64,000 nucleotides of DNA from Dictyobacter arantiisoli (lineage in GTDB: Bacteria; Chloroflexota; Ktedonobacteria; Ktedonobacterales; Ktedonobacteraceae). The notes under the pieces were generated by a model. The model was given only the letters and a program-made list of their open reading frames with translations. It had not been told where the DNA came from and made no database searches. The translations under genes and the position numbers were made by a program. Every line of letters begins with the position of its first letter. The stretch's first letter is position 1. The stretch spans positions 1 to 64,000 of the forward strand of contig NZ_BIXY01000030.1 of NCBI RefSeq assembly GCF_008326305.1. Direction: 5' to 3'. This document shows positions 1-64,000 of this stretch, one piece after another.

Positions 1-854
1 GAAAACGATCATCACCCTCCTTTTCGTGGTAGTATATCGCAGAAAGACAGGCTCCTTCTCACCCACCTCTGCAGATACGATGAGGGAAAACAGGGCCGGG
101 TCTCGATGACGGAAAACCATACACCCTGCCTGCTGACGGAGTCTGGGTACGGATCCTGGCGTGCTTGCAAGCGTTTTTTTGCGTGCACTACCATACCGCT
201 TCATGAAGAGGAATGAAGGCAATCGGCGTTCCCCATGCTCCCTCTTTCCATTCATTTGTTGGAGTAGGTGCTCGCAGCAGGCGCCGGTGCGTCTGCGCAT
301 TTTTATTGTGGCATGCAGAAAAAGTTCTTGAGCACCTCGCATGCGAAAACTCATGCGCGAAAAATGTAGAAATCACGAGAGTCAGACATTTTGAAACAAT
401 GGCATTGCATACGCCCCCAATTCAAAAACAAAAAAGTAAGAACAAATACAGAATCTCTTTTAAGGTACTATAAGAACAGCAAGATTTGTAGCACCTTGCA
501 TTGAAAAAAGACAAAGTGCTACTATAGATAAAAAAAGATTTTGTGCAAAGGAAACGCTGTCTCATGACACATTCATCTTCCTCTTCAATTGAAATAGTCC
601 AGCCAGGACAGGGACAGGCTCTGCTTCTTGAACTTATCACTTTGCTGCAAGATGCTAAACTCATGTGTGAAGATTACGAAAGATAGGGAAGCAAACATTT
701 TGTAGAATACATGTGATACAATATGCCGTGTAGTAGTAGAAATTGTATGAAAAAATACTGTATCATACAATAGTATTGCTGTTCCTTTTAAATGTTTTTT
801 ATGTCGTTTGTTCGGCAGGATGTTGCGTTGTATGGATGATGGAGGTTGGGTACG
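1..854. other. Stretch without a convincing gene (left edge)
   Basis: I find no gene I can defend here. On the minus strand a frame is open from an ATG at 120 to the window edge (about 40 residues, beginning MVFRHRDPALF) and could be the 5' end of a gene lying outside. Its ribosome-binding site is poor, and another frame over the same bases is also open. Bases 480-760 are AT-rich and look non-coding. Confidence 0.4.
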
Positions 855-1478
855 ATGAAAAAAACAAAGGTTCAGTCCACTTTGTATGCGCTTGCTTTCT
901 ATCTGCTGGCGGGTTGGCTCATGGCCTGTGGGATCAGCACCCATGCTCAAGAAAGTAGCTGGCAGAGCAGTACACCTCGGGTACGTGCGCTGTCTACGAC
1001 ACCACCAGTTGTTCATGATGGTCCCGCGTTTCTGACGCATAGCGGCGATGGTTATACCATCAATTATCCCGCCAATTGGATCTTTAGTACAAACACCACA
1101 AATGCAGGCAATTACCAGGGAGACTATTTCACTGATCCGCTTCGCGGCTACTCTTTCCACGTCTATCCCAGCCAGGATCAAACTTCCCCATCTCAGATCC
1201 TGGATCATTTGTTGACGAGTATCCCTGGAAGTCAACTCATCGGCAAGCCAGATACAATTACGGTCAATGGTATTGTCTGGCAACAAGGGAAGGTTTTACG
1301 AACGGATATCGTGACGGGTCAGCCACTGGAAATCATCGGTTGGGTGGCAAAAAATCCTGTAGCGGCACAGCGCATTCCCTATTTTGTCTTGCATGGGGAT
1401 GGCTCTCCCACCGCTTTCGATACGGTTAACAATACTGACTTCCTGGTGATGCTACAATCATTTCACTTTACCCCTTGA
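855..1478 (+). CDS. Putative lipoprotein with PsbP-like domain
   Basis: Predicted exported protein of about 207 residues. The N-terminus is positively charged (MKKTK), followed by a hydrophobic segment ending in LMAC, a near-lipobox, so the mature protein is probably lipid-anchored on the outer face of the membrane. After a Ser/Thr-rich linker, the segment around DGYTINYPANW and the C-terminal LQSFHFTP resemble the PsbP/Mog1-like fold often seen in Chloroflexota lipoproteins of unknown role. The ATG at 855 is chosen because GGAGG lies at 841-845, 9 bases upstream. A TTG nine bases earlier overlaps that site and is less likely. It is a single-gene unit followed by a hairpin. No enzymatic motif is seen. 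Confidence 0.75.
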   Translation: MKKTKVQSTLYALAFYLLAGWLMACGISTHAQESSWQSSTPRVRALSTTPPVVHDGPAFLTHSGDGYTINYPANWIFSTNTTNAGNYQGDYFTDPLRGYSFHVYPSQDQTSPSQILDHLLTSIPGSQLIGKPDTITVNGIVWQQGKVLRTDIVTGQPLEIIGWVAKNPVAAQRIPYFVLHGDGSPTAFDTVNNTDFLVMLQSFHFTP

Positions 1479-1546
1479 TTTATCTCGGGACCACGATCGC
1501 AGAAAAAATGAAAGGATCGTAGAAAGAGTTCAGAAAAGCACTGCTC

Positions 1547-1590
1547 AAGCCAGGCCATACAGCTGTATTAAACAGCCTGTATCCTGGCTT
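1547..1590 (+). terminator. Hairpin after the lipoprotein gene
   Basis: AAGCCAGG pairs with CCTGGCTT, and the stem is extended by ATACAG/CTGTAT, giving a long stem with a small internal loop. No clean T-run follows, so termination is likely but not certain. Confidence 0.5.
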
Positions 1591-1823
1591 AGTATTTGCT
1601 GAAAAGGCGACCACAGCAGTATTCCTTTGAGCTCACTTCATAAGAAAGCTTAGGAGAGCTTTAAAAGAGGATTAATGTTTTTGTTGCATGCATCTAATCT
1701 GTATCCCTTCTCATTCCTGTAACCGTATAGTATACAGAACGGAGAAACAAAATACTTCTCCAGCTATCAAAGATTTTTCTACAATGACATAAAAAATTCG
1801 TTTCTAAAAAAAGGAGAACAGAT

Positions 1824-2123
1824 ATGTTTGCAGCTACAACACTTGCACTTGGTGCTCTTAGCCTTGGTTCTATCGTTTGGTGGTTAGTGGTTGGCCTGAT
1901 CGCAGGCGCTCTGGCAGGTCTAGTGATGCGTGGTGGCGGCTATGGCATCATCGGCGATATCGTGGTTGGTCTGGTTGGTGCGTTGGTTGGTGGCTTCCTG
2001 GCAAGTCTGATTGGCCTGGGTTCCTTCCATCTTATCGGTGAGATCATTATCGCGTTCATCGGTGCCTGTGTCTTCATCGCAATCTTGCGCGCCATTTCTG
2101 GTAGCACACGCAGCCGCGTATAA
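1824..2123 (+). CDS. GlsB/YeaQ/YmgE-family membrane protein
   Basis: Small inner-membrane protein of 99 residues with three hydrophobic glycine-rich segments (about residues 14-34, 42-63 and 69-90) and the Gly-rich 'RGGGYGIIGDIVVGLVGALVGG' type motif of the transglycosylase-associated family. Members are widespread, often stress-induced, and have no proven biochemical activity. The length is typical (80-100 residues). A clear AAAGGAG lies just upstream of the ATG. It is monocistronic, with a strong terminator beyond it. Confidence 0.9.
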   Translation: MFAATTLALGALSLGSIVWWLVVGLIAGALAGLVMRGGGYGIIGDIVVGLVGALVGGFLASLIGLGSFHLIGEIIIAFIGACVFIAILRAISGSTRSRV

Positions 2124-2183
2124 CCGCTAAAATACGCTTACGAGCACATATTCGTGAACTCTATGCCTGTGGGTATGATAAGC

Positions 2184-2229
2184 AAAAAAAAGATCCTTTC
2201 CCAATCTATCAAGGGAAAGGATCTTTTTT
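2184..2229. terminator. Strong rho-independent terminator
   Basis: AAAGATCCTTTCCC pairs perfectly with GGGAAAGGATCTTT around a 9-11 base loop. It is flanked by an A-run and a T-run, so it can act in both directions. It closes the GlsB-type gene. Confidence 0.9.
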
Positions 2230-2359
2230 GCTTACAAAGTGTTTGATTCCCATGCTCTCCGGCTCTCTATCCTTCCGGGGGATTGAGAGGAGGGGGAGTT
2301 TGCGAGGACTGTCATGCCCCCGGCATGCCTGCCATCGCGCTCCGTCATGGGCTGCCGCC

Positions 2360-2569
2360 CCATAGGTGCGAACGTAAGCGGGATTGTTAAGGGTGCAACC
2401 CTTAACCTGGGGTTCGGGGCTGTGCCCCGATCTCTCACCTCCCTCTCGCCGCCGCGCGCGGCGGCGAAGAAAAGAAGAAAAAGGGGTATTTGGGGACACC
2501 CCAAACCCCGGCAAAGGGCTGGCCGCCCTTTGCAATCCCGCTTGTAAAGCCTTACGTTCGCACCTATGG
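2360..2569 (+). mobile_element. MITE-like 210-bp palindromic element, copy 1
   Basis: The termini are perfect inverted repeats (19 bases, CCATAGGTGCGAACGTAAG and its complement). The inside is a chain of smaller hairpins: TTAAGGGT/ACCCTTAA, GGGGCTGTGCCCC, GCCGCCGCGCGCGGCGGC, GGGGTATTTGGGGACACCCC and AAAGGGCTGGCCGCCCTTT. The 10-mer GGCTGCCGCC flanks both ends (2350-2359, 2570-2579). There is no coding capacity, so any transposition would need an enzyme supplied in trans. The copy at 20610-20819 is the same sequence inverted, with one difference, and similarity extends a little beyond the flank on the right side here. Confidence 0.8.
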
Positions 2570-2677
2570 GGCTGCCGCCCCTGCACCCCGCTTTCACCCG
2601 CAAGGACGGAGAGCCTGATTCCCGTGCTCTCCACGATCTCTGTGCATGAGTTTTCGCACCAAGGTGTTCAAAACAGT

Positions 2678-2730
2678 TTTTAGTGTGGTACAGGAAAGGT
2701 GCAGTGCACCTTTCCTGTACCACACTAAAA
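2678..2730. repeat. Perfect 53-bp palindrome
   Basis: Two 26-base arms (left arm starts TTTTAGTGTGG, right arm ends CCACACTAAAA) are exact reverse complements around a single central G at 2704. It lies about 60 bp past the stop of the minus-strand fbiC gene. It could act as a transcription terminator or a protein-binding site, though neither side has a proper U-run. Confidence 0.85.
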
Positions 2731-2792
2731 GAAGAACTCAAGATCTAGCTCAATATAAAAAGTAGGATTACCAGGCAGGCACTCCAGATCAA

Positions 2793-5231
2793 TCAGGTGC
2801 GCGAATAGCGTTTGCTTGGTGTCAGGACAATTGGTTGTAATTCGGGAGCGATGAAAGCGGTATGGTGCCTCTCAACGGGCGCTGACCGATAAAGCGTGGT
2901 ACGCTGTAAGGGTATACGACCGATTTCTTTGATCAAAGCCTCCATCTGGGCAGGAGGAAGTTCCTGGCCAAATTCTCCACCGGCGGCGCGGGTGATGCTT
3001 TCATTCATGAGCGTGCCACCAATGTCATTTCCGCCTGCTTCAAGCACGGTCTGTACACCTTCTTTTCCCATTTTGACCCAGGAGACCTGGATGTTGGTGA
3101 TGACAGGATAGAGTACGAGTCTGGCGACTGCATGCATGAGGACTGCTTCACGAAAAGTCGGCCCCTGACGCGCTCGTCCTTTCCAGAACATGGGTGCTTC
3201 CATATGGACAAAAGGCAGGGGAACAAATTCTGTGAAGCCTCCTGTGCGCTCCTGTAGAGCTTTGATACGCAGTAAGTGTCGCGCCCAATGCTTTGGTTGC
3301 TCGACATGTCCATACATGATTGTCGAGGTGGTGCGCAGACCGATCTTATGCGCCTCTTCCATCACATACAGCCACTGGTCGGTCTTGAGCTTGTCGGGAC
3401 AAATGATGGCGCGCACCTCATCATCCAGAATCTCAGCGGCAGTACCGGGCAGGGTGCTCAGGCCAGCCTCTTTGAGCTGCTTGAGCAGTTCCGGTACAGT
3501 GATGCCAAGGGTTTGTGCTCCCTGCCAGACTTCAAGCGGCGAGAAGGCATGGATGTGCATATCCGGTAGCACGTCTTTAATGGCACGGCACATCTTGAGA
3601 TAGGTGTCACCAGTGTATTCTGGATGAATGCCGCCCTGCATACATACTTCCGTCGCCCCTCGGTCCCACGCTTCCTGAGCTCGCCGTACAACCTCTTCCA
3701 ACGCCAGATCGTAGGGCATGCCGCGCAAATTTTCGCTGAGCTTTCCTTTGGAGAAGGCGCAGAACTGGCAATGGAAGTAGCAGATGTTCGTATAGTTAAT
3801 GTTACGGTTGACAACATAGGAGACGACCTCTCCACTGACACGTTTGCGCAGTTCGTTTGCCGCTCGACACACAGCCGTATATTCATCCCCACGTGCTTCG
3901 AAAAGACGGACTATCTCAGCCTCGTTTAGCGGCTCCGCCTGCATACATTTTGCCAGCAGAGCTTTGATTTCGTCCGACACCCGGCTCTCCTGATAGCTCA
4001 CCCCATGAATGGTCTGGCGGCTATAGGCTTCAGGAATAGCAACCGCTTCACCCGGGGCCCAGGCTTCGACACGGGCCAGACCCTCACTATCGCTCAGCTT
4101 GAGGACCGCAGGAGCCATCTGTGCATCCTGCCAGAGATTATTCTGCTGGATGTAGCTGGGATAGACAGCCAGACGTTCAACCAGTTGCTTGCCTGCCAAC
4201 GCGGTCTGATCAGCCAATTCCTGTAGATGAGGCCAGCGCGCCTCTGGATTGACATGGTCCGGCGTGACCGGTGAGATACCACCCCAATCGTTGAGACCAG
4301 CTCCAACCAGTTGCGCATAGGTGCCTGGACTGAGATTAGGCGGAGCCTGGATATTCATGGAGGCCCCAAAGATGATGCGCGTGATAGCCAGTGTCCAGAG
4401 CAGATCAGCAAGATCAGGTTCCGGGGCCTCGGCCATCTTCGTATCCGGCTTGGCACGGAAATTTTGGATGATCAACTCCTGAATATGTCCATAACGTTGA
4501 TGAAGTGCGCGTAAAGCTAACAGGGACTCAATACGTTCCCGCCGCGTTTCACCAATACCGATCAGAATGCCAGTGGTGAAAGGGATATGGAGTTCACCAG
4601 CCAGACGGATGGTTTCCAGACGCACTGCGGGCCGCTTATCCGGCGATCCATAATGCGGTCCTCCCCGTTCGCAGAGCCGCTCTGACGCGCTCTCTAACAT
4701 GATACCTTGCGAGGCCGAGACACGACGTAACGTGCTCAGATCGTCAACCGTCAATATCCCGGGATTCATATGTGGAAGCAGTCCGGTTTCACGCCAGACC
4801 AGTTCTGCCATCGCCGCCAGATACGCAATAGTGGTTGGATATCCCAGCTCGTCCAGTTCGCGCCGCGCAGCCTTATAGCGCAACTCGGGCTTATCGCCCA
4901 ATGTAAAGAGCGCCTCCTTACAGCCAGCTTCTACGCCTGCCCGTGCGATAGCCAGGATTTCTTCACTATTGAGGTACACGCGCTGTCCGGGACGCGGAGG
5001 ATGCGCGAATGTACAATAATGACAGACATCTCGACAAAGCTGAGTCAGGGGAATAAAGACTTTACGTGAGTAAGAAATACGATTGCTATGACCTCTATCG
5101 CGCAATTGAGCCGCTGCCGCCAACAGCGCCGGGAGATCACACATATCGTGTAACGCAAGTGCGTCTTCATCAGAGAGCAAGCTACCACGGAGAATATCAT
5201 CCAATCTATCAGCCAGTACGATAATTTTCAA
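2793..5231 (-). CDS. fbiC: FO synthase, CofG-CofH fusion
   Basis: Bifunctional radical-SAM enzyme of 812 residues that makes the deazaflavin chromophore FO of coenzyme F420 from tyrosine and the ribityl pyrimidine intermediate of riboflavin synthesis. Both [4Fe-4S]/SAM motifs are present: C66-x3-C70-x2-C73 (CRDVCHYC, CofG half) and C484-x3-C488-x2-C491 (CYFHCQFC, CofH half). The length matches other FbiC proteins. The likely start is TTG at 5231, with AAAGGG eight bases upstream; there is no better ATG nearby. No other F420 gene (cofC, cofD, fbiB-like) is adjacent, so the pathway must be dispersed. Confidence 0.95.
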   Translation of the reverse strand: MKIIVLADRLDDILRGSLLSDEDALALHDMCDLPALLAAAAQLRDRGHSNRISYSRKVFIPLTQLCRDVCHYCTFAHPPRPGQRVYLNSEEILAIARAGVEAGCKEALFTLGDKPELRYKAARRELDELGYPTTIAYLAAMAELVWRETGLLPHMNPGILTVDDLSTLRRVSASQGIMLESASERLCERGGPHYGSPDKRPAVRLETIRLAGELHIPFTTGILIGIGETRRERIESLLALRALHQRYGHIQELIIQNFRAKPDTKMAEAPEPDLADLLWTLAITRIIFGASMNIQAPPNLSPGTYAQLVGAGLNDWGGISPVTPDHVNPEARWPHLQELADQTALAGKQLVERLAVYPSYIQQNNLWQDAQMAPAVLKLSDSEGLARVEAWAPGEAVAIPEAYSRQTIHGVSYQESRVSDEIKALLAKCMQAEPLNEAEIVRLFEARGDEYTAVCRAANELRKRVSGEVVSYVVNRNINYTNICYFHCQFCAFSKGKLSENLRGMPYDLALEEVVRRAQEAWDRGATEVCMQGGIHPEYTGDTYLKMCRAIKDVLPDMHIHAFSPLEVWQGAQTLGITVPELLKQLKEAGLSTLPGTAAEILDDEVRAIICPDKLKTDQWLYVMEEAHKIGLRTTSTIMYGHVEQPKHWARHLLRIKALQERTGGFTEFVPLPFVHMEAPMFWKGRARQGPTFREAVLMHAVARLVLYPVITNIQVSWVKMGKEGVQTVLEAGGNDIGGTLMNESITRAAGGEFGQELPPAQMEALIKEIGRIPLQRTTLYRSAPVERHHTAFIAPELQPIVLTPSKRYSRT

Positions 5232-5587
5232 GTCTGTACCCTTTCAAACCAACCTCAAAAAGCCTGTTAGCAGAAAAACCAATGGTCGCGCTAAAAACGC
5301 TTAGAATCGTCTGCAAACTTAACAGGGAAGTAACACATATTACAGGTTTGTAACACGATAAAAAAGACTTAAATACTCTAAGATTAAGTGTAGTAGCTAA
5401 GAAAATGTTTGTCAATGTTCACATCAAAAAACCAAAAGCCCTAGTGATGTTACTTCTGTGTTCAAATAGGCGATAAAATATGATACAGTTTACTCAGCAG
5501 AGAGCATGCAAAACGTAGTAAGATAGAGTTACAGAACAGAGAGCCTCCAAGTCAGTCAGGCACAAATTCACATAGAGATGAGTATAT
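5232..5587. promoter_or_regulatory. Divergent intergenic region fbiC / YYY-family gene
   Basis: This 356-bp AT-rich gap must hold promoters for both divergent genes. GTAACA occurs twice within 25 bases (about 5331 and 5350), next to a related TTACAGG. I see no clear sigma-70 hexamer pair and no hairpin. Confidence 0.35.
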
Positions 5588-8086
5588 ATGTTTGAGTTAT
5601 TTCAAATGTGGGCGCTAGTTGAAGTTTTGGGCATTGCCTTCTTGCCGCTCACCATCACCATTTTTCGCAATATGCCAGATCGCGGCTGGGCCTGGGGCAA
5701 AGCACTCGCCATCCTGATTGTATCATTTTGCGTCTGGTTTCCCCTGATGGTTCTGCACTTTTTGCCATTCAACCAGTTTTTTATTTTTGGCGTCGTATTC
5801 GTCCTGCTGCTACTGAATGGGATCGGCTTTTTTCGCACACGCCATACATTGGTACAGCTTATCCGCTCACAGAAAGGCTATATCATTGCCAGTGAGCTAC
5901 TCTTCCTGCTTATGGTCGCGTTGCTCGGCTGGCTGCGTTCCTTTGGACCAGAAATTACGTCCTATGAGCGCTTTATGGATGAGGGATTTCTGGCTTCGAT
6001 TATGCGTAGCCAGCACTTTCCACCCTCCGATATGTGGTATGCAGGCTCCTCAATCAACTATTACTATTACGCGCACTACATCATAGCAGTACTGGCAAAA
6101 CTGCTGGGGCAGATCCCTTCGGTGGCCTTTAATACAGGGATCAGCCTGCTCTATGGACTGGTAGCGGTGAGCCTATTTGGCGTGACGTGCAATCTGATTG
6201 CCTGGTCACGACAACGGCGCAAACAGGCTCAGGCAATTGTCATAACGACCCCCGACGTGAACATCAGCGAGGAACCAAAAACGTATCCAACCCACAAAGC
6301 CCTGCTCTTTGGAATTCCCTTTGGACTGCTGACAGTCGCGATGGCCCTGATGTTTGGCAATCTGGCTTCCACACTCCAATATTTCGCAGAGCACAATACT
6401 CCCGCAGGCTATGATTGGTTCGGTGCCTCGCGCATTATTCCTAAGACGATTAATGAGTTCCCGGCCTTTAGCTTTCTGCTTTCAGACTTCCACGCCCATG
6501 TCCTCTCCTTGCCCTTCACGATCCTGGCGATTGGCTTCGCCTTCAATTTTCTGCTGGAACCAGAGGGACAGGGGATATACGCCTATGGACGCGGTTGGCG
6601 TCTACCGCTGACTCTGTTCTGCGTGGCCCTCTCGGTAGGTGGGTTATTCGTGATGAATGGCTGGGATCTTCCAACCTATCTGCTCTTGATTGTTGTTTGT
6701 CTGGTGGTACAGCAGTGGTTTAGCCATGAAAAAGTCATCAGTGCGAAGCTGATTGGGGATGTTCTATTGGCGGTGCTTCCGCTGGCTGTGCTGGCCTTTC
6801 TCTGCTATAGCCCGTTCTTTTTTACCTTTAGCTCGCCATCCCAGGGTGTTGGTTTCACGTCATTACAGGATCGCTCAACGTTACGCTATGAACTCCTGAT
6901 TTACGCCCTGTTCGCTTTTGTCTTTCTCTCACTCCTCTTCAGCAATATGCTGGCCCGTCTGATTACTCCGGTGCCTGCGATCAGTGGCGCATCTGGTGAG
7001 GAAAATGAGCTACAAGAACTGACAGCCGTCGAGGAGACAACAGAAGAGGAAACAATAACATCCCAGATTGAGGAACGTAAAGGAGAGGGATTGATCTCCT
7101 GGTCGTTTGTGGGAACGTTGACTGGTCTGGGCTTTATTGTCATCGGCCTGCTCTTCCAACTCTTCAGCCCACAAAATGCTACCTGGTTTGTGACGCTGGG
7201 TATTACGCTGACAGCGCTGGCAATCGTGATTGAGAATATCCATGATCGCGGCTACGCCTTTACGCTCTTCCTGGGCGCGCTGGCCTTTGGATTGATCGCC
7301 GCCTGCGAAGTGGTGTTCCTGCGCGATGTCTTTGCGGATAACGTTCCACGCATGAATACGGTCTTTAAATTCTACTTCCAGGCCTGGATCTTGCTCTCGA
7401 TTGCCTGTGGGACGGGACTTTTCTACATCATCGAGAATGTACGCGTGAGCAACGTTCTCTCAGCCCGGATGCGTGCTCTACGGTCTGTACTCGCAGGAGG
7501 CAAAATTATCTGGAGCGCCTGCTTGTTAATTCTGGTCGCGGCATCCTGCATCTATCCTATCTTTGCCCCCTATTACCGCTTCGTACAATACAGTCCTATC
7601 ACCCATCAGGTCGGGATGTTTCGATCCAATAATCTGGACGGCATGACGTATTTGAAGGATGATCAGGCGCTGGCCGGTGATTACGATGCGATCCGCTGGC
7701 TGAATGCGCACATTTCTGGCACACCTGTGATTACTGAGGCAGTCGGTGATGATTATACTAATTATGCACGTATCTCTGCCTTTACCGGCCTGCCTACGAT
7801 CATGGGTTGGGTGGGACATGAGTATCAATGGCGCGTCACGTGGTATAACAAGAGTAGCACCAACGCGGCGGATTTCAATAATCGTAAAAATGATGTCAAC
7901 CAGATCTATTCCGATCCGAATGAACAGCGAGTGTTGAGTACGATGGCTCGCTATCATGTCCAGTATGTTTATGTGGGTATGCTTGAGCGGAGCACCTATA
8001 CCGGCGCTAATCTCAATCGCTTTGCTAGTTTTATGAACACAGTCTATCAAGCGAACGGCGTAACCATTTATCAAGTGAAAGCATAG
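5588..8086 (+). CDS. Polytopic membrane protein, Chlor_Arch_YYY / DUF2298 family
   Basis: Very hydrophobic protein of 832 residues with many predicted membrane helices. The diagnostic SSINYYYYAHYIIAVL segment lies near residue 160, the Tyr run for which the Chloroflexi/archaeal YYY family is named. An acidic, hydrophilic loop (about residues 470-500, rich in Glu) interrupts the helices. The extracytoplasmic C-terminal part (about residue 690 onwards) contains ITEAVGDDYTNYARIS. The family resembles GT-C type glycosyltransferases in layout, so a lipid-linked sugar transfer role is plausible, but the substrate is unknown. The ribosome-binding site before the ATG is weak. Confidence 0.88.
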   Translation: MFELFQMWALVEVLGIAFLPLTITIFRNMPDRGWAWGKALAILIVSFCVWFPLMVLHFLPFNQFFIFGVVFVLLLLNGIGFFRTRHTLVQLIRSQKGYIIASELLFLLMVALLGWLRSFGPEITSYERFMDEGFLASIMRSQHFPPSDMWYAGSSINYYYYAHYIIAVLAKLLGQIPSVAFNTGISLLYGLVAVSLFGVTCNLIAWSRQRRKQAQAIVITTPDVNISEEPKTYPTHKALLFGIPFGLLTVAMALMFGNLASTLQYFAEHNTPAGYDWFGASRIIPKTINEFPAFSFLLSDFHAHVLSLPFTILAIGFAFNFLLEPEGQGIYAYGRGWRLPLTLFCVALSVGGLFVMNGWDLPTYLLLIVVCLVVQQWFSHEKVISAKLIGDVLLAVLPLAVLAFLCYSPFFFTFSSPSQGVGFTSLQDRSTLRYELLIYALFAFVFLSLLFSNMLARLITPVPAISGASGEENELQELTAVEETTEEETITSQIEERKGEGLISWSFVGTLTGLGFIVIGLLFQLFSPQNATWFVTLGITLTALAIVIENIHDRGYAFTLFLGALAFGLIAACEVVFLRDVFADNVPRMNTVFKFYFQAWILLSIACGTGLFYIIENVRVSNVLSARMRALRSVLAGGKIIWSACLLILVAASCIYPIFAPYYRFVQYSPITHQVGMFRSNNLDGMTYLKDDQALAGDYDAIRWLNAHISGTPVITEAVGDDYTNYARISAFTGLPTIMGWVGHEYQWRVTWYNKSSTNAADFNNRKNDVNQIYSDPNEQRVLSTMARYHVQYVYVGMLERSTYTGANLNRFASFMNTVYQANGVTIYQVKA

Positions 8087-8243
8087 CATCGCAGGTAGTA
8101 TCCAGCGACGCACATAGCCCACTTACAGTGGATCAGGAATAGTTTTGCAGGTAGCGAAAAGTTTATTTTCTCAAATAAGCTTCTCGTACAATGCTGCCTG
8201 GTGAATATCCACATCCACGCAGAGAGTTGCTAAGGGACTCACC

Positions 8244-8328
8244 CCATAGGTGCGAACAGAAGCAGGATTGTTAAGGGCTGGCCGCCCTTTGCAATCCCGC
8301 TTGAAAAGCCTTAAGTCCGCGCCTATGG
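8244..8328 (+). mobile_element. 85-bp deleted relative of the palindromic element, with target duplication
   Basis: It begins CCATAGGTGCG and ends CGCCTATGG, matching the termini of the 210-bp copies. The centre is deleted, joining GGGATTGTTAAGGG-type sequence directly to GGCCGCCCTTTGCAATCCCGC. The 9-mer GGACTCACC abuts both ends (8235-8243 and 8329-8337) and is unrelated to the flanks of the other copies, which is what a target-site duplication looks like. Confidence 0.8.
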
Positions 8329-8433
8329 GGACTCACCCGGGTCGGACAGCTTCCCAAAAAGTGTCTATGACGAGGTATATATAACGTGTAAGGTTTAGAG
8401 GATTGTTATTTGTGTGTGTTGAGGTTATGTTAT

Positions 8434-10371
8434 ATGGACCCGCATCATCATTACACGGCGGCGCGCAATGCCACACAGCCGACACAAACACCGCCCACAA
8501 CATGCGATCAGCGCACCGCTGAAGCGCGCTTTATGGCCCTGGTTGAGGATAGCGCAGATATCTGCTGGCTCCTGCACACCGACGGGACCTGCACAAACGA
8601 ATTTACACCCGGAGAGGCACGCCTCCATGGCACATATCGTTATCAGAGAGAGGGACATGATTGGCTGGACTCCATCCATCCACAGGATCGCACCGCCGTG
8701 GTTGAGACCCTCTTCCAGGTCATCGATACTAAACAGCCAGACACGCTAACATGCCACATCCAGAATCAGAATGGCCTCTATCGCCCATTTCAACTGCGCT
8801 ATGTCCCCATCTACACACAATCCCAGGAAGTGGCTGAGATCATTGCTTATGGGATCGACATAACTGAGCAGCAGCAACAGCGTCAGGAGCAGGAGGAAGA
8901 GCAGCGCGCCTCGGCAAAAAAAATGGCTACCATTCTGGATAGTATGCGCGACGCCTTTTTTACTGTCGATAGTCAATGGCGCTATACATATATCAACACA
9001 CAAGCACAACAACTACTCGGCAAATCCTCAACTGAACTCCTGGGGAAGTCCCTTACTCAGACCACACTGGATCTCTTTGATGCTTTCTTCTTGCGCAAGC
9101 TTCGGGAAGCTCAGAACAAACAACAAGCCAGTCATTTTGAAGTCTTTGCACAGACACGCAAGAAGTGGCTTGAGGTCCAGATTCATCCTGTGGTAGACGG
9201 ATTTTCGATCTTAATTCAGGATATTACTGAGCGTAAAAACATCGAACGGGCCTTACGTGAAAGCGAATTAAAATTCCGTCGTTTTGTCGAATCTAACATT
9301 ATTGGCATCCTGATTGCGGATATCTACGGCAATATCTATGAGGCCAACGACGCCTACCTTAATCTCACTGGCTATACGCTGGCTGAACTGAAGGCCCGAA
9401 AATTGCGCTGGACAACCCTTACGCCCGCCAATTTCCTACCGCGTCAGGCGGAAGCGATTGTGGAATTCCTTTCAACTGGTGTCAGTCAACCCTATGAGAC
9501 GGCGATCCAGCACAAAAATGGCAGTTTGATGCCAATCATGATGGGGATGGCCCAACTCAAAACATCCTCAACTCAGGTTGTCGCGGTCGTGCTGGATATC
9601 AGCGATCGCAAAGAGGTCGAGCACCAGAAGGATGTCTTCATAGGCATGACCAGCCATGAATTGCGGACCCCGCTGACGATCATTAAAGGCACGCTACAAA
9701 TGATTCAACGCCGCATGAAACGGCTGGAGAACGCTGAGGAGACACCATCCCTGGAGGCTTTAAGATCGATTAATGAGAAGAATGCTGAAGATATTTCGCA
9801 TGCGCTACGGCAAATCGATGTCCAGGTTCGGCTTGTCAATGATCTGCTCGATATCTCGCGCATCGCTGTCAATAAGCTGGAACTCACCTGTGAACGCTGT
9901 GATCTGATCAATATTATTCGGGAAACTGTCGAAGATCAATGCTCGACTGCTCCTCAAAGGAGCCTGCTCCTGGAACTCCCACCACTGGAACATCTCTTTG
10001 TCCAGGCCGATGCGAACCGTATCGGACAGGTCATCAATAATTATGTCACTAATGCGCTTAAATACTCTGTTCCTGAAAGCCCCATCAAGATTGGATTGAC
10101 CATCAACGACGGCTATGCCCGCGTCTGGGTCAAAGATGAGGGGCCAGGACTGAGCAAAGAAGCTCAGAAGAATATCTGGAACCGCTTTTATCAAATAAAA
10201 CAATCCACAGCAACCAGCGATGGCATCCAGGGATTGGGCCTGGGGCTCTACATTTGCCAGATTATTATTCAACTCCATCATGGTCAGGTGGGGGTCGAAA
10301 GTACGCCCGGTCAGGGTTCAACCTTCTGGTTCACCTTGCCGCTTGAGGAACAGAACGAGCAGACAGGATAG
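8434..10371 (+). CDS. Multi-PAS sensor histidine kinase
   Basis: Probably cytosolic (no membrane helix), 645 residues. Three PAS-type regions can be traced: roughly residues 30-145, 160-270 and 275-395. A Gln/Glu-rich coiled linker follows the first. The HisKA H-box is SHELRTPLT with His near residue 408. The ATPase domain has the N-box (QVINNYVTNALKYS), DEGPGL and GLGLGLYIC. The sensed signal is unknown. No receiver domain and no response-regulator gene is adjacent, so this is an orphan kinase. The ATG at 8434 is preferred over an upstream TTG because GAGG sits 9 bases before it. Confidence 0.92.
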   Translation: MDPHHHYTAARNATQPTQTPPTTCDQRTAEARFMALVEDSADICWLLHTDGTCTNEFTPGEARLHGTYRYQREGHDWLDSIHPQDRTAVVETLFQVIDTKQPDTLTCHIQNQNGLYRPFQLRYVPIYTQSQEVAEIIAYGIDITEQQQQRQEQEEEQRASAKKMATILDSMRDAFFTVDSQWRYTYINTQAQQLLGKSSTELLGKSLTQTTLDLFDAFFLRKLREAQNKQQASHFEVFAQTRKKWLEVQIHPVVDGFSILIQDITERKNIERALRESELKFRRFVESNIIGILIADIYGNIYEANDAYLNLTGYTLAELKARKLRWTTLTPANFLPRQAEAIVEFLSTGVSQPYETAIQHKNGSLMPIMMGMAQLKTSSTQVVAVVLDISDRKEVEHQKDVFIGMTSHELRTPLTIIKGTLQMIQRRMKRLENAEETPSLEALRSINEKNAEDISHALRQIDVQVRLVNDLLDISRIAVNKLELTCERCDLINIIRETVEDQCSTAPQRSLLLELPPLEHLFVQADANRIGQVINNYVTNALKYSVPESPIKIGLTINDGYARVWVKDEGPGLSKEAQKNIWNRFYQIKQSTATSDGIQGLGLGLYICQIIIQLHHGQVGVESTPGQGSTFWFTLPLEEQNEQTG

Positions 10372-10418
10372 ACAAGGCAGATAGGACAGGTACAAAAGGT
10401 TAAAAAGGCATAAAAAAG

Positions 10419-10459
10419 AACCCTGGTATGTCTCTTTTGAGATCTACTCTACCAGGGTT
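10419..10459 (+). terminator. Hairpin between kinase gene and minus-strand small gene
   Basis: AACCCTGGTA pairs with TACCAGGGTT around a 21-base loop, preceded by an A-rich run. It probably ends kinase transcription. The T-run is short. Confidence 0.6.
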
Positions 10460-10511
10460 GTACTGCCGTCCGGTCCAGGAATCAACCGGTCACACGCGCT
10501 TACTCATCACC

Positions 10512-10772
10512 TCACGCATCATCACAATCTCTACTCTCCGGACCCACATCCTGCACATGTATCCCCTCGCGACGTAAAGCCAATAAACGATCAATCACGC
10601 CCTTCGCACTCTCAATAGCCTCCGCTGGAGACGCAGAATACTCGTACGATGGATCTGTTTTAAGCACACGGCCATTCCAACGAAAAATGCCGTCGAACTC
10701 AGCCTCCGAAATCTTCTCCACCCAGATCTTGATACCTTTATAGCGTGCAGTAATCTCTTCTCTGTACACCAT
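10512..10772 (-). CDS. Small hypothetical protein
   Basis: An 86-residue acidic protein (MVYREEITARYKGIKIWVEK...), probably alpha/beta and soluble. I do not recognise the family. The WVEKISEAEFDGIFRWNGRVL segment and the helix around AEAIESAKGVIDRLLALRR give it a plausible folded-protein composition. ATG at 10772 is chosen over an upstream TTG. It is a single gene on the opposite strand to both neighbours. Confidence 0.6.
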   Translation of the reverse strand: MVYREEITARYKGIKIWVEKISEAEFDGIFRWNGRVLKTDPSYEYSASPAEAIESAKGVIDRLLALRREGIHVQDVGPESRDCDDA

Positions 10773-11089
10773 AACCAACTCTCGTTAACTCGGCACCTCA
10801 GTGCAACATCGTCCTATCGCATAGGATACAACATATCCAGTATACACTGACAACGCTGACCGCCCATATATTCCCCTGCCTGGAATAGACGAGTGAGAAG
10901 CGGCATCTATCAAAAACGCTGCCATCTGAACACCTTCCGCTCAGCTCTGCGTCTTGTGATCAAGCCAGCACAAAAACCGTTATAACACAGTATAGGAAGA
11001 TAGTCTTTGCCGAGGCTAATTTCTTGCCGCACCCATAATGGTAATGTCAAAATACGTATGAATACAGCATTGTTGCGTATCCGTCTCTC
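10773..11089. other. Intergenic gap without a recognisable feature
   Basis: About 320 bp between the divergent small gene and the GtrA-like gene. I see no hairpin, promoter pair or open frame worth naming. Confidence 0.4.
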
Positions 11090-11596
11090 ATGTATGTCCC
11101 GGTAGAAAGAAGAGGTACCGTTATTCTTAAACTTATCAAAAAACTTCTGAATATGCATCTGGTACGTTACGCCATGGTAGGCGGCATTGGAATTCCAGTC
11201 AGTGAAATTGCACTCTGGTTTTTTTATCATCTCTTATTTAAAGATAACCATGGTTTCTTTTTCGTGGCACAATTATGCTCGTTTGAAATCAGCACGACGG
11301 TCAACTTTCTCTTGAATCAATACTTCACCTATCGTGAGCAGGCGCAGCATGTCAAAGGATGGGGCCTGGTCAAACGGGCCGTACGAGCACAGGTCACAAG
11401 CTTTTCCGCCAATCTCGTTTCATTGCTGACCGGCGACATACTGGTTTACCTGTTCAATGTAAATCCCTACATCGCAACCCTGGCAGGCATTATACTGGCC
11501 TTTGGCTATAACTATTTTATCTCCCGGCGTTTCGTCTATCGAGATATTAAAACTGAAGAGGTCGCTGAAATCGTGACGACCACTCCGTTGAACTAA
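11090..11596 (+). CDS. GtrA-like membrane protein
   Basis: A 168-residue protein with four hydrophobic segments (about residues 25-47, 53-75, 98-122, 128-148) and the family pattern LVRYAMVGGIG...NFLLNQYFTYRE and a closing NYFISRRFVYR. GtrA-type proteins are thought to help move or use polyprenyl-linked sugars for surface glycan modification. The start is uncertain: ATG 11090 lacks a clear ribosome-binding site, while AGAAGAGG just downstream would suit a later start. Confidence 0.85.
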   Translation: MYVPVERRGTVILKLIKKLLNMHLVRYAMVGGIGIPVSEIALWFFYHLLFKDNHGFFFVAQLCSFEISTTVNFLLNQYFTYREQAQHVKGWGLVKRAVRAQVTSFSANLVSLLTGDILVYLFNVNPYIATLAGIILAFGYNYFISRRFVYRDIKTEEVAEIVTTTPLN

Positions 11597-11763
11597 TACA
11601 AGCTGTGACCAGGGATGATAGAGTGGATATTTTGTACGTGTGTTTGTGTTGCTAACTTGACTATTCGCCAATGATACACTATATTTTTATGCTCAAGGCA
11701 GTTGTCAAGAGAGCCGCAAGGAGTTCTGTCTATTGCCAAATGAATACCAAGGAACAATGAAGA

Positions 11764-12774
11764 ATGACAGTACATCTGCAACACAAGCATTTCCTGAAAC
11801 TGGATACGATATCTCCAGCAGAGTTTGATTATTTACTCACATTGGCTGCGGAGTTAAAGGCAGCGAAACGTGCCGGTTCTGAGGTGCAATATCTCCAGAA
11901 AAAACAGATTGCGCTGATCTTTGAGAAGGATTCAACCCGTACACGCAGTAGCTTTGAAGTGGCAGCCTATGATCAGGGCGCTCATGTAACCTATATCGGA
12001 GCGACTGGTTCACATATGGGGGCCAGTGAGACAGTGAAAGATACGGCTCGTGTGCTGGGTCGGTTATATGATGGGATTGGCTATCGCGGCTTTGCTCAGT
12101 CGGTGGTGGAAGATCTGGCACGTTACGCCGGTGTGCCGGTTTGGAATGGCTTGACCAATGAGGCACATCCAACCCAGATACTGGCCGATTTTCTGACTAT
12201 GTACGAGCATGCGCAAAAACCCTTGCGTGAGATCTCTTTCTGCTTTCTGGGCGATACTAGCTCCAATACGGGCGATTCGCTGCTGATCGGGGCCGCAATC
12301 ATGGGCATGGATATCCGTATGGCTGGTCCTCGCGCTTGCTGGCCGTGTCAGGAGCGCATGGAACAGATCTATAGCGTGGCCAAACAGACGGGCGCACGTG
12401 TGCTGCTGACAGAGGATGTCAAGGCGGCCGTGGCAGGCTGTGATTTCCTGTATACCGATGTCTGGGTTTCGATGGGCGGTGCGGCAGAGCTATGGCAGGA
12501 ACGCATAAAACAGATGCTTCCCTATCAAGTGAATAGCAAGCTGATGGCGTTGACCGGAAATCCACAGGTCAAATTTATGCACTGCTTGCCCGCTCTCCAT
12601 AATGCTGATACCGCCCTAGGCAAACGTCTCTATGATGCGTATGGCTTAAATGGATTAGAGGTGGTTGAAGAAGTATTTGAGTCGGAAGCCTCTGTTGTCT
12701 TCGATCAGGCCGAGAACCGTCTCCATACCATTAAAGCTGTTCTGGTAGCTACCCTCGGTGAGCGAGCACACTAA
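11764..12774 (+). CDS. argF: Ornithine carbamoyltransferase
   Basis: Cytosolic enzyme of arginine synthesis that condenses carbamoyl phosphate with ornithine to citrulline (336 residues, the usual length). The carbamoyl-phosphate site S57-T-R-T-R61 is in [24 protein letters not shown] follows near residue 138, and the ornithine/active-site loop FMHCLPALH lies near residue 275. The ATG has AAGGA ten bases upstream. It is monocistronic and ends in a hairpin. A catabolic role in the deiminase pathway cannot be excluded, but no arcA/arcC gene is nearby. Confidence 0.95.
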
Positions 12775-12835
12775 ACAGCGCACCTCGCTATTTTCCTCTC
12801 CAGCACTGGCATATTTATGTATAGCAAGCCAGATC

Positions 12836-12876
12836 ATTGGACTAAACACTCTTTAGAATAGCGTGTTTAGTCCAAT
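12836..12876 (+). terminator. Hairpin after argF
   Basis: ATTGGACTAAACAC pairs exactly with GTGTTTAGTCCAAT around a 13-base loop. There is no long T-run, but position and symmetry fit a terminator. Confidence 0.65.
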
Positions 12877-13006
12877 ACATTCTCAATACATCCTCCGCAT
12901 AAATGCACCCTTTGGAGGAGCACAAATCTATCCTTGCGGGCTATAGTTATTGTTATGGAATTGTCGTATCTCATCCCTGTGATAGCATTAGTTGAGGAGG
13001 ATTCTC

Positions 13007-14635
13007 GTGGAACATCCTGATCAAAATGCTGACCAGTCAGCAAAAAATACGCCGGGTGCTACGCCAGAGCAGATCGAACCAGCTATAGAACAACATCAAC
13101 GCTTTAACACCGCACAAAGCCAGAAGCACTATACTCCACGCCTGCCGTTATCAGAATCCGCCCTGCCTGCCAGTGAGAGGAATCTAACACCGCAGCCCGC
13201 ACGGGAAGTGGATAACTCAGCCATGGCATCTTCCTCAACACCGGAATATCCACAGACTGAACAGCCTGACAATGGGACATCCCAGACGCCCTATGATGTG
13301 CCAGGAACAGATTCTCTCACGCAAAATACACCACTGGATATGGCTTACTACGCCTCTTCACAGCCGGGTTCACCCTATTATATGCCCGGCCCAGGTTCTT
13401 CACAGCCAAAGGATGCGGCAGACGCCCCGTCCTCACCAGCAGATCCGGCCATGGATACCACCCACACCATTCCAGCAACCGGCGCGCGTACCAGCACAGG
13501 AGGATATGCCTCGGGAATGATGGCAACAGTGCCACCACAGGGTCCAGACCGATCCAATCAACCAGGCAATGCATACGGAGGTAGAAACAGGGAAAGTTTA
13601 GCGGCACTGCTTGTCATTCCCTTGCTCGCACTGCTCATCGGCGGACTGGGCGGATGGCTGATAGGAACTGGAAGCGTATTCTCAAATCCGGGCTTCACCC
13701 CTCTGGGAGGCTCAACAATTGAGCAGGTGGCGGCGAAATTTCATACCTCCGTCGTCGAAATCACGGCGCAAAGTCGGCAAGGAACTAGCCTGGGATCAGG
13801 CGTCATTATCGATAAAGACGGCTATATCGTTACCAATAATCACGTCATCACTGGCGGTCATAATCTACAGGTCGTACTCTACGACAACACTAAAATCCCA
13901 GCTGAATTAACGGGAACTGATCCAAGTGATGATCTGGCAGTCATCAAGATCCATCCTCCCCAGCATATGTCAGTGGCACAGATCGGTGACTCATCCAAAC
14001 TCAATGTAGGACAGCAGGTGCTCGCGATTGGCAATCCGCTAGGCATCACACAGACGGTAACCAATGGTATCATCAGCGCCCTGGGCCGTAACGTCAGCGA
14101 GGGACAGGATCATCTTATTATTAATGCTATCCAGACTGACGCGCCAATTAATCCTGGCAACAGTGGTGGCGCACTGGTCGGCATGCAAGGCACACTTATC
14201 GGTATTCCAACCCTTGTACCTATTGATCCTGAATTTAAAACTCCGGCCGCAGGTGTCGGCTTCGCCATTCCTGCCAATCGCGTCAAATTTATCGTTCCGC
14301 AACTGATCAAGGATGGACAGGTGACAAATTCGGGGCGTGCCGATATGGGAGTGCAGGTCATCAGCGTCGACCAAACAATTGCCAATGACGCGCGACTACC
14401 TGTGAATCAGGGCGCGCTAATCGTAGATGTGGTACCTGACAGCGCAGCCGCTCAGGCGGGGCTACAGCGGCGTGACATCATCGTACAGATGGATAAGCAA
14501 CAAATAGAGGGTATAACCAGCCTGCAAGATTATCTTGTTGACAAGAGTCCCGGCAACACCGTGCTGGTGCATATCTATCGCGCCGATCAACAGATGGACG
14601 TAAAGGTAAGATTGGGTGAACGTAAGGTTTCTTGA
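13007..14635 (+). CDS. HtrA/DegP-type serine protease with disordered cytosolic tail
   Basis: Membrane-anchored protease of 542 residues. Residues 1-190 are Pro/Ser/Gln-rich and presumably unstructured in the cytosol. A single helix (about 198-222, LAALLVIPLLALLIGGLGG) follows. The trypsin-like domain has the triad His279 (TNNHV), Asp309 (DDLAVIK) and Ser386 (NPGNSGGAL). One PDZ domain spans about 430-540. It should degrade or refold damaged exported proteins. GTG at 13007 is chosen because GAGGAGG sits six bases upstream; a TTG further up overlaps that site. The gene product then faces a YtxH-like protein gene downstream. Confidence 0.92.
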   Translation: MEHPDQNADQSAKNTPGATPEQIEPAIEQHQRFNTAQSQKHYTPRLPLSESALPASERNLTPQPAREVDNSAMASSSTPEYPQTEQPDNGTSQTPYDVPGTDSLTQNTPLDMAYYASSQPGSPYYMPGPGSSQPKDAADAPSSPADPAMDTTHTIPATGARTSTGGYASGMMATVPPQGPDRSNQPGNAYGGRNRESLAALLVIPLLALLIGGLGGWLIGTGSVFSNPGFTPLGGSTIEQVAAKFHTSVVEITAQSRQGTSLGSGVIIDKDGYIVTNNHVITGGHNLQVVLYDNTKIPAELTGTDPSDDLAVIKIHPPQHMSVAQIGDSSKLNVGQQVLAIGNPLGITQTVTNGIISALGRNVSEGQDHLIINAIQTDAPINPGNSGGALVGMQGTLIGIPTLVPIDPEFKTPAAGVGFAIPANRVKFIVPQLIKDGQVTNSGRADMGVQVISVDQTIANDARLPVNQGALIVDVVPDSAAAQAGLQRRDIIVQMDKQQIEGITSLQDYLVDKSPGNTVLVHIYRADQQMDVKVRLGERKVS

Positions 14636-14731
14636 AACTCTGATACATGGCAGGACGTGTGTCTGACAGGTATTGTTTTTAGATACGACATCAAATACAG
14701 TGATGTATAACATACAAGAAAGGCAATAGCC

Positions 14732-15724
14732 ATGGGTAAGTTTCTGCAAGGAGTCTTAATTGGAGCAGGTGTTGGTATATTCATCGCTCCTGTAAAAGGC
14801 GAAGATTTACGCCGTCAGCTTGTTGAGCGCTGGGGTAAAGTGCAAGATAAATTGTCTGAGCGCAACCGCTCGGCCCTCTCAGGTGGCAATCTTTCCAATA
14901 CCGCTGCCAGCGGTAGCTCAAATGCAACTGGTGGCACGCTACTCAGCACACTCAGCACACTTAATAGCAAGCTATCAGACAAGTTTAAGAGTGCACGCTC
15001 AACCACATCTGATACTCTACGCTCGAATATACCCGATACCAGTCGTTCAACCACTCCTGAAAACACGCGCCTGAACGTGCCCGATACCAGTTCAACGATG
15101 TCAGAAAGCACACGCTCAACCGCACCTGACAACACACGTACAAATGTACCTGAGAGCAATCGCCCGGTCAATACAGTCAGTGGCCGTGTCAATCCACCGG
15201 CAGACAACGCACCAGCGAACAAGTATAAATATAATCAGACCACAAGCGATAGCGAGCGTGAGACCATCGACACACCAGTCGAGACATACGAAGAGCCCAA
15301 AACCACGCGAAGTAGCAACGCGGGATCAACATCTTCAACATCATCCTCTAGTAATAAAACAGCAGCCACACCATCCAACAGGACTGGTGGTAGCAGTAAT
15401 ATTGGCCCTGGCAGCACGACTGGAGGAAGTAATATTCCTGCACGTCCCCATAATGCAAATCCACCGCAGACCAATAGCACCACCTCAGGCTTTACGCCAG
15501 CAGCAGGATTCATGCCATCCGAGGGTGAAGGTGCGCGAAACACGAGTTCAACACAATCAAGGCAATCAAATTTTAGCAACAAACCGTACAGTTCAAGCCA
15601 GGGACAAAAAACCTCTGCCAATGAACCCAATAAGAATCCAACCATGACTGACCAACAGCGCCGGGCCGAGCAAGCCAGACGTGCAGCCAATGACAGCGAC
15701 AAAGATAGAACAGATAAACTATAA
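14732..15724 (+). CDS. YtxH-like protein with long Ser/Thr-rich repeat tail
   Basis: The first 45 residues are YtxH-like: a short glycine-rich hydrophobic helix (LQGVLIGAGVGIFIAPVKGEDLR) and then a charged amphipathic helix. The remaining 280 residues are low complexity (Ser, Thr, Asn, Pro), with loosely repeated units such as STTPENTRLNVPDTS and ending in a charged KNPTMTDQQRRAEQARR helix. It probably associates with the membrane; its function is unknown. AAAGG precedes the ATG. Only about 95 bp separate it from the htrA-like gene, so co-transcription is possible. Confidence 0.75.
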   Translation: MGKFLQGVLIGAGVGIFIAPVKGEDLRRQLVERWGKVQDKLSERNRSALSGGNLSNTAASGSSNATGGTLLSTLSTLNSKLSDKFKSARSTTSDTLRSNIPDTSRSTTPENTRLNVPDTSSTMSESTRSTAPDNTRTNVPESNRPVNTVSGRVNPPADNAPANKYKYNQTTSDSERETIDTPVETYEEPKTTRSSNAGSTSSTSSSSNKTAATPSNRTGGSSNIGPGSTTGGSNIPARPHNANPPQTNSTTSGFTPAAGFMPSEGEGARNTSSTQSRQSNFSNKPYSSSQGQKTSANEPNKNPTMTDQQRRAEQARRAANDSDKDRTDKL

Positions 15725-15891
15725 GAAATATCTGCGCCACTTATCTATGCTCATAGCAGCACAGGGATAGATGGCGCAGGCACGATGTCTCAACGGTGGA
15801 TCAGGAAGTAGCCACCTTCGTTTTACAACTTACCGGTAGAGTTTTTTTGGGAGGACCACCAGATCCAACAAATCAGATTGCTCCCCAGCAG

Positions 15892-15923
15892 AGAAGGCCC
15901 GATCCCTCGCGATCGGGCCTTCT
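15892..15923. terminator. Convergent bidirectional terminator
   Basis: AGAAGGCCCGATC pairs with GATCGGGCCTTCT around a six-base loop. It lies between the plus-strand YtxH-like gene and the minus-strand permease gene, so it probably serves both. Confidence 0.8.
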
Positions 15924-15950
15924 GTTGTCGTATAAACTTCGCGACAAGGG

Positions 15951-17318
15951 TTATTCGGAACGTAGGGCGACAATGGGATCGAGTTGCGATGCCCGTTGCG
16001 CGGGATAAAAGCCGAAGATGACTCCTACAGCGACTGAGAAGCCAAAGGCAAGGATAACTGCCAGAGGACTGAGCGCAAAAGGCACTGCCATTACTGTCGC
16101 AGTAATCAATGCCCCTCCAACACCAATCAGGATGCCGACAATGCCTCCCAGGGCACTGAGCATGAGGGCTTCAATTAGGAATTGCATCATAACATCCCCT
16201 GGACGGGCTCCAATGGCGATACGAATGCCGATTTCACGCGTGCGCTCGGTGACAGATACCAGCATGATGTTCATGATACCAATGCCTCCTACGATCAACG
16301 AGATCGCCGCTACGCTGATAAGCAACATGTAGAGCGATTGCGCGGTGGCTTGCGCCGTTTGTAGGACTGTGGATTGATTCTGAATCTGGAAATCGTCGTT
16401 GGATGAATTCGCTATATTGTGCAACTGCTCCATACGGGTCTCTACAGCCGCCTGCGCCGTCGTCATATTCGATGAGTCATCCACCAGGACGTCAATCGAG
16501 CTGACTGAGGTAGAGCCGGTCAGCTTCTTTTGCGCGGCACTAAAAGGAATATAGATTACATCGTCCGCATCCTGGAAGGAACTACTTGCGCCCTTGGAGG
16601 CCAGCACACCTTCAACCGTGAAGGGAATACTGTTGATGCGGATCTCTTTGCCGATGGGATCAACCCCGAGCGACGTAAATAGATTATCCGCCACGGTCTG
16701 ACCGATGACGGCAACGGCACTGGTATTTTGCTGATCGGCATCAGAGATAAAGGTGCCTTCCTGCATTTTCCAGCTATTGATTTGCTGATACGTAGGATAA
16801 ATTCCCTGCACCGAGGTGGACCAGTTTTCTGACTGATACACAACCTGCTCGTTGGCATTGACAATAGGACTGACGGCAGAGACGTGCGCGATTGATGTCA
16901 GAGAGTCCGCGTCTGATTGCTTGAGGGTTGAGGATGTTCCCTGCGCCTGCCGGACGCCTCCGGTTGAAGAGGCGCTTCCAGCCCGAATTACCAGCTCGTC
17001 TGGATTTAAGAATGATAGGCGCTGGTTAATCTGTGCGGCATTACTCTGACTGGTTGAAACCATTATAATGACCGCGGCAACACCGATGATGATACCCAAC
17101 GATGTGAGCAATGAGCGTAATTTGTTGGCTCGCACCGCAACCAGAGCGCTACGGAAGCTTTGATAGAAGGCCAGCATACCGCGACGCCGCTGTAAGCTTC
17201 CATTCGATGTCTGCTGGCACTGCTTACGGGCCCGCACAGCCGGGGCTGAGGCAACCGACGACTCTGATGTGGTCGCCTGCTTGTCCGTTTCAATGCTTTG
17301 TTGTTCCGTTGAACTCAC
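15951..17318 (-). CDS. MacB-type ABC transporter permease
   Basis: Permease subunit of 455 residues. One helix near residues 75-95 (LTSLGIIIGVAAVIIMVST) is followed by the MacB-type extracytoplasmic core (about 100-320) and three C-terminal FtsX helices. With the upstream ATPase and adaptor it should form a MacAB-like exporter for peptides, drugs or lipids. GTG at 17318 is chosen: it overlaps the ATPase stop as GTGA and has GGAGG seven bases upstream. An earlier in-frame start would overlap the ATPase gene further. Confidence 0.92.
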   Translation of the reverse strand: MSSTEQQSIETDKQATTSESSVASAPAVRARKQCQQTSNGSLQRRRGMLAFYQSFRSALVAVRANKLRSLLTSLGIIIGVAAVIIMVSTSQSNAAQINQRLSFLNPDELVIRAGSASSTGGVRQAQGTSSTLKQSDADSLTSIAHVSAVSPIVNANEQVVYQSENWSTSVQGIYPTYQQINSWKMQEGTFISDADQQNTSAVAVIGQTVADNLFTSLGVDPIGKEIRINSIPFTVEGVLASKGASSSFQDADDVIYIPFSAAQKKLTGSTSVSSIDVLVDDSSNMTTAQAAVETRMEQLHNIANSSNDDFQIQNQSTVLQTAQATAQSLYMLLISVAAISLIVGGIGIMNIMLVSVTERTREIGIRIAIGARPGDVMMQFLIEALMLSALGGIVGILIGVGGALITATVMAVPFALSPLAVILAFGFSVAVGVIFGFYPAQRASQLDPIVALRSE

Positions 17319-18112
17319 GGTAAGACCTCCGTTCCCTCCGATGATGACCACTCAGACAATTGTGCCTGCGCGGACAAGGGCTGGGGATTCCAGGTATCCT
17401 CACGAATCTTGCCATCCCGTAAGACTACAGTGCGCTGACAATAGCTGGCGATATCTGGCTCGTGAGTTACCAGCACAATCGTCATACCACTTGTGTTAAG
17501 CATCTGAAGCACCATCATAATCTGGATGCTGGTTTTGCTATCCAGATTACCGGTTGGCTCGTCAGCCAGGATCATGGCCGGGCGCGTTGCCAGCGCGCGG
17601 GCAATCGCCACACGCTGCTGCTGACCACCAGACATCTCCATAGGACGATGTCCTGAGCGTGCTCCCAATCCTACCAGCTTTAAGGCCCAGCGTGCTCGCT
17701 GTTCCCGTTCCTCGCTTGAAACGCCCGCATAGATCAGTGGCAATTCGACATTAGCCTGCGCCGACATCCAGGAAAGCAAGTTAAAACTCTGAAACACAAA
17801 TCCTATCTTCTGATTGCGCACATCCGCCAGCTGGCTCTTGTTCATAGAACCAGCGGAAATGCTATCCAGATAATAATTACCACTTGAGGGACGATCCAGG
17901 CAGCCCAGGATATTCATCAAGGTTGATTTTCCTGAACCTGATGGTCCCATGATCGCTACCATTTCGCCGCGCTTAATCTGGAGATCCACGCCGCGCAAAG
18001 CTCGCACCTGGGTTTTGCCCATCTGATAGACTTTGCTCAATTTTTCCAGGCGTATGATTGGTTTTGCTTTCTCATCCCTGCCATACGCCACAGTTTCCAC
18101 TTGATCAACCAT
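17315..18112 (-). CDS. ABC transporter ATP-binding protein (MacB/LolD type)
   Basis: Cytosolic ATPase of 265 residues. It has Walker [10 protein letters not shown], signature [15 protein letters not shown], Walker [13 protein letters not shown] and the H-loop LVTHEPD, which places it in the MacB/LolD/FtsE subgroup that works with FtsX-type permeases. The start is three bases after the adaptor stop and the end overlaps the permease start by four bases, so all three genes are translationally coupled. Confidence 0.95.
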
Positions 18113-18115
18113 TAC

Positions 18116-19405
18116 CTAGTTTCCTCCAGAGCGAGCACCACCAGCGCCGCCGCCGAAGCCACCGGCTCCACCACCAAAACCACCGGCTCCACCACCAAAA
18201 CCGCCAGTTCCTCTTCTAGTGCCGGTTCCGGTTCCAGTTCCAGTACCGGTCGTGGTAGTATTTCCACCCGTCTGACCGATGACTACTTGATCACCATCCT
18301 GCAAGCCAGACAGCACCTCAACGGATTGTCCACTGCTCAGGCCAACGGTGATCGCTACTGGTGTCAATTTGCCATTCTTTAATTCCATAACCACCCGACT
18401 ACTGGTCGTTGCGCCATTGGCATTGGAGGTTGAACCGCTGGAAGAATTGCTCGTCGATGATTGCAGAGCAGCAACATAATCGCTACGGCTGATCTCGCCA
18501 TTCTGGAGCGCCGTGGTGGGGAAGGTGAGCGCGCTGGATGGAATAAGCAACGTGTTCAAACGCTGTGCCGTCGTGATATCCACCGTTGCGGTCATGCCCG
18601 GATAGACCTGAACATTGGTCAGGCTACTCATATCCACAGTCAATGTTACGGCATAGGTCACCACGCTCGAACTGGTCTGTCCCAGGATATTGATCGCGGA
18701 AACGGTCGCACGTAAGGTTTTAGAAGGATAGGCTGAAACGGTAAACTGCGCTGGCTGACCAATTTTGATACTGTTGATATCTGATTCATTGATGGAAGCC
18801 TGAATGTTATATTTGCTCACATCTACCAGCGTCATAAATACCGAACTGCCACTACTACTACCGGTGCCCTGGCTGCTTCCACCGCTGCCAGAAGAGACAG
18901 TGCCAGAAGAGGAAACATTCTCACCCACAGCTCCATTGATAACCGCAATTGTGGCGTCACCAGGGGCCGTCAGAGTATCAACCGTCGGAGAATTATTATT
19001 GTTATTGTTGTTGTTAGCGTAGTTACCTGTCGAGGTGACAGACAATTTAGCCAGGGTCTGGCCTTTCGTTACATGCTGACCAACTTTGACATCGATCTCT
19101 GTAATCTGTCCGGCCGCAGGAAAATTCATCGTATATTCCGCATTGGGGGACAAAGGACCGCTGGCTGAGACTTTAACGCTCAAATTGCCGGTCGTAGCAG
19201 TGCCCTGAGTATACTGAATTGCGGGCGTCCGGTTGAGTAGATAATAGGATGTAACGCTAGCAATCAGAGCAATCACGACAATTACAATAATCGCCCAGAT
19301 TGGAAAACGGCGTTTCCTAGGCTCTACACCGACGGTATCCATATCATCCAGATCTAACTGATCTTCTTCTAGCAAGGGTTGTAATTCTTCTACTTTTTCT
19401 GACAT
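18116..19405 (-). CDS. MacA/HlyD-family efflux adaptor
   Basis: Membrane-fusion-type adaptor of 429 residues. There is a cytosolic acidic N-terminus, one helix (about 35-57, IWAIIVIVVIALIASVTSYYLL), a barrel-sandwich region starting around GNLSVKVSASGPL, an inserted poly-Asn stretch (ANNNNNNNN, about residue 128), and beta-barrel domains. It ends in a glycine-rich tail with GFGGGAGGFGGGAGG repeats, unusual for the family. ATG at 19405 is chosen over a GTG nine bases upstream. It is the first gene of the three-gene efflux operon. Confidence 0.9.
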   Translation of the reverse strand: MSEKVEELQPLLEEDQLDLDDMDTVGVEPRKRRFPIWAIIVIVVIALIASVTSYYLLNRTPAIQYTQGTATTGNLSVKVSASGPLSPNAEYTMNFPAAGQITEIDVKVGQHVTKGQTLAKLSVTSTGNYANNNNNNNNSPTVDTLTAPGDATIAVINGAVGENVSSSGTVSSGSGGSSQGTGSSSGSSVFMTLVDVSKYNIQASINESDINSIKIGQPAQFTVSAYPSKTLRATVSAINILGQTSSSVVTYAVTLTVDMSSLTNVQVYPGMTATVDITTAQRLNTLLIPSSALTFPTTALQNGEISRSDYVAALQSSTSNSSSGSTSNANGATTSSRVVMELKNGKLTPVAITVGLSSGQSVEVLSGLQDGDQVVIGQTGGNTTTTGTGTGTGTGTRRGTGGFGGGAGGFGGGAGGFGGGAGGARSGGN

Positions 19406-19474
19406 AGCGCACACTCACTTAATCTATTTAAATAATCCTATAATCGTGTGTCATCCCTTGGCGTCAATGGGAAC

Positions 19475-19499
19475 AAAAAGACCCTCATCAAGGTGAGGG
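19475..19499 (-). terminator. Terminator of the DUF5666 lipoprotein gene
   Basis: Read on the minus strand, CCCTCA and TGAGGG form the stem and TCTTTTTG follows at once. It touches the stop codon of the lipoprotein gene and separates it from the efflux operon. Confidence 0.85.
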
Positions 19500-20339
19500 C
19501 TACGCCGGAGTTGCAGACGAAATTGTACTGGCCGGAGCTAACGTAATGGATACACTCCGGGCGGTTATGGCACCGTTATTACCACTGACAGCAGTACCCA
19601 GCAAGGTAATATTTTGACCTGCTTTCAATGCGCTGGCGGTCACGGTTTTCGTCTGCGTAATTTGTGTTTTACTGGTCAAGGTCAGGGAATAATCATTGCT
19701 GCTAAAATCTGTAACCGTCAATATATCACCACTGACCTGGGATACAGTGCCAATAAGACGATTAGCATTTCCTCTAGAAGCACCACCATTGGCACCACCA
19801 CCAAAGCCACCATTGGTGCCCGGCGTGCCTGATCGACGCGGAAAACCACAGCGTGCAGAACCAGCTCCACCAGCACCAGGATAATTACCTCCTCCTGCTG
19901 CTCTACCACCAAAACCGCCTGCTCTACCACCGCCAAAGCCAGCACCGGTGCTTAATTGGATGCTGTCTGCTGTGTAAGAACTGCCATCGGCGTTTTGCGT
20001 GACTGTAACGGAAACGGCCACCCCGTTAGTGAGAGCACTTTTTGTCACCAATGCCTCTTGCGTATAGGTAGTCTTACTTGAAAGACTGGCGGTTACCGTT
20101 GAACCACCTTGTTTTGTAATCACCAGAGAACTACTAGTAACACTCTTTACCATCCCACTTGCACGAGTGATAGTGCTGGTCACAGGTGTACATGTCGCCG
20201 TCGCCGTCACGGCAGACGCCGCCGTCCCGCCGGTACTGTTATCCTGTGAAGCACCAGCATTACATCCGCTTAAGACAGCTAACAACAAAATCCCCACGGC
20301 ACCGCCAGCGCACAATTTGTGGAAGCGCTTTATGAACAT
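19500..20339 (-). CDS. Glycine-rich lipoprotein with two DUF5666-like domains
   Basis: Exported lipoprotein of 279 residues with the lipobox VLSGC near residue 25. The two DUF5666-like beta domains are about residues 55-130 (GMVKSVTSSSLVITKQGG...) and 205-275 (LIGTVSQVSGDILTVTDFS...). Between them is a tract of glycine-rich units (GFGGGRAGGFGGR, GGFGGGANGG). The same GGFGGGAGG-type sequence ends the adjacent adaptor, hinting that the two proteins meet outside the membrane. ATG at 20339 has AGGA five bases upstream. Function is unknown. Confidence 0.82.
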   Translation of the reverse strand: MFIKRFHKLCAGGAVGILLLAVLSGCNAGASQDNSTGGTAASAVTATATCTPVTSTITRASGMVKSVTSSSLVITKQGGSTVTASLSSKTTYTQEALVTKSALTNGVAVSVTVTQNADGSSYTADSIQLSTGAGFGGGRAGGFGGRAAGGGNYPGAGGAGSARCGFPRRSGTPGTNGGFGGGANGGASRGNANRLIGTVSQVSGDILTVTDFSSNDYSLTLTSKTQITQTKTVTASALKAGQNITLLGTAVSGNNGAITARSVSITLAPASTISSATPA

Positions 20340-20609
20340 CGAATCCTGCCCCCTCATGAGAAATTGAAATAACACATATTTACACCAGCTAGAGAGAAAT
20401 ATATTTATACCCATCACAACAAAAGCATGATATATAAATAGAAAGTTAAGTCTCACTGCAAACAAAATAGTACCTGAGAGATAAATACTTTCTCTTGAGG
20501 AAATTTAACATGAAAGATTATGGAAATTATCAACTAACTGTAAATAAATTGAAAATTTTGTTACGTTTTTTTTTCCTTCAGGATGAAAGCAGGGTGCAGG
20601 GGCGGCAGC

Positions 20610-20819
20610 CCATAGGTGCGAACGTAAGGCTTTTCAAGCGGGATTGCAAAGGGCGGCCAGCCCTTTGCCGGGGTTTGGGGTGTCCCCAAATACCCCTTTT
20701 TCTTCTTTTCTTCGCCGCCGCGCGCGGCGGCGAGAGGGAGGTGAGAGATCGGGGCACAGCCCCGAACCCCAGGTTAAGGGTTGCACCCTTAACAATCCCG
20801 CTTACGTTCGCACCTATGG
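20610..20819 (-). mobile_element. MITE-like 210-bp palindromic element, copy 2
   Basis: This is the reverse complement of the 2360-2569 copy with a single base difference (TTGAAAAGCC against TTGTAAAGCC). The 10-mer GGGCGGCAGC flanks it on both sides (20600-20609, 20820-20829), and that is the complement-related version of the flank of copy 1. It lies just upstream of an SRPBCC gene terminator. Confidence 0.8.
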
Positions 20820-20909
20820 GGGCGGCAGCCCAGAAGGAGCACGAGGTGTTCTCGCACTTATTCCCTTATCCAATCACCTGGAAGGATAAAGAGCCAGAGG
20901 GAAAACGGA

Positions 20910-20940
20910 GGATGCCCGATATGCTAGCTATCGGGCATCC
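20910..20940. terminator. Hairpin after the SRPBCC gene
   Basis: GGATGCCCGATA pairs exactly with TATCGGGCATCC around a seven-base loop. Position suggests it ends the minus-strand gene that stops at 20958. Confidence 0.7.
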
Positions 20941-20957
20941 TTAATAGAGGGGGGAAA

Positions 20958-21419
20958 TTATTTGGCAGATTTGGATTCTACCTTGCCACCCTTGCCCTCA
21001 CAGATGTTTTTGATGGAGAGAAGGGCTTTATCTAAGTCTTCTTGAATGGTTTTGTCTTTGCTATCGGTTGGTTCGTTGAATTCTTTTCTGAGATTACTTG
21101 AAGGATCAAAGGTAAGATGGACGACGACCTCTGAAGCTTTTCCAGCATCTAAAGGGGTCACTTGTAGCCAGCCAGAGTATTTTTCCTCGCCATTTGATCC
21201 CCATTCCATGCGGTGTCTGGACTTGTCAACGCGGAAATATCCATCCGAATCATAGGAATGTCCATGCGCCGAGCCTTCTACACGCACGTGCTCTCCCTGT
21301 TGCGGCATGGCACTTTTGGTTGTTGGCAGATACTTGGGCAGGTTGTCAACCTGTGAGATGAATTGCTCAACTTGATCTGGCAAGGCCTGAATCTTTAAAG
21401 AGCTCTCATAGTCTGTCAT
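20958..21419 (-). CDS. SRPBCC-fold protein
   Basis: Soluble protein of 153 residues with the pattern of the START/polyketide-cyclase-like SRPBCC superfamily: an N-terminal strand (ESSLKIQALPDQVEQFISQVDNLPKYLP), central strands around GYFRVDKSRHRMEWG and a C-terminal helix (DKALLSIKNICEG). Such proteins bind hydrophobic ligands; the ligand here is unknown. AAAGGATAAACTC precedes the ATG. Confidence 0.8.
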   Translation of the reverse strand: MTDYESSLKIQALPDQVEQFISQVDNLPKYLPTTKSAMPQQGEHVRVEGSAHGHSYDSDGYFRVDKSRHRMEWGSNGEEKYSGWLQVTPLDAGKASEVVVHLTFDPSSNLRKEFNEPTDSKDKTIQEDLDKALLSIKNICEGKGGKVESKSAK

Positions 21420-21570
21420 TGAGTTTATCCTTTCGTCTCTATACTAGCCATGACACGAAAAAATCATGGAAATGCGTTTCACATTCATTGTATCGACAAC
21501 TCTTGCATTTTTTTTTGACCTGATCTTTTTGCCTGGCACAATCCAGGCGTGTCCATGACTTCAGCAATCT

Positions 21571-22098
21571 TTACACTATGCCTCGCAGATAGGATTGTGC
21601 ACTCTTTCCTGCTGGCATGGTATTCCACATTACTGTGTGGCAGAGTATCTGGATTTCTCCCAGATGGAGGGCGCTGCGTTCAACTGCTGTGAGTAAACAG
21701 GTATGGACCGTTGGTCGCGCTTGACTGGGAAGCTTTTGAGCCAGGCTCTGCTTTTCGACAAGCAAATCTAATAAGGCATTGGGAAATGAATCTAAGATAG
21801 TATGAACGCTTTTGATCCATTCCGCATAACAGGCTGAAAGGATGGGAAATGTAGCAGGAGAATGACACCCGGTCACGTGATCCATCAGAGCAGGCTGTCG
21901 GCCTCCGACAGGAACCAGTACCCAATTTTCAATCACTTGCGCAAGCTCAAGTGCCAGTAGCATCGGTGTACAGCTCGTCGAGAATGCAGGTGACCAGTTG
22001 AGCAGATCGTCTGGTAATGCTCTGCATTCCAAGAGTGCCTGATTGCCAATTTTTTCTAGTGTAACGGCAAATTGTGCCGCTTGATGTGCGTTATTCAT
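21571..22098 (-). CDS. DinB/YfiT-fold protein, tentative
   Basis: A 175-residue mostly helical protein. LLECRALPDDLLNWSPAF followed by helix-rich sequence and LTAVERSALHLGEIQIL near the end resembles the DinB-like four-helix bundle used by thiol-dependent enzymes and damage-induced proteins. The usual triad of metal-binding histidines is not complete, so it may be a divergent, inactive member. ATG at 22098 is chosen because further upstream the frame translates to Cys-rich sequence that looks non-coding. Confidence 0.65.
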   Translation of the reverse strand: MNNAHQAAQFAVTLEKIGNQALLECRALPDDLLNWSPAFSTSCTPMLLALELAQVIENWVLVPVGGRQPALMDHVTGCHSPATFPILSACYAEWIKSVHTILDSFPNALLDLLVEKQSLAQKLPSQARPTVHTCLLTAVERSALHLGEIQILCHTVMWNTMPAGKSAQSYLRGIV

Positions 22099-22664
22099 GC
22101 TTCGTCTCACTTTGATCTGTTGCCAGACAATGCGGCATAATGATAGCATACAGGTAAGCGCTCTGATTCGCGCTATACAGCCAGCACAAACACACAAGGT
22201 AGGCAGTGAGCCAGAACTCTCCGGCTATACAACAACACGGACTCCGAAAGCCGGAAGTAACACTTTGATGGTCTGGCATAAAGATAATCGGACGTCGAAC
22301 GTGCTGATAAGCCTACTTGACGGCAACTCCCTGATCGATGATGCTCTAAGCAGGTTACAACAGAAGGATTATAAAAATAATCTGTCATTGTTATTAATAT
22401 CCCTCTCCCAACGTATCTTGAGACCTCATTGTAAAGGTGAGATCAACCCGATAAGCTCATCTTATACACCGCAAAGGCTCGGCCTGCGGTAATCCTACTC
22501 TATTCCTTATCTACATTTTTATTGTATTATCAATGAATTTCTAGTATATTTAACATCGCATATTTAACAATACCAATAAGGAGTCTTTTTTGCTATCGGC
22601 AGTATATTGTTAGCTGGCAGCATATTGTTCAAGACATGAGCATCATAAAGAAAGCATTGATATT
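22099..22664. other. Intergenic gap
   Basis: Divergent spacer upstream of the large repeat-protein gene. A 131-codon open frame on the plus strand (22097-22492) has no ribosome-binding site or recognisable sequence, and I leave it out. Bases 22500-22660 are AT-rich and probably hold the promoter of the large gene. TAGCTGGCAGCATATTG-like sequence is partly repeated near 22600-22626 (AGTATATTGTTAG / GCATATTGTTCA). Confidence 0.4.
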
Positions 22665-25600
22665 ATGAATGAAGACGATACTTCTAATATAATAGCCCCT
22701 CTTAATTCTATCAAACTAGAAACACCTTTTTCTGCCATATTTTCGACACGCCCAGACAATACGACGTCCGTACAGGGAAGTGAGGTAGATGTGAGGCTGG
22801 TAGCTGAACGTCTCACGACACTTGCACAACAGCCTCACATCTATCAAGCTGCCGTCTATATCTATTTCGCTGGTCAATATGAACTTTCAATTCCTGAATC
22901 GCTCCTGGCGATGCTCTGCCTGCCAGACAAACCTGAAAGCATACTGAATCAACCTGCGATGCTCGGACTACTCCAGCGCGAAGAGAACGTACCATCGTTG
23001 ATACGAGCTACAAACTCATCTATCGCGCGTGCCGCTCTACAACATTATCAAGCTGATCCCTATTCACTTCTGCACGCATATATTGGCGCGCTCCAACCGC
23101 AGCGGCGTGAACAACGCATATTTTTACAACGCCTGCTTGAATATCTCGTTAAAGATACATACCTGTTACCGGTGCAAGACATCTTGCTTGAGCAGGATGC
23201 CTGGTTTCGAGCTTTAATCATGCATTGTGGCAATGCTGAAATGATGAATTGGGCGCAACTCTATACCATGGTCGGTAAGCCCGCCAGCGCCGAGCGCATC
23301 ATTATTGAAGGTATGTCTAAAGCGCCAGAATACGATCTGGATTGGGTGGCCCTGATCAAGCAGACAGAACAAAAGGGTACAACCACCCAGAAAGCAGCGC
23401 TGAACACAAGGGTCATGCACTGGCTGGCCGAAAATCCACAGGATACGGTAGTCAGGCATGCGTATCTGGGTTTCATCGAGCGCAATGGAACTATCGCTGA
23501 TATCGCACAGACAATCCAGGAAACCGGGAATTGGCTACACGCCACGCCTCAGAATATTAATGTACGGCAGATTTATCTTAAATTTATCGAGCATTGGGGC
23601 AACAGGGATCAAATCGCGCAATTAATCGCCAGCACCGAACATTGGCTGGATATGACGCCCGATGATACGCAGGTTCGTCAGACCTATCTGGGACTGATTG
23701 AGCGCAATGGCACGCAGGATCAGATCGCACAACAGGTTGATAGCATCTATTATTGGCTGCTGGAACATTCTGAAGATGTGCATGTTCGTCAGGCATATCT
23801 ATGCTTTGTGGAGCGCTGTGGCAAACCAGAGCAAATCGCGCGTCTGATCGATCATACAAAAGACTGGTTGAGTACTCATCCACAGAATTCCAATATTCGC
23901 CAGACATACTTTAAATTCATTGAGCATTGTGGCAGCCCGGAGCAACTTGATGAACTGATCCAGAGCACGATGTCCTGGCTGGCTGCTAACCCGCATGATT
24001 GTTATGTTCGTCAGGTCTATCTCAAATTTCTGGAGCGACATGGCAGCCGAGAACAATGCAGCCAGCTCCTTGAGCAGCAGGAATTCGAGGTGATCATGAA
24101 CATTCCAGATGCTAATGTCCTGCATATTTACCTGGATCTCATACGGCGCGATGGTACTGAAGAGCAGATGCATGCACTTATCCAGCTCACGGCCAACCAT
24201 CTGGCTCTGAATCCCTATAGCCACGCAATTCGCACTACTTATCTGGAACTGATCAGTCACTATGCCCCACAGGACAAGATTATCGAAACGCTCAATGAAA
24301 CAGCAGGCTGGTTGGATAGCAATCTACAAACCAGTTCCATCCGTTCCACCTATCTCAAAATAGTTGATCGATACGGCACCCATGAACAGATTCTCAATGC
24401 CATTCGTAGTACCAGAAACTGGCTAGATATGAATCCGCAGAGCATCAATACACGCGCTCTCTATGTGGCACTCGTCGGACAACATGGCACCTACGAAGAT
24501 ATCAGGCAGACCATCGCAAGCATCGCCAGCTGGCTGATTGCCCATCCACAAGATCCCTATGTGCGCAGCGCATATCTCAAACTGGTACATCGTTATGGCA
24601 ACAGTGATGATATATGCAACACAATCAATAATACAGCCGCCTGGCTGGCAATCAATCCGGGCGAAACAAGACTACGTACAACCTTTCTTCGACTGGTCGA
24701 ACGGCACGGAACCAATCAACAGGCACAGACGACAATTGCGACCACACTTGTATTGCCAGCCGTACATTTACAGGATGCCAGTGTGCGCATTACACTGTGT
24801 GGACTGGTCCAAAGACGGGGCACACGAGAAGCCATTATGGCAACCATTGATCTGAGCCTCAAATGGTTGCAACTCAGGCGACATAACACTGAAATTAAGG
24901 CCTATCTGGAACTCATTGAACCATACGCAACCCATACACAAATTATAGAGGCGATTACAGCAACTGCATCCTGGTTGGATAACCATAAAAAAAACACCAA
25001 TATTCTTGCTCTCTACATCAAACTGGTGGATCGCTGCGGCCATCCTGAACAATTAGTATCCCTGCAAGAACGGATAAAAGAATGGCAGGATGTCCCTCAT
25101 CAAAATAATCTAGTCCTGATCAATCTGCTGCATTGTCTGGAACATCATGCCCGGCCCGATTATCTGGCGGCATTTATCCCTACGCTAGAAAGCTGGTTAC
25201 CGCAACACGTCCCAGAAGATAGTTTGCTCGTACAATACCTCAACTTTGTGAGTAAATATGGAACACACGAACAAACGTGCACTGCCCTGAATATGATCAA
25301 TGAAAAAATGGGCGCATCCCCATCCATAATCAGCTCTTATCTTCTCTCCACCTATCTCAATCTCCTTGGACGCTACAGTCCACAGTCATACACACAGAAC
25401 ATACTCAATTTCACCGCCGACTGGTTAGCAGAACACAGTCCGAATCCTTATCTACTGACCGTCTACCTTCAACAGAGCAAACATCATGGCACAGAGGATC
25501 AGATCAAACACGCCCTGGCTTTTACCAGACACTGGTTGCGCGACAACGTGCCTGATTCCTATCTGCTGACAATGTATCTAAGCCTGAACAAGCGCTATGG

Positions 25601-26708
25601 ATCGCGTGAGCAGATCGCCGCAGCTCTGAACTTCACTGCCTACTGGCTTGATAAACATAGCATAGATGATTTTATCCTGGAAACGTATCTGGATCTGGTG
25701 GATTATTGTGGTGCCGCACCGCAGACACTGCGTGCACTCACCATAGTAACTCCCTGCTTTTATAACAGCTCAAACCAGTTACAACCGCGCATACCAGCTG
25801 TCTATCTCAAGCTACTCAAACACTATGGCAACACCAGTCAGATCGCAGTGGGCCTGGAATTCACAGCCAGCTGGCTCGCTAACCATCCAGAGGATATCTT
25901 TGTGCGCGCCGCCTATCTACGACTGGTAGAATGCTATGGCAACCAGGATCAAATTGCCAGCCAACTTAAACACACCACAGCCTGGCTGGCTGCCCATCCT
26001 GATAGCATCTATGTCTGGACAGCCTATTGTAAACTTGTGGAACGACATGGTAGCGCGGACCAACAAAGCGCGAGCCTGAATATCCTCGTCGACTGGCTTA
26101 AACAACATCCAGATGATCCTATTGGTCGGAACTTATATCTGTCACTGATTAAACTCTATGGTAATAATGAACAGATTAGCAACGCCCTGCGTGCCAATAT
26201 AAACTGGCTGGAGTGCCATCCCGAGCAGGACACCGTCTGTGCCAGCTATCTGTCACTCCTGGAACAACATGGCGCAGTCCTTTATGAAGCGAAATTAGGT
26301 GAGGAAGCATTCGCTATCTACACCCGAGCACTCGCACTGGACCCCGATAATGTCCTGATCTATTACCATCTGGGAATCGCGCTCCGCAAATGCTATCGCT
26401 ATGATGAGGCGCTGGCCGTGTTTGAACGGATCATTACATTGACGCCCGACGATGCAACCGCTTACGCGAATAAAGCCAAGATTCTCTATAGTTGCAAACG
26501 CTATCCAGAGGCGTTACAGGCGTATGAGCAGGCCATTCGTTGCGATCCCCTGATTGCACAGGCGTATGGAGATAAAGGCACGATTCTGCGCCGCATGAAC
26601 CGCCTGGAAGAAGCTTTAGATGCATATGAACAGGCACTACGCTTATCGCCTCAGGATGCGGTGATACGCAGCAAAAAGAATGAGCTCAGCAAACGGCTCG
26701 GCAGGTAG
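22665..26708 (+). CDS. Giant solenoid protein: about 26 helical 37-residue repeats plus C-terminal TPRs
   Basis: A 1347-residue, probably cytosolic protein. Residues 1-250 form a unique helical N-terminal region. About residues 253-1215 are some 26 units of 37 residues with the consensus WLxxxPxdxxVRxxYLxLvErhGtxeQIxxaIxxTxx. The last 130 residues are three ordinary 34-residue TPR units (IYTRALALDPDNVLIYYHLGIALRKC...). The 37-residue unit is helical and TPR/HAT-like but longer than a TPR. No enzymatic motif is seen, so it probably serves as a protein-binding scaffold. It stands alone between a divergent gene and dinB. Confidence 0.85.
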   Translation: MNEDDTSNIIAPLNSIKLETPFSAIFSTRPDNTTSVQGSEVDVRLVAERLTTLAQQPHIYQAAVYIYFAGQYELSIPESLLAMLCLPDKPESILNQPAMLGLLQREENVPSLIRATNSSIARAALQHYQADPYSLLHAYIGALQPQRREQRIFLQRLLEYLVKDTYLLPVQDILLEQDAWFRALIMHCGNAEMMNWAQLYTMVGKPASAERIIIEGMSKAPEYDLDWVALIKQTEQKGTTTQKAALNTRVMHWLAENPQDTVVRHAYLGFIERNGTIADIAQTIQETGNWLHATPQNINVRQIYLKFIEHWGNRDQIAQLIASTEHWLDMTPDDTQVRQTYLGLIERNGTQDQIAQQVDSIYYWLLEHSEDVHVRQAYLCFVERCGKPEQIARLIDHTKDWLSTHPQNSNIRQTYFKFIEHCGSPEQLDELIQSTMSWLAANPHDCYVRQVYLKFLERHGSREQCSQLLEQQEFEVIMNIPDANVLHIYLDLIRRDGTEEQMHALIQLTANHLALNPYSHAIRTTYLELISHYAPQDKIIETLNETAGWLDSNLQTSSIRSTYLKIVDRYGTHEQILNAIRSTRNWLDMNPQSINTRALYVALVGQHGTYEDIRQTIASIASWLIAHPQDPYVRSAYLKLVHRYGNSDDICNTINNTAAWLAINPGETRLRTTFLRLVERHGTNQQAQTTIATTLVLPAVHLQDASVRITLCGLVQRRGTREAIMATIDLSLKWLQLRRHNTEIKAYLELIEPYATHTQIIEAITATASWLDNHKKNTNILALYIKLVDRCGHPEQLVSLQERIKEWQDVPHQNNLVLINLLHCLEHHARPDYLAAFIPTLESWLPQHVPEDSLLVQYLNFVSKYGTHEQTCTALNMINEKMGASPSIISSYLLSTYLNLLGRYSPQSYTQNILNFTADWLAEHSPNPYLLTVYLQQSKHHGTEDQIKHALAFTRHWLRDNVPDSYLLTMYLSLNKRYGSREQIAAALNFTAYWLDKHSIDDFILETYLDLVDYCGAAPQTLRALTIVTPCFYNSSNQLQPRIPAVYLKLLKHYGNTSQIAVGLEFTASWLANHPEDIFVRAAYLRLVECYGNQDQIASQLKHTTAWLAAHPDSIYVWTAYCKLVERHGSADQQSASLNILVDWLKQHPDDPIGRNLYLSLIKLYGNNEQISNALRANINWLECHPEQDTVCASYLSLLEQHGAVLYEAKLGEEAFAIYTRALALDPDNVLIYYHLGIALRKCYRYDEALAVFERIITLTPDDATAYANKAKILYSCKRYPEALQAYEQAIRCDPLIAQAYGDKGTILRRMNRLEEALDAYEQALRLSPQDAVIRSKKNELSKRLGR

Positions 26709-26826
26709 ACCTGAAACTGATCTGTGTCCATGATATGATAAGAGATACGTAAGAAGAGCTTTGCTTGTCGGTTCGCAATCGGGCTTTCGGTTGGGCACAT
26801 GATCGCTAAAGGAGCATACTACGGTT

Positions 26827-27936
26827 ATGGAATTGATCAGGAAGATTATCCATGTCGATATGGATGCGTTTTATGCTTCTATCGAGCAACGAGATCATCC
26901 TGAATGGCGTGGCAAGCCTCTGGTCGTGGGAGGTGATCCCAATCGACGGGGAGTGGTGGCAACATGTTCATACGAGGCGCGGCGCTATGGAATTCATTCC
27001 GCGATGGCAGCCCAGCAGGCATACCAGCGCTGTCCCCACGCTATCTTCATCAGGCCACGCTTTGACGTGTATCACGCCGTCTCCGCGCAAATCATGCAGA
27101 TTTTCCATAGCTATACTGAACTGGTTGAACCACTCTCATTGGATGAAGCCTATCTGGACGTAACCCATAACCTGCGCGGCATTGCAGCCGGCACCCATGT
27201 GGCCCAGGCAATTAAGGCGCAAATTTATCAGGAGACAGGGCTGACAGCTTCAGCAGGCGTTTCTTATAACAAATTTATCGCCAAACTGGCTTCGGATTAC
27301 CGCAAACCAGATGGCCTGACAGTTGTATCGCCCCAACAGGCCGTCCGCTTCCTGGAAGGAATCTCTATCGATAAGTTCTTCGGCGTCGGCAAAGTAACGG
27401 CGGCCCGACTACGGGAATTGGATATAGAGACAGGAGCCGATCTGAAGCGCTTGAGCGAGGCTGAATTACAACGCATCTTGCATAAGCAGGGAAGTGTGCT
27501 CTATCACTATGTACGCGGTGAAGATGATCGACCAGTACAACCCGCACGTGTCCGCAAATCGGTCGGTAAAGAGACAACGCTCTCCGAAGATCTCGATGAT
27601 CCCGAAGAATTGCTACTGCTGATGAGTCAGATGGCTGAACAGGTAGCACGACGTCTCCACGAGCTACAACTGCTCGGCAAAACGATCACGCTCAAGCTGC
27701 GCTGGAGTGATTTTCAGCGGCTCACGCGTAGCATCACCATTCCCGACGCCACACAGGATGCCCGGACGATAGTCAACATCCTGACCCCGGTCCTGCTGAA
27801 TCAAATGCAAACCGGACAGCAACGTGTGCGACTTATAGGAGTAACCGTTTCACATCTGATCACCAGTGCCGAAGCCAATCAACCAGCGCAAATTTATCCC
27901 TTACCGCTCTGGGACGAAGATGCCTGGCTGGCTTAA
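26827..27936 (+). CDS. dinB: DNA polymerase IV
   Basis: Y-family translesion polymerase of 369 residues, the usual length. Metal-binding residues lie in HVDMDAFYAS (Asp11) and LSLDEAYLD (Asp106-Glu107). GVSYNKFIAKLASDYRKPDGL and the FFGVGKVTAARL helix-hairpin-helix are present, and the little-finger domain fills the C-terminus. No obvious beta-clamp motif stands out at the C-terminus. AAAGGAG lies about 12 bases before the ATG, somewhat far. I see no LexA-type box in the 118-bp upstream gap. Confidence 0.95.
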   Translation: MELIRKIIHVDMDAFYASIEQRDHPEWRGKPLVVGGDPNRRGVVATCSYEARRYGIHSAMAAQQAYQRCPHAIFIRPRFDVYHAVSAQIMQIFHSYTELVEPLSLDEAYLDVTHNLRGIAAGTHVAQAIKAQIYQETGLTASAGVSYNKFIAKLASDYRKPDGLTVVSPQQAVRFLEGISIDKFFGVGKVTAARLRELDIETGADLKRLSEAELQRILHKQGSVLYHYVRGEDDRPVQPARVRKSVGKETTLSEDLDDPEELLLLMSQMAEQVARRLHELQLLGKTITLKLRWSDFQRLTRSITIPDATQDARTIVNILTPVLLNQMQTGQQRVRLIGVTVSHLITSAEANQPAQIYPLPLWDEDAWLA

Positions 27937-28681
27937 CATGCCCAGTATGGAACTCCCACAAGAGTTCACACGCCTTGTGTTAGACTTTTTAGCTTCCCTC
28001 AAATAATCTTCAACCGATCAGCAGGGCATCGCAGTGCAGCTACAGGGATAGTCAACTCGATACATATGCACTGTGATGCTCATTCTAGAGAGAGATAAAG
28101 ATTAACTATTCGAAGTCATAAAAATATTTGATAAGGTATCGATTTCTCATCGAATCAAAGCTCAACCTCAGGAATGGTTAAAAACAGCCATCAGCGCAAT
28201 TGATGAGCTTATACTGTGATAATTCAGCCTTTGTCAGTCCCAACTTCAGACAAATGCCAACTCATTTCGATTATTTTTAGTAATAAAAAAAGATCCTGAG
28301 CCTATCAGATTAGTATTACCTTAAAAGTATCCAAAAAAATGTCAATCATATTGACATTTTGGCATCTATAGTTTATATTGTTTTATAGGGAAAAGCGATT
28401 AAAGCTAAGAGCTACATCATTCAGTTATCTCTATAAGCTCTTGTGTTTGTAGAAAGCACATGCATATGTGCGAATTGCTTGAGTGCCTTACACACTTTTT
28501 CCGCGTATCTTCGGGGAAGATACACCTGCTCATTTATTTAAAGGCTCTGATGCATAAGGGAGTTTGCTTATGGGTGATCTGATTTCCGCTACTCAGCAGT
28601 GGTCAGATATACTCTGCATCTAACCTTACAGCCTGTATTTGTTACTGCGAACATTTAAAGCTAAAACACTACCTGTGACGG

Positions 28682-28727
28682 CGCATGGAGGCGTATGTAC
28701 ATTACGCATGGAGGCGTATGTACATTA
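28682..28727. repeat. Tandem duplication, 2 x 23 bp
   Basis: CGCATGGAGGCGTATGTACA plus TTA occurs twice in exact head-to-tail order. It is short enough to arise by slippage, and it could equally be a paired binding site for the transcript ending at 28850. Confidence 0.8.
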
Positions 28728-28802
28728 ATAGTGGGATGGCTTGTTCCGTGCTGGCACATACAGACACAGATTGTGTTCTCCAGGGATGGAGGCTACAATC
28801 TA

Positions 28803-28852
28803 ATGGATTGTGCTCATCCAGGGATGGAAATGGCACAATCCATTTTTGCTTT
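28803..28852 (+). terminator. Orphan rho-independent terminator
   Basis: ATGGATTGTG pairs with CACAATCCAT around a 21-base loop and is followed by TTTTGCTTTTTG. No plus-strand gene lies within 850 bp upstream. Confidence 0.7.
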
Positions 28853-28861
28853 TTGTGTCAT

Positions 28862-28942
28862 TCTTGCCGCCTGCGGCGGCGAGTAAAAAAGAGTTTTTGG
28901 GGACACCCCAAACCCCGGCAAAGGGCTGGCCGCCCTTTGCAA
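28862..28942. repeat. Truncated fragment of the palindromic element family
   Basis: It carries the GCCGCC...GGCGGC hairpin, the TTGGGGACACCCCAA hairpin and the AAAGGGCTGGCCGCCCTTTGCAATCC segment of the 210-bp copies in the same order. Both terminal CCATAGG repeats are missing. Confidence 0.75.
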
Positions 28943-28997
28943 TCCTGCAAAATCTTTTGCTTTTACGTATTGGCGAGCCGTCCCTGGCAATCCTGCT

Positions 28998-29624
28998 TTA
29001 AGAGGTTTTAAGGGGGAGACCGAGGAGAATGGAGGCTTGCTGGGCGCGTTCAGGGTCGCCGGTTGGAATGAGGGCGAGTTGGTTGGATGAGATATGGATG
29101 GTGCGTGCGACTGGTTGGAAGCCCGCTTTTTCAATTCCATGCTGCGAGGCTCGATTGGTAGTTTGATGCATGATCCAGAAGTGTTCATATGCTCTGCTCT
29201 CACGTTCGAGGATTGCTTGCAGTAAACGGGGATAATAGCCACGTCCACGCCACGGTAACAGGGTGACGAAGTGATAAAGATAAATACTTTTGGCTGGCAA
29301 GTTGAAGGTGATAGCCGGACTCCCAAATGACGCTTGATTAATACCCAGCCATCCATAGGCAACCAGGGTATCATTCAGGTATGCCAGAATGGGATAATGT
29401 CCTGCGCTATAGCGTGCTTCGACACTCTTTATAGGGATATTTGAGATTTTAGCTGCAAACGGCACTTCCCGGGCTGTCTCGATATGCCATCCTTCAAGCA
29501 CTGGTAAAGTGGGCAAGGGATCATGTTTCCACCAGGTCCAGAGATAGCTTTCTTTTGCACCTGTAGGATAGGGCCTTCGCTCATATGACATTTCTAGCGT
29601 TCCATTTCTGTTATTCAGCTCCAT
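28998..29624 (-). CDS. GNAT-family N-acetyltransferase
   Basis: About 209 residues. The C-terminal half has the acetyl-CoA-binding pattern LYHFVTLLPWRGRGYYPRLLQAIL (RGRGYY corresponds to motif A Q/R-x-x-G-x-G/A), followed by an NRASQHGIEKAGFQPVART motif typical of GNAT motif B. The substrate is unknown. ATG at 29624 is used; an in-frame ATG at 29591 is possible, and neither has a strong ribosome-binding site. It starts about 20 bases after the methyltransferase gene on the same strand, so the two are probably co-transcribed. Confidence 0.82.
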   Translation of the reverse strand: MELNNRNGTLEMSYERRPYPTGAKESYLWTWWKHDPLPTLPVLEGWHIETAREVPFAAKISNIPIKSVEARYSAGHYPILAYLNDTLVAYGWLGINQASFGSPAITFNLPAKSIYLYHFVTLLPWRGRGYYPRLLQAILERESRAYEHFWIMHQTTNRASQHGIEKAGFQPVARTIHISSNQLALIPTGDPERAQQASILLGLPLKTS

Positions 29625-29644
29625 TATACATCCAATGCAAAGCT

Positions 29645-32600
29645 TCAGGATGGCAATGGGATAGGGATTGCGCGAGCATGAGCTTCGCATTCAGCCCAGC
29701 TTTCGTGGATTGATCCTTCTTGCTGCCAGGATGTGAAGCGCGGTCCTAGTTGTGCGGCAATCGCAGGCGGAAATTGCCAGTCTTCCTGCTCAAAAGCCGC
29801 TCGTCCAACGCGCTGTAAATGGGCATACGCTTGTAAGGTCAAGGTAGTATGACGTAACACTACTGGCCTCTCTTTATCCACACGCCAGAAGCCATAGAGC
29901 TGATGACGATCAGGGCGTAAAATCCAGGCGAGTTCATCGTATGTCAGGCCATAGAGATTGGCTACCAGAGCATCCAATATGCAGCGCAGACGCAGGCGCT
30001 CGTGCGGCGTGATAGCCCAGAGGCGTCTCCAATGCAGCTTTCCCAGCGTGGGATAACAGGTGCGTAACTCCAACCACTGCGGCGCAAAACATACCATGGC
30101 AAGATTGAGCCGCGCGGCCAGTTGCGCGCAAAGTGTCGGACAGATATGTACAGGTGGTATGACTGGCGTTTCTGCAAGCACAAAATAGTTGAGATGCTGT
30201 CCTCCCAGGCGGTAGCGTACCATATAGTCATAAACAAAAGAGTTTAAGTTCGCTAAGAGCGATAGAACCGTGACGATATCCTGCTTAGATGGTTGAATGA
30301 CTGGTACGACATTCCCACAGGGATTGCCATGGATAAAAGTGGCATACATTGAGCGTGCATTAATAGCCGAACAAATATCCATAATACCAATTTTATGTCC
30401 CGCGATGGCAGAGTTGCAGGCCCGATAGGTAGGCAATGACATAAGATATTGAGGAGCAAACTGCTTTGCAGTCCAGGGAATAACATTCCAGACCGCGCTA
30501 CGTCCCTTGCCAGAGAGCCATCCTTTCGCGCTGGGATCAAAGGCCCCGATCATGCGCCCTTCATAGACAGGGAGCGCAAAATCCTTATCCCCATGCCTCC
30601 AACGACCATACAGATCTGATTGATAGCCGTGCCAGTCGGGGAGGGGAGCAAAAAGATGAGAATCGGTAGTCATATCAAATTCCCGCGCATAGCGGATCTG
30701 CCAGCTATCCAGGCTCTGCGCACCCAAAAGCACAGTATCAGTAGCAAGTTTTTCTAGCAGAGCTATATCATGGGGAGACTGTGCTTCAATCAACGAGAGG
30801 GAAGTTGGGCTAAAACGCTCGATATGCTGACGCGAGAGGCGTAACAGGTTCTGCTCATAATCATCAAACACCTGCAAATCAACCTGCTGAAAGGCGACCT
30901 GCAACTGCTCGGTGCTTCCACCTTTCTCCACCAACAACGCCGCAAAGCGAAATGAACGGTGGATATCGAAGAGGCCACGACGATTGATAAAGCCCAGCAA
31001 GACGATCCACTTGCAGTGATACAGAAAAAGCTTTCGTAAAGCCAGTGCTCCCTGATCAGTATAGATACTGGCCGGTACCAGCATGCCAAGATAGCCATGT
31101 GGTTTTAGAAGATAATGGGCTTGCTCCAAAAACAATTTATAAGTATTCAGTTCGCCTGCTCCCTGATAACGAAAAGGGAGAGGGGTCGCATCTTCCGTCA
31201 AGACTGGCTTACCAGCAGGCGAACCTGCATATTTAAACCAGTTGCGTATGTTTTTGAATTCAGCCTGCTGGCTGAGCCAGCTATATTCCAGCATATGGTC
31301 CTGCGCGAATAGCAGGCGCTGCCTTGCTAACGCCTCTTGTTTGCCATACTGGCGATAACAGGGATCATAATCACTAAAGAACTCGCGTGAACCAGGCTTG
31401 CTCGTTTCCCAGGGAGGATTGGTTAAGATGGCATCAAAACCTGAATGCGCGTCCTGATAGATTTCTGGAAACACAAGTGGCCAGTGAAAGAAGCGCAGTT
31501 GTGTGGTCAATGTATCCACAATCTGGCGTGTCTGTTGCGTCGGAGTGTCCTGCCGATAAAAGGATGCCGGTGTCGGGACATGAGCCAGTTGATCAGCCGG
31601 CCAGAACCAGATAGCACACCAGCTATCAAAGGCATATTTGAGATCAGAGGATTGGATATCTATCGACTGAGGAAGCACGCTGGCAAGTTCTGGCTTGATC
31701 ACAGTATCCCGCATCTGGCGTAACGCTCGGGTCCAGGCTCCTTCTGGATAATGGATACTCGTTGTATGGTTACTATCACCACCAGCGCGCATCCAGGCCA
31801 TCCAGGGATATACACAATAATTCTGATACCAGGCACCCAGCAGAGCATTCCCAACCTTGATATGTGTATTTAGATAGTGAAGAGGCAAGTAATCAACCCC
31901 AATTTCAAGCCATAAGCTAATTTGAGCCAGTTCGACTACCAGGGGAGCCAGATCAACTCCATAAAGACACTGTGCAGCTATTTGCAAACGCAGATCGGTC
32001 TGTATGGGCTGTTCCGCATCCTCACATGTATAATAGAGCAACGAGGCAGTTAGACGCGTGCAAAGATAGCGCAATGCAGCCAGCAGAAATGAGGCCGAAC
32101 CACAGGCGGGATCACAGATATGTAAGGCCAGGATATCGGCAGGCGGGCACGGGATTGATTGGCCTTGCTCGTCAAGCATACACGTTAACGGCTCAAGAGT
32201 ACGACGTGCCAGCGCCTGTGCCAGTTGAGGACGTGTATAGAACGTACCTGATCCTTTGCGTTCAGCGCCATGCTGATGACAATCTAAGAGCGTTTGATAG
32301 ATCAAACCAAGATACTCTGGACAGAGCATCTCCAGATCACGTTGCGGTGCATCCCGGTCATTTTCATCCATTAAAGGACGACGAAGAAAGAGCGCGCGAT
32401 GAATGAGATCTAAGAGCTGCCAGACACACATATCAGGGAGATCAATAGCCTCAAACAGGGCCAGGGCTCGCTCCAACATGACAGCACTATGTGGTGAGCC
32501 GGACTGGAAAAGCAATCCTTCATACGCAGGAAAAGAGAGGGAGTCACCAAAGGAGTCGCCAGAACAACCGGTAGAGATCAGCGCAAAAAGATACAAAATA

Positions 32601-32947
32601 GATCTCCAGGCGCCCGAGGGAGATACAGAACAGACAGTCCCGTCTGGCTGAAATATCTCACATAACTGAACGTATAGATCCGTCAAACGGCATGACGCGC
32701 TAGCGGGCAGCAGAGCACGTGCCTCAGCAAAAAGAAGGATTACCAGACGCATTACGATCAGTATAGCGGCTTGATAACAAGCCTCCTGCCACATACGCAA
32801 CGTGGATGTAGGGTCCTGTGATGACTTGAAAAATTGCAACAACACATCAAGAGCCGCATACAATGGCGCGCTAGCTACACAAAAATCGGCATTTTCATCC
32901 CTGCTACGCATCCCCAGCACTTTCCCTTTCCCATCAAACATCCCCAC
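29645..32947 (-). CDS. Eco57I-like adenine-specific DNA methyltransferase
   Basis: A protein of about 1100 residues. The SAM motif DPACGSASFL is at about 279-288 and the catalytic NPPW of adenine methylases at 510-513 (DAILTNPPWE). GSGTFYTRPQLAQALARRTLEPL ahead of motif I is the usual lead-in of Eco57I/PglX-like enzymes. The N-terminal 200 residues include RLVILLFAEARALLP, typical of this group, but no PD-(D/E)xK nuclease motif is evident. The C-terminal 450 residues would hold the target-recognition domain. No BREX, DISARM or separate restriction gene is next to it. The start is uncertain (GTG 32947, ATG 32941 or ATG 32911). Confidence 0.85.
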   Translation of the reverse strand: MGMFDGKGKVLGMRSRDENADFCVASAPLYAALDVLLQFFKSSQDPTSTLRMWQEACYQAAILIVMRLVILLFAEARALLPASASCRLTDLYVQLCEIFQPDGTVCSVSPSGAWRSILYLFALISTGCSGDSFGDSLSFPAYEGLLFQSGSPHSAVMLERALALFEAIDLPDMCVWQLLDLIHRALFLRRPLMDENDRDAPQRDLEMLCPEYLGLIYQTLLDCHQHGAERKGSGTFYTRPQLAQALARRTLEPLTCMLDEQGQSIPCPPADILALHICDPACGSASFLLAALRYLCTRLTASLLYYTCEDAEQPIQTDLRLQIAAQCLYGVDLAPLVVELAQISLWLEIGVDYLPLHYLNTHIKVGNALLGAWYQNYCVYPWMAWMRAGGDSNHTTSIHYPEGAWTRALRQMRDTVIKPELASVLPQSIDIQSSDLKYAFDSWCAIWFWPADQLAHVPTPASFYRQDTPTQQTRQIVDTLTTQLRFFHWPLVFPEIYQDAHSGFDAILTNPPWETSKPGSREFFSDYDPCYRQYGKQEALARQRLLFAQDHMLEYSWLSQQAEFKNIRNWFKYAGSPAGKPVLTEDATPLPFRYQGAGELNTYKLFLEQAHYLLKPHGYLGMLVPASIYTDQGALALRKLFLYHCKWIVLLGFINRRGLFDIHRSFRFAALLVEKGGSTEQLQVAFQQVDLQVFDDYEQNLLRLSRQHIERFSPTSLSLIEAQSPHDIALLEKLATDTVLLGAQSLDSWQIRYAREFDMTTDSHLFAPLPDWHGYQSDLYGRWRHGDKDFALPVYEGRMIGAFDPSAKGWLSGKGRSAVWNVIPWTAKQFAPQYLMSLPTYRACNSAIAGHKIGIMDICSAINARSMYATFIHGNPCGNVVPVIQPSKQDIVTVLSLLANLNSFVYDYMVRYRLGGQHLNYFVLAETPVIPPVHICPTLCAQLAARLNLAMVCFAPQWLELRTCYPTLGKLHWRRLWAITPHERLRLRCILDALVANLYGLTYDELAWILRPDRHQLYGFWRVDKERPVVLRHTTLTLQAYAHLQRVGRAAFEQEDWQFPPAIAAQLGPRFTSWQQEGSIHESWAECEAHARAIPIPLPS

Positions 32948-33201
32948 ATTGATAACTTAACGTATCCATCTCTATTTACTATACACCATCCCAGGCTCAT
33001 AGAGGAAAAAAAGCTTCTTATTCCCCCTTTTTGTCTCATACGGGAGGAATAAGGCATGAAAATTCATGGTAGAATGAGGATATGGCTTTAGAAACATCAT
33101 TTCTATGTACACCCCCAACACTATACTTCGCTCATACCTGAGCGGAAGGATAGAGGGACACAATAGCAAAGCGAAGCCATTTTATAGAGGAGAATCTATT
33201 T

Positions 33202-34092
33202 ATGCGTCTGTTAACTTTTCATACTCCAACAGGGTTACAGCTTGGAATAAAGACCGAACGGGGTATTATCGATGTGGCGCGTGCTGGCATAGCCTTCCAG
33301 GCAAAGTTGGATGGGGCACACATTCCAGCGACATTTGAAGAGCTTTGCAGCGGTTCTGAGGTTGATCTAAGTGGACTGCATAGCCTGATGGCAGTAACGA
33401 ATGGACAACAGGGTGACTGGTTGCTGGTTGAAGAGCAGCTTCAATTTGGGCCCAGCGCATCACGGTACGGCAAAATTATTTGTGTTGGACTAAATTATCG
33501 CAAGCATGCAGCCGAGTCAAATATGGCAATCCCAGAATCACCAGTGCTCTTTCCTAAATACAGCAATGCGCTGGCGGGAACGGGAGAGGATATTCCATTA
33601 TCGCCCAATGCAACACAATATGATTACGAGGCCGAGCTGGCACTGGTGATTGGCAAACGCGCACAAGGTATCGAGCAAGCGGAAGCCCTCGACTATGTGC
33701 TCGGCTACGCCAACGGTCATGATCTAAGCGCCCGCGACCTCCAATTTCGCACACCACAATGGATGCTTGGAAAAATACAAGATAAATTCCTGCCCATCGG
33801 ACCTTATCTTGTGACGGCAGATGAAGTTACAGACCCACAGAATCTCAGTATCAAACTCTGGCTCAATGGAGAAATACGCCAGAACTCCAATACAGCCGAC
33901 ATGATCTTCAATGTCGCATATATTGTCAGTTACCTCAGCCAATATCTCACATTGGAACCAGGAGACATCATTATCACCGGAACACCAGAAGGAGTTATAT
34001 TGGGTCATCCAGAATATTCCTGGCTCAAGGCAGGAGATACAGTCACCATTGAAGTGGGAAATCTTGGCGAACTCACCAATAAATTAAGTTAA
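33202..34092 (+). CDS. Fumarylacetoacetate hydrolase family protein
   Basis: A 296-residue enzyme that should cleave or decarboxylate a 2,4-diketo or acylpyruvate-type acid. It has ICVGLNYRKHAAE near residue 94, the metal-ligand region YDYEAELALVIG (acidic residues E-x-E, about 137-146), YANGHDLSARDLQ with its Asp ligand, and TGTPEGVILG near 267. The length matches the single-domain family, as in acylpyruvases and HpcE-like enzymes; the exact substrate cannot be told. AGAGGAGA lies upstream of the ATG. Confidence 0.9.
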   Translation: MRLLTFHTPTGLQLGIKTERGIIDVARAGIAFQAKLDGAHIPATFEELCSGSEVDLSGLHSLMAVTNGQQGDWLLVEEQLQFGPSASRYGKIICVGLNYRKHAAESNMAIPESPVLFPKYSNALAGTGEDIPLSPNATQYDYEAELALVIGKRAQGIEQAEALDYVLGYANGHDLSARDLQFRTPQWMLGKIQDKFLPIGPYLVTADEVTDPQNLSIKLWLNGEIRQNSNTADMIFNVAYIVSYLSQYLTLEPGDIIITGTPEGVILGHPEYSWLKAGDTVTIEVGNLGELTNKLS

Positions 34093-34207
34093 GCCAGGCC
34101 CGCAATGAAGCCAGAGGGATACCCTCACCCCGGCGGGTGAGGGAGAGTGAACGTATACTGTCCATATAGAGTATGGATGATGAAACGGTTGTGCTTTCTC
34201 TACTCTG

Positions 34208-34235
34208 ACTGCTCGGAGTTATCAGAGCAGTTTTT
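34208..34235 (+). terminator. Rho-independent terminator after the FAH-family gene
   Basis: ACTGCTC pairs with GAGCAGT around a ten-base loop and is followed by TTTT. A second GC-rich hairpin (CCCTCACC/GGGTGAGGG) lies at about 34123-34143. Confidence 0.8.
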
Positions 34236-34266
34236 AACCTGATCTCAGTTTGCGCAATACTGCTTC

Positions 34267-35163
34267 TTATGGAGCAATACTGTTCAGCTCAGTCTGTGTG
34301 TCCTCGGAAAGGGTCAGCGCAGCACCAGTGACGTTTTCACGCAGATGTGCGACGGATGAGGTACCAGGGATAAGCAGGATATTTGGAGAGCGCTGTAACA
34401 GCCACGCCAACGCAACGGCCATTGGGGTGGCGTTGAGACGCGTAGCGACTGTTGACAAAGTATCGGACTGCAGTGGAGAGAAGCCACCGAGCGGGAAGAA
34501 AGGCACATAGGCGATACCCTGCGCAGCCAGGGAGTCGATCAGGTCGTCATCGGCCCGGTAGGCAAGGTTGTACAAGTTCTGCACGCACACGATTGGCGCG
34601 ATGGACTGCACTTCGGCGACCTGCTCGGCGGTGACGTTGCTCACCCCGAGGTGCTTGATCAATCCTTCTTGTTGCAATTGCGCGAGTACTGTGAACGGTT
34701 CAGCAATTGAGCCAGGAGTGGGAAGGCCGCCCCCCCCGACGCGTAGGTTGACAACGTCGAGTGCGTCCAGTCCAAGGCGGTCCAGGTTGTTGAATACGTC
34801 CTGGCGCAACTGCTCAGGAGCTAGCGCCTGGGGCCAGCCGCCTTCGGCGTCTCGTAACGCTCCGACCTTGGTGACAATGTGCAACGAGTCGGGGTAGGGG
34901 TGCAGGGCTTCTTTGATGATCTGATTGGTGACATATGGGCCGTAGGCGTCGCTGGTGTCGATGTGCGTGATACCCAGCTCGATCGCCTCGTGCAATACGG
35001 CCACGGCAGCGTCGCGGTCGGCGGGCGGGCCGAATACGTACGGGCCAGCCAACTGCATCGCGCCGTACCCCATGCGCGTGACCGTCAGATCCTCGGCCAT
35101 GGTGAACGTTCCTGCAACTGTGGCTGGCAGATTACGATGTTTATTCTCTGAATGCGATACCAT
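34267..35163 (-). CDS. Aldo/keto reductase
   Basis: NADPH-dependent oxidoreductase of 298 residues. DTSDAYG (about 70-76) holds the catalytic Asp and Tyr, VTKVG the Lys, LGVSNV and the cofactor segment IPGTSSVAHLREN near 270. It probably reduces small aldehydes or ketones. Part of the coding sequence is clearly more GC-rich than genes to the left. AAGGAG lies ten bases before the ATG. It is divergent from an HxlR-family regulator, the usual layout for an oxidoreductase with its own sensor. Confidence 0.9.
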   Translation of the reverse strand: MVSHSENKHRNLPATVAGTFTMAEDLTVTRMGYGAMQLAGPYVFGPPADRDAAVAVLHEAIELGITHIDTSDAYGPYVTNQIIKEALHPYPDSLHIVTKVGALRDAEGGWPQALAPEQLRQDVFNNLDRLGLDALDVVNLRVGGGGLPTPGSIAEPFTVLAQLQQEGLIKHLGVSNVTAEQVAEVQSIAPIVCVQNLYNLAYRADDDLIDSLAAQGIAYVPFFPLGGFSPLQSDTLSTVATRLNATPMAVALAWLLQRSPNILLIPGTSSVAHLRENVTGAALTLSEDTQTELNSIAP

Positions 35164-35282
35164 AGAAAATTTACTCCTTATTCTCAGCTCTCGTCTGATT
35201 TTTTTACCGCTCTCTCATACACTCGTATTCAATGCGGCTCACTCGTAGCTACTATACCCAAAAAGCTTGTATCTTGTAAGAA

Positions 35283-35306
35283 GTAACTAAAAAGTGATAT
35301 AGTTAC
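35283..35306. promoter_or_regulatory. Candidate HxlR operator
   Basis: GTAACT and AGTTAC form an inverted repeat with 12 bases between, ending three bases before the regulator ATG and inside the divergent promoter region. The position suits autoregulation and control of the aldo/keto reductase. Confidence 0.5.
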
Positions 35307-35309
35307 CAC

Positions 35310-35729
35310 ATGGAAACTAAGCAACAGACACAACCTGATATTTTCCGGGCAGACTGCCTGTCACGACAGGTGCTGGTATTGATCGCTGATGAGTGGACGC
35401 CCCTGGTCATCTATGCGTTGGAAGAGGGCACGATGCGTTTTGGCCAATTGCTCAAGCGCATCGATGGCATATCGAGAAAAATGTTGACGCAGACATTGCG
35501 TGCGATGGAACGCAATGGCCTGGTACAGCGCGTCGTTTATCCTGTTGTGCCTCCAGTAGTAGAATATTCTCTCACACCATTGGGACAGACGCTGATAGAA
35601 CCAATAAATGCACTAAGAGTCTGGGCATATGGGCATTTGCAGGAAGTTGCGCGCGCCCGAACGACGTATGATCAACGCGATCAAAAGCCGCTCCAGGAAG
35701 AAATAGCTTCCCTTGTTCAACAGCGATAG
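35310..35729 (+). CDS. HxlR-family transcriptional regulator
   Basis: A 139-residue winged-helix DNA-binding protein. It opens with the family's Cys (DCLSRQVLVLIADEWTPLVIYAL) and continues with RFGQLLKRIDGISRKMLTQTLRAMERNGLVQRVVYPVVPPVVEYSLT. HxlR/HypR-type proteins often sense electrophiles or oxidants through that Cys. It is divergent from the aldo/keto reductase gene it probably controls. No ribosome-binding site is visible; translation may be leaderless. Confidence 0.9.
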   Translation: METKQQTQPDIFRADCLSRQVLVLIADEWTPLVIYALEEGTMRFGQLLKRIDGISRKMLTQTLRAMERNGLVQRVVYPVVPPVVEYSLTPLGQTLIEPINALRVWAYGHLQEVARARTTYDQRDQKPLQEEIASLVQQR

Positions 35730-35911
35730 CTACGAAAAGGCCTAGCACACAGTTTACGTACACACAACACGTGATTTCTCCATCAGAATGCAGGTATCGC
35801 GTTCCATGAGAAAGGTACTCGCAGGAGCGACTGTCGTTTGACTGATAAGTTCGCCAATATGAGTTATCCCGAATCCATCGAACAGATGTTCGATCCGCTT
35901 CAATCCGCTCT

Positions 35912-36151
35912 ACAAGCGGGATTGCAAGGGGCGGCTAGCCCATAGGTGCGAACGTAAGGCTTTTCAAGCGGGATTGCAAAGGGCGGCTAGCCCATAGGTG
36001 CGAACGTAAGGCTTTTCAAGCGGGATTGCAAAGGGCGGCCAGCCCATAGGTGCGAACGTAAGGCTTTTCAAGCGGGATTGCAAAGGGCGGCCAGCCCTTT
36101 GCCGGAGTTTGGGGTGTCCCCAAATACCCCTTTTTCTTCTTTTCTTCGCCA
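35912..36151. repeat. Tandem 52-bp ladder derived from the palindromic element
   Basis: CCATAGGTGCGAACGTAAGG begins at 35940, 35992 and 36044, giving three head-to-tail units of exactly 52 bp. A part unit lies before them. The last unit runs on into the AAAGGGCGGCCAGCCCTTTG, GGGGTGTCCCC and polypyrimidine modules of the 210-bp element, then breaks off at 36151. The left and right termini are not paired. Confidence 0.85.
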
Positions 36152-36717
36152 CCGCAGGATCTTTGCCTTTTTATGCTGGTAGGCTGTCAGTGAAATTGGA
36201 CGCTGTCACTGTGTGAAAAAGCCGGAGCGGCCGCTACGTTGGTTCTCCCCATTCACCTTTTCATTTTTGTACCATTTTCATTTGTAAAAGATCGTCAGGC
36301 GGCATGCAAAAAGGGAAAAGAAGGAGATTGAAGGAGGCCCAGCTTCATGTAAAACTCTCAAGTCCAAAGTTGAGACTTTTTGCGATACACTTCTCGTTCT
36401 CTCACAGAACTCCAAGCATATTGAGCGGGCTCAGATCCATTCCTGTCCATACACACGCGCCTTTCTCTCTTTCTACCCTCTAATATTGCATCTGTGTTGT
36501 ACAGTAGAGACGTGATCCAGAAAAAGCCCGGCCAGCTTGGATCGGAGATGCATGCATGCAGCCGAATGCTCGATCTGCCGAAACCTGGAGAGTGTTCTCA
36601 CTTGCCCAGGCTCCCAGGCTCCCAGATGGTAGAAGAGAGCATGGGAGTGAGATTCAGCAGAAGGAGAAGATTTCTCATTAGATGAATGTGACAGTGAAAA
36701 CAACGGAGGGTAGACTC
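36152..36717. other. Leader region of the esterase gene
   Basis: No defensible gene. A weak hairpin TCTCAA/TTGAGA followed by CTTTTTG sits at 36356-36380. CAGGCTCCCAGGCTCCCAG is a small direct repeat near 36605. A 63-codon frame (36494-36685) ends just before the esterase gene, but it has no convincing start. Confidence 0.4.
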
Positions 36718-38010
36718 ATGACGCACGCTGCAAGAGTATATGCGACACTCGGCGACTGGATTGCACACGAGGTGCTTCCATTCTCGCTCGATTCTCGCCC
36801 GGATTTCAACGCCGCCGTGGATACGGTGATCGACTCACTTGGCAATGCGGTAGAAGTGCTTGGCTTTGGAGAAGCGCTCCATGGAGGGGACGAACTGCTT
36901 GTCCTTCGCAACCAACTCTTCCAACGCCTTGTAGAAGCCCATGGCTACAGCGCCATTGCCATTGAGAGCGGTTTTCCTCAGGGATCTATCGCCAACGACT
37001 ACGTGCTTGGCCGGGGTCCAGCATCCTATGAGGAGTTGCAAGATACTGGCTTTAGCCACGGTTTCGGAAAGTTCGAAGCGAATCGAGAACTGGTCGAGTG
37101 GATGAGACACTACAATGCTGATCCAGCTCACCCTACAAAACTCCAGTTCTATGGGTTCGATAGCCCAACCGATGTGATCGCAGATAGTCCCCGCCAGACA
37201 CTGCATTTTGTGCTTGATTACCTCAGCGAGAGAGATGAGGCCCTCGGCCAGGAGTATCGCAAGCGCATCGACCCGCTGCTCGGACAGGACGCTGCCTGGG
37301 AGAATCCGGCTACCGTGCTCGACCCGACGCAAGCGATAGGTCGATCACCGGAGGCAACCGCATTGCGGATCGAGACAGAGGAGCTGATTTCAGAACTGCG
37401 CGTGCGCTATCCCGAATTGGTCGCGAAGAGCGACGAGAGCCGCTATCAAGAAGCCGTCCACTATGCAGTGATGGCTCGGCAGCTCCTGAACTTTCATGCT
37501 ACGCTCGCGCAAACGTCCGAGAAGCGCCAGGCCCGCCTGCTCGGCATCCGTGCCGCAATGATGGCAGAGAATCTGGCGTACATCGTCTCCCGTGAACAGG
37601 GTCGAGGCAACGTATTGGTTTTTGCCCACAATATCCATCTCAAGCGTGGAAAGGTGCAATGGGGGAATGAGACGGTGATCTGGTGGCCCGTTGGATCTCA
37701 TCTTCATGAACTGTTCGGTCGCCGCTATGCCGTCATCGGCTCAGCCGTAGGCTCCTCGCTAGCCAACGGGATCAGCCAGCCAGAAGCCGGGACACTTGAG
37801 GCGCGGTTCACATCCGCTCCCGGACCAGTGCGGTTCATTCCCACCCATCAAGGGCAAGGGCTTCCTGCCGAGGAAATGGCGGCACTTCCGATTCGCTCTG
37901 GCAGTCAGAAGAACAGGAGCTATGAATCACTGGGTGCCCAAAGCTTCACCGATTTCGATTGGTTCGCTGTCCTGGATACAGCGACATACAACGGGTGGGG
38001 CCATTTCTAG
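36718..38010 (+). CDS. Erythromycin-esterase-family hydrolase
   Basis: A 430-residue member of the erythromycin esterase family (EreA/EreB-like fold). VLGFGEALHGGDE carries the conserved Gly-Glu-x-x-His of the active site, IAIESGFPQG and LQFYGFDSPT follow, and VFAHNIHLKRG near residue 315 holds the second conserved His. Distant members include proteins of other or unknown activity, so macrolide resistance is possible but not shown. ATG at 36718 is preferred over ATG 36682 because CGGAGGG sits about eight bases upstream. Confidence 0.88.
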   Translation: MTHAARVYATLGDWIAHEVLPFSLDSRPDFNAAVDTVIDSLGNAVEVLGFGEALHGGDELLVLRNQLFQRLVEAHGYSAIAIESGFPQGSIANDYVLGRGPASYEELQDTGFSHGFGKFEANRELVEWMRHYNADPAHPTKLQFYGFDSPTDVIADSPRQTLHFVLDYLSERDEALGQEYRKRIDPLLGQDAAWENPATVLDPTQAIGRSPEATALRIETEELISELRVRYPELVAKSDESRYQEAVHYAVMARQLLNFHATLAQTSEKRQARLLGIRAAMMAENLAYIVSREQGRGNVLVFAHNIHLKRGKVQWGNETVIWWPVGSHLHELFGRRYAVIGSAVGSSLANGISQPEAGTLEARFTSAPGPVRFIPTHQGQGLPAEEMAALPIRSGSQKNRSYESLGAQSFTDFDWFAVLDTATYNGWGHF

Positions 38011-38274
38011 AAGACTGGAGCGCACGTTCCGAGCAATCACGTCCTCGCCTTTGAGATGCTTCTAAAGAGACCATTCCAATATGCACACCATTTGAGGTGA
38101 TTTAGCCTTTCGTTATGACACAGCCACAGATCAATAAACTGGTCATTTTTCTGGCTCCAAAAAACGGATGAGATACACTGAGTGCAGAGCAGTGGCATAC
38201 AAGAGAGCACATCTCAGCGGTTGGTCTCTCTTGTATGCCATATCATAGGAGTCACCTATTGTGACAGGTAAAAG

Positions 38275-38446
38275 ACCTTTTAAGCTCCCTGTAAGAGCAT
38301 TCCCCGCGAGGTAGCCCCTGCAAGCGGAGCGGCATAACCTCCCGATACTCAGGTGAGTGATACCAGCGGTTGAAGTGCTCCACATCCTCAAATTCCAGGA
38401 TCGCTACCGCTTGCGGCTGCCAGTTCCCTTCAACCGCCTCTGGTGC
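38275..38446 (-). pseudogene. Remnant of a DUF1330 gene
   Basis: Read on the minus strand, one frame gives GNWQPQAVAILEFEDVEHFN followed by RWYHSPEYREVMPLRLQ, the core of DUF1330 (a ferredoxin-like-fold family). A stop codon lies just upstream of APEAVEG, and the rest of the N-terminus is missing, so only about 55 residues survive. It runs head-on into an HxlR fragment at about 38440. Confidence 0.6.
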
Positions 38447-38599
38447 TCAGTGGAAGCAGCATTGGATGTAATAGGAGGCAAATGGAAAAGTGTCATTGTG
38501 TTTCATTTGCTTTCAGGAACTAAGCGTTTTAACGAATTGCATCGTTCCTTCCAGGGTATCACCCATCGAATGTTGACCTTGCTATTGCTCTACTTCTAA
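38441..38599 (+). pseudogene. Truncated HxlR-family gene remnant
   Basis: CSVEAALDVIGGKWKSVIVF followed by HLLSGTKRFNELHRSFQGITHRMLT is the N-terminal half of an HxlR winged-helix domain, including its Cys. The reading frame then ends after a few unrelated residues, so the recognition-wing half is gone. It is distinct from the intact HxlR gene at 35310. Confidence 0.75.
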
Positions 38600-38910
38600 C
38601 GACGAGGGATCGACATTGAGCGAAAGCGTGATGACCACCGCGCTCCCATCCGTCGCAAAGAATGATGACGAGGCCACTGGCTGACTCGCCGCCCGTGGTG
38701 CCTGCACGGCGGTGACATGCGACACTTGTGAGAGCGCCGTCGCCACCTGAATAATTGCCCCACGGTACTGTACCTGACGCAGGTCATGCCCCGGATCGTT
38801 GAGGATCACACCTGCACCTGGGCAGTGTCGCTGAAGTGCGCCTGGTACACATTGAACGCTTGAACGGAAGGAGACGTGGCGAGGTTTCTACCCACGGGAT
38901 GCGCAACGAG
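38596..38910 (-). pseudogene. Frameshifted fragment, probably of an MMPL/RND transporter gene
   Basis: On the minus strand, SPSVQAFNVYQAHFSDTAQVQV is followed, after a frame change near 38812, by ILNDPGHDLRQVQYRGAIIQ and TALSQVSHVTAVQAP...SSSFFATDGSAVVITLSLN. That order resembles the first extracytoplasmic domain of MMPL-type exporters. Both ends are missing. The family call is tentative; the frameshift and truncation are visible. Confidence 0.4.
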
Positions 38911-38944
38911 TTTAGCTCATGAATAAACACCGAAAAAAGGGAGC

Positions 38945-39006
38945 TTGACATCCTTCTTTCTCTGTCCTATACTTACAGTGTAAGCTTACACTGTAAGTAT
39001 AGGACA
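38945..39006 (+). promoter_or_regulatory. Promoter with 44-bp perfect palindromic operator
   Basis: TTGACA (38945-38950) and TATACT (38968-38973) are 17 bases apart. The -10 lies inside a perfect palindrome at 38963-39006 whose half is TGTCCTATACTTACAGTGTAAG. Each half itself contains TTACAGTGTAA-type symmetry, so two regulator dimers could sit side by side. It directly precedes the TetR gene and probably mediates autorepression. Confidence 0.85.
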
Positions 39007-39012
39007 AAAAGG

Positions 39013-39657
39013 ATGAGGATCATGACGAAATCTGGTGATCCGCTCACACGGCAACGGGTGTTAGAAGCCGCCCTGCGCTTGCTTGATCAAGAAGGGCTGG
39101 AAGGTTTTAGTATGCGCAAGCTCGGAGCTTCGCTTGGGGTCGAGGCGATGTCGCTCTACAACCATGTGGAGAGTAAGCGAGCTGTATTTGATGGGGTAAT
39201 CGAACTGCTCATCATTCAGGCACCGTTGCCTCTGCGCCCCAATGCCACGCCACGCGAGGAATTGTGGGCCATTGCTCATGCTTTTCGGGATGTGCTCCGC
39301 GCTCATCCACGGGTGCTTCCACTCGTGGCAACCAGTCCGCTGCGCACATCAGCCTCTCTCGCCATGTTAGATCACCTTCTGGGAACACTCCACCTGGCAC
39401 AGATCACCGGCGTTCAGTCCATCTATGCGCTCCAATGCCTGGTCGGTTTTATTGTTGGGCATACCTTGCTCGGCACGGGAACGCAAGCAATCGCGGATCT
39501 GGAACCAGGGCCAAGCGGTCCGACGGTCTGGCAACACTTTCCGGCAGACCACTACCCCAGGCTTCACACGCTCTTGCCAGAGCTCGCACAGTGGAATGCT
39601 GACCAGGAGTTTGACTTTGGGTTGCAGGCCCTGTTTCAGGGCTTATTTGAGCAATAG
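39013..39657 (+). CDS. TetR-family transcriptional regulator
   Basis: A 214-residue repressor (or 211 from ATG 39022). The helix-turn-helix is in ALRLLDQEGLEGFSMRKLGASLGVEAMSLYNHVESKRA. The C-terminal ligand domain (RPNATPREELWAIAHAFRDVLRAHPRVLPLVAT) is of the TetR_C type seen in TetR-like drug sensors. It probably binds the palindrome overlapping its own promoter and controls the alpha/beta hydrolase gene 15 bases downstream. Both starts have a purine-rich ribosome-binding site, so the start is not settled. Confidence 0.9.
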   Translation: MRIMTKSGDPLTRQRVLEAALRLLDQEGLEGFSMRKLGASLGVEAMSLYNHVESKRAVFDGVIELLIIQAPLPLRPNATPREELWAIAHAFRDVLRAHPRVLPLVATSPLRTSASLAMLDHLLGTLHLAQITGVQSIYALQCLVGFIVGHTLLGTGTQAIADLEPGPSGPTVWQHFPADHYPRLHTLLPELAQWNADQEFDFGLQALFQGLFEQ

Positions 39658-39672
39658 AAAGGGAGAGACAGC

Positions 39673-40536
39673 ATGTCAAGAACAGAGGTAAAACACTACA
39701 AAGTCGCCAATGGAGATGTGCAACTCGCGGTCAGTGAGACTGGCCAGGGGCAGACGCTCCTGTTCTTCAACGGTGGTGGGGCAACACAAGTGTCCTGGAA
39801 GCGGATCATTGCGAAACTCGAAGGGCAGTATCGGCTCGTGACCTTCGATTTTCGCAATCATGGGAAAACCACCACCGCGCATAACACCTCCTTGGAGAGC
39901 TTCCTGGCGGATGCGGAGGCCATGATGGACAAGGTTGCTCTCGATCGACCGATTCTGGTCGGCTGGTCTCTGGGGGCAGATCTAGCTGTCTGGTATGCGG
40001 CACGCCATCCAGGGAGGGTGGCAGGGTTGTTTCTCATTGATGGAGCTGTGCCGGTCAACCTGGTGAGTGATCCCGAGGATACAAGAAGGCGACTCAAGAC
40101 ACCAGCGGTGAAATACGGGCCTTTGCTTTTGTCTCTGGTTGGTATGGGCTATCGCCTCACGCCTGATGAGTATGCGACGCTTACCATTGAGCTCAATAGG
40201 AGCCGCGAGCAGCTTCTTTCGGTCTATGAGCAACTGGATTGTCCCGTGGAACTGGTTCTGGCAACGAAAAGTGCCGGGGAAAAGGGGGAGCGCGCTGAGC
40301 GAAACAATGCCCTATGGCGATCTGGAGGAGAACAACTGGGGCACTTGCATCCAGAGTTTTCTATTCAGTGGTTGGACAGCAGCCATCAACTCCCATTGAA
40401 AGAGCCAGTCAGCCTCGCGCGCTCCCTTGGCACGTTTGTCCAACGCATTCAGGCTGGCTCGTCAATCCCAACGGGAGACGAGCGACCAACATCAATTGAC
40501 CTCGCACTGGAAACGCCGCAAAAGGAAGGGGAATGA
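39673..40536 (+). CDS. Alpha/beta hydrolase
   Basis: A cytosolic hydrolase of 287 residues. FFNGGGATQ (oxyanion region), VTFDFRNHGKT, the nucleophile elbow GWSLGAD with its Ser near residue 100, and a late His in LDSSHQLPL near 238 complete the usual triad pattern. The substrate is unknown. GGGAGAG precedes the ATG. It is the second gene of a two-gene unit with the TetR regulator, so the regulator's ligand may be the hydrolase substrate or product. Confidence 0.88.
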   Translation: MSRTEVKHYKVANGDVQLAVSETGQGQTLLFFNGGGATQVSWKRIIAKLEGQYRLVTFDFRNHGKTTTAHNTSLESFLADAEAMMDKVALDRPILVGWSLGADLAVWYAARHPGRVAGLFLIDGAVPVNLVSDPEDTRRRLKTPAVKYGPLLLSLVGMGYRLTPDEYATLTIELNRSREQLLSVYEQLDCPVELVLATKSAGEKGERAERNNALWRSGGEQLGHLHPEFSIQWLDSSHQLPLKEPVSLARSLGTFVQRIQAGSSIPTGDERPTSIDLALETPQKEGE

Positions 40537-40669
40537 GCAAGTGCATTTTGCGCGGAAGCGTTTTGGCCGCTACGATGTGATCGATTTTCTCGCAGTGCTT
40601 TTCGGCTACGCGATCAGTGGCTCGGCAGTTTCGGCAATCGTGGCAATGGTCCCTCCCTCAAACAATCGC

Positions 40670-40734
40670 TTGACATACGGAACAACGTTCCGTATAATAC
40701 TAATCGGAGCAAAGTTCCGATTAGTATTATCATA
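40670..40734 (+). promoter_or_regulatory. Consensus sigma-70 promoter with two operators
   Basis: TTGACA (40670-40675), 17-base spacer, TATAAT (40693-40698). The spacer is an inverted repeat ATACGGAAC-3-GTTCCGTAT (40675-40695). A second, 15-base inverted repeat (ATAATACTAATCGGA, 40694-40708, with its complement at 40716-40730) covers the start-site region. Both contain a GGA(A/G)CAA(C/A)GTTCC-like core. This is a strong promoter built for tight repression. Confidence 0.85.
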
Positions 40735-40762
40735 CGCGAAATAGTGGAAGGAAGATCTTTCT

Positions 40763-41725
40763 ATGAATGAATCAGACATGGCAGCGACATCCGTGACCAT
40801 GAGTGCGCCTACTCCTGTCGTCTCTGTCAGTCCTGTAGTGCTGCCAACTCCGGGGCGTGCTGTGGATTTGCAGATGCGAGTTTCCGCCCCTGTGACCGGG
40901 CGCGATCTCCCCATCATCCTCTTCTCACACGGCCACGGAAACTCGTGGTATCTTTCCTCGTTGCACGGCTACAGCCCACTCGCCGATTTCTGGGCTGCTC
41001 ACGGCTTCGTCGTGATCCAGCCCACCCATCTCGACTCAAGGGCGCTAGGCCTCAGAGACGCTCCCGGAGGACCCTTGTTCTGGCGGTCCCGCGTAGAGGA
41101 CATGAAGCGCATCCTCGACCAGCTTGACCTTATCGAGGCTTCCGTGCCGCAACTCAGCGGGCGCCTGGATCGAAGCCGGATCGCCGCAGCCGGGCATTCA
41201 ATGGGCGGACATACGACAAGTATGCTGTTGGGCGCGCGGCTTACCGATCCCAATGACGGAACGGAAGTGGATATGGCCGATTCCCGGATCAAAGCGGGTG
41301 TGCTGCTTGCCGCGCCTGGCAGAGGCGGTGCTGATCTCAGCGCGTTCGCGGCTGAGCATTATCCATTCTTCTTGTACCCCAGCTTTGCTGAGATGACGAC
41401 GCCGGCCCTCGTGGTCGCGGGCGATAAAGATGTCTCCCCCCATCTGACGGTTCGGGGTGCGGACTGGCATGCTGATCCGTACATCCTGAGTCCCGGCCCC
41501 AAGTGCTTGCTTACGTTGTTTGGTGCAAAACATGGGCTTGGCGGGGTTGCCGGGTACGACGCGGCTGAAACGACCGACGAGAACCCCAAGCTACTGGCTG
41601 CGGTCCAGCAGCTTACCTGGGCCTACCTGCGCACCGCGCTCTACCCCGAAGACCCCACCTGGCCGGCAGCGCGCATGGCTTTGATGCAGAGTCCCAATCC
41701 ACTGGGTCGAATTGAATCCAGGTGA
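40763..41725 (+). CDS. Alpha/beta hydrolase, chlorophyllase/PAF-acetylhydrolase-like
   Basis: A 320-residue hydrolase. LFSHGHGNSWYL is the oxyanion-hole strand, GHSMGGHT (about residue 153) carries the nucleophile Ser, and GAKHGLGG near 260 the probable catalytic His. The layout matches the chlorophyllase/dienelactone-hydrolase branch; the substrate is unknown. The coding sequence is more GC-rich than its neighbours, suggesting transfer. AAGGAAG precedes the ATG and a strong repressible promoter lies 65 bp upstream. Confidence 0.87.
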   Translation: MNESDMAATSVTMSAPTPVVSVSPVVLPTPGRAVDLQMRVSAPVTGRDLPIILFSHGHGNSWYLSSLHGYSPLADFWAAHGFVVIQPTHLDSRALGLRDAPGGPLFWRSRVEDMKRILDQLDLIEASVPQLSGRLDRSRIAAAGHSMGGHTTSMLLGARLTDPNDGTEVDMADSRIKAGVLLAAPGRGGADLSAFAAEHYPFFLYPSFAEMTTPALVVAGDKDVSPHLTVRGADWHADPYILSPGPKCLLTLFGAKHGLGGVAGYDAAETTDENPKLLAAVQQLTWAYLRTALYPEDPTWPAARMALMQSPNPLGRIESR

Positions 41726-42021
41726 AACTCTCAGAAACGCAGTCGCGGTTTCTGATCGATTCGGTCGCGGACAACCTCCGGGGCAGTCGGGCCCTTGGTG
41801 AGGCGTTAGCCATCCCGCGGCGGCGTCTGAGACATGGGTGGGGGTGGGGAAGCTTGGCAGCTTCACCCCACAAGGCTAATAGCTTAGCAACTCCAAAGAC
41901 AAATCACCAGGGGCCGCGCCCACGACAAGGCGGACCAGAACCCGATAGTGCTGAAGATGTGGCCCAGAAGATTCTCGAGGCGGCACGCAATGAGCCGCAC
42001 GATCCATATATTGATCGTTAA
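41726..42021 (+). pseudogene. Possible relic ending in SDR-like tail
   Basis: The frame closes with DSAEDVAQKILEAARNEPHD PYIDR, which resembles the C-terminus of short-chain dehydrogenases. The preceding 70 residues do not look like the rest of such an enzyme, and there is no Rossmann motif. I read it as a remnant; it could be chance. Confidence 0.25.
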
Positions 42022-42136
42022 GCGATCAATATGAGTACTGCTTTACCATATGTGGCTCTTCGACCACTTTATGCCTTTGAGAGGGCATCCCAATACGGTC
42101 CAAATAAGCCATGCTCCTAACGGAGCACCCTGAACC

Positions 42137-42500
42137 ATGAAATTGCTCATGACAAAAAGCACCATGGGAGCCTGCATCGACATCGGTGGTGGTATGGTGG
42201 ACCTCTACGTGGCGCGAGGTGCGCAACCTATTGCTGAGTATTGCAAAAGTGATCGGTCGAAGCCGCTGCGCAACTGGTGCGTGAGATTTTTGCGAATCGG
42301 CATCCTGGCGGAGGACTCACCGATCTGGAGACTCGCGAGATCCAGCAGCAGAAGGAGAATGAATGAGCTGGATATTTCCTCAGACGAGAGCCTTCAAAAA
42401 AGTTTATCCTGGTTGTCCCTTCCAAAGGTGACCAACACTTTCTGCTGTATGACAACGAACTCCAACCCCAGATACATCCACGTCAGACACACCGGTAGAA
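42137..42500 (+). pseudogene. Degenerate coding sequence of unknown family
   Basis: Short stretches with protein-like composition lie in shifting frames: SVEAAAQLVREIFANRHPGG running on to ETREIQQQKENE and a stop (to about 42366), then KFILVVPSKGDQHFLLYDNE and a stop near 42500. The frame changes and lack of one continuous frame suggest a decayed gene. I do not recognise it. It borders the iteron-associated gene cluster. Confidence 0.3.
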
Positions 42501-42617
42501 AAGGTCGCGCACGGCGCGGCATTCACACCGAAACCGATGATCACTATAGACCTATGACAAAAGAAAAAGGGAAATATCGTCCACTTGTGAAAGAATCCCG
42601 AAATATAGTGGCGCCAT

Positions 42618-45125
42618 CTACCGGCTCCGCTTGTATTGTTTTGTACGGATCTTTTTACCGCTATTGATCAAAATTCTCATTTCAGCGGCAAATTGCTCAT
42701 AGGTCATAGTTGCATAATTGTTGATCAGCTTAAGGGTCTCCTCCTCAACTGCATGGTGTTTGTAATATTTACAACGCGAGGTGAAATAGGCTCCTGGATT
42801 TTGTAGGGTTGTATAACCAGGCTCATGCATTGACAGGACTGTATCGAAAAAAGCATTCATCACAACTTTAGCACTAAAATTGCTCAAAAGTTGTTCGTTT
42901 TGTTTATGAAGTTTTTCTTTGTCTGTTTCCTGACTATCGAAGGTTTCTGAAAGAAAGCGAGCACCCTCTCTACGTAACGTAACGTTATTAAATAATATAT
43001 TAAATAATATATTAATATTACGTTCACGTAAGACCTCGTAGAGGTCTTTTACGTAAAGCTCCGAGTCAATCGTTTCAGGGATACGTGGCGGTGTAGTATT
43101 GGCTGCCTTCGCGATATTGTCCCAGAAGCGCTGATGGCGGACGTAGGGATCTTCCTCATCCTCAGGCTCCTGCAAACAACCTTCTGAGGCTGCCTGGGGG
43201 GTAGACTCTGTGAGGGTTGTATTCGCCACAGTTGAGGGATACTCAGACGCGAATGAGTCTACCGCTGGTGGATACTGACTCGCTACTGGTTGTTGAGAGT
43301 CTACCGCTGGTGGATACTGACTCGCTACTGGTTGTTGAGAGTCTACCGCTGGTGGATACTGACTCGCTACCGGTTGTTGAGAGTCTACCGCTGGTGGATA
43401 CTGACTCGCTACCGGTTGTTGAGAGTCTACCGCTGGTGGATACTGACTCGCTACTGGTTGTTGAGAGTCTACCGCTGGTGGATACTGACTCGCTACTGGT
43501 TGTTGAGAGTCTACCGCTGGTGGATACTGATCTTTGTCTGTAGGAATATACTGACGTCCCGTACACTCAAAAACATAAGCGCAGGCGTTAAAATTACGTA
43601 TCCTATAGGATAACGCAAGTGTGCGAATAATGTTTAATTCAATCGACTTCCACATGTATCCTCTGGTACGACTGAGTAGACCAGCGTTATACATACGCAG
43701 GTAATGGGTATATAACTGATCGTGAACCTGCTTGAAGAAAATGGGAGGGAGAGCTGATCTTTGCCAGCAAACATTCGGATCTGTTAGCAGATCATCGTAG
43801 CGGTAAAGCACGCTTACGATTAAGTTTTCCCCTTCGAGAGATTCCTCCTCGAAAGTCTTCTCTTCATAAGGTTGTTGGTAGACTTCTTCATCCTTTTGTG
43901 GATATCCATCCGCATAAGAAGACTTTTCTGTCGACTCAGGTTCAACATGCTCAGTCTCGAGTCTACCCTGTGAGGAGACTTTCCAGCGAGAAGGAGACTT
44001 TTCTGTCGACTCAGGTTCAACATGTTCAGTCTCGAGTCTACCCTGAGAGGAGACTTTCCAGGGAGAAGAAGACTTTTCTGTCGACTCAGATTCAACATGT
44101 TCAGTCTCGAGTCTACCCTGTGAGGAGACTTTCCAGGAAAAAGGAGACTTTTCTGTCGACTCAGGTTCAACATGTTCAGTCTCGAGTCTACCCTGTGAGG
44201 AGACTTTTTGTATTTCAGGGAGACTTTTCCTAGTTTCACGGGTAGACTGTCGTGGGCTTGCCTGAATGGTTTTCTTTGTCTGTTTGCTTGTTTTCTCGAT
44301 ACGCATCTTCGGGCTTATTGCTTGCTTGTCCACAGTGAATGTTGATGGTGAAAATATTTTGCTCATAACTTCACTGATGATGCGTAACGCGATATGCTGC
44401 CCTTTAGACGCCTCAATGTCTTCAGACCGCATTATCTCTAACATCGGTCCATAAACGGCGTTGTGAAGGCGTATAGGGGCATCTGCGTCAAGCGGGAAGG
44501 GTCCCATCTCCATATCCAGATGGCTTGCCAGTAGCTTATTGAGTATCAGGCGTTCTTTCACCTTTCTGGTGAATTGGCTTACTTTAGGGCGGCTCTGAGT
44601 GATGAGTTTGTCCAGAGCAGCTACTGTGGTTGGCTTCTCGATTTTTTGGAGTGGGAAGACTAATTGGACTTCTTTGCCGTGTTTGTGGCGAAAGAGCAAT
44701 CCTAAGGCTGCAAAGACAACAACATATTTGTGGGTCGTATCATAACCCCAATGGATTGCCTGGGCAAGATGACGGATCGTTCGGACGCTGATGACAGCGA
44801 CCTTCTCTCCCAGAAATTCCAGGCCAGGTAAGACGTTCTGGATGATCTTTGCGTTCTGGAGTACACGTGCGATAAATTCGAGTCCGCCAGTAGGAAAAAG
44901 GGTCGCAATGAATTCCAGAACATCAGCATTGATGTGCTCATAGACGTTATTTTGTGATAACGTGACTGCGGCAAACTCTGAGACAGGCTGCGCTTCTCCT
45001 CTCCGCCCCCTTTCTCCGAGCACACTTTGTTGCATATACGTCTCCGCTTCTTCATTGACCGATGTAGACGATGAAATATCCGTTGATTTTCTAGCTCGTG
45101 CTTTGTTCATATTTCCAGCCACCAC
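42618..45125 (-). CDS. Repeat-rich protein of the iteron locus, possible replication/maintenance factor
   Basis: An 835-residue soluble protein. Residues 1-260 form an ordered domain (ADVLEFIATLFPTGGLEFIARVLQ, then RHLAQAIHWGYDTTHKYVVVFAALGLLFRHKHG, winged-helix-like). About 307-403 are four 25-residue acidic repeats (KVSSQGRLETEHVEPESTEKS). About 435-520 form a second ordered part. About 530-625 contain seven QYPPAVDSQQPVAS units, and a helical C-terminus follows. The family is not recognised. GTG at 45125 is chosen because GAGGGG precedes it by seven bases. It is transcribed away from the iteron array, whose first three copies lie 250 bp upstream, so the array may control it. Confidence 0.7.
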   Translation of the reverse strand: MVAGNMNKARARKSTDISSSTSVNEEAETYMQQSVLGERGRRGEAQPVSEFAAVTLSQNNVYEHINADVLEFIATLFPTGGLEFIARVLQNAKIIQNVLPGLEFLGEKVAVISVRTIRHLAQAIHWGYDTTHKYVVVFAALGLLFRHKHGKEVQLVFPLQKIEKPTTVAALDKLITQSRPKVSQFTRKVKERLILNKLLASHLDMEMGPFPLDADAPIRLHNAVYGPMLEIMRSEDIEASKGQHIALRIISEVMSKIFSPSTFTVDKQAISPKMRIEKTSKQTKKTIQASPRQSTRETRKSLPEIQKVSSQGRLETEHVEPESTEKSPFSWKVSSQGRLETEHVESESTEKSSSPWKVSSQGRLETEHVEPESTEKSPSRWKVSSQGRLETEHVEPESTEKSSYADGYPQKDEEVYQQPYEEKTFEEESLEGENLIVSVLYRYDDLLTDPNVCWQRSALPPIFFKQVHDQLYTHYLRMYNAGLLSRTRGYMWKSIELNIIRTLALSYRIRNFNACAYVFECTGRQYIPTDKDQYPPAVDSQQPVASQYPPAVDSQQPVASQYPPAVDSQQPVASQYPPAVDSQQPVASQYPPAVDSQQPVASQYPPAVDSQQPVASQYPPAVDSFASEYPSTVANTTLTESTPQAASEGCLQEPEDEEDPYVRHQRFWDNIAKAANTTPPRIPETIDSELYVKDLYEVLRERNINILFNILFNNVTLRREGARFLSETFDSQETDKEKLHKQNEQLLSNFSAKVVMNAFFDTVLSMHEPGYTTLQNPGAYFTSRCKYYKHHAVEEETLKLINNYATMTYEQFAAEMRILINSGKKIRTKQYKRSR
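43255..43530. repeat. 42-bp coding tandem repeat, seven units
   Basis: GAGTCTACCGCTGGTGGATA begins at 43255, 43297, 43339, 43381, 43423, 43465 and 43507. Units are nearly identical, differing mainly at ACTGGTTG/ACCGGTTG, so expansion is recent. They encode QYPPAVDSQQPVAS, a flexible Pro/Gln spacer. Confidence 0.95.
43917..44207. repeat. 75-bp coding tandem repeat, four units
   Basis: Units share CTTTTCTGTCGACTCAGGTT and CAGTCTCGAGTCTACCCTG and encode an acidic 25-residue segment (KVSSQGRLETEHVEPESTEKSxxxW). They are almost identical at base level, like the 42-bp repeat in the same gene. Confidence 0.9.
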
Positions 45126-45269
45126 CGAATCCCCTCAAAAATTTTAAAATTTGATGCTTGCTTGATTAGCGAGTAGATCATAATAGTGTTATGAGCAGAG
45201 TTGCGCGGGAATTTATATCACCCCAAGATGGAACATTATGTTGATTTATTGTGTAATCCGCGCCTCTCT

Positions 45270-45284
45270 ACAACTTCAAGTTGT
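45270..45284. promoter_or_regulatory. Small palindrome upstream of the 835-residue gene
   Basis: ACAACTTCAAGTTGT is a perfect palindrome about 145 bp before the GTG start, between that start and the first iterons. It could be an operator. Confidence 0.35.
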
Positions 45285-45444
45285 GATGTATATAGTACCT
45301 TGAGAAATCATGTTTTACTAGTGGTACTACAAGGCAAATGTGGTTTATGAGTCTGGAGGTTTTACGCTCAGAAACGCGCCGTACCATGGTGGGGTTTTCA
45401 CCGCACCCTGGTGGGGTTTTCACCGCACCCTGGTGGGGTTTTTT

Positions 45445-45670
45445 CCCTTTGAGCACAGTACTTCTGGTATATTCCTTCCATTTACGTTTATCTGGTTGTT
45501 TGCTTGACGTGAAATCCTTTACTGATCATTTTTTTTACTCTTTTTCTTACAGTTATTTATGTAAATATTATGGTGTTTACATGTCAATACAACCTGACTT
45601 ATTAGCAAACGGTCTGTGCGCCACTTCTACTTATTATCAAATAGATTTTTATCATTGTATGTTCTGTATT
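45445..45670. other. AT-rich iteron-free segment, candidate unwinding element
   Basis: Between iterons 3 and 4 the sequence is strongly AT-rich, with runs such as ATCATTTTTTTTACTCTTTT and ATTTATGTAAATATTATGG. No open frame or hairpin stands out. An iteron-flanked AT-rich block is the expected place for strand opening. A second, milder AT-rich block lies at 46080-46180. Confidence 0.4.
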
Positions 45671-46180
45671 AGGAAATGCGCCGGACCCTGGTGGGGTAAT
45701 TCTAGTAATAAATTATGCCTGATGAATCCTGTTTTTTGTCCAGTTTTGTTACCTTTCTGACCCCAAAATGCACCGAACCCTGGTGGGGTTATTGATACCA
45801 TTTTGGGATAGAAATGCACCGAACCCTGGTGGGGTTATTTGGCATTGCCAAAAGCAGAAATGCGCCGTACTCCGGTGGGGTTATTTTCCCCATTCATCCC
45901 CAAAATGCACCGGACCCTGGTGGGGCTATCGACACCAATTTAGAATAAAAATGCGCCTAACCATGGTGGGGTATTTCGGCATCATAGGATGTGAAAATGC
46001 ACCGGACCCTGGTGGGGCTATCGACACCAATTTAGAATAAAAATGCGCCTAACCATGGTGGGGTTCGACAAGAGCGGTCTTTCCTCGAACATTTTCATAC
46101 TTATAAAGGTTAACAAAATTTTAGCATGTTAAAAGGATATTTCTGCGAGGGAAAAGTTAAATATACCTACCTATTTATAA

Positions 46181-46208
46181 GGGGCAAGATAAAGCTGCCC
46201 CATCTTTT
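46181..46208 (+). terminator. Hairpin with T-run inside the iteron region
   Basis: GGGGCA pairs with TGCCCC around a nine-base loop, followed by ATCTTTTTA. No plus-strand gene precedes it, so it may end a small RNA made from within the origin region. Confidence 0.5.
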
Positions 46209-47003
46209 TAACCCTGGCATCGCTTCGTAATTAAGGTGAATACTGGCTTTAATTTCGGGTTGTGTCCAATTTGCGCCAGACCCTGGTGGGGTTGATTGAT
46301 AGATAAAAATGCGAGACGTCCTTATATATAGGTAGAAACTGGTATTTTAATGATGTTTCCTATTGGGAGCATTCACTCTGTCGGAGTGTATTAATTTGGA
46401 ATAAAAATGCACCGGACCCTGGTGGGGTTATCTGACAATATAGGATGTGAAAATGCGCCCAACCCCGGTGGGGTTATTTTGGGTCATCGAATATAAAAAT
46501 GCACCGGACCCTGGTGGGGTTGTTTGTCATTAGAAAAAGCAAAAATGCACCGAACCCTGGTGGGGTAATTTGGTGTTAGAAGAACAAAAATGCGCCCAAC
46601 CCTGGTGGGGGTATCGACGCCAATTTGGAATAAAAATGCACCGGACCCTGGTGGGGTTGTTTGTCATTAGAAAAAGCAAAAATGCACCGAACCCTGGTGG
46701 GGTTGTTTGAGCCCTTGACCCCTATTGTGAGAGTGTTTTCTGTTTTTTTATACGATTAAAAATATTGCTGAATTCTATTTGCTCAAGTGCATATGAAATT
46801 GATGCGTACCAATCAAACGCGCCGGACCCCGGTGGGGACGACTGTTTCTCGATATTTTGTGCGTTTAGAAATGCACCGGACCCTGGTGGGGAATGGTTTT
46901 ATCAAGGTGGTAGTGAATGGGAGGATGCAGCGCACCAGTGTATACACGATCTCGCTGAATACAGAATGCGCCACACCCTGGTGGGGATGTATCAACTGTC
47001 TGC

Positions 47004-48338
47004 TTAGTCTCGCTCGCGTGTGCGGGTTTTACGAAGCCGTTTGCGCATAGGATTGTTTATGGCCTGATATTCTTGAATTAATTTCAAAGGGGGGAGGATC
47101 TCCCAGCGGGAGGCTATCCATTCTTTACTCCACCGAGTCTGGTTTCTATCCACTTTGCTCAGGCAAACCTGTTTACCAATGATGCCCATATTCTCTAATT
47201 TTTCCAGCGCGGCTTCGATGCGAGGGACAAAGCGTGAGGTCATATGGCGCTCGTCTACTTCGATCATGCTGGATGCCAGTAATTCAGACATCATGATCGG
47301 AGTACTAAAATCCCCCTGTTTGGCTTGTTCACGCCAGCGCTCGGAAAGGTAGAGCGCCAGGCGCAATGCGTAGCTATCATTTTGGGGATTCAGTTTAAAA
47401 ATTTGCGTATCTACTTCAGCCAGATATTGGTTCTGGTGTTGTTCATAGGTGCTAATCCAGTCACCCGGGGACACCATAAAGCCGATGATGACATTTTCAT
47501 TCAGCAGTGTCTTGCGGCTAAACGCCGAATAGCGCATATAGGTTCCATCTACCTGGATCGAAACAGCTTTGCCTTTAACAATCATGGTACAATTTCCCCG
47601 CACATTACAGGATGCCAGAAGCGCTAGATCCTGAAGGACACGCTGTTTCTGTTCTGTGCGATAACCATCTGTATAACGCTTGGTGGTTCCGGGATGAGCG
47701 ATGCGGCTATGCTTTTGCACACCTTGCCATTGTAAAATCTCTTCGAGAAGAATCGCAGCACTACCATTTTTGGCTACGCGATCATTGTGTCGCCGAATAT
47801 TCCAGAGTCCCAATACGATGCGAGCCGTTAAAACAGTACTTTCGCTCAACTGACGAATTTGCTTGAGTGCCTGTGGTATCTCTAGCGGCCTCTCAGGGGT
47901 TCCTAAATAGACCTCAAGCGTATTTGAGGCCAGATAGGATATTTCGCCATCGCCTGGACGCCACATATTTTTCCGTGCCAGCGAGGCCTCGCGCACTGCT
48001 TGATCAGGACGGTAGTTGGTAACTTTAATATTCTCTGGAATGTATGGTGTGACATTCTCAAACAGCGTATTTTCGCTCTCAATTTCAACCCCATCGAGAA
48101 TACGCGCGATATATTCGGTCGCCTCTTCCTCCGTCATGTAATCCGTAATATCGGTTATGGTCTGACTGAGCAGAGTAGAAAGCTCACTATCGTTACCACT
48201 CTCGATTTCGCTTTCGTCTGTGAGCACAACCTGGGCATCTTTTGCCGTATCAATAGTATTCTTATTGTCAGTATGATGCGTATTTTTGATCTTTTCGGTT
48301 GTGACGAGTTGAAGCTCTTGTTGTTGATGTTTTTCCAT
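47004..48338 (-). CDS. Probable replication initiator protein (winged-helix Rep type)
   Basis: A 444-residue soluble protein. An acidic N-terminal 100 residues are followed by two regions that read like tandem winged-helix domains. The first is about 140-260 (LEIPQALKQIRQLSESTVLTARIVLGLWNIRRHN...). The second is about 275-420 and has the order typical of plasmid Rep proteins: SPGDWIS, a short strand, FKLNPQNDSYALRLALYLSERWREQAKQGD, MMSELLASS, then IEAALEKLENMGIIGKQ and a closing W-x-P-P segment. The stop lies about 20 bp from the last iteron. ATG at 48338 has GAAGGG eight bases upstream. The Rep assignment is inference from layout and context. Confidence 0.65.
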   Translation of the reverse strand: MEKHQQQELQLVTTEKIKNTHHTDNKNTIDTAKDAQVVLTDESEIESGNDSELSTLLSQTITDITDYMTEEEATEYIARILDGVEIESENTLFENVTPYIPENIKVTNYRPDQAVREASLARKNMWRPGDGEISYLASNTLEVYLGTPERPLEIPQALKQIRQLSESTVLTARIVLGLWNIRRHNDRVAKNGSAAILLEEILQWQGVQKHSRIAHPGTTKRYTDGYRTEQKQRVLQDLALLASCNVRGNCTMIVKGKAVSIQVDGTYMRYSAFSRKTLLNENVIIGFMVSPGDWISTYEQHQNQYLAEVDTQIFKLNPQNDSYALRLALYLSERWREQAKQGDFSTPIMMSELLASSMIEVDERHMTSRFVPRIEAALEKLENMGIIGKQVCLSKVDRNQTRWSKEWIASRWEILPPLKLIQEYQAINNPMRKRLRKTRTRERD

Positions 48339-48849
48339 CAAGAATTCCCTTCAAGATACCTGATATAAGCAATACAAATTCGTCTATGAGTCGCCTATGA
48401 CGGTTCTCTTCTTATTGTATACCTCAGGCTGGCTATTCGTACCCTGACCGCCCGCATATGCCAGATCGTTTTGTTTGAAACAAGTTCTTACATTATTGTG
48501 GTTGGAGATAGCTTCTATCTGGCTTACACTGCAGTGCGCATGAGATTCCTGTGGGTAGGGTAGCATATTGTACAGTCCTTGTGAAGAGTTTACGAGCTAT
48601 TATGGGTGCTAAATAGTGCATAGATTTGGCTTTAAGAAACAGAGTAGCGAGTTGATTCATCTCTTTTTAAAGAGTGGATACATGTCACAGGCGTTTTCTC
48701 ATCTTGAAGATTGTGGTTAAGGATGGATATCCATCGTTATATAAGTGCCAGAGTTTTTTTTACTTGGCGACACGTTTGAGATCTTTCTGTGACAAATTTC
48801 TTCTATCATTAAGTGGAGATGCTACGTAAAAGAAAAAATTGGATGGATT
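48339..48849. other. Intergenic gap left of the MFS gene
   Basis: About 510 bp holding the divergent promoters of the Rep-like and MFS genes. I see no iteron copy, hairpin or consensus promoter in it. Confidence 0.4.
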
Positions 48850-50286
48850 ATGAAGCCAAACGCCATTGATAAACATATTCAATCGAAACCAGCTATCGCT
48901 TTAACGAGCCAGAATGATCGGTTTGAGGGATCGCTCGCTGGTCCTGTTCCTGTGCTTCCTTCGCATGCCCACTATGTATCTGTGGGAGCTAGCATTTTTT
49001 CTTCATTGCTCTTACGTGTCGCCAGTCGTATCAGTTTTGTCCTGCTCGGCTTTTATCTTGGCGAACATTTTACTTCGGCTGGAGTCGTCGCGCTGGTCCT
49101 TGAGTCTTTCTATCTGAGCGAACTTCTGCTCGCGCCACTCTCTGGGAGCATTTCTGATCGTATTGGACGCAAGCCCTTCTTATTGGGAGCGCCTATGCTG
49201 GGTGCATTGGCCGCACTGTGTCTGTTATTGAGCACCTGGATTTATCCACATCCAGATGCAAGATATTTCTCTATTCAGCTCTTTTTCCTGCTGTGTTTAA
49301 TCCTTTGTGGTCGTTTGCTAGAGGGCGCGACCACGGCATTGAATACTCCTGCCAGCCTCGGCTATATTACGGATAGCACCTATGGCCTGCCAGGATTGCG
49401 CACAAAGGTGATGACTGCCTTTGAAGTGGCAACGGTCGGTGGGCTGGCACTGGCAATCCCTTTTGGAGGACAGGTTAGCGTACTATTGGGAAATTGGGGT
49501 TTCCTGGTTGTGATGGCCCTCCATCTCTGCAATGTGCTGGTAGTGGCTTTCTTTGTTAAAGAGCGTCAGTTCCGTACATGGCGGGCAAAAAATACCCCCT
49601 CGCTCATGAGCAGTTTCTTCCTGTTACGAGATAGGCATATTGCAATCTTTTTGCCTGCCTGGCTGTCAGTTAATACTCTGGTAGGCGCCTGGATTACCCT
49701 GATTGTGATCACACTTACCTATCCTAATCCAGCTGCTGACTTACGTCATCCACATCAATTGCTCTATGGTGGTTTCGGCAAGAGTTCCGCAACGCTTATC
49801 TTTGGTGGATTTGGACTGCTGTTTTTATTGGGCATGGGACTCTGGTTGTTGGTGATACCACATTTACGCCGCACTACGGTGATGTTGATCGGCCTGGCCG
49901 GGCTGGCACTTTGTATCGCCGCCCTGACAGCTATCAATGGATTGGCCGAAAATGTCTCATCCCTTACCCAGGAGACCAGCGTATGGCTATGGCTCTTACT
50001 CCCGTTGGTGATGATTGGCGTGTTGTTGCTCAGCGGTTTTACCCCTGTTTCACTGACACAAATGGCTTCGATTTCTGAGCGCAAGCCGGACATGAATGGG
50101 AGCGCCATGGGACTCTATTCGGTGGTCATGGGAATTGGACAACTTGTAGGAGCCTCAATAGGAGGCTTTTCTATTGACCTGGGTGGCTTCTATGGCTTGA
50201 TGGCTTTCTCGGCTATTCTGGGCGTCTGTTCGCTGGTCAGTGTGTTTTATATGCGTGCTTATCGGCACGATACTATCCAGGCTTGA
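48850..50286 (+). CDS. Major facilitator superfamily transporter
   Basis: A 478-residue polytopic inner-membrane protein with about 12 hydrophobic helices. The motif-A signature GSISDRIGRKPF lies between helices 2 and 3 (about residue 100). The N-terminal 40 residues are hydrophilic. PVSLTQMASISERKPDMNGSAMGLYSVVMGIGQLVGASIGG near residue 410 matches MFS C-terminal half sequence. The substrate is unknown; drug or metabolite efflux is likely. The ribosome-binding site is weak (GGATGG). It is monocistronic with a terminator. Confidence 0.9.
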   Translation: MKPNAIDKHIQSKPAIALTSQNDRFEGSLAGPVPVLPSHAHYVSVGASIFSSLLLRVASRISFVLLGFYLGEHFTSAGVVALVLESFYLSELLLAPLSGSISDRIGRKPFLLGAPMLGALAALCLLLSTWIYPHPDARYFSIQLFFLLCLILCGRLLEGATTALNTPASLGYITDSTYGLPGLRTKVMTAFEVATVGGLALAIPFGGQVSVLLGNWGFLVVMALHLCNVLVVAFFVKERQFRTWRAKNTPSLMSSFFLLRDRHIAIFLPAWLSVNTLVGAWITLIVITLTYPNPAADLRHPHQLLYGGFGKSSATLIFGGFGLLFLLGMGLWLLVIPHLRRTTVMLIGLAGLALCIAALTAINGLAENVSSLTQETSVWLWLLLPLVMIGVLLLSGFTPVSLTQMASISERKPDMNGSAMGLYSVVMGIGQLVGASIGGFSIDLGGFYGLMAFSAILGVCSLVSVFYMRAYRHDTIQA

Positions 50287-50296
50287 GTTTCGACGC

Positions 50297-50340
50297 AAAC
50301 ATTGCGACCGGTAGAAACTGCAATGTTTCTGCCGGTTTTT
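50297..50340 (+). terminator. Terminator with a competing upstream hairpin
   Basis: ACCGGTAGAAAC (50307-50318) pairs with GTTTCTGCCGGT (50325-50336), followed by a T-run. AAACATTGC (50297-50305) pairs exactly with GCAATGTTT (50320-50328) and would break the terminator stem. The two folds exclude each other. Confidence 0.8.
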
Positions 50341-50666
50341 TACAGGCTATTTTTGCTTTTGACGAATTTTATGCGCCCGATATAGTGCCTGCTTGTTGAA
50401 AATCTCATCTTCAGGTGTATACTCATATTTAGCGTAGTGCTTGATACCAGGAACCCCATTTTCCGGAGAGACAAGGAGAATACTATCGTGATGGCTTGCT
50501 TAGGGGTTGCCACGACTCAAATTTTCTAATCTCCAGGGATAACTGGTTTCATTTGTGAGTCTTAGTGCGACTATGATCCGTTACAACAAGAGAAGCGCAT
50601 GATAGCCTCCTTACATTCAGGCTCATGCACCACATGAATATGAACAATATTAGTGAGGAGATAGAA

Positions 50667-50822
50667 ATGGCAGATGTAGCATATTGTGTAAAGTGCAAAG
50701 AAAAACGCGACATGAAGGACCCTCATCAGATCACAATGAAAAATGGCAAGCCTGCTTTACAGGGAACTTGCTCAGTTTGTGGTACTAAATTGACGCGTAT
50801 TCTTTCCAGCCAAAAAGCATAA
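50667..50822 (+). CDS. DUF5679 zinc-ribbon protein
   Basis: A 51-residue protein. Two Cys pairs (YCVKC near residue 7 and CSVCG near residue 39) make a zinc ribbon, with the family core RDMKDPHQITMKNGKPALQGTC. The function is unknown; the family is common in Chloroflexota and Actinobacteria. The ATG at 50667 has GAGGAGA about seven bases upstream. An in-frame ATG at 50625 lacks this. It is followed at once by a strong terminator. Confidence 0.9.
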   Translation: MADVAYCVKCKEKRDMKDPHQITMKNGKPALQGTCSVCGTKLTRILSSQKA

Positions 50823-50841
50823 GCTTTGAGCTAAATGCATA

Positions 50842-50879
50842 AAGCCCCAGGGCTCTTTTTTAGAGCCTGGGGCTTTTTC
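50842..50879. terminator. Convergent terminator
   Basis: AAAGCCCCAGGGCTC pairs with GAGCCTGGGGCTTT and is flanked by A- and T-runs. It serves the DUF5679 gene and probably the kinase gene arriving from the right. Confidence 0.92.
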
Positions 50880-50908
50880 AGTTTTTGTAGAGATGGCGGT
50901 GCTATCTG

Positions 50909-51847
50909 TCAGGAAAATTTCAAGTGGCGTGGGGATTTAAATTGTGTTTTGCTCACCACCTGTTGTGATTTAGAGACGGTCGGTGTCGCCAATGCTGGAT
51001 CTGTTAAAATACCTCTGGCCTGCGCGATCTTATAGGACCAGACGAGTTCTTCCGTGAAACGCTTTACGCTGGGGAAGCGCCTAGTTGCATCCTTTTCCAG
51101 TGCGCGTAAGATAACTTTTTCAACATTCTCAGGACAATACACGCCGCGCTCTTTGAACGCAGGCGGTGCTACAAAGAGATGCTGATGGGTGATTTCGTGG
51201 AATGTCCCGGTAAATGGCCAATCTCCACTCAGCCATTCATACACCATGATGCCCAGCGCATATTGATCACTTCCACGGCGCGGTTTGCCTTGCAATTGTT
51301 CAGGCGCTGCATAAGGGGTCGTTCCTTCGAATTCGCGCAGAGAGGCATGGATGGGACTGAGGCTGTGTGAGGTAATGGCTGTGCCAAAGTCACTCAGCAA
51401 GATTTCATCGTTGGGTCCCAGCAGCAAATTATGAGGTTTGATATCACGATGAACTAAACCTTGCTCATGGGTGTATTGCAGCGCTGGTGTAATTTGTTCA
51501 ACCAGTTGCAGCACGGTTTCCAGGCTGAGACGCATCCCCTTTGGATAACGTTGTCGCAGCGAACCATTGGGCGCATAGCGCATAGTCAGGTACGCTACAT
51601 CATCCTCAATGCCATAGTCCAGAATCGGTACAATGTTTGGATGCTGTAGTTGCATGAGCGCAGCCGATTGGTTCAGAAACTTTTCCGCACTTTCGCCTGT
51701 CCAGCGTCCATAGTGAAGTTTCAGCGCAACCGGTGTTTGCGTTTCCGTATTTGTCGCAAGATAGACTTCAGATAAATCGCTTTTTCCGAGTAACTGCTTT
51801 ATCTGGTAATTACCAATATGTTGGTCTGCGTAACGGCTCTCATTCAT
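50909..51847 (-). CDS. Ser/Thr protein kinase (Hanks type)
   Basis: A cytosolic kinase of 312 residues without a membrane helix, PASTA repeats or sensor domain. The ATP-anchoring Lys43 (VALKLH), catalytic HRDIKPHN (Asp135), Mg-binding DFG (Asp153) and the activation-segment APEQL are intact. The glycine-rich loop is reduced (G21-K-S-D-L-S instead of GxGxxG), but the Val/Lys positions remain, so activity is likely. The C-terminal 40 residues are Ser/Thr/Lys-rich and may be autophosphorylated. There is no clear ribosome-binding site before the ATG. Confidence 0.92.
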   Translation of the reverse strand: MNESRYADQHIGNYQIKQLLGKSDLSEVYLATNTETQTPVALKLHYGRWTGESAEKFLNQSAALMQLQHPNIVPILDYGIEDDVAYLTMRYAPNGSLRQRYPKGMRLSLETVLQLVEQITPALQYTHEQGLVHRDIKPHNLLLGPNDEILLSDFGTAITSHSLSPIHASLREFEGTTPYAAPEQLQGKPRRGSDQYALGIMVYEWLSGDWPFTGTFHEITHQHLFVAPPAFKERGVYCPENVEKVILRALEKDATRRFPSVKRFTEELVWSYKIAQARGILTDPALATPTVSKSQQVVSKTQFKSPRHLKFS

Positions 51848-52310
51848 GAATAGTAAAATTCATCTTTTTATTTTTCTACGCTTCTGCTTGATATTTCTTA
51901 ACGCTGCGGCATTTGTGGATCATTACTGCGATTGTACAAGTACAAATCAAGCGTTGTCAACTAATAGAGACGGACTATCCTAAATGGATTATATTTGCAT
52001 ACTGTCTTGCATCCAAGATGTTATAATTTTGTGATAAGCAAACGGCAGTTATGCACAGTTTAGCCTGAGAAGTGGTCGTACAAACTTTCTATTATTCGGA
52101 GATATAGAGGGATACTTTCATCGCTCCTGCTCAATTCAGGGGAGCATTGAACCTGCATAGCCTTTTTTCTCCCTTGTCTTTTTAGTATTTGCGCAATGAA
52201 TGCTTGACATTGGATGACCTGACCGTTAATATAATGACTAACAAGTCACTTTATATAATAAGTAGTCATCAGCCAACACTTATTATGCAACAGGCAAGGA
52301 GGCAATTATT
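51848..52310. other. Divergent intergenic region kinase / TetR
   Basis: About 460 bp with no gene. TTGACA at 52204-52209 and TATAAT at 52230-52235 are 20 bases apart, long for a sigma-70 promoter; the TetR operator candidate overlaps the second hexamer. Confidence 0.4.
52235..52248. promoter_or_regulatory. Candidate TetR operator
   Basis: TGACTAACAAGTCA is an inverted repeat (TGACT/AGTCA, four-base centre), a common operator form for TetR proteins of the FadR/AcrR type. It overlaps the probable -10 of the TetR gene 63 bp downstream. Confidence 0.6.
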
Positions 52311-52949
52311 ATGGATACGCCGCAACCTCGCTCTCTCAAGGAGAAGCAACGTCAGGAGCGCGAACTGCTCATTTTACAGGTCGCTGAAGATGTATTGCTT
52401 GAAAAAGGCTACCGTGATACTTCTATGGACGAAATCGCGGCGCGGGTTGGCATCGCCAAAGGAACCCTTTATCTCCACTTCGCCAAAAAAGAAGATTTGA
52501 TGCTTGCTTTTTTTGAGCGTGAAATGGTCGGTATCCTCACTTGCTTGAAAAAAATCTACGCTACGCATCAGAGTGTGCAGAGCCGATTAGAGAAATTTGT
52601 TAAAACAATATATAGCGATCCTAAAGAGCGTCGTGGACATCTCATGTATATTTTTATCAATAGTGATGATTTTACGATGACCGTAAAGCATCAAGCGCAG
52701 CCTATTTTTGCTGAAATTGTTCAGGAGGTTTCGGCTTTGCTGGATGAAGGTAAGGCCAATGGTGAGTTTGATACCTTGATTCCAACGCCTCTCATGACAA
52801 CGAGTTTCTTCAGTTTGCTATCTCCTCGCACCTACCGCTCTCTGATCGAGAGAGGCTATGATCCCAAAGAGATTATGCGTTATTCACTGGGCATTTACTT
52901 TCGTGGTATTGGTGGACAATTCTCCTTTGCCACAGAGCAACAGTCTTAA
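52311..52949 (+). CDS. TetR/AcrR-family transcriptional regulator
   Basis: A 212-residue repressor with the helix-turn-helix in VAEDVLLEKGYRDTSMDEIAARVGIAKGTLYLHFAKKEDL. The C-terminal ligand domain has no specific signature. AAGGAGG precedes the ATG. No transporter or enzyme gene is on the same strand directly after it, so its targets apart from itself are unknown. Confidence 0.92.
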   Translation: MDTPQPRSLKEKQRQERELLILQVAEDVLLEKGYRDTSMDEIAARVGIAKGTLYLHFAKKEDLMLAFFEREMVGILTCLKKIYATHQSVQSRLEKFVKTIYSDPKERRGHLMYIFINSDDFTMTVKHQAQPIFAEIVQEVSALLDEGKANGEFDTLIPTPLMTTSFFSLLSPRTYRSLIERGYDPKEIMRYSLGIYFRGIGGQFSFATEQQS

Positions 52950-53128
52950 GCATGAGTCGTGTCTGTTTTTTTGCTGCTATAGCAAGAAATACAATTTTTT
53001 ATTAAAATGCCTTAACACTATTGTTCATTCTCTCGTGTCTGTTTCTCCCTGTTCTTCTGGCATAAAGAATCGGGGAGAGCATACACAAGAGAATGAATAG
53101 TAAGCAGAGTAATCATGCTGAGCGAGTG

Positions 53129-54328
53129 TTATCCGCGTCGTTCATTGGTGCTACTTGTCGTAGCCTTGGCCTGGACTTTTTCTTCCTGTACTACTGCCGG
53201 TTGCGCGCTGGCAGTCTCATGCTGCTGGGATTGGCCTGCTGCAGCCTGTTGCTGTTGTTTAATGACATTTTTTTTCTGTTGTACCGCACGCTGACGTTTC
53301 TCGGCCTGGCTTTTCTTATACCAATCACGGGCGGAGAGGAGAAAGCGATAGAGACGGTAGAGAGCGGGCTGATAGGCCAGATCCTGGGTCTCCAGTGATC
53401 GTATCGCGTAACCGCCAAAACCACTCTTAAAGACATAGATGCCCCACATCGGATCGCCCTCTTCCAGCACATCGGGAATGCCTCTGAAATTATAGTACCA
53501 GCAGCCCTGAGCTTTGGCCCATTGAAAGGCGGTCCATTGCAGCAAGTGATTGGGCATACGGTCTCGATGTTCGTTGCTGGAGGCTCCATACATATACCAG
53601 CACCAGCGTCCATGGGTGACCAGTAAAGCGGCGGCCAGTGGTTGTCCTTCGTATTCGGCGATCATAATTTTGGCGCGCTCACCATACAGCGTCATGAGAC
53701 GCTCATAGAAGCTTTCCTCATAAATAAAGAATGTATCGCGATTGCTGGTGGTTTTCAATAATGTATAGAAAATATGGAGATCCTGAGGACCAGAACCGTG
53801 GCGTATCTGCACATCCTTACGGCCTGCCAGGCGGACACAGTAGCGCCAGGTTTTTTTCATACCGGCCAATATTTTTTGCTCATCCGGTCGTAGATCCAGA
53901 ACCCATTCATGACGGAGATGGCGTGCTTCAGGATTCTTGCAAAATCCCCGTCTGGCTAGCGCACGTAACCAGGCTTCATCATCATGGGGAACGCCTGGTT
54001 CAATTTTAAGCATAAATGCATGGCGTTTGCGGGCCTCGTCTTTCGCGAACGCAAGTAAAATATCCATCGCTGGCGTTTCAGGATTGTCAATGATGGGGCC
54101 GCGAGGTGCATAGAAATAGGTCGCTTTGAGGAGAGCTGCCTTGGATATAATGATCAACATGGCGGCGCAAAGCTCTCCCTCGTCATTCAGGACGCCAATC
54201 GGGAGCATCTCTCCAGCGCGGCTGGACATGAGTTCTCCCCATTCATAGGTTTGCGTAACATTACAGCCTTCTGAATTCGCAATAAATGTATTCCATAACT
54301 GGCGATCAGTGATTATTTGTGCTTTCAT
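53129..54328 (-). CDS. FemAB-family peptidoglycan aminoacyltransferase
   Basis: A 399-residue cytosolic enzyme with two GNAT-like halves. Diagnostic stretches are WNTFIANSEGCNVTQTYEWGELM at the N-terminus, YFYAPRGPIID, KNPEARHLRHEWVLDL, YMYGASSNEHRDRMPNHLLQW and the closing GGYAIRSLETQDLAY. FemX/FemAB proteins add the first residues of the interpeptide bridge to lipid II from aminoacyl-tRNA. The last 60 residues are a Gln/Ala/Lys-rich tail not needed by the family. ATG at 54328 has a purine-rich ribosome-binding site; upstream residues to 54373 look spurious. Confidence 0.9.
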   Translation of the reverse strand: MKAQIITDRQLWNTFIANSEGCNVTQTYEWGELMSSRAGEMLPIGVLNDEGELCAAMLIIISKAALLKATYFYAPRGPIIDNPETPAMDILLAFAKDEARKRHAFMLKIEPGVPHDDEAWLRALARRGFCKNPEARHLRHEWVLDLRPDEQKILAGMKKTWRYCVRLAGRKDVQIRHGSGPQDLHIFYTLLKTTSNRDTFFIYEESFYERLMTLYGERAKIMIAEYEGQPLAAALLVTHGRWCWYMYGASSNEHRDRMPNHLLQWTAFQWAKAQGCWYYNFRGIPDVLEEGDPMWGIYVFKSGFGGYAIRSLETQDLAYQPALYRLYRFLLSARDWYKKSQAEKRQRAVQQKKNVIKQQQQAAAGQSQQHETASAQPAVVQEEKVQAKATTSSTNERRG

Positions 54329-54505
54329 AACTGCCCCCAAATTTCTCTTTGTTGTGGGGGCGAGTATGAGCATATGAGATATGTACCAACCACCACAAAC
54401 TTTCGATAATAGGTTTTTTAGAAAATGGAAAAAAGGAACGATAAACGAGCCAATCTGCTACGATAGAAAGAGTCTCAAAATGTTCGTCGTATCAGGAGGT
54501 GCGTC

Positions 54506-54610
54506 ATGTCTACCTCAAGCCCATTATCGCAATGGAAAGAAAGTGTGTCAATGACTTTTTCTGTGTGCAGCCATCCAAAGGGGATCGCCTTCATTCTGCG
54601 TCGTTATTGA
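54506..54610 (+). CDS. Possible 34-residue small protein
   Basis: ATG at 54506 follows AGGAGGTGCGTC, an unusually good ribosome-binding site for a region with no other gene. It encodes MSTSSPLSQWKESVSM followed by TFSVCSHPKGIAFILRRY. There is no membrane segment and no known family. It may be a short peptide or the start of a decayed gene; 200 bp of sequence follow with no continuation. Confidence 0.35.
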   Translation: MSTSSPLSQWKESVSMTFSVCSHPKGIAFILRRY

Positions 54611-54812
54611 ATAGTAAATGCGAATTTGAGAGGTAGTAAGTGCATTTGTGTTGTACTTACCTGTAAATGGAATAGTCTGAAAGTACCTTGCTTTCTCTGT
54701 CGTCGGGATGTCGCTCTCTTCACATATGGGTTTTTGCACGCGCTTGCACACCTGGCCCTTTTTCGCAGGCTCAAAAGCCTAAAAATATACAAAGTCGAGC
54801 TAATCAAATAAG

Positions 54813-55673
54813 CTATTTAGCGTCTTCTTTTACCGATTGTTGTTTGAGCCAGAGCGTAATCAATTCATAAGCCAGGCTTGAAGGCGGAGGTAGTTCTGGC
54901 AGGTTGTCGCGTGTGAACCAGCGAATATCATCAAGCTCGTCATCGGTAGGCTGGAATGTTCCCTCTTTATAACGTGCCATATAGCCAATCATAAGCTGGC
55001 TGGGAAAAGGCCACGGTTGGCTGGTAACATAAACCAGATCGGTGACAGCTATGCCCGTTTCTTCTTTAACTTCGCGCTCAACACATTCCTCAAGCATCTC
55101 ACCGGGCTCGACAAAGCCAGCAATTAAGCCATAGCGGTCTCCCCAACCGGGTTTATGACCCATCAGTATACGGTCCCCATCATGGATAAGGACAATAATA
55201 GCCGGGATAACAGGAGGATATCCACTATAATCGCCACGGGTACAGCGTCTCCCCCATCCGCCCGGTACTGGTTCCATGGGCGCGCTGCACACAGGACAAT
55301 AGCGGCTGATCCTGTGCCAGTTGATGAGTTGAGCCGCGTAGCTGGCGATATTGTACTCAATATCTGTTGTGCGCCTGTACAGTTCCCGTAATCCAATCGC
55401 TTTCCAATCCTCTGGCAAACTGGCATCGGGATCGATGATTGTAGCCAGACAGGGTTGCCCATTGAGTCGTCCGATATAGAGTGGTGATTGATGGGGCAAG
55501 CTAGCGATAAGGAGAGCATCTCCCTCAAGCAGGGAAATTTTATCGTCATGGACATGCACCAGCAGTTTGTTGTTTTGTTGTGGAAACCAGAGTACTGACC
55601 CTTCTGGGATGGCCGCTGGTGGATAGACGCGCTCAAATCTCTTGTATCCGCCGACACTATCGGTGTTTTCCAT
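54813..55673 (-). CDS. nudC: NAD(+) diphosphatase / RNA-decapping Nudix hydrolase
   Basis: A 286-residue enzyme that splits NADH/NAD+ into NMN(H) and AMP and can remove NAD caps from RNA. The zinc ribbon is CPVCSAPM with a degraded second half (RRCTRGDY keeps one Cys). The Nudix box GFVEPGEMLEECVEREVKEETGI is complete, and SQPWPFPSQLM is the NudC hallmark that selects NAD. ATG at 55673 is chosen because AAAGGA precedes it; the frame upstream does not look coding. Confidence 0.93.
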   Translation of the reverse strand: MENTDSVGGYKRFERVYPPAAIPEGSVLWFPQQNNKLLVHVHDDKISLLEGDALLIASLPHQSPLYIGRLNGQPCLATIIDPDASLPEDWKAIGLRELYRRTTDIEYNIASYAAQLINWHRISRYCPVCSAPMEPVPGGWGRRCTRGDYSGYPPVIPAIIVLIHDGDRILMGHKPGWGDRYGLIAGFVEPGEMLEECVEREVKEETGIAVTDLVYVTSQPWPFPSQLMIGYMARYKEGTFQPTDDELDDIRWFTRDNLPELPPPSSLAYELITLWLKQQSVKEDAK

Positions 55674-56207
55674 TGTATATCCTTTATCGCATTGTTGCAT
55701 TACTTGAGGTTTTCGATACATCCTCTTCCTGACTTGAATTTATAGTATCACACGATCTCCAGTTCTGAGAACGATCAGGAGGCATCCAACGTGCTTTTGT
55801 TGAGCTGTAAGTCTTAGCTGACCATACCAGCTTCCTACTGTTGAACAAATTGTCCATCTGTTCCGTATTACTAGTAGTAAACTCAATGTGTCCGAGCTCT
55901 CTCTCTCCTCCCTGCGCAGGCGGCAAAAAAGTGAAGAGGGAAGCCCTGGTTCTGTGAAAGAACACATTCTTTTTACTGGAAATAATTATCTTTGTGTATC
56001 AAATACGAGGTTACATATTTATATATATAATGGCTGGCATATTTTATGAAGGGAGATATACTGAATTATAGAAGATGGTTTGTATTGTTCTTTTTATGTA
56101 TTATCTACTTTTCTGTGTATATACTACATAAAAACAAATCTAGGATTTTTATCTGTGTGTGTGTATGATGCGGCTGAGGTTGGGGGGTATTATTGGAGCG
56201 GTTTATT
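55674..56207. other. Divergent intergenic region nudC / beta-helix gene
   Basis: About 530 bp, AT-rich between 55970 and 56160. No gene, strong hairpin or consensus promoter is evident. Confidence 0.4.
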
Positions 56208-57341
56208 ATGTATTCAAAACCATTATCAGTTGGTAACGATTCATCTACCATACGTATTGTTTCTGTTTTAGCCGAATATCCTGGCGTTTATCCTACTATT
56301 TCTGCGGCGCTCTCTGCATCGTTGGATGGCGATACAATCCTTATTGAGCCGGGCACTTACTGTGAAAGCCTGCTTATTGATAAAGCTGTGTCTCTGGTGG
56401 GAAATGGTGCCTGTGGAGATATTGTACTTGAGAGCTATAATCAGCCGTGCCTCTCTCTGTCTTCCACCGGTATCCACATTGAATGTTTAACGGTGCGTTG
56501 TCGCATAAATATGCAAGCGGAGTTGTATGGTGCTGTGAATGTTACGCAGGGTGTCGTTGAAATTGTAAATTGTGATCTCTCATCTGCTTCTTACGCCTGC
56601 CTGATGCTTGCTGGGCCTACAACACGCGTAGTTATGCGTCATTCCATTGTGCATGATAGTTCCGGCTATGGCGTTTTTGTTGGCACGGTAGCGCAATGTT
56701 TGCTTGAGCAATGTACGTTCAGTAACAATATGTATGCTGAAGTGATGGCGGTCCAAAACAGCGAGGTGATTTTACAGGCTTGTATTTTATGCCATGGCAA
56801 GGGGTATGGAGTGCTGGTTGCCGAGTGTAGCCATGGATGCCTGTCAAATTGTGACATTTATAAGAATGCTCAGGCCGGCATCGCTGTGTGTCAGGATAGT
56901 GTCGCAGAGATATCCACCTGTAAGGTACATGATGGTAAAGCTTCCGGTGTGACTTTTAGTCAAAATGCACATGGAATTATGGAGCATTGCGATGTGTATG
57001 CCAATTGCAGTTCCGCGGTTGAAATCAAACAAAATAGCAATCCTGTGATTCGGGCATGCAAGATTTATAAAGGAAAATGGTCGGGCATCTTTATAGGGGA
57101 TCGGAGTGGAGGGATCATCGAAGATTGTGAGATTCTTAATAATACTCTGGCAGGTATTGAAGTGACCTGGGAAAGTGATCCGACGATTCGCCATTGCAGA
57201 ATTCATTATCATGGTCGGGGCATTGCTGTGTTTCAACGTGGCCGAGGTACTGTCAAGGATTGCGATCTGAGGAATAATTCGCAAAGCTCGGTGCTGGTTG
57301 AAGCTGGCTCACAGCTTGCTCAGGAGCGCAATAGTGATTGA
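56208..57341 (+). CDS. Right-handed parallel beta-helix protein
   Basis: A 377-residue protein. After a short lead (ISAALSASLDGDTILIEPGTYCESLLIDKAVSLVG, the NosD-like entry turn) come about 13 rungs of 22-24 residues with the pattern DCEIxNNxxAGIEVxxxSDPxIRxC. No signal peptide is seen, so it is probably cytosolic, unlike pectate lyases. No catalytic Asp/Arg cluster of a lyase is evident. Cys is frequent at the turn position of successive rungs and may form a ladder. ATG at 56208 has GGAG nine bases upstream. Confidence 0.85.
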   Translation: MYSKPLSVGNDSSTIRIVSVLAEYPGVYPTISAALSASLDGDTILIEPGTYCESLLIDKAVSLVGNGACGDIVLESYNQPCLSLSSTGIHIECLTVRCRINMQAELYGAVNVTQGVVEIVNCDLSSASYACLMLAGPTTRVVMRHSIVHDSSGYGVFVGTVAQCLLEQCTFSNNMYAEVMAVQNSEVILQACILCHGKGYGVLVAECSHGCLSNCDIYKNAQAGIAVCQDSVAEISTCKVHDGKASGVTFSQNAHGIMEHCDVYANCSSAVEIKQNSNPVIRACKIYKGKWSGIFIGDRSGGIIEDCEILNNTLAGIEVTWESDPTIRHCRIHYHGRGIAVFQRGRGTVKDCDLRNNSQSSVLVEAGSQLAQERNSD

Positions 57342-57475
57342 TCAGTTGCAGAACAGGTTATGTAACTTCTAGCTGGTTTTAGCCAGCACAACAAGCTGTC
57401 GCCGTTACGGAGCAGGAATGGCGATACTTGTTATGCATACTGTTAGTCTCAAACAAGATACATGCTTATCTACAA

Positions 57476-57862
57476 CTATTTAGCGATATTCATGGTTCTG
57501 CTGAAGACAGGTTTGACGGTGCGATCAAGAAAAATGTAGGCGAGCGTGATCGCGCTCATCAGGATACCGAACAAAGGGCCGACGATGTGCAGATTATGAT
57601 ATTCTGGTCGGGTAATCATCAAGAGCTCATAGACAATCTCGCCTGACTCATAGGTGGCGGTCAGCCAGAAGGCCCAGCTCCGTAATGTCCATAATCCATA
57701 CACTACCACCAATCCGAGCAATCCCGCTATAAGTAGCGCGATGAAGTCCCCTGATTTTGCTGGTGTAAATAAGAGTAATCCAAGGCAACCAAGCGCTCCG
57801 AGTAGTTCAAAGAGTGCAAGATTCCTGATGCCAGATGGTCGTTGGCGGCGAGCGGTTTTCAT
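57476..57862 (-). CDS. Small four-helix membrane protein
   Basis: A 128-residue hydrophobic protein with helices at about 15-33, 42-62, 66-82 and 98-115. Charged residues cluster at the N-terminus (MKTARRQRPSG) and the C-terminus. The family is not recognised; it resembles small DUF-type proteins of the DoxX-like size class, without motif support. AAGGA lies ten bases before the ATG at 57862. Confidence 0.7.
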   Translation of the reverse strand: MKTARRQRPSGIRNLALFELLGALGCLGLLLFTPAKSGDFIALLIAGLLGLVVVYGLWTLRSWAFWLTATYESGEIVYELLMITRPEYHNLHIVGPLFGILMSAITLAYIFLDRTVKPVFSRTMNIAK

Positions 57863-57910
57863 GCGATTGTTTTCCTTATCTTCACATTCTCTATAGTGCA
57901 AATGATATGT

Positions 57911-57946
57911 TAAAGCAGCTACACGGTCACACAGGTAGCTGCTTTA
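57911..57946. terminator. Perfect 12-bp hairpin
   Basis: TAAAGCAGCTAC pairs exactly with GTAGCTGCTTTA around a 12-base loop. It lies between two minus-strand genes, nearer the start of the downstream one, so it could be a terminator or a leader structure of the small membrane protein gene. Confidence 0.6.
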
Positions 57947-58135
57947 AAAGACATAGCTACGTGTTTCTTTACGTATGAATAGGTATAAGGTTTGTTTTTT
58001 GAAGCTTTCCTCTCTTCTTATACTGCATATGGATGGCATTCGTCAAAAAAAAGGTAGATTGGCTAGTGTTTATTTCTCTTTCAGCCGATAAATATCACCA
58101 TACTATGTCATTTTTGCGCTGGCGATATTTTCTGT

Positions 58136-58168
58136 GGGACCTCTTGTGTGCCGGGGAAAAGAGGTCCC
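58136..58168 (-). terminator. Hairpin after the DUF2278 gene
   Basis: GGGACCTCTT pairs with AAGAGGTCCC around a 13-base loop, about 20 bases past the stop of the minus-strand DUF2278 gene. Confidence 0.7.
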
Positions 58169-58189
58169 GTTCTGCCTGGGCTTCAATGT

Positions 58190-58852
58190 CTAGAGTGGAT
58201 CGCCGGTGTTATCATCAGTTTTCCAGGATTGCGATTGGAATTTTAAGAAGATCGCAATCCATTTATTGGCTCCTGTCAAATGGATCAGTAGCGCGCCATC
58301 CTGCCAGACGCCATTTTCCGAGGCAAATTTGCCGCTGTTTCCTTGATTCATATGGATATTATGGATGCCATTACCTGGTTTAAAGTTAAAGTATTGATCA
58401 GGTTTGCTATCTTCAGGCCCCCAACGTTGTCCAAAGGCATAGATGAGAGCTTCGGGATCAGCGATTGCCTGTTTAACACGATCCTGGAGAAACTGATTGA
58501 GTTCGGATTCTGTGGCAATTTCTGTGAATTGTTGAGGCTGCATCTGCTCTGGCTCGACAATGGTGCTACGGATAAAGTCGATGGCTAAATTGGGATTGAT
58601 ACCATTTTGCTTGTCGATGCTGGTAAAGCCATCCTGTTGTTTGAGTAATTCAGCGGTGATTGGGTAGTTGAAATTATCTTCGATGTGATAAAGTAAGTTA
58701 TAGGGCTTTAACTGCGAGAGAACATTGACCGCGATCCGATAGTGAACTCCCTGGCTATCCGCTACATGAATCTGATAGTGTGGTGAACCGGCTGTCCCCA
58801 TCTGACTTTCAAGTGGGCGCGCTATCAAAACGCCATAATTTGTTTCTGGCAT
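58190..58852 (-). CDS. DUF2278 (YukJ-like) protein
   Basis: A 220-residue soluble protein. The family's signature order is complete: NYGVLIARPLES, HYQIHV, YRIAVNVLSQ, VKQAIADPEALIYAFGQRWGPE, FKPGNGIHNIHMNQGN, NGVWQDGALLIHL and AIFLKFQSQSWKTDD. The conserved His/Asp residues in these motifs suggest a metal-dependent hydrolase, but no activity is established. GAAGGAG lies seven bases before the ATG. Confidence 0.92.
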   Translation of the reverse strand: MPETNYGVLIARPLESQMGTAGSPHYQIHVADSQGVHYRIAVNVLSQLKPYNLLYHIEDNFNYPITAELLKQQDGFTSIDKQNGINPNLAIDFIRSTIVEPEQMQPQQFTEIATESELNQFLQDRVKQAIADPEALIYAFGQRWGPEDSKPDQYFNFKPGNGIHNIHMNQGNSGKFASENGVWQDGALLIHLTGANKWIAIFLKFQSQSWKTDDNTGDPL

Positions 58853-58980
58853 ACATCAGCTCCTTCAATATATTGTAGTATCTCTTAATCCTTTGAATGG
58901 ATGAAGATACCAACCAATTTCTGTTTACTATACGTATGAGGCATAATGATAGTTTTGCCTGTAGCATTAATATCCTTATT

Positions 58981-60240
58981 TTATGAGATAAAAGCAGCCT
59001 GGTCTATGATCTGTGTCACACTTTGTTCAGCCTGTGTTGCAATTAATGGTAATTGAGGATAGAGACGGTGGGCCTCCTGGTTAGCTGCCTGAAGCACACC
59101 AAAGCGTTGGATGATAGTGGCATAGATTTTTTTCCCAGAGATGGTTTTTTCAAATGGCCGAGTTGTTGCCAGACATCCTAATGACCGATTATGGGCGGAG
59201 ACAAAGTGCCAGTTTTGTCCCTGTGTTTCCTGGCCGATGGCATTTTGCGTGTAGCGAGGATTACTATTGAGATAATAGATGGTGCTGCTACAGTTCAGAT
59301 CATCATAATAGCTGGTTCCCGACTCATGTGTCATGATGGACCAGCCATACTGGGTCCAGGCGATCCGCAGAGTGGTAATCTGCTGGTCACCCTGGAGCTG
59401 TGTTTGTTCTGTTCTGGATGTGCCCTGGTTCCCTGTGGGAAGCGTGGTGTATGTCCATGTTGGCTGAGTAACAACGGCGACATTCCAATAATGATAAGTA
59501 CCTGGATCAGCCCATTCTAACGTGCAGACGAGTCGACAATCCTCTCCAGTGGTCATATTACTGCATGCAGGACCCAGGCGATAGCCCTGACAGGTGGCTT
59601 TGCCAGTCACGTTGGTGTCGAGCGTGAAGGTAAGCGTGGCTTGTAAGCGTTGGCTGGCACGATGGAAGGATATTGTGGAGTTGTCGCGATAGCGTTCACC
59701 GGCCTGAATAGTGGTGCTGGCTGTAAATGTGTGTAAATATGCTTGTATAGCTGTGATTAACTTTTGCTGTTGAGTTGATGATAAGAGTTGGGATGAGAAG
59801 CGTGTCGGAAAGTTGATCAGCAGCGCATCATCTTGCGCCTCAGTATTTTCTTTCGTAATCTGACAGGTTTGTCCCGGTCGATCAGCCTGATAGGGCACCT
59901 CAAAGGAGCAGCTTAGCGTCGTAAATGGCTCTCCTTGCCAGCGCAGTAAATGTTTGCCACGTTTGACGGGCTGCGGCGCTATCTTATCCCGTGACAGCGG
60001 CACATTGCTAAGGGGGTGTCCATCGAGAAACCACCTTCCCCAGGATGGTAATTGTTGAAAGTGGAAATAATTGACATCCTGCACTGCTGTGGCCAGCGTC
60101 GCGGTCCCCTTGATTTGATGCGGAACACTATCGGGTATAAAGATATTACAGAGCACAAAAATAAGGATGATCGTGATAACTCGGCGTGCAATCCGTAAAA
60201 TGATATGCCTCTGTTGTAGTTTTGTCTTATCCAATAGCAT
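58981..60240 (-). CDS. Membrane-anchored extracytoplasmic protein, lineage-specific
   Basis: A 419-residue protein. A basic N-terminus and one helix (about residues 18-36, VITIILIFVLCNIFIP) anchor it, and the remaining 380 residues are outside. Landmark segments are LPSWGRWFLDGHPLSNVPLSRDK and HLLRWQGEPFTTLSCSFEVPYQADRPGQTC. The first resembles a PEGA-like beta domain in which a Trp-rich strand is followed by a 'gkHtv.w.g.pF' strand. Paired Cys residues suggest disulfides. The family is not recognised beyond this. Confidence 0.75.
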   Translation of the reverse strand: MLLDKTKLQQRHIILRIARRVITIILIFVLCNIFIPDSVPHQIKGTATLATAVQDVNYFHFQQLPSWGRWFLDGHPLSNVPLSRDKIAPQPVKRGKHLLRWQGEPFTTLSCSFEVPYQADRPGQTCQITKENTEAQDDALLINFPTRFSSQLLSSTQQQKLITAIQAYLHTFTASTTIQAGERYRDNSTISFHRASQRLQATLTFTLDTNVTGKATCQGYRLGPACSNMTTGEDCRLVCTLEWADPGTYHYWNVAVVTQPTWTYTTLPTGNQGTSRTEQTQLQGDQQITTLRIAWTQYGWSIMTHESGTSYYDDLNCSSTIYYLNSNPRYTQNAIGQETQGQNWHFVSAHNRSLGCLATTRPFEKTISGKKIYATIIQRFGVLQAANQEAHRLYPQLPLIATQAEQSVTQIIDQAAFIS

Positions 60241-60455
60241 AAGGATTACTCACATCTGTTTCGTCCTATTGTAGATCCTTCACAGCCTCCCTTGCAACCT
60301 CATTCTTGAAAGCATTTCTCTTCATCTGCTTGCTTTAGCATGTGCCCATTCTATAATTTCTTTTCTTACCCAAATCTCCTATCCTGCCTTGACTAATTTC
60401 AAGTTGATCAATATAATCCATCTTTCTTTTTTTAAGCGTATGTTGCTTCTATACG

Positions 60456-61115
60456 ATGCGTCAGAAATATTGGTGGTTGGCCGGGATTGCTGGCCTGCTG
60501 GCCTGCCTGCTCCGTCCTAATGGTATATTCTTGTTTCTACCATTTTGTTTTGAGTATTTGCGCCAGCATCATTTTTCCTGGCGTGCCATTCGTTGGGACG
60601 TGCTGTATGCTGGACTTATCCCCGTTGGACTTTTGATCTATGGGCTCTATTGTTATCATCATTACGGTGATTTTCTAGCTTTTTCGCATGGGCAGCAGTC
60701 ATGGAAGCGCACAACCCAATTGCCGTGGGTAGGACTTTATAGGGATATGGAAGCTATAATTGCGAAGCATACCTATCTAAGAGACTTCCTCTCTCATTCG
60801 CTCGATCTTTTCCCTGACTTGCTCGCGTTCTTCCTTATCGGATTAAGTGCCGTAGGATTTTGTCGCCTTGGCAATCGCCATTGGAGTTACGTTCTTTATG
60901 GCGCTTCGCTCTGGATTTTTGCCAATTGTTTTCCAGCTGGATTTGAGCGCCCGTTGCTGGGAACTGGCAGAAATATGTTGATCATTTTTCCTCTCTTCTT
61001 GATATTGGCTCAATTGGGCCGTTTCCGTTGGATTCATCTCCTCTATCTGTCGATAGCCGTGCCCCTGTGTTTCTTCTGGTGTTTCCAGTTTATAGTTGGC
61101 TATCCTGCCTTTTAA
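60456..61115 (+). pseudogene. 5'-truncated PIG-V-like mannosyltransferase
   Basis: The 219 residues match only the C-terminal half of PIG-V/GPI-mannosyltransferase-type GT-C enzymes: WWLAGIAGLLACLLRPNGIFLFLPFCFEYLRQ, LIYGLYCYHHYGDFLAFSHGQQSWKR, and the late FPAGFERPLLGTGRNMLIIFP. The N-terminal helices and the catalytic Asp-containing loop, about 150-190 residues, are absent, and the 215 bp upstream do not encode them in any frame. Either it is a remnant or a short derivative with a new start at ATG 60456. Confidence 0.6.
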
Positions 61116-61119
61116 TAGT

Positions 61120-61157
61120 ACAAGACAGATCTGCACAGGTCTGTCTTGTTTTTTTCT
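61120..61157 (+). terminator. Rho-independent terminator after the mannosyltransferase remnant
   Basis: ACAAGACAGA pairs exactly with TCTGTCTTGT around a ten-base loop and is followed by seven T residues. It is well preserved although the gene is truncated. Confidence 0.92.
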
Positions 61158-61476
61158 CCTCTCCCCTCTCTCCTCCTTAAGCAAGCTAAGTACGTTTGTT
61201 TTTTGCTTCTCCATAAATCTCTTCGGGCAAGCACATGATACGTTATGTGAACACAATTTGATGAATTCTTACCAGGGGACTAAAAACCCTTGACAAGGGA
61301 ACATTTTCCTACCATACTTCTTGATGGAAATAAGTATTTCGAGCTACAGTATGTTTTTTGTCATATATAGTTTTCATTTTTGTTCTAAAGTAAAATAAAG
61401 CACTTGTAAGGCAAAAATTGAGTACAGGTGCTGTGCTTCTTTCTGTATCCTGTGGTGCCAGCGTGCTTTTCTCAAA

Positions 61477-61511
61477 AATCCGCTATAGTGCGTGGTATCC
61501 GATAGCGGATT
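61477..61511. promoter_or_regulatory. Candidate operator of the beta-glucosidase gene
   Basis: AATCCGCTAT and ATAGCGGATT form a perfect 10-base inverted repeat with a 15-base centre, about 75 bp before the GH1 start. A smaller palindrome CTATCATGATAG lies at 61553-61564. Confidence 0.5.
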
Positions 61512-61586
61512 GGTAACGATAAAGGGATGTTCAATATATGGTGAAACCTTTGCTATCATGATAGTAGTCGTTCTCTAGGAGGATGA

Positions 61587-62987
61587 ATGAGCTTAATTAA
61601 TGGGGAACACCCACAGACGAGCGTTAATCCAAACATCAGTATGGCATTTCCCAAAGATTTTGTCTGGGGTGCGGCGACGGCTGCTTATCAGATTGAGGGC
61701 GCGACTAACGAGGATGGGCGCGGCCTGACGATTTGGGATCAGTTTGCCGCTACGCCCGGAAAAACTTTCCTTGGGCAAACAGGTGAGGTCGCAACCGATC
61801 ATTATCATCGCGTCGCCGAGGATGTGACTTTGATGAAGCAGCTTGGTTTAGGGGCTTATCGCTTTTCTGTCGCCTGGTCGCGCATTCTTCCTCAAGGAAC
61901 TGGTACTATCAATCAGGCAGGGCTTGATTTCTATGATCATCTGGTAGATGAATTGTTGGCAAAGAATATTATGCCCATGTTAACCCTTTATCATTGGGAT
62001 TTGCCGTTGGCCCTGCACGAGCGTGGTGGCTGGCTGAATCGGGATACAGCTCTGGCTTTTGCTGATTATGCAGAGATTGTCGCACGCCGTTTAGGGGATC
62101 GCGTCAATTATTGGCAGACACACAATGAGCCCTGGTGTATTGCCTATCTCGGCTATGGCATCGGGATACATGCCCCGGGAGAGAAAAATGTTGCTCATCT
62201 GGGGAGCGTTGGACATCATTTACTGGTAGCTCACGGTCTGGCGGTACCGCGCCTGCGGGCATTCAGCCAGCCCGGCACGCAAGTAGGTATCACTCTCAAC
62301 TTCACACCTGCTTATGGAGCTGATCAGCATCCAGAAACGTTGAAGCAGGTTGAGAAGGCACAACGTAGCAATCGCTGGTTCTCCGATCCCATTTTTCGTG
62401 GAGCGTATCCCGAAGGACTTTTCGCTGACCTGGATTGCGACGAGCCAGCGATTGCTGCGGAAGACTTTGCCCTGATCAACGCGCCGCTTGACTTCCTGGG
62501 TGTCAATTACTATACCCGCACGCTCTTCCAATGGCAACCTGAAGGCAGCACACCAGTAGAAACTGCTGGACAGAGCAATGTCATCAGAAGCGTACCCGGC
62601 TCGCAGTATACCGCCATGGGTTGGGAGATTTGCCCTTTGGTCTTGACTGATCTACTGCTCTGGCTACAGCAAGAATACTCAGTGCCAGCCCTCTATATCA
62701 CTGAAAACGGTGCTGCCTTCGACGACAAGTGGGATGGCGAAAGTGAGTATGTGGTTGATTCAGAGAGACTCCTGTACCTTCGCGAGCATATACGAGCGGC
62801 CGGGGAAGCAATCAAGCAGGGCGTCCCGCTTCGTGGCTACTTCGCCTGGTCCTTGCTTGACAACTACGAATGGATGGATGGGTATAGCAAGCGTTTTGGC
62901 CTTATTTATGTCGATTATGCCAGCCAGCGCCGCATTATCAAAAATAGCGGTCGCTGGTATGCCAGTTTAATCAAAGCACAGCGTTAG
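61587..62987 (+). CDS. GH1 beta-glucosidase
   Basis: A cytosolic 466-residue family-1 glycosidase, (beta/alpha)8 barrel, that hydrolyses beta-glucosides (often also beta-galactosides) with retention. The acid/base is Glu181 in THNEPW, the nucleophile Glu373 in YITENG. WGAATAAYQIEGA at residue 27, YRFSVAWSRILP, LYHWDLP and WSLLDNYEWMDGYSKRFGL are all present. The first 20 residues are an unusual hydrophilic extension. AGGAGG lies upstream of the ATG. No sugar transporter is adjacent. Confidence 0.95.
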   Translation: MSLINGEHPQTSVNPNISMAFPKDFVWGAATAAYQIEGATNEDGRGLTIWDQFAATPGKTFLGQTGEVATDHYHRVAEDVTLMKQLGLGAYRFSVAWSRILPQGTGTINQAGLDFYDHLVDELLAKNIMPMLTLYHWDLPLALHERGGWLNRDTALAFADYAEIVARRLGDRVNYWQTHNEPWCIAYLGYGIGIHAPGEKNVAHLGSVGHHLLVAHGLAVPRLRAFSQPGTQVGITLNFTPAYGADQHPETLKQVEKAQRSNRWFSDPIFRGAYPEGLFADLDCDEPAIAAEDFALINAPLDFLGVNYYTRTLFQWQPEGSTPVETAGQSNVIRSVPGSQYTAMGWEICPLVLTDLLLWLQQEYSVPALYITENGAAFDDKWDGESEYVVDSERLLYLREHIRAAGEAIKQGVPLRGYFAWSLLDNYEWMDGYSKRFGLIYVDYASQRRIIKNSGRWYASLIKAQR

Positions 62988-63017
62988 CACCGTCCTTTTT
63001 TGTTGTTATCTACTGCT

Positions 63018-63050
63018 GGGTCCTCTTTGCCAGAGGGCCCTTTGATTTAT
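63018..63050 (+). terminator. Hairpin after the beta-glucosidase gene
   Basis: GGGTCCTCT pairs with AGAGGGCCC (one G-T pair) around a five-base loop, followed by TTTGATTTAT. Confidence 0.65.
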
Positions 63051-63185
63051 CTTTAAATAATCCCTGCGATGCTATATAATAAAGCTTAACATTACATGAA
63101 TAGAAGCACGCTTTAAGCACTATATCGAAGTACATCTATCTAATTTTACCTCAGTAATAATCAAAGACATCAAGGATGAATGGTT

Positions 63186-64000
63186 ATGCAGGATGGCAAT
63201 GTTCACCGTTATACTCATTTACAGCGCGTAGATATACTACAATTGCTGCGTGATATCGATATACGCTCCTGTCCAGAGAATGGAAAGAGGCAGGTTCCCT
63301 TTAATGCGGTCGAAACCTTGCTGTGTTTTGGCCTGTTCTGGATTGTTAATCCGCATAGCTTTGGGGGAGCGAATATTGATAAGGTCCCTGATGATGTGAA
63401 AACGCTGGCAAAGTTTTTTAAACGCAGCCCTGGTTCACTTTTGAGTAAGATGTTGAATTTAGAGGGAGCGCGCAAAAATGGGGGGCGTGAGGAGCCGCTG
63501 CTCTACGCGCAACTCTCAGCCGATCCATCCATCTTTCATGTTTTGTATAGCGAGATCATCCAGGCGGCCCGCGACCTCGACATTACAGTCACGAAGCTAC
63601 CTGATTTCCTGCGTCCCTATGCTGAGGCTACAAACAGCGAAGATTATCTATTAGGTCAGGATGATTTGCCCGCCAGCCAGAGTGCTTTATTGAAGGATGT
63701 CGAATCTTCTATGGAGGAGATCGACCGCGATTTCAAGTTGGGCTCGCTGTTAACCGAAAAGCTGGCCGAGCGTAAGGTCCGCTTATCCCAACATCGTTTT
63801 GCCCTGGCTGTGATGAATAACTATCAGCGTACCTGTGTTTTTTGCGGGCTGGCCCCGGACCTCATCCCTGGCACCAGCGGGCTGCTGCGTGCCTCGCATA
63901 TCAAACCCTGGGCCGCCTCTACGACACAGGAGCGCATGGATGTACGCAATGGTCTGGCTGCCTGCGCCATGCACGATCTTGCCTTTGATCAGGGATATTT
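63186..64000 (+). CDS. HNH endonuclease-domain protein, 3' end outside the window
   Basis: An open frame from ATG 63186 (AAGGATG about nine bases upstream) to the window edge, 271 codons so far. The N-terminal 200 residues are of unknown fold (RYTHLQRVDILQLLRDIDIR, later EPLLYAQLSADPSIF). From about residue 200 it is an HNH_2-type nuclease: RLSQHRFALAVMNNYQRTCV with FCG, then LLRASHIKPWA, ERMDVRNGLAACAMHDLAFD. The Cys pair, the His of ASHIKPW, Asn and the second His are in place. Such proteins occur in restriction systems. It is not linked to the methyltransferase 30 kb away. Confidence 0.85.
   Translation, partial: MQDGNVHRYTHLQRVDILQLLRDIDIRSCPENGKRQVPFNAVETLLCFGLFWIVNPHSFGGANIDKVPDDVKTLAKFFKRSPGSLLSKMLNLEGARKNGGREEPLLYAQLSADPSIFHVLYSEIIQAARDLDITVTKLPDFLRPYAEATNSEDYLLGQDDLPASQSALLKDVESSMEEIDRDFKLGSLLTEKLAERKVRLSQHRFALAVMNNYQRTCVFCGLAPDLIPGTSGLLRASHIKPWAASTTQERMDVRNGLAACAMHDLAFDQGY

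Follow-up and report, generated by a model that had tools for sequence, protein, structure and literature searches.

STAND antiviral receptors combine an effector, an NTPase and a sensor in a single protein, and the sensors described in the cited part of PMC10907252 are built from TPRs. Inactive STAND modules, named iSTAND and iSTAND2, have been proposed as sensing parts in the cited passages of PMC8195603. In the TPRs of fungal NLRs, the variable sites map to the concave side, according to the cited section of PMC4986451. No report of the 37-residue repeat described below, or of a STAND sensor without an NTPase domain, was found in open-licence PMC papers. The window analyzed here is the whole stretch of 64,000 nucleotides taken from contig NZ_BIXY01000030.1 of Dictyobacter arantiisoli. 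It contains a gene whose product carries this repeat, and the homology of this protein to the sensor half of a STAND receptor is well supported by sequence comparison. The parts of the gene and the related features are collected in Table 1, in which G000 is the genome of D. arantiisoli and G023, G024, G025 and G026 are other members of the genus.

Table 1. Coordinates and basis of the features of the 1347-residue protein, its neighbor and the two related receptors.
Feature	Location	Strand	Basis or content
Whole gene	22665..26708	+	ORF, 1347 aa; orthologues of 1352 and 1344 aa
Weakly conserved leader, residues 1-41	22665..22787 (next part starts at 22788)	+	Identity to orthologues
Putative winged-helix/linker, residues 42-252	22788..23420	+	Homology to STAND receptors (BLASTP, hhalign)
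26 units of the 37-residue helix-turn-helix repeat, residues 253-1217	23421..26315	+	Self-comparison, profile, AF2 model
Canonical TPRs, residues 1213-1335	26301..26669	+	Pfam TPR_1, E 6.9e-21, three stretches
Neighbor gene, DNA polymerase IV-like (dinB, IMS family), context only	26827..27936	+	Next downstream, same strand, in G000, G023, G024 and G026
G025 receptor, 926 aa	L027 9224-12004		Trypsin_2 at 35-169; STAND-like P-loop GEPGAGKS at 298; winged-helix region; seven units, the last incomplete
WP_015081681.1, 'CHAT domain-containing', 1889 aa	Anabaena sp. 90 plasmid pANA01		CHAT at 115-336; nSTAND_NTPase5 at 413-542

The reading frame proposed in the earlier note is open for all 1347 codons on the plus strand. 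Residues 1-45 are 22-30% identical to the orthologues compared to 46-65% elsewhere in the protein. The opposite strand inside the gene holds one mechanical ORF of 153 codons, counting ORFs of at least 150 codons.

Self-comparison of residues 241-1195 gave peaks at lags of 37, 74, 111 and 148 residues with z = 30.8, 23.1, 19.9 and 13.7, against a maximum of z = 4.1 at any lag in 300 shuffles. An ungapped 37-position profile located 24 units with a spacing of mostly exactly 37 residues, and two further units (734 and 807), which are divergent or out of register by one missing residue, bring the total to 26. The units extend from residue 253 to approximately residue 1217. These results bear out the earlier note in its claims that a 37-residue repeat forms most of the protein, that there are about 26 units and that the array is joined to terminal TPRs. 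The note had also listed fixed WL, PxxxxVRxxYLxLVExxG and EQI positions, and the residues of this pattern that recur among the 78 units of the three orthologues (26 each) are W1 (63), L2 (63), Y15 (65), L16 (63), G23 (66), Q27 (49) and I28 (47). The mean identity among the units of the window protein is 26%.

The repeat region alone was compared with Pfam and fell below the cut-offs of the helical repeat models. The best TPR model was TPR_14 with 20.8 bits (cut-off 23.5), followed by PPTA with 19.1 bits (cut-off 29.5) and HAT_PRP39_N with 13.7 bits (cut-off 27.7), and a Sel1 model was absent among the 12 families at E ≤ 1. There was thus no strong assignment to TPR, HAT or Sel1, and by sequence the 37-residue units belong to no modelled repeat family. 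Identity as plain TPRs was rejected for the units, which score below the cut-off, and was kept for the C-terminal tail. The sole Pfam family above its cut-off on the repeat region was Hen1_L (PF12623; 57.4 bits, cut-off 23). Membership of the bacterial Hen1 family was rejected because the best Hen1_L stretch covers 30 of the 242 profile positions, and the NCBIfam Hen1 model gave 40.1 bits on the window protein against a cut-off of 340.

AlphaFold2 was used to model four units of the window protein with an alignment of seven rows, all of them other units of the same protein. The model has a pLDDT of 89.4, a pTM of 0.78 and eight helices, with helices of 14 and 17 residues predicted in each unit. 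Helix A spans unit positions 9-22, and helix B spans positions 25-37 together with positions 1-4 of the next unit. A Foldseek search of the PDB with the four-unit model returned no match at E ≤ 0.001; the top rows were TPR proteins (MamA) and designed repeats, and TPR chains matched the model over its full length with a best E of 0.02. VIA-align 2 gave full-length alignments with a designed repeat (Z = 13.6), with the TPR protein LbcA (Z = 11.5) and with the HAT proteins CstF-77 (Z = 10.8) and SART3 (Z = 10.2), all of them Z values that are common for helical repeats and within reach of unrelated ones. A new fold class was rejected, the four-unit model being a TPR/HAT-like solenoid. The separate class of helical repeat put forward previously therefore stands in part: the units are distinct by sequence at scores below the Pfam cut-offs, but the predicted fold looks like an ordinary TPR/HAT-like α-α solenoid. 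A superhelix of its own is not supported, as the four-unit model aligns over its whole length with TPR and HAT proteins. The PDB matches obtained by sequence with the window protein are to its TPR tail.

The N-terminal region had been described as unique, and the comparisons instead show homology to the winged-helix/linker of STAND receptors. Residues 57-164 match the winged-helix region of the G025 receptor (BLASTP, E = 3e-14), and hhalign of three window-type N-termini against the linkers of two receptors gave a probability of 99.0 and E = 2.9e-18 over residues 42-224. The term winged helix is our label for the segment located after the NTPase in the two receptors and is given by no library. 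In our reading, residues 42-252 probably correspond to the winged-helix/linker that lies between the NTPase and the sensor of STAND receptors. Residues 1-240 matched no Pfam family, and a single-sequence structure model of the N-terminus reached a pLDDT of 50 and was not used. The Walker A motif ([GA]xxxxGK[ST]) is absent from the window protein and its two intact orthologues and present in the G025 and Anabaena proteins. No effector family (protease, TIR, nuclease or CHAT) appears among the 25 of 32 Pfam families listed for the whole window protein. The protein has two features of a STAND NTPase receptor, the winged-helix/linker (by sequence homology) and C-terminal superstructure-forming repeats, and lacks the P-loop core and the N-terminal effector. 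One aligned position, which we take to be the His of an MHD-like motif, is H in the G025 receptor and the Anabaena protein, N in the window protein, H in G026, and S in G023 and G024. The apparent loss of this His from the window protein is suggestive only.

Full-length receptors with these units were found in two cases only, the G025 receptor and the protein of Anabaena sp. 90. The G025 receptor has an nSTAND3 score of 28.4 bits (cut-off 27.2) and passes Pfam PPTA with 41.7 bits (cut-off 29.5); its NTPase/winged-helix part gave no match in the PDB by sequence. It has a winged-helix/linker and the same 37-residue unit as the window protein (BLASTP, 23-36% identity over the aligned pieces) and differs in its protease domain and P-loop, in having seven units only with no TPR tail seen, and in its place in the genome. 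The gene lies away from the dinB locus and is adjoined by transposase-like and reverse-transcriptase-like ORFs, identified by eye. Its units are approximately 80% alike in the stretches compared, the DNA identity among the six full units is 79-93%, and their recent amplification is clear. Summed over pairs, 78.9 of 155.9 amino-acid-changing differences fall at positions 10, 13, 14 and 17, which were picked after looking and at which synonymous differences gather as well. The pN/pS of 0.78 at these positions compares to 0.30 elsewhere, the entropy contrast between helix A and helix B is not significant (permutation p = 0.077), and on these values positive (diversifying) selection in the G025 units is not established.

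The Anabaena protein scores 36.2 bits with nSTAND_NTPase5 over the whole protein (cut-off 34). Its NTPase is followed by a winged-helix region, a long 37-residue array with some units of 36 and 40 residues, and terminal TPRs, the same order as in the window protein from the winged helix on. The BLASTP alignment of the two proteins (E = 1e-78) starts in the linker, runs along the repeats and reaches the TPR tail. The Anabaena protein differs from the window protein in its CHAT domain and nSTAND_NTPase5-type NTPase, in belonging to another phylum and in its plasmid location. This plasmid was the one record that matched among 72,556 in the plasmid searches. Scans of genome contigs with the window protein and with the repeat alignment gave 4 and 43 pattern matches, and scans of viral contigs gave 124, 5 and 46, none of which was confirmed; contig scans start from short seed peptides, and their negative outcomes count only weakly toward absence. 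A phage search found none.

Residues 1-404 of the G025 receptor, which hold the protease and most of the NTPase, had no match at E ≤ 0.001 in G000, G023, G024 or G026, among the candidates that were scored. A trans-split receptor was rejected, as this search gave no separate copy of the effector/NTPase half of the G025 receptor in these four genomes. A generic nSTAND_NTPase5 search was uninformative: none of the five genus genomes exceeded the cut-off, and each of the 14 control genomes had matches below it.

A tblastn-type search with the repeat region matched 5 of 47 genomes of the same order, the own genome included and all from the same genus. Likewise, a four-unit profile run on 400 genomes of the phylum found a unit-bearing protein in 5, the own genome among them and all within the genus, although in this search and in two genome searches with the G025 protein only a share of the first-look candidates was scored for some genomes (3 of 13 and 9 of 37 are examples), so that weak matches may have been missed. 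The intact orthologues are 54% (G026) and 52% (G023) identical to the window protein over the alignment. Three genomes of the genus, including that of D. arantiisoli, have an intact solenoid gene at one syntenic locus, and an HtrA-like protease gene and one further conserved gene lie upstream in these three genomes and in G024. In G024 the gene is broken into four open pieces, with one in-frame stop and two or more frame breaks, and the dinB locus of G025 has no solenoid gene. The gene is therefore dispensable, which argues against an essential role.

Pairwise comparison of the three intact genes gave a pN of 0.25-0.32 against a saturated pS of 0.74-0.76, and thus the protein is maintained. 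The best-matching unit was the orthologous unit for 23 of 26 units in G026 and 24 of 26 in G023, and the array is therefore old and colinear. Mean identity between orthologues was 0.67 at the exposed positions of helix A (9, 10, 13, 14, 17, 20 and 21) and 0.28 at those of helix B, with exposure assigned from the helix pattern and not from coordinates. Helix A was the more conserved in 22 of the 23 units in clean register (Wilcoxon p = 1.7e-6; units 734, 807 and 883 dropped), and the contrast is also present position by position with all 26 units. Helix A lines the concave groove in TPR-type solenoids. By this analogy, the conservation of the exposed helix-A positions unit by unit suggests that the A-helix groove holds a fixed ligand. 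Packing between units instead of binding could account for part of it.

The window protein aligns with the latter half of each receptor and has no Walker A motif, and it is most simply explained as a STAND receptor's sensor half, retained without effector and switch. On balance, the protein probably derives from an NLR-like STAND receptor, of which it keeps the C-terminal half as a stand-alone sensor, scaffold or decoy with a conserved ligand. An ancestral STAND receptor would have lost its effector and P-loop NTPase switch, leaving a product in which a remnant of the winged-helix/linker precedes a superhelix of 26 TPR/HAT-like hairpins, with a TPR cap at the end. Along the concave face of its A helices, the superhelix would most likely bind a ligand that is probably a protein. 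Since the A face of each individual unit has been kept from one species to the next, the ligand would probably be a single conserved partner rather than an invader that changes fast. Binding might be signalled onward by the TPR cap or by what remains of the winged helix.

The missing NTPase and effector, the broken G024 gene and the G025 dinB locus lacking the gene would also fit a STAND receptor remnant that is decaying with no function left. Three intact genes encoding 1344-1352 residues, with pN well below pS and colinear units, make such decay quite unlikely, and even the G024 fragments have a pN of 0.16-0.19 against a pS of 0.72-0.81 in comparison to G023. The order of events may have been the reverse, with an older solenoid and its linker captured by STAND receptors as a ready-made sensor. 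The stand-alone form does occupy a conserved chromosomal locus, and the STAND forms are found on a plasmid or beside the mobile-element-like ORFs seen by eye (transposase-like and reverse-transcriptase-like). However, what the two forms share ahead of the repeats is the winged-helix/linker, a segment that in STAND proteins normally comes after the NTPase, and this agrees better with losing the NTPase than with capture. The stand-alone form was seen in one genus only, the source of the 5 of 400 phylum genomes with any unit-bearing protein, whereas unit-bearing STAND proteins occur in two phyla. Capture is considered unlikely.

A general scaffold for DNA-damage tolerance or restriction is a further reading, in which the solenoid would act with the adjacent polymerase IV or with the nearby type IIG restriction-methylase gene (PADLOC REase_MTase_IIG, E = 1e-194). 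In four of the five genus genomes the gene that directly follows the solenoid gene, in the same orientation, is dinB, and a close type IIG homologue lies near each intact solenoid gene (G000, G023 and G026). The type IIG match in G024 is approximately 20 kb from the broken solenoid gene and covers the query in part only, and G025 has distant homologues only. Plain synteny within the genus suffices to explain these neighbors in five genomes, G025 has dinB without the solenoid, and a gap of 118 bp separates the solenoid gene from dinB. This role is very unlikely, and the co-occurrence with type IIG is no more than a lead.

On the sensor-half reading, a repeat that has no Pfam model gains a likely role as the sensor of STAND receptors. 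The near-identical units of a full receptor and the frozen array of a switch-less protein form a natural pair with which one can test what positions are used to read the ligand and whether a sensor half can be reused once its NTPase is gone. A broader idea, offered tentatively and rather doubtful, is that bacteria keep 'motor-less' NLR sensors. On this idea, a STAND sensor half with a frozen 26-unit binding groove would be inherited vertically and might serve as a guard, a decoy or a negative regulator of related receptors or of the neighboring type IIG system. A full-length relative would meanwhile go on amplifying its units and varying part of the same helix-A positions.

In the model, the 37-residue units resemble TPR, HAT and PPTA repeats in being two-helix solenoid units. 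They differ in their length of 37 residues, their 17-residue helix B and their scores below the Pfam cut-offs. As far as the cited part of PMC10907252 describes them, Avs and its relatives share with the window protein a C-terminal helical-repeat sensor; theirs follows an NTPase core, whereas the window protein has neither an NTPase nor an effector. iSTAND and iSTAND2 are alike in that a sensing role is proposed without an active NTPase, but the modules in the passages cited above keep an inactive NTPase domain and the window protein has no such domain altogether. The G025 receptor is somewhat like the fungal NLR TPRs covered in the cited section of PMC4986451, with near-identical units whose differences cluster at a few helix-A positions. 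The window protein is the opposite of those fungal repeat domains, having units that are dissimilar to one another and frozen between species.

Pfam Hen1_L (PF12623) scores above its cut-off on the repeat of the solenoid protein P0001 through a 30-position stretch, and Hen1 mislabelling of proteins with the 37-residue repeat could arise in automated annotation. The matching stretch lies at P0001 residues 389-418 and recurs in other units. In G025, another genome of the genus, the 37-residue units of the Trypsin_2-STAND receptor are hit at E = 4.7e-7 by RT_UG21, a model that PADLOC groups under DRT. A repeat related to these units may be present in the RT_UG21 family.

The solenoid gene is intact in three genomes other than G024, where the genes flanking the broken orthologue appear intact. 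The type IIG-like restriction-methyltransferase gene lies 2.9 kb past the solenoid gene in the window, and its presence and state track those of the solenoid (n = 5 genus genomes). Synteny of the HtrA-like protease gene with the solenoid is conserved in G023, G024 and G026; the protease domain of the window gene matches PADLOC RT-Protease_XI (E = 3.6e-14).

Features at the solenoid gene and related loci
Feature	Location	Strand	Remarks
HtrA-like trypsin/PDZ protease gene	window 12992-14635	+	upstream of solenoid
Type IIG-like restriction-methyltransferase	window 29645-32947	-	1100 aa; Eco57I methylase domain; PADLOC REase_MTase_IIG, E = 1e-194
Solenoid orthologue of G024	L026 8000-12035	-	four open pieces
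G025 receptor gene	L027 9224-12004	-	protein residues 831-880 matched by RT_UG21
DUF1822 gene	L058 (Anabaena sp. 90 plasmid pANA01) 767-1423		just upstream of CHAT-STAND gene

As for the DUF1822 gene, PMC8195603 mentions DUF1822 TPR proteins encoded next to some conflict genes with caspase domains.
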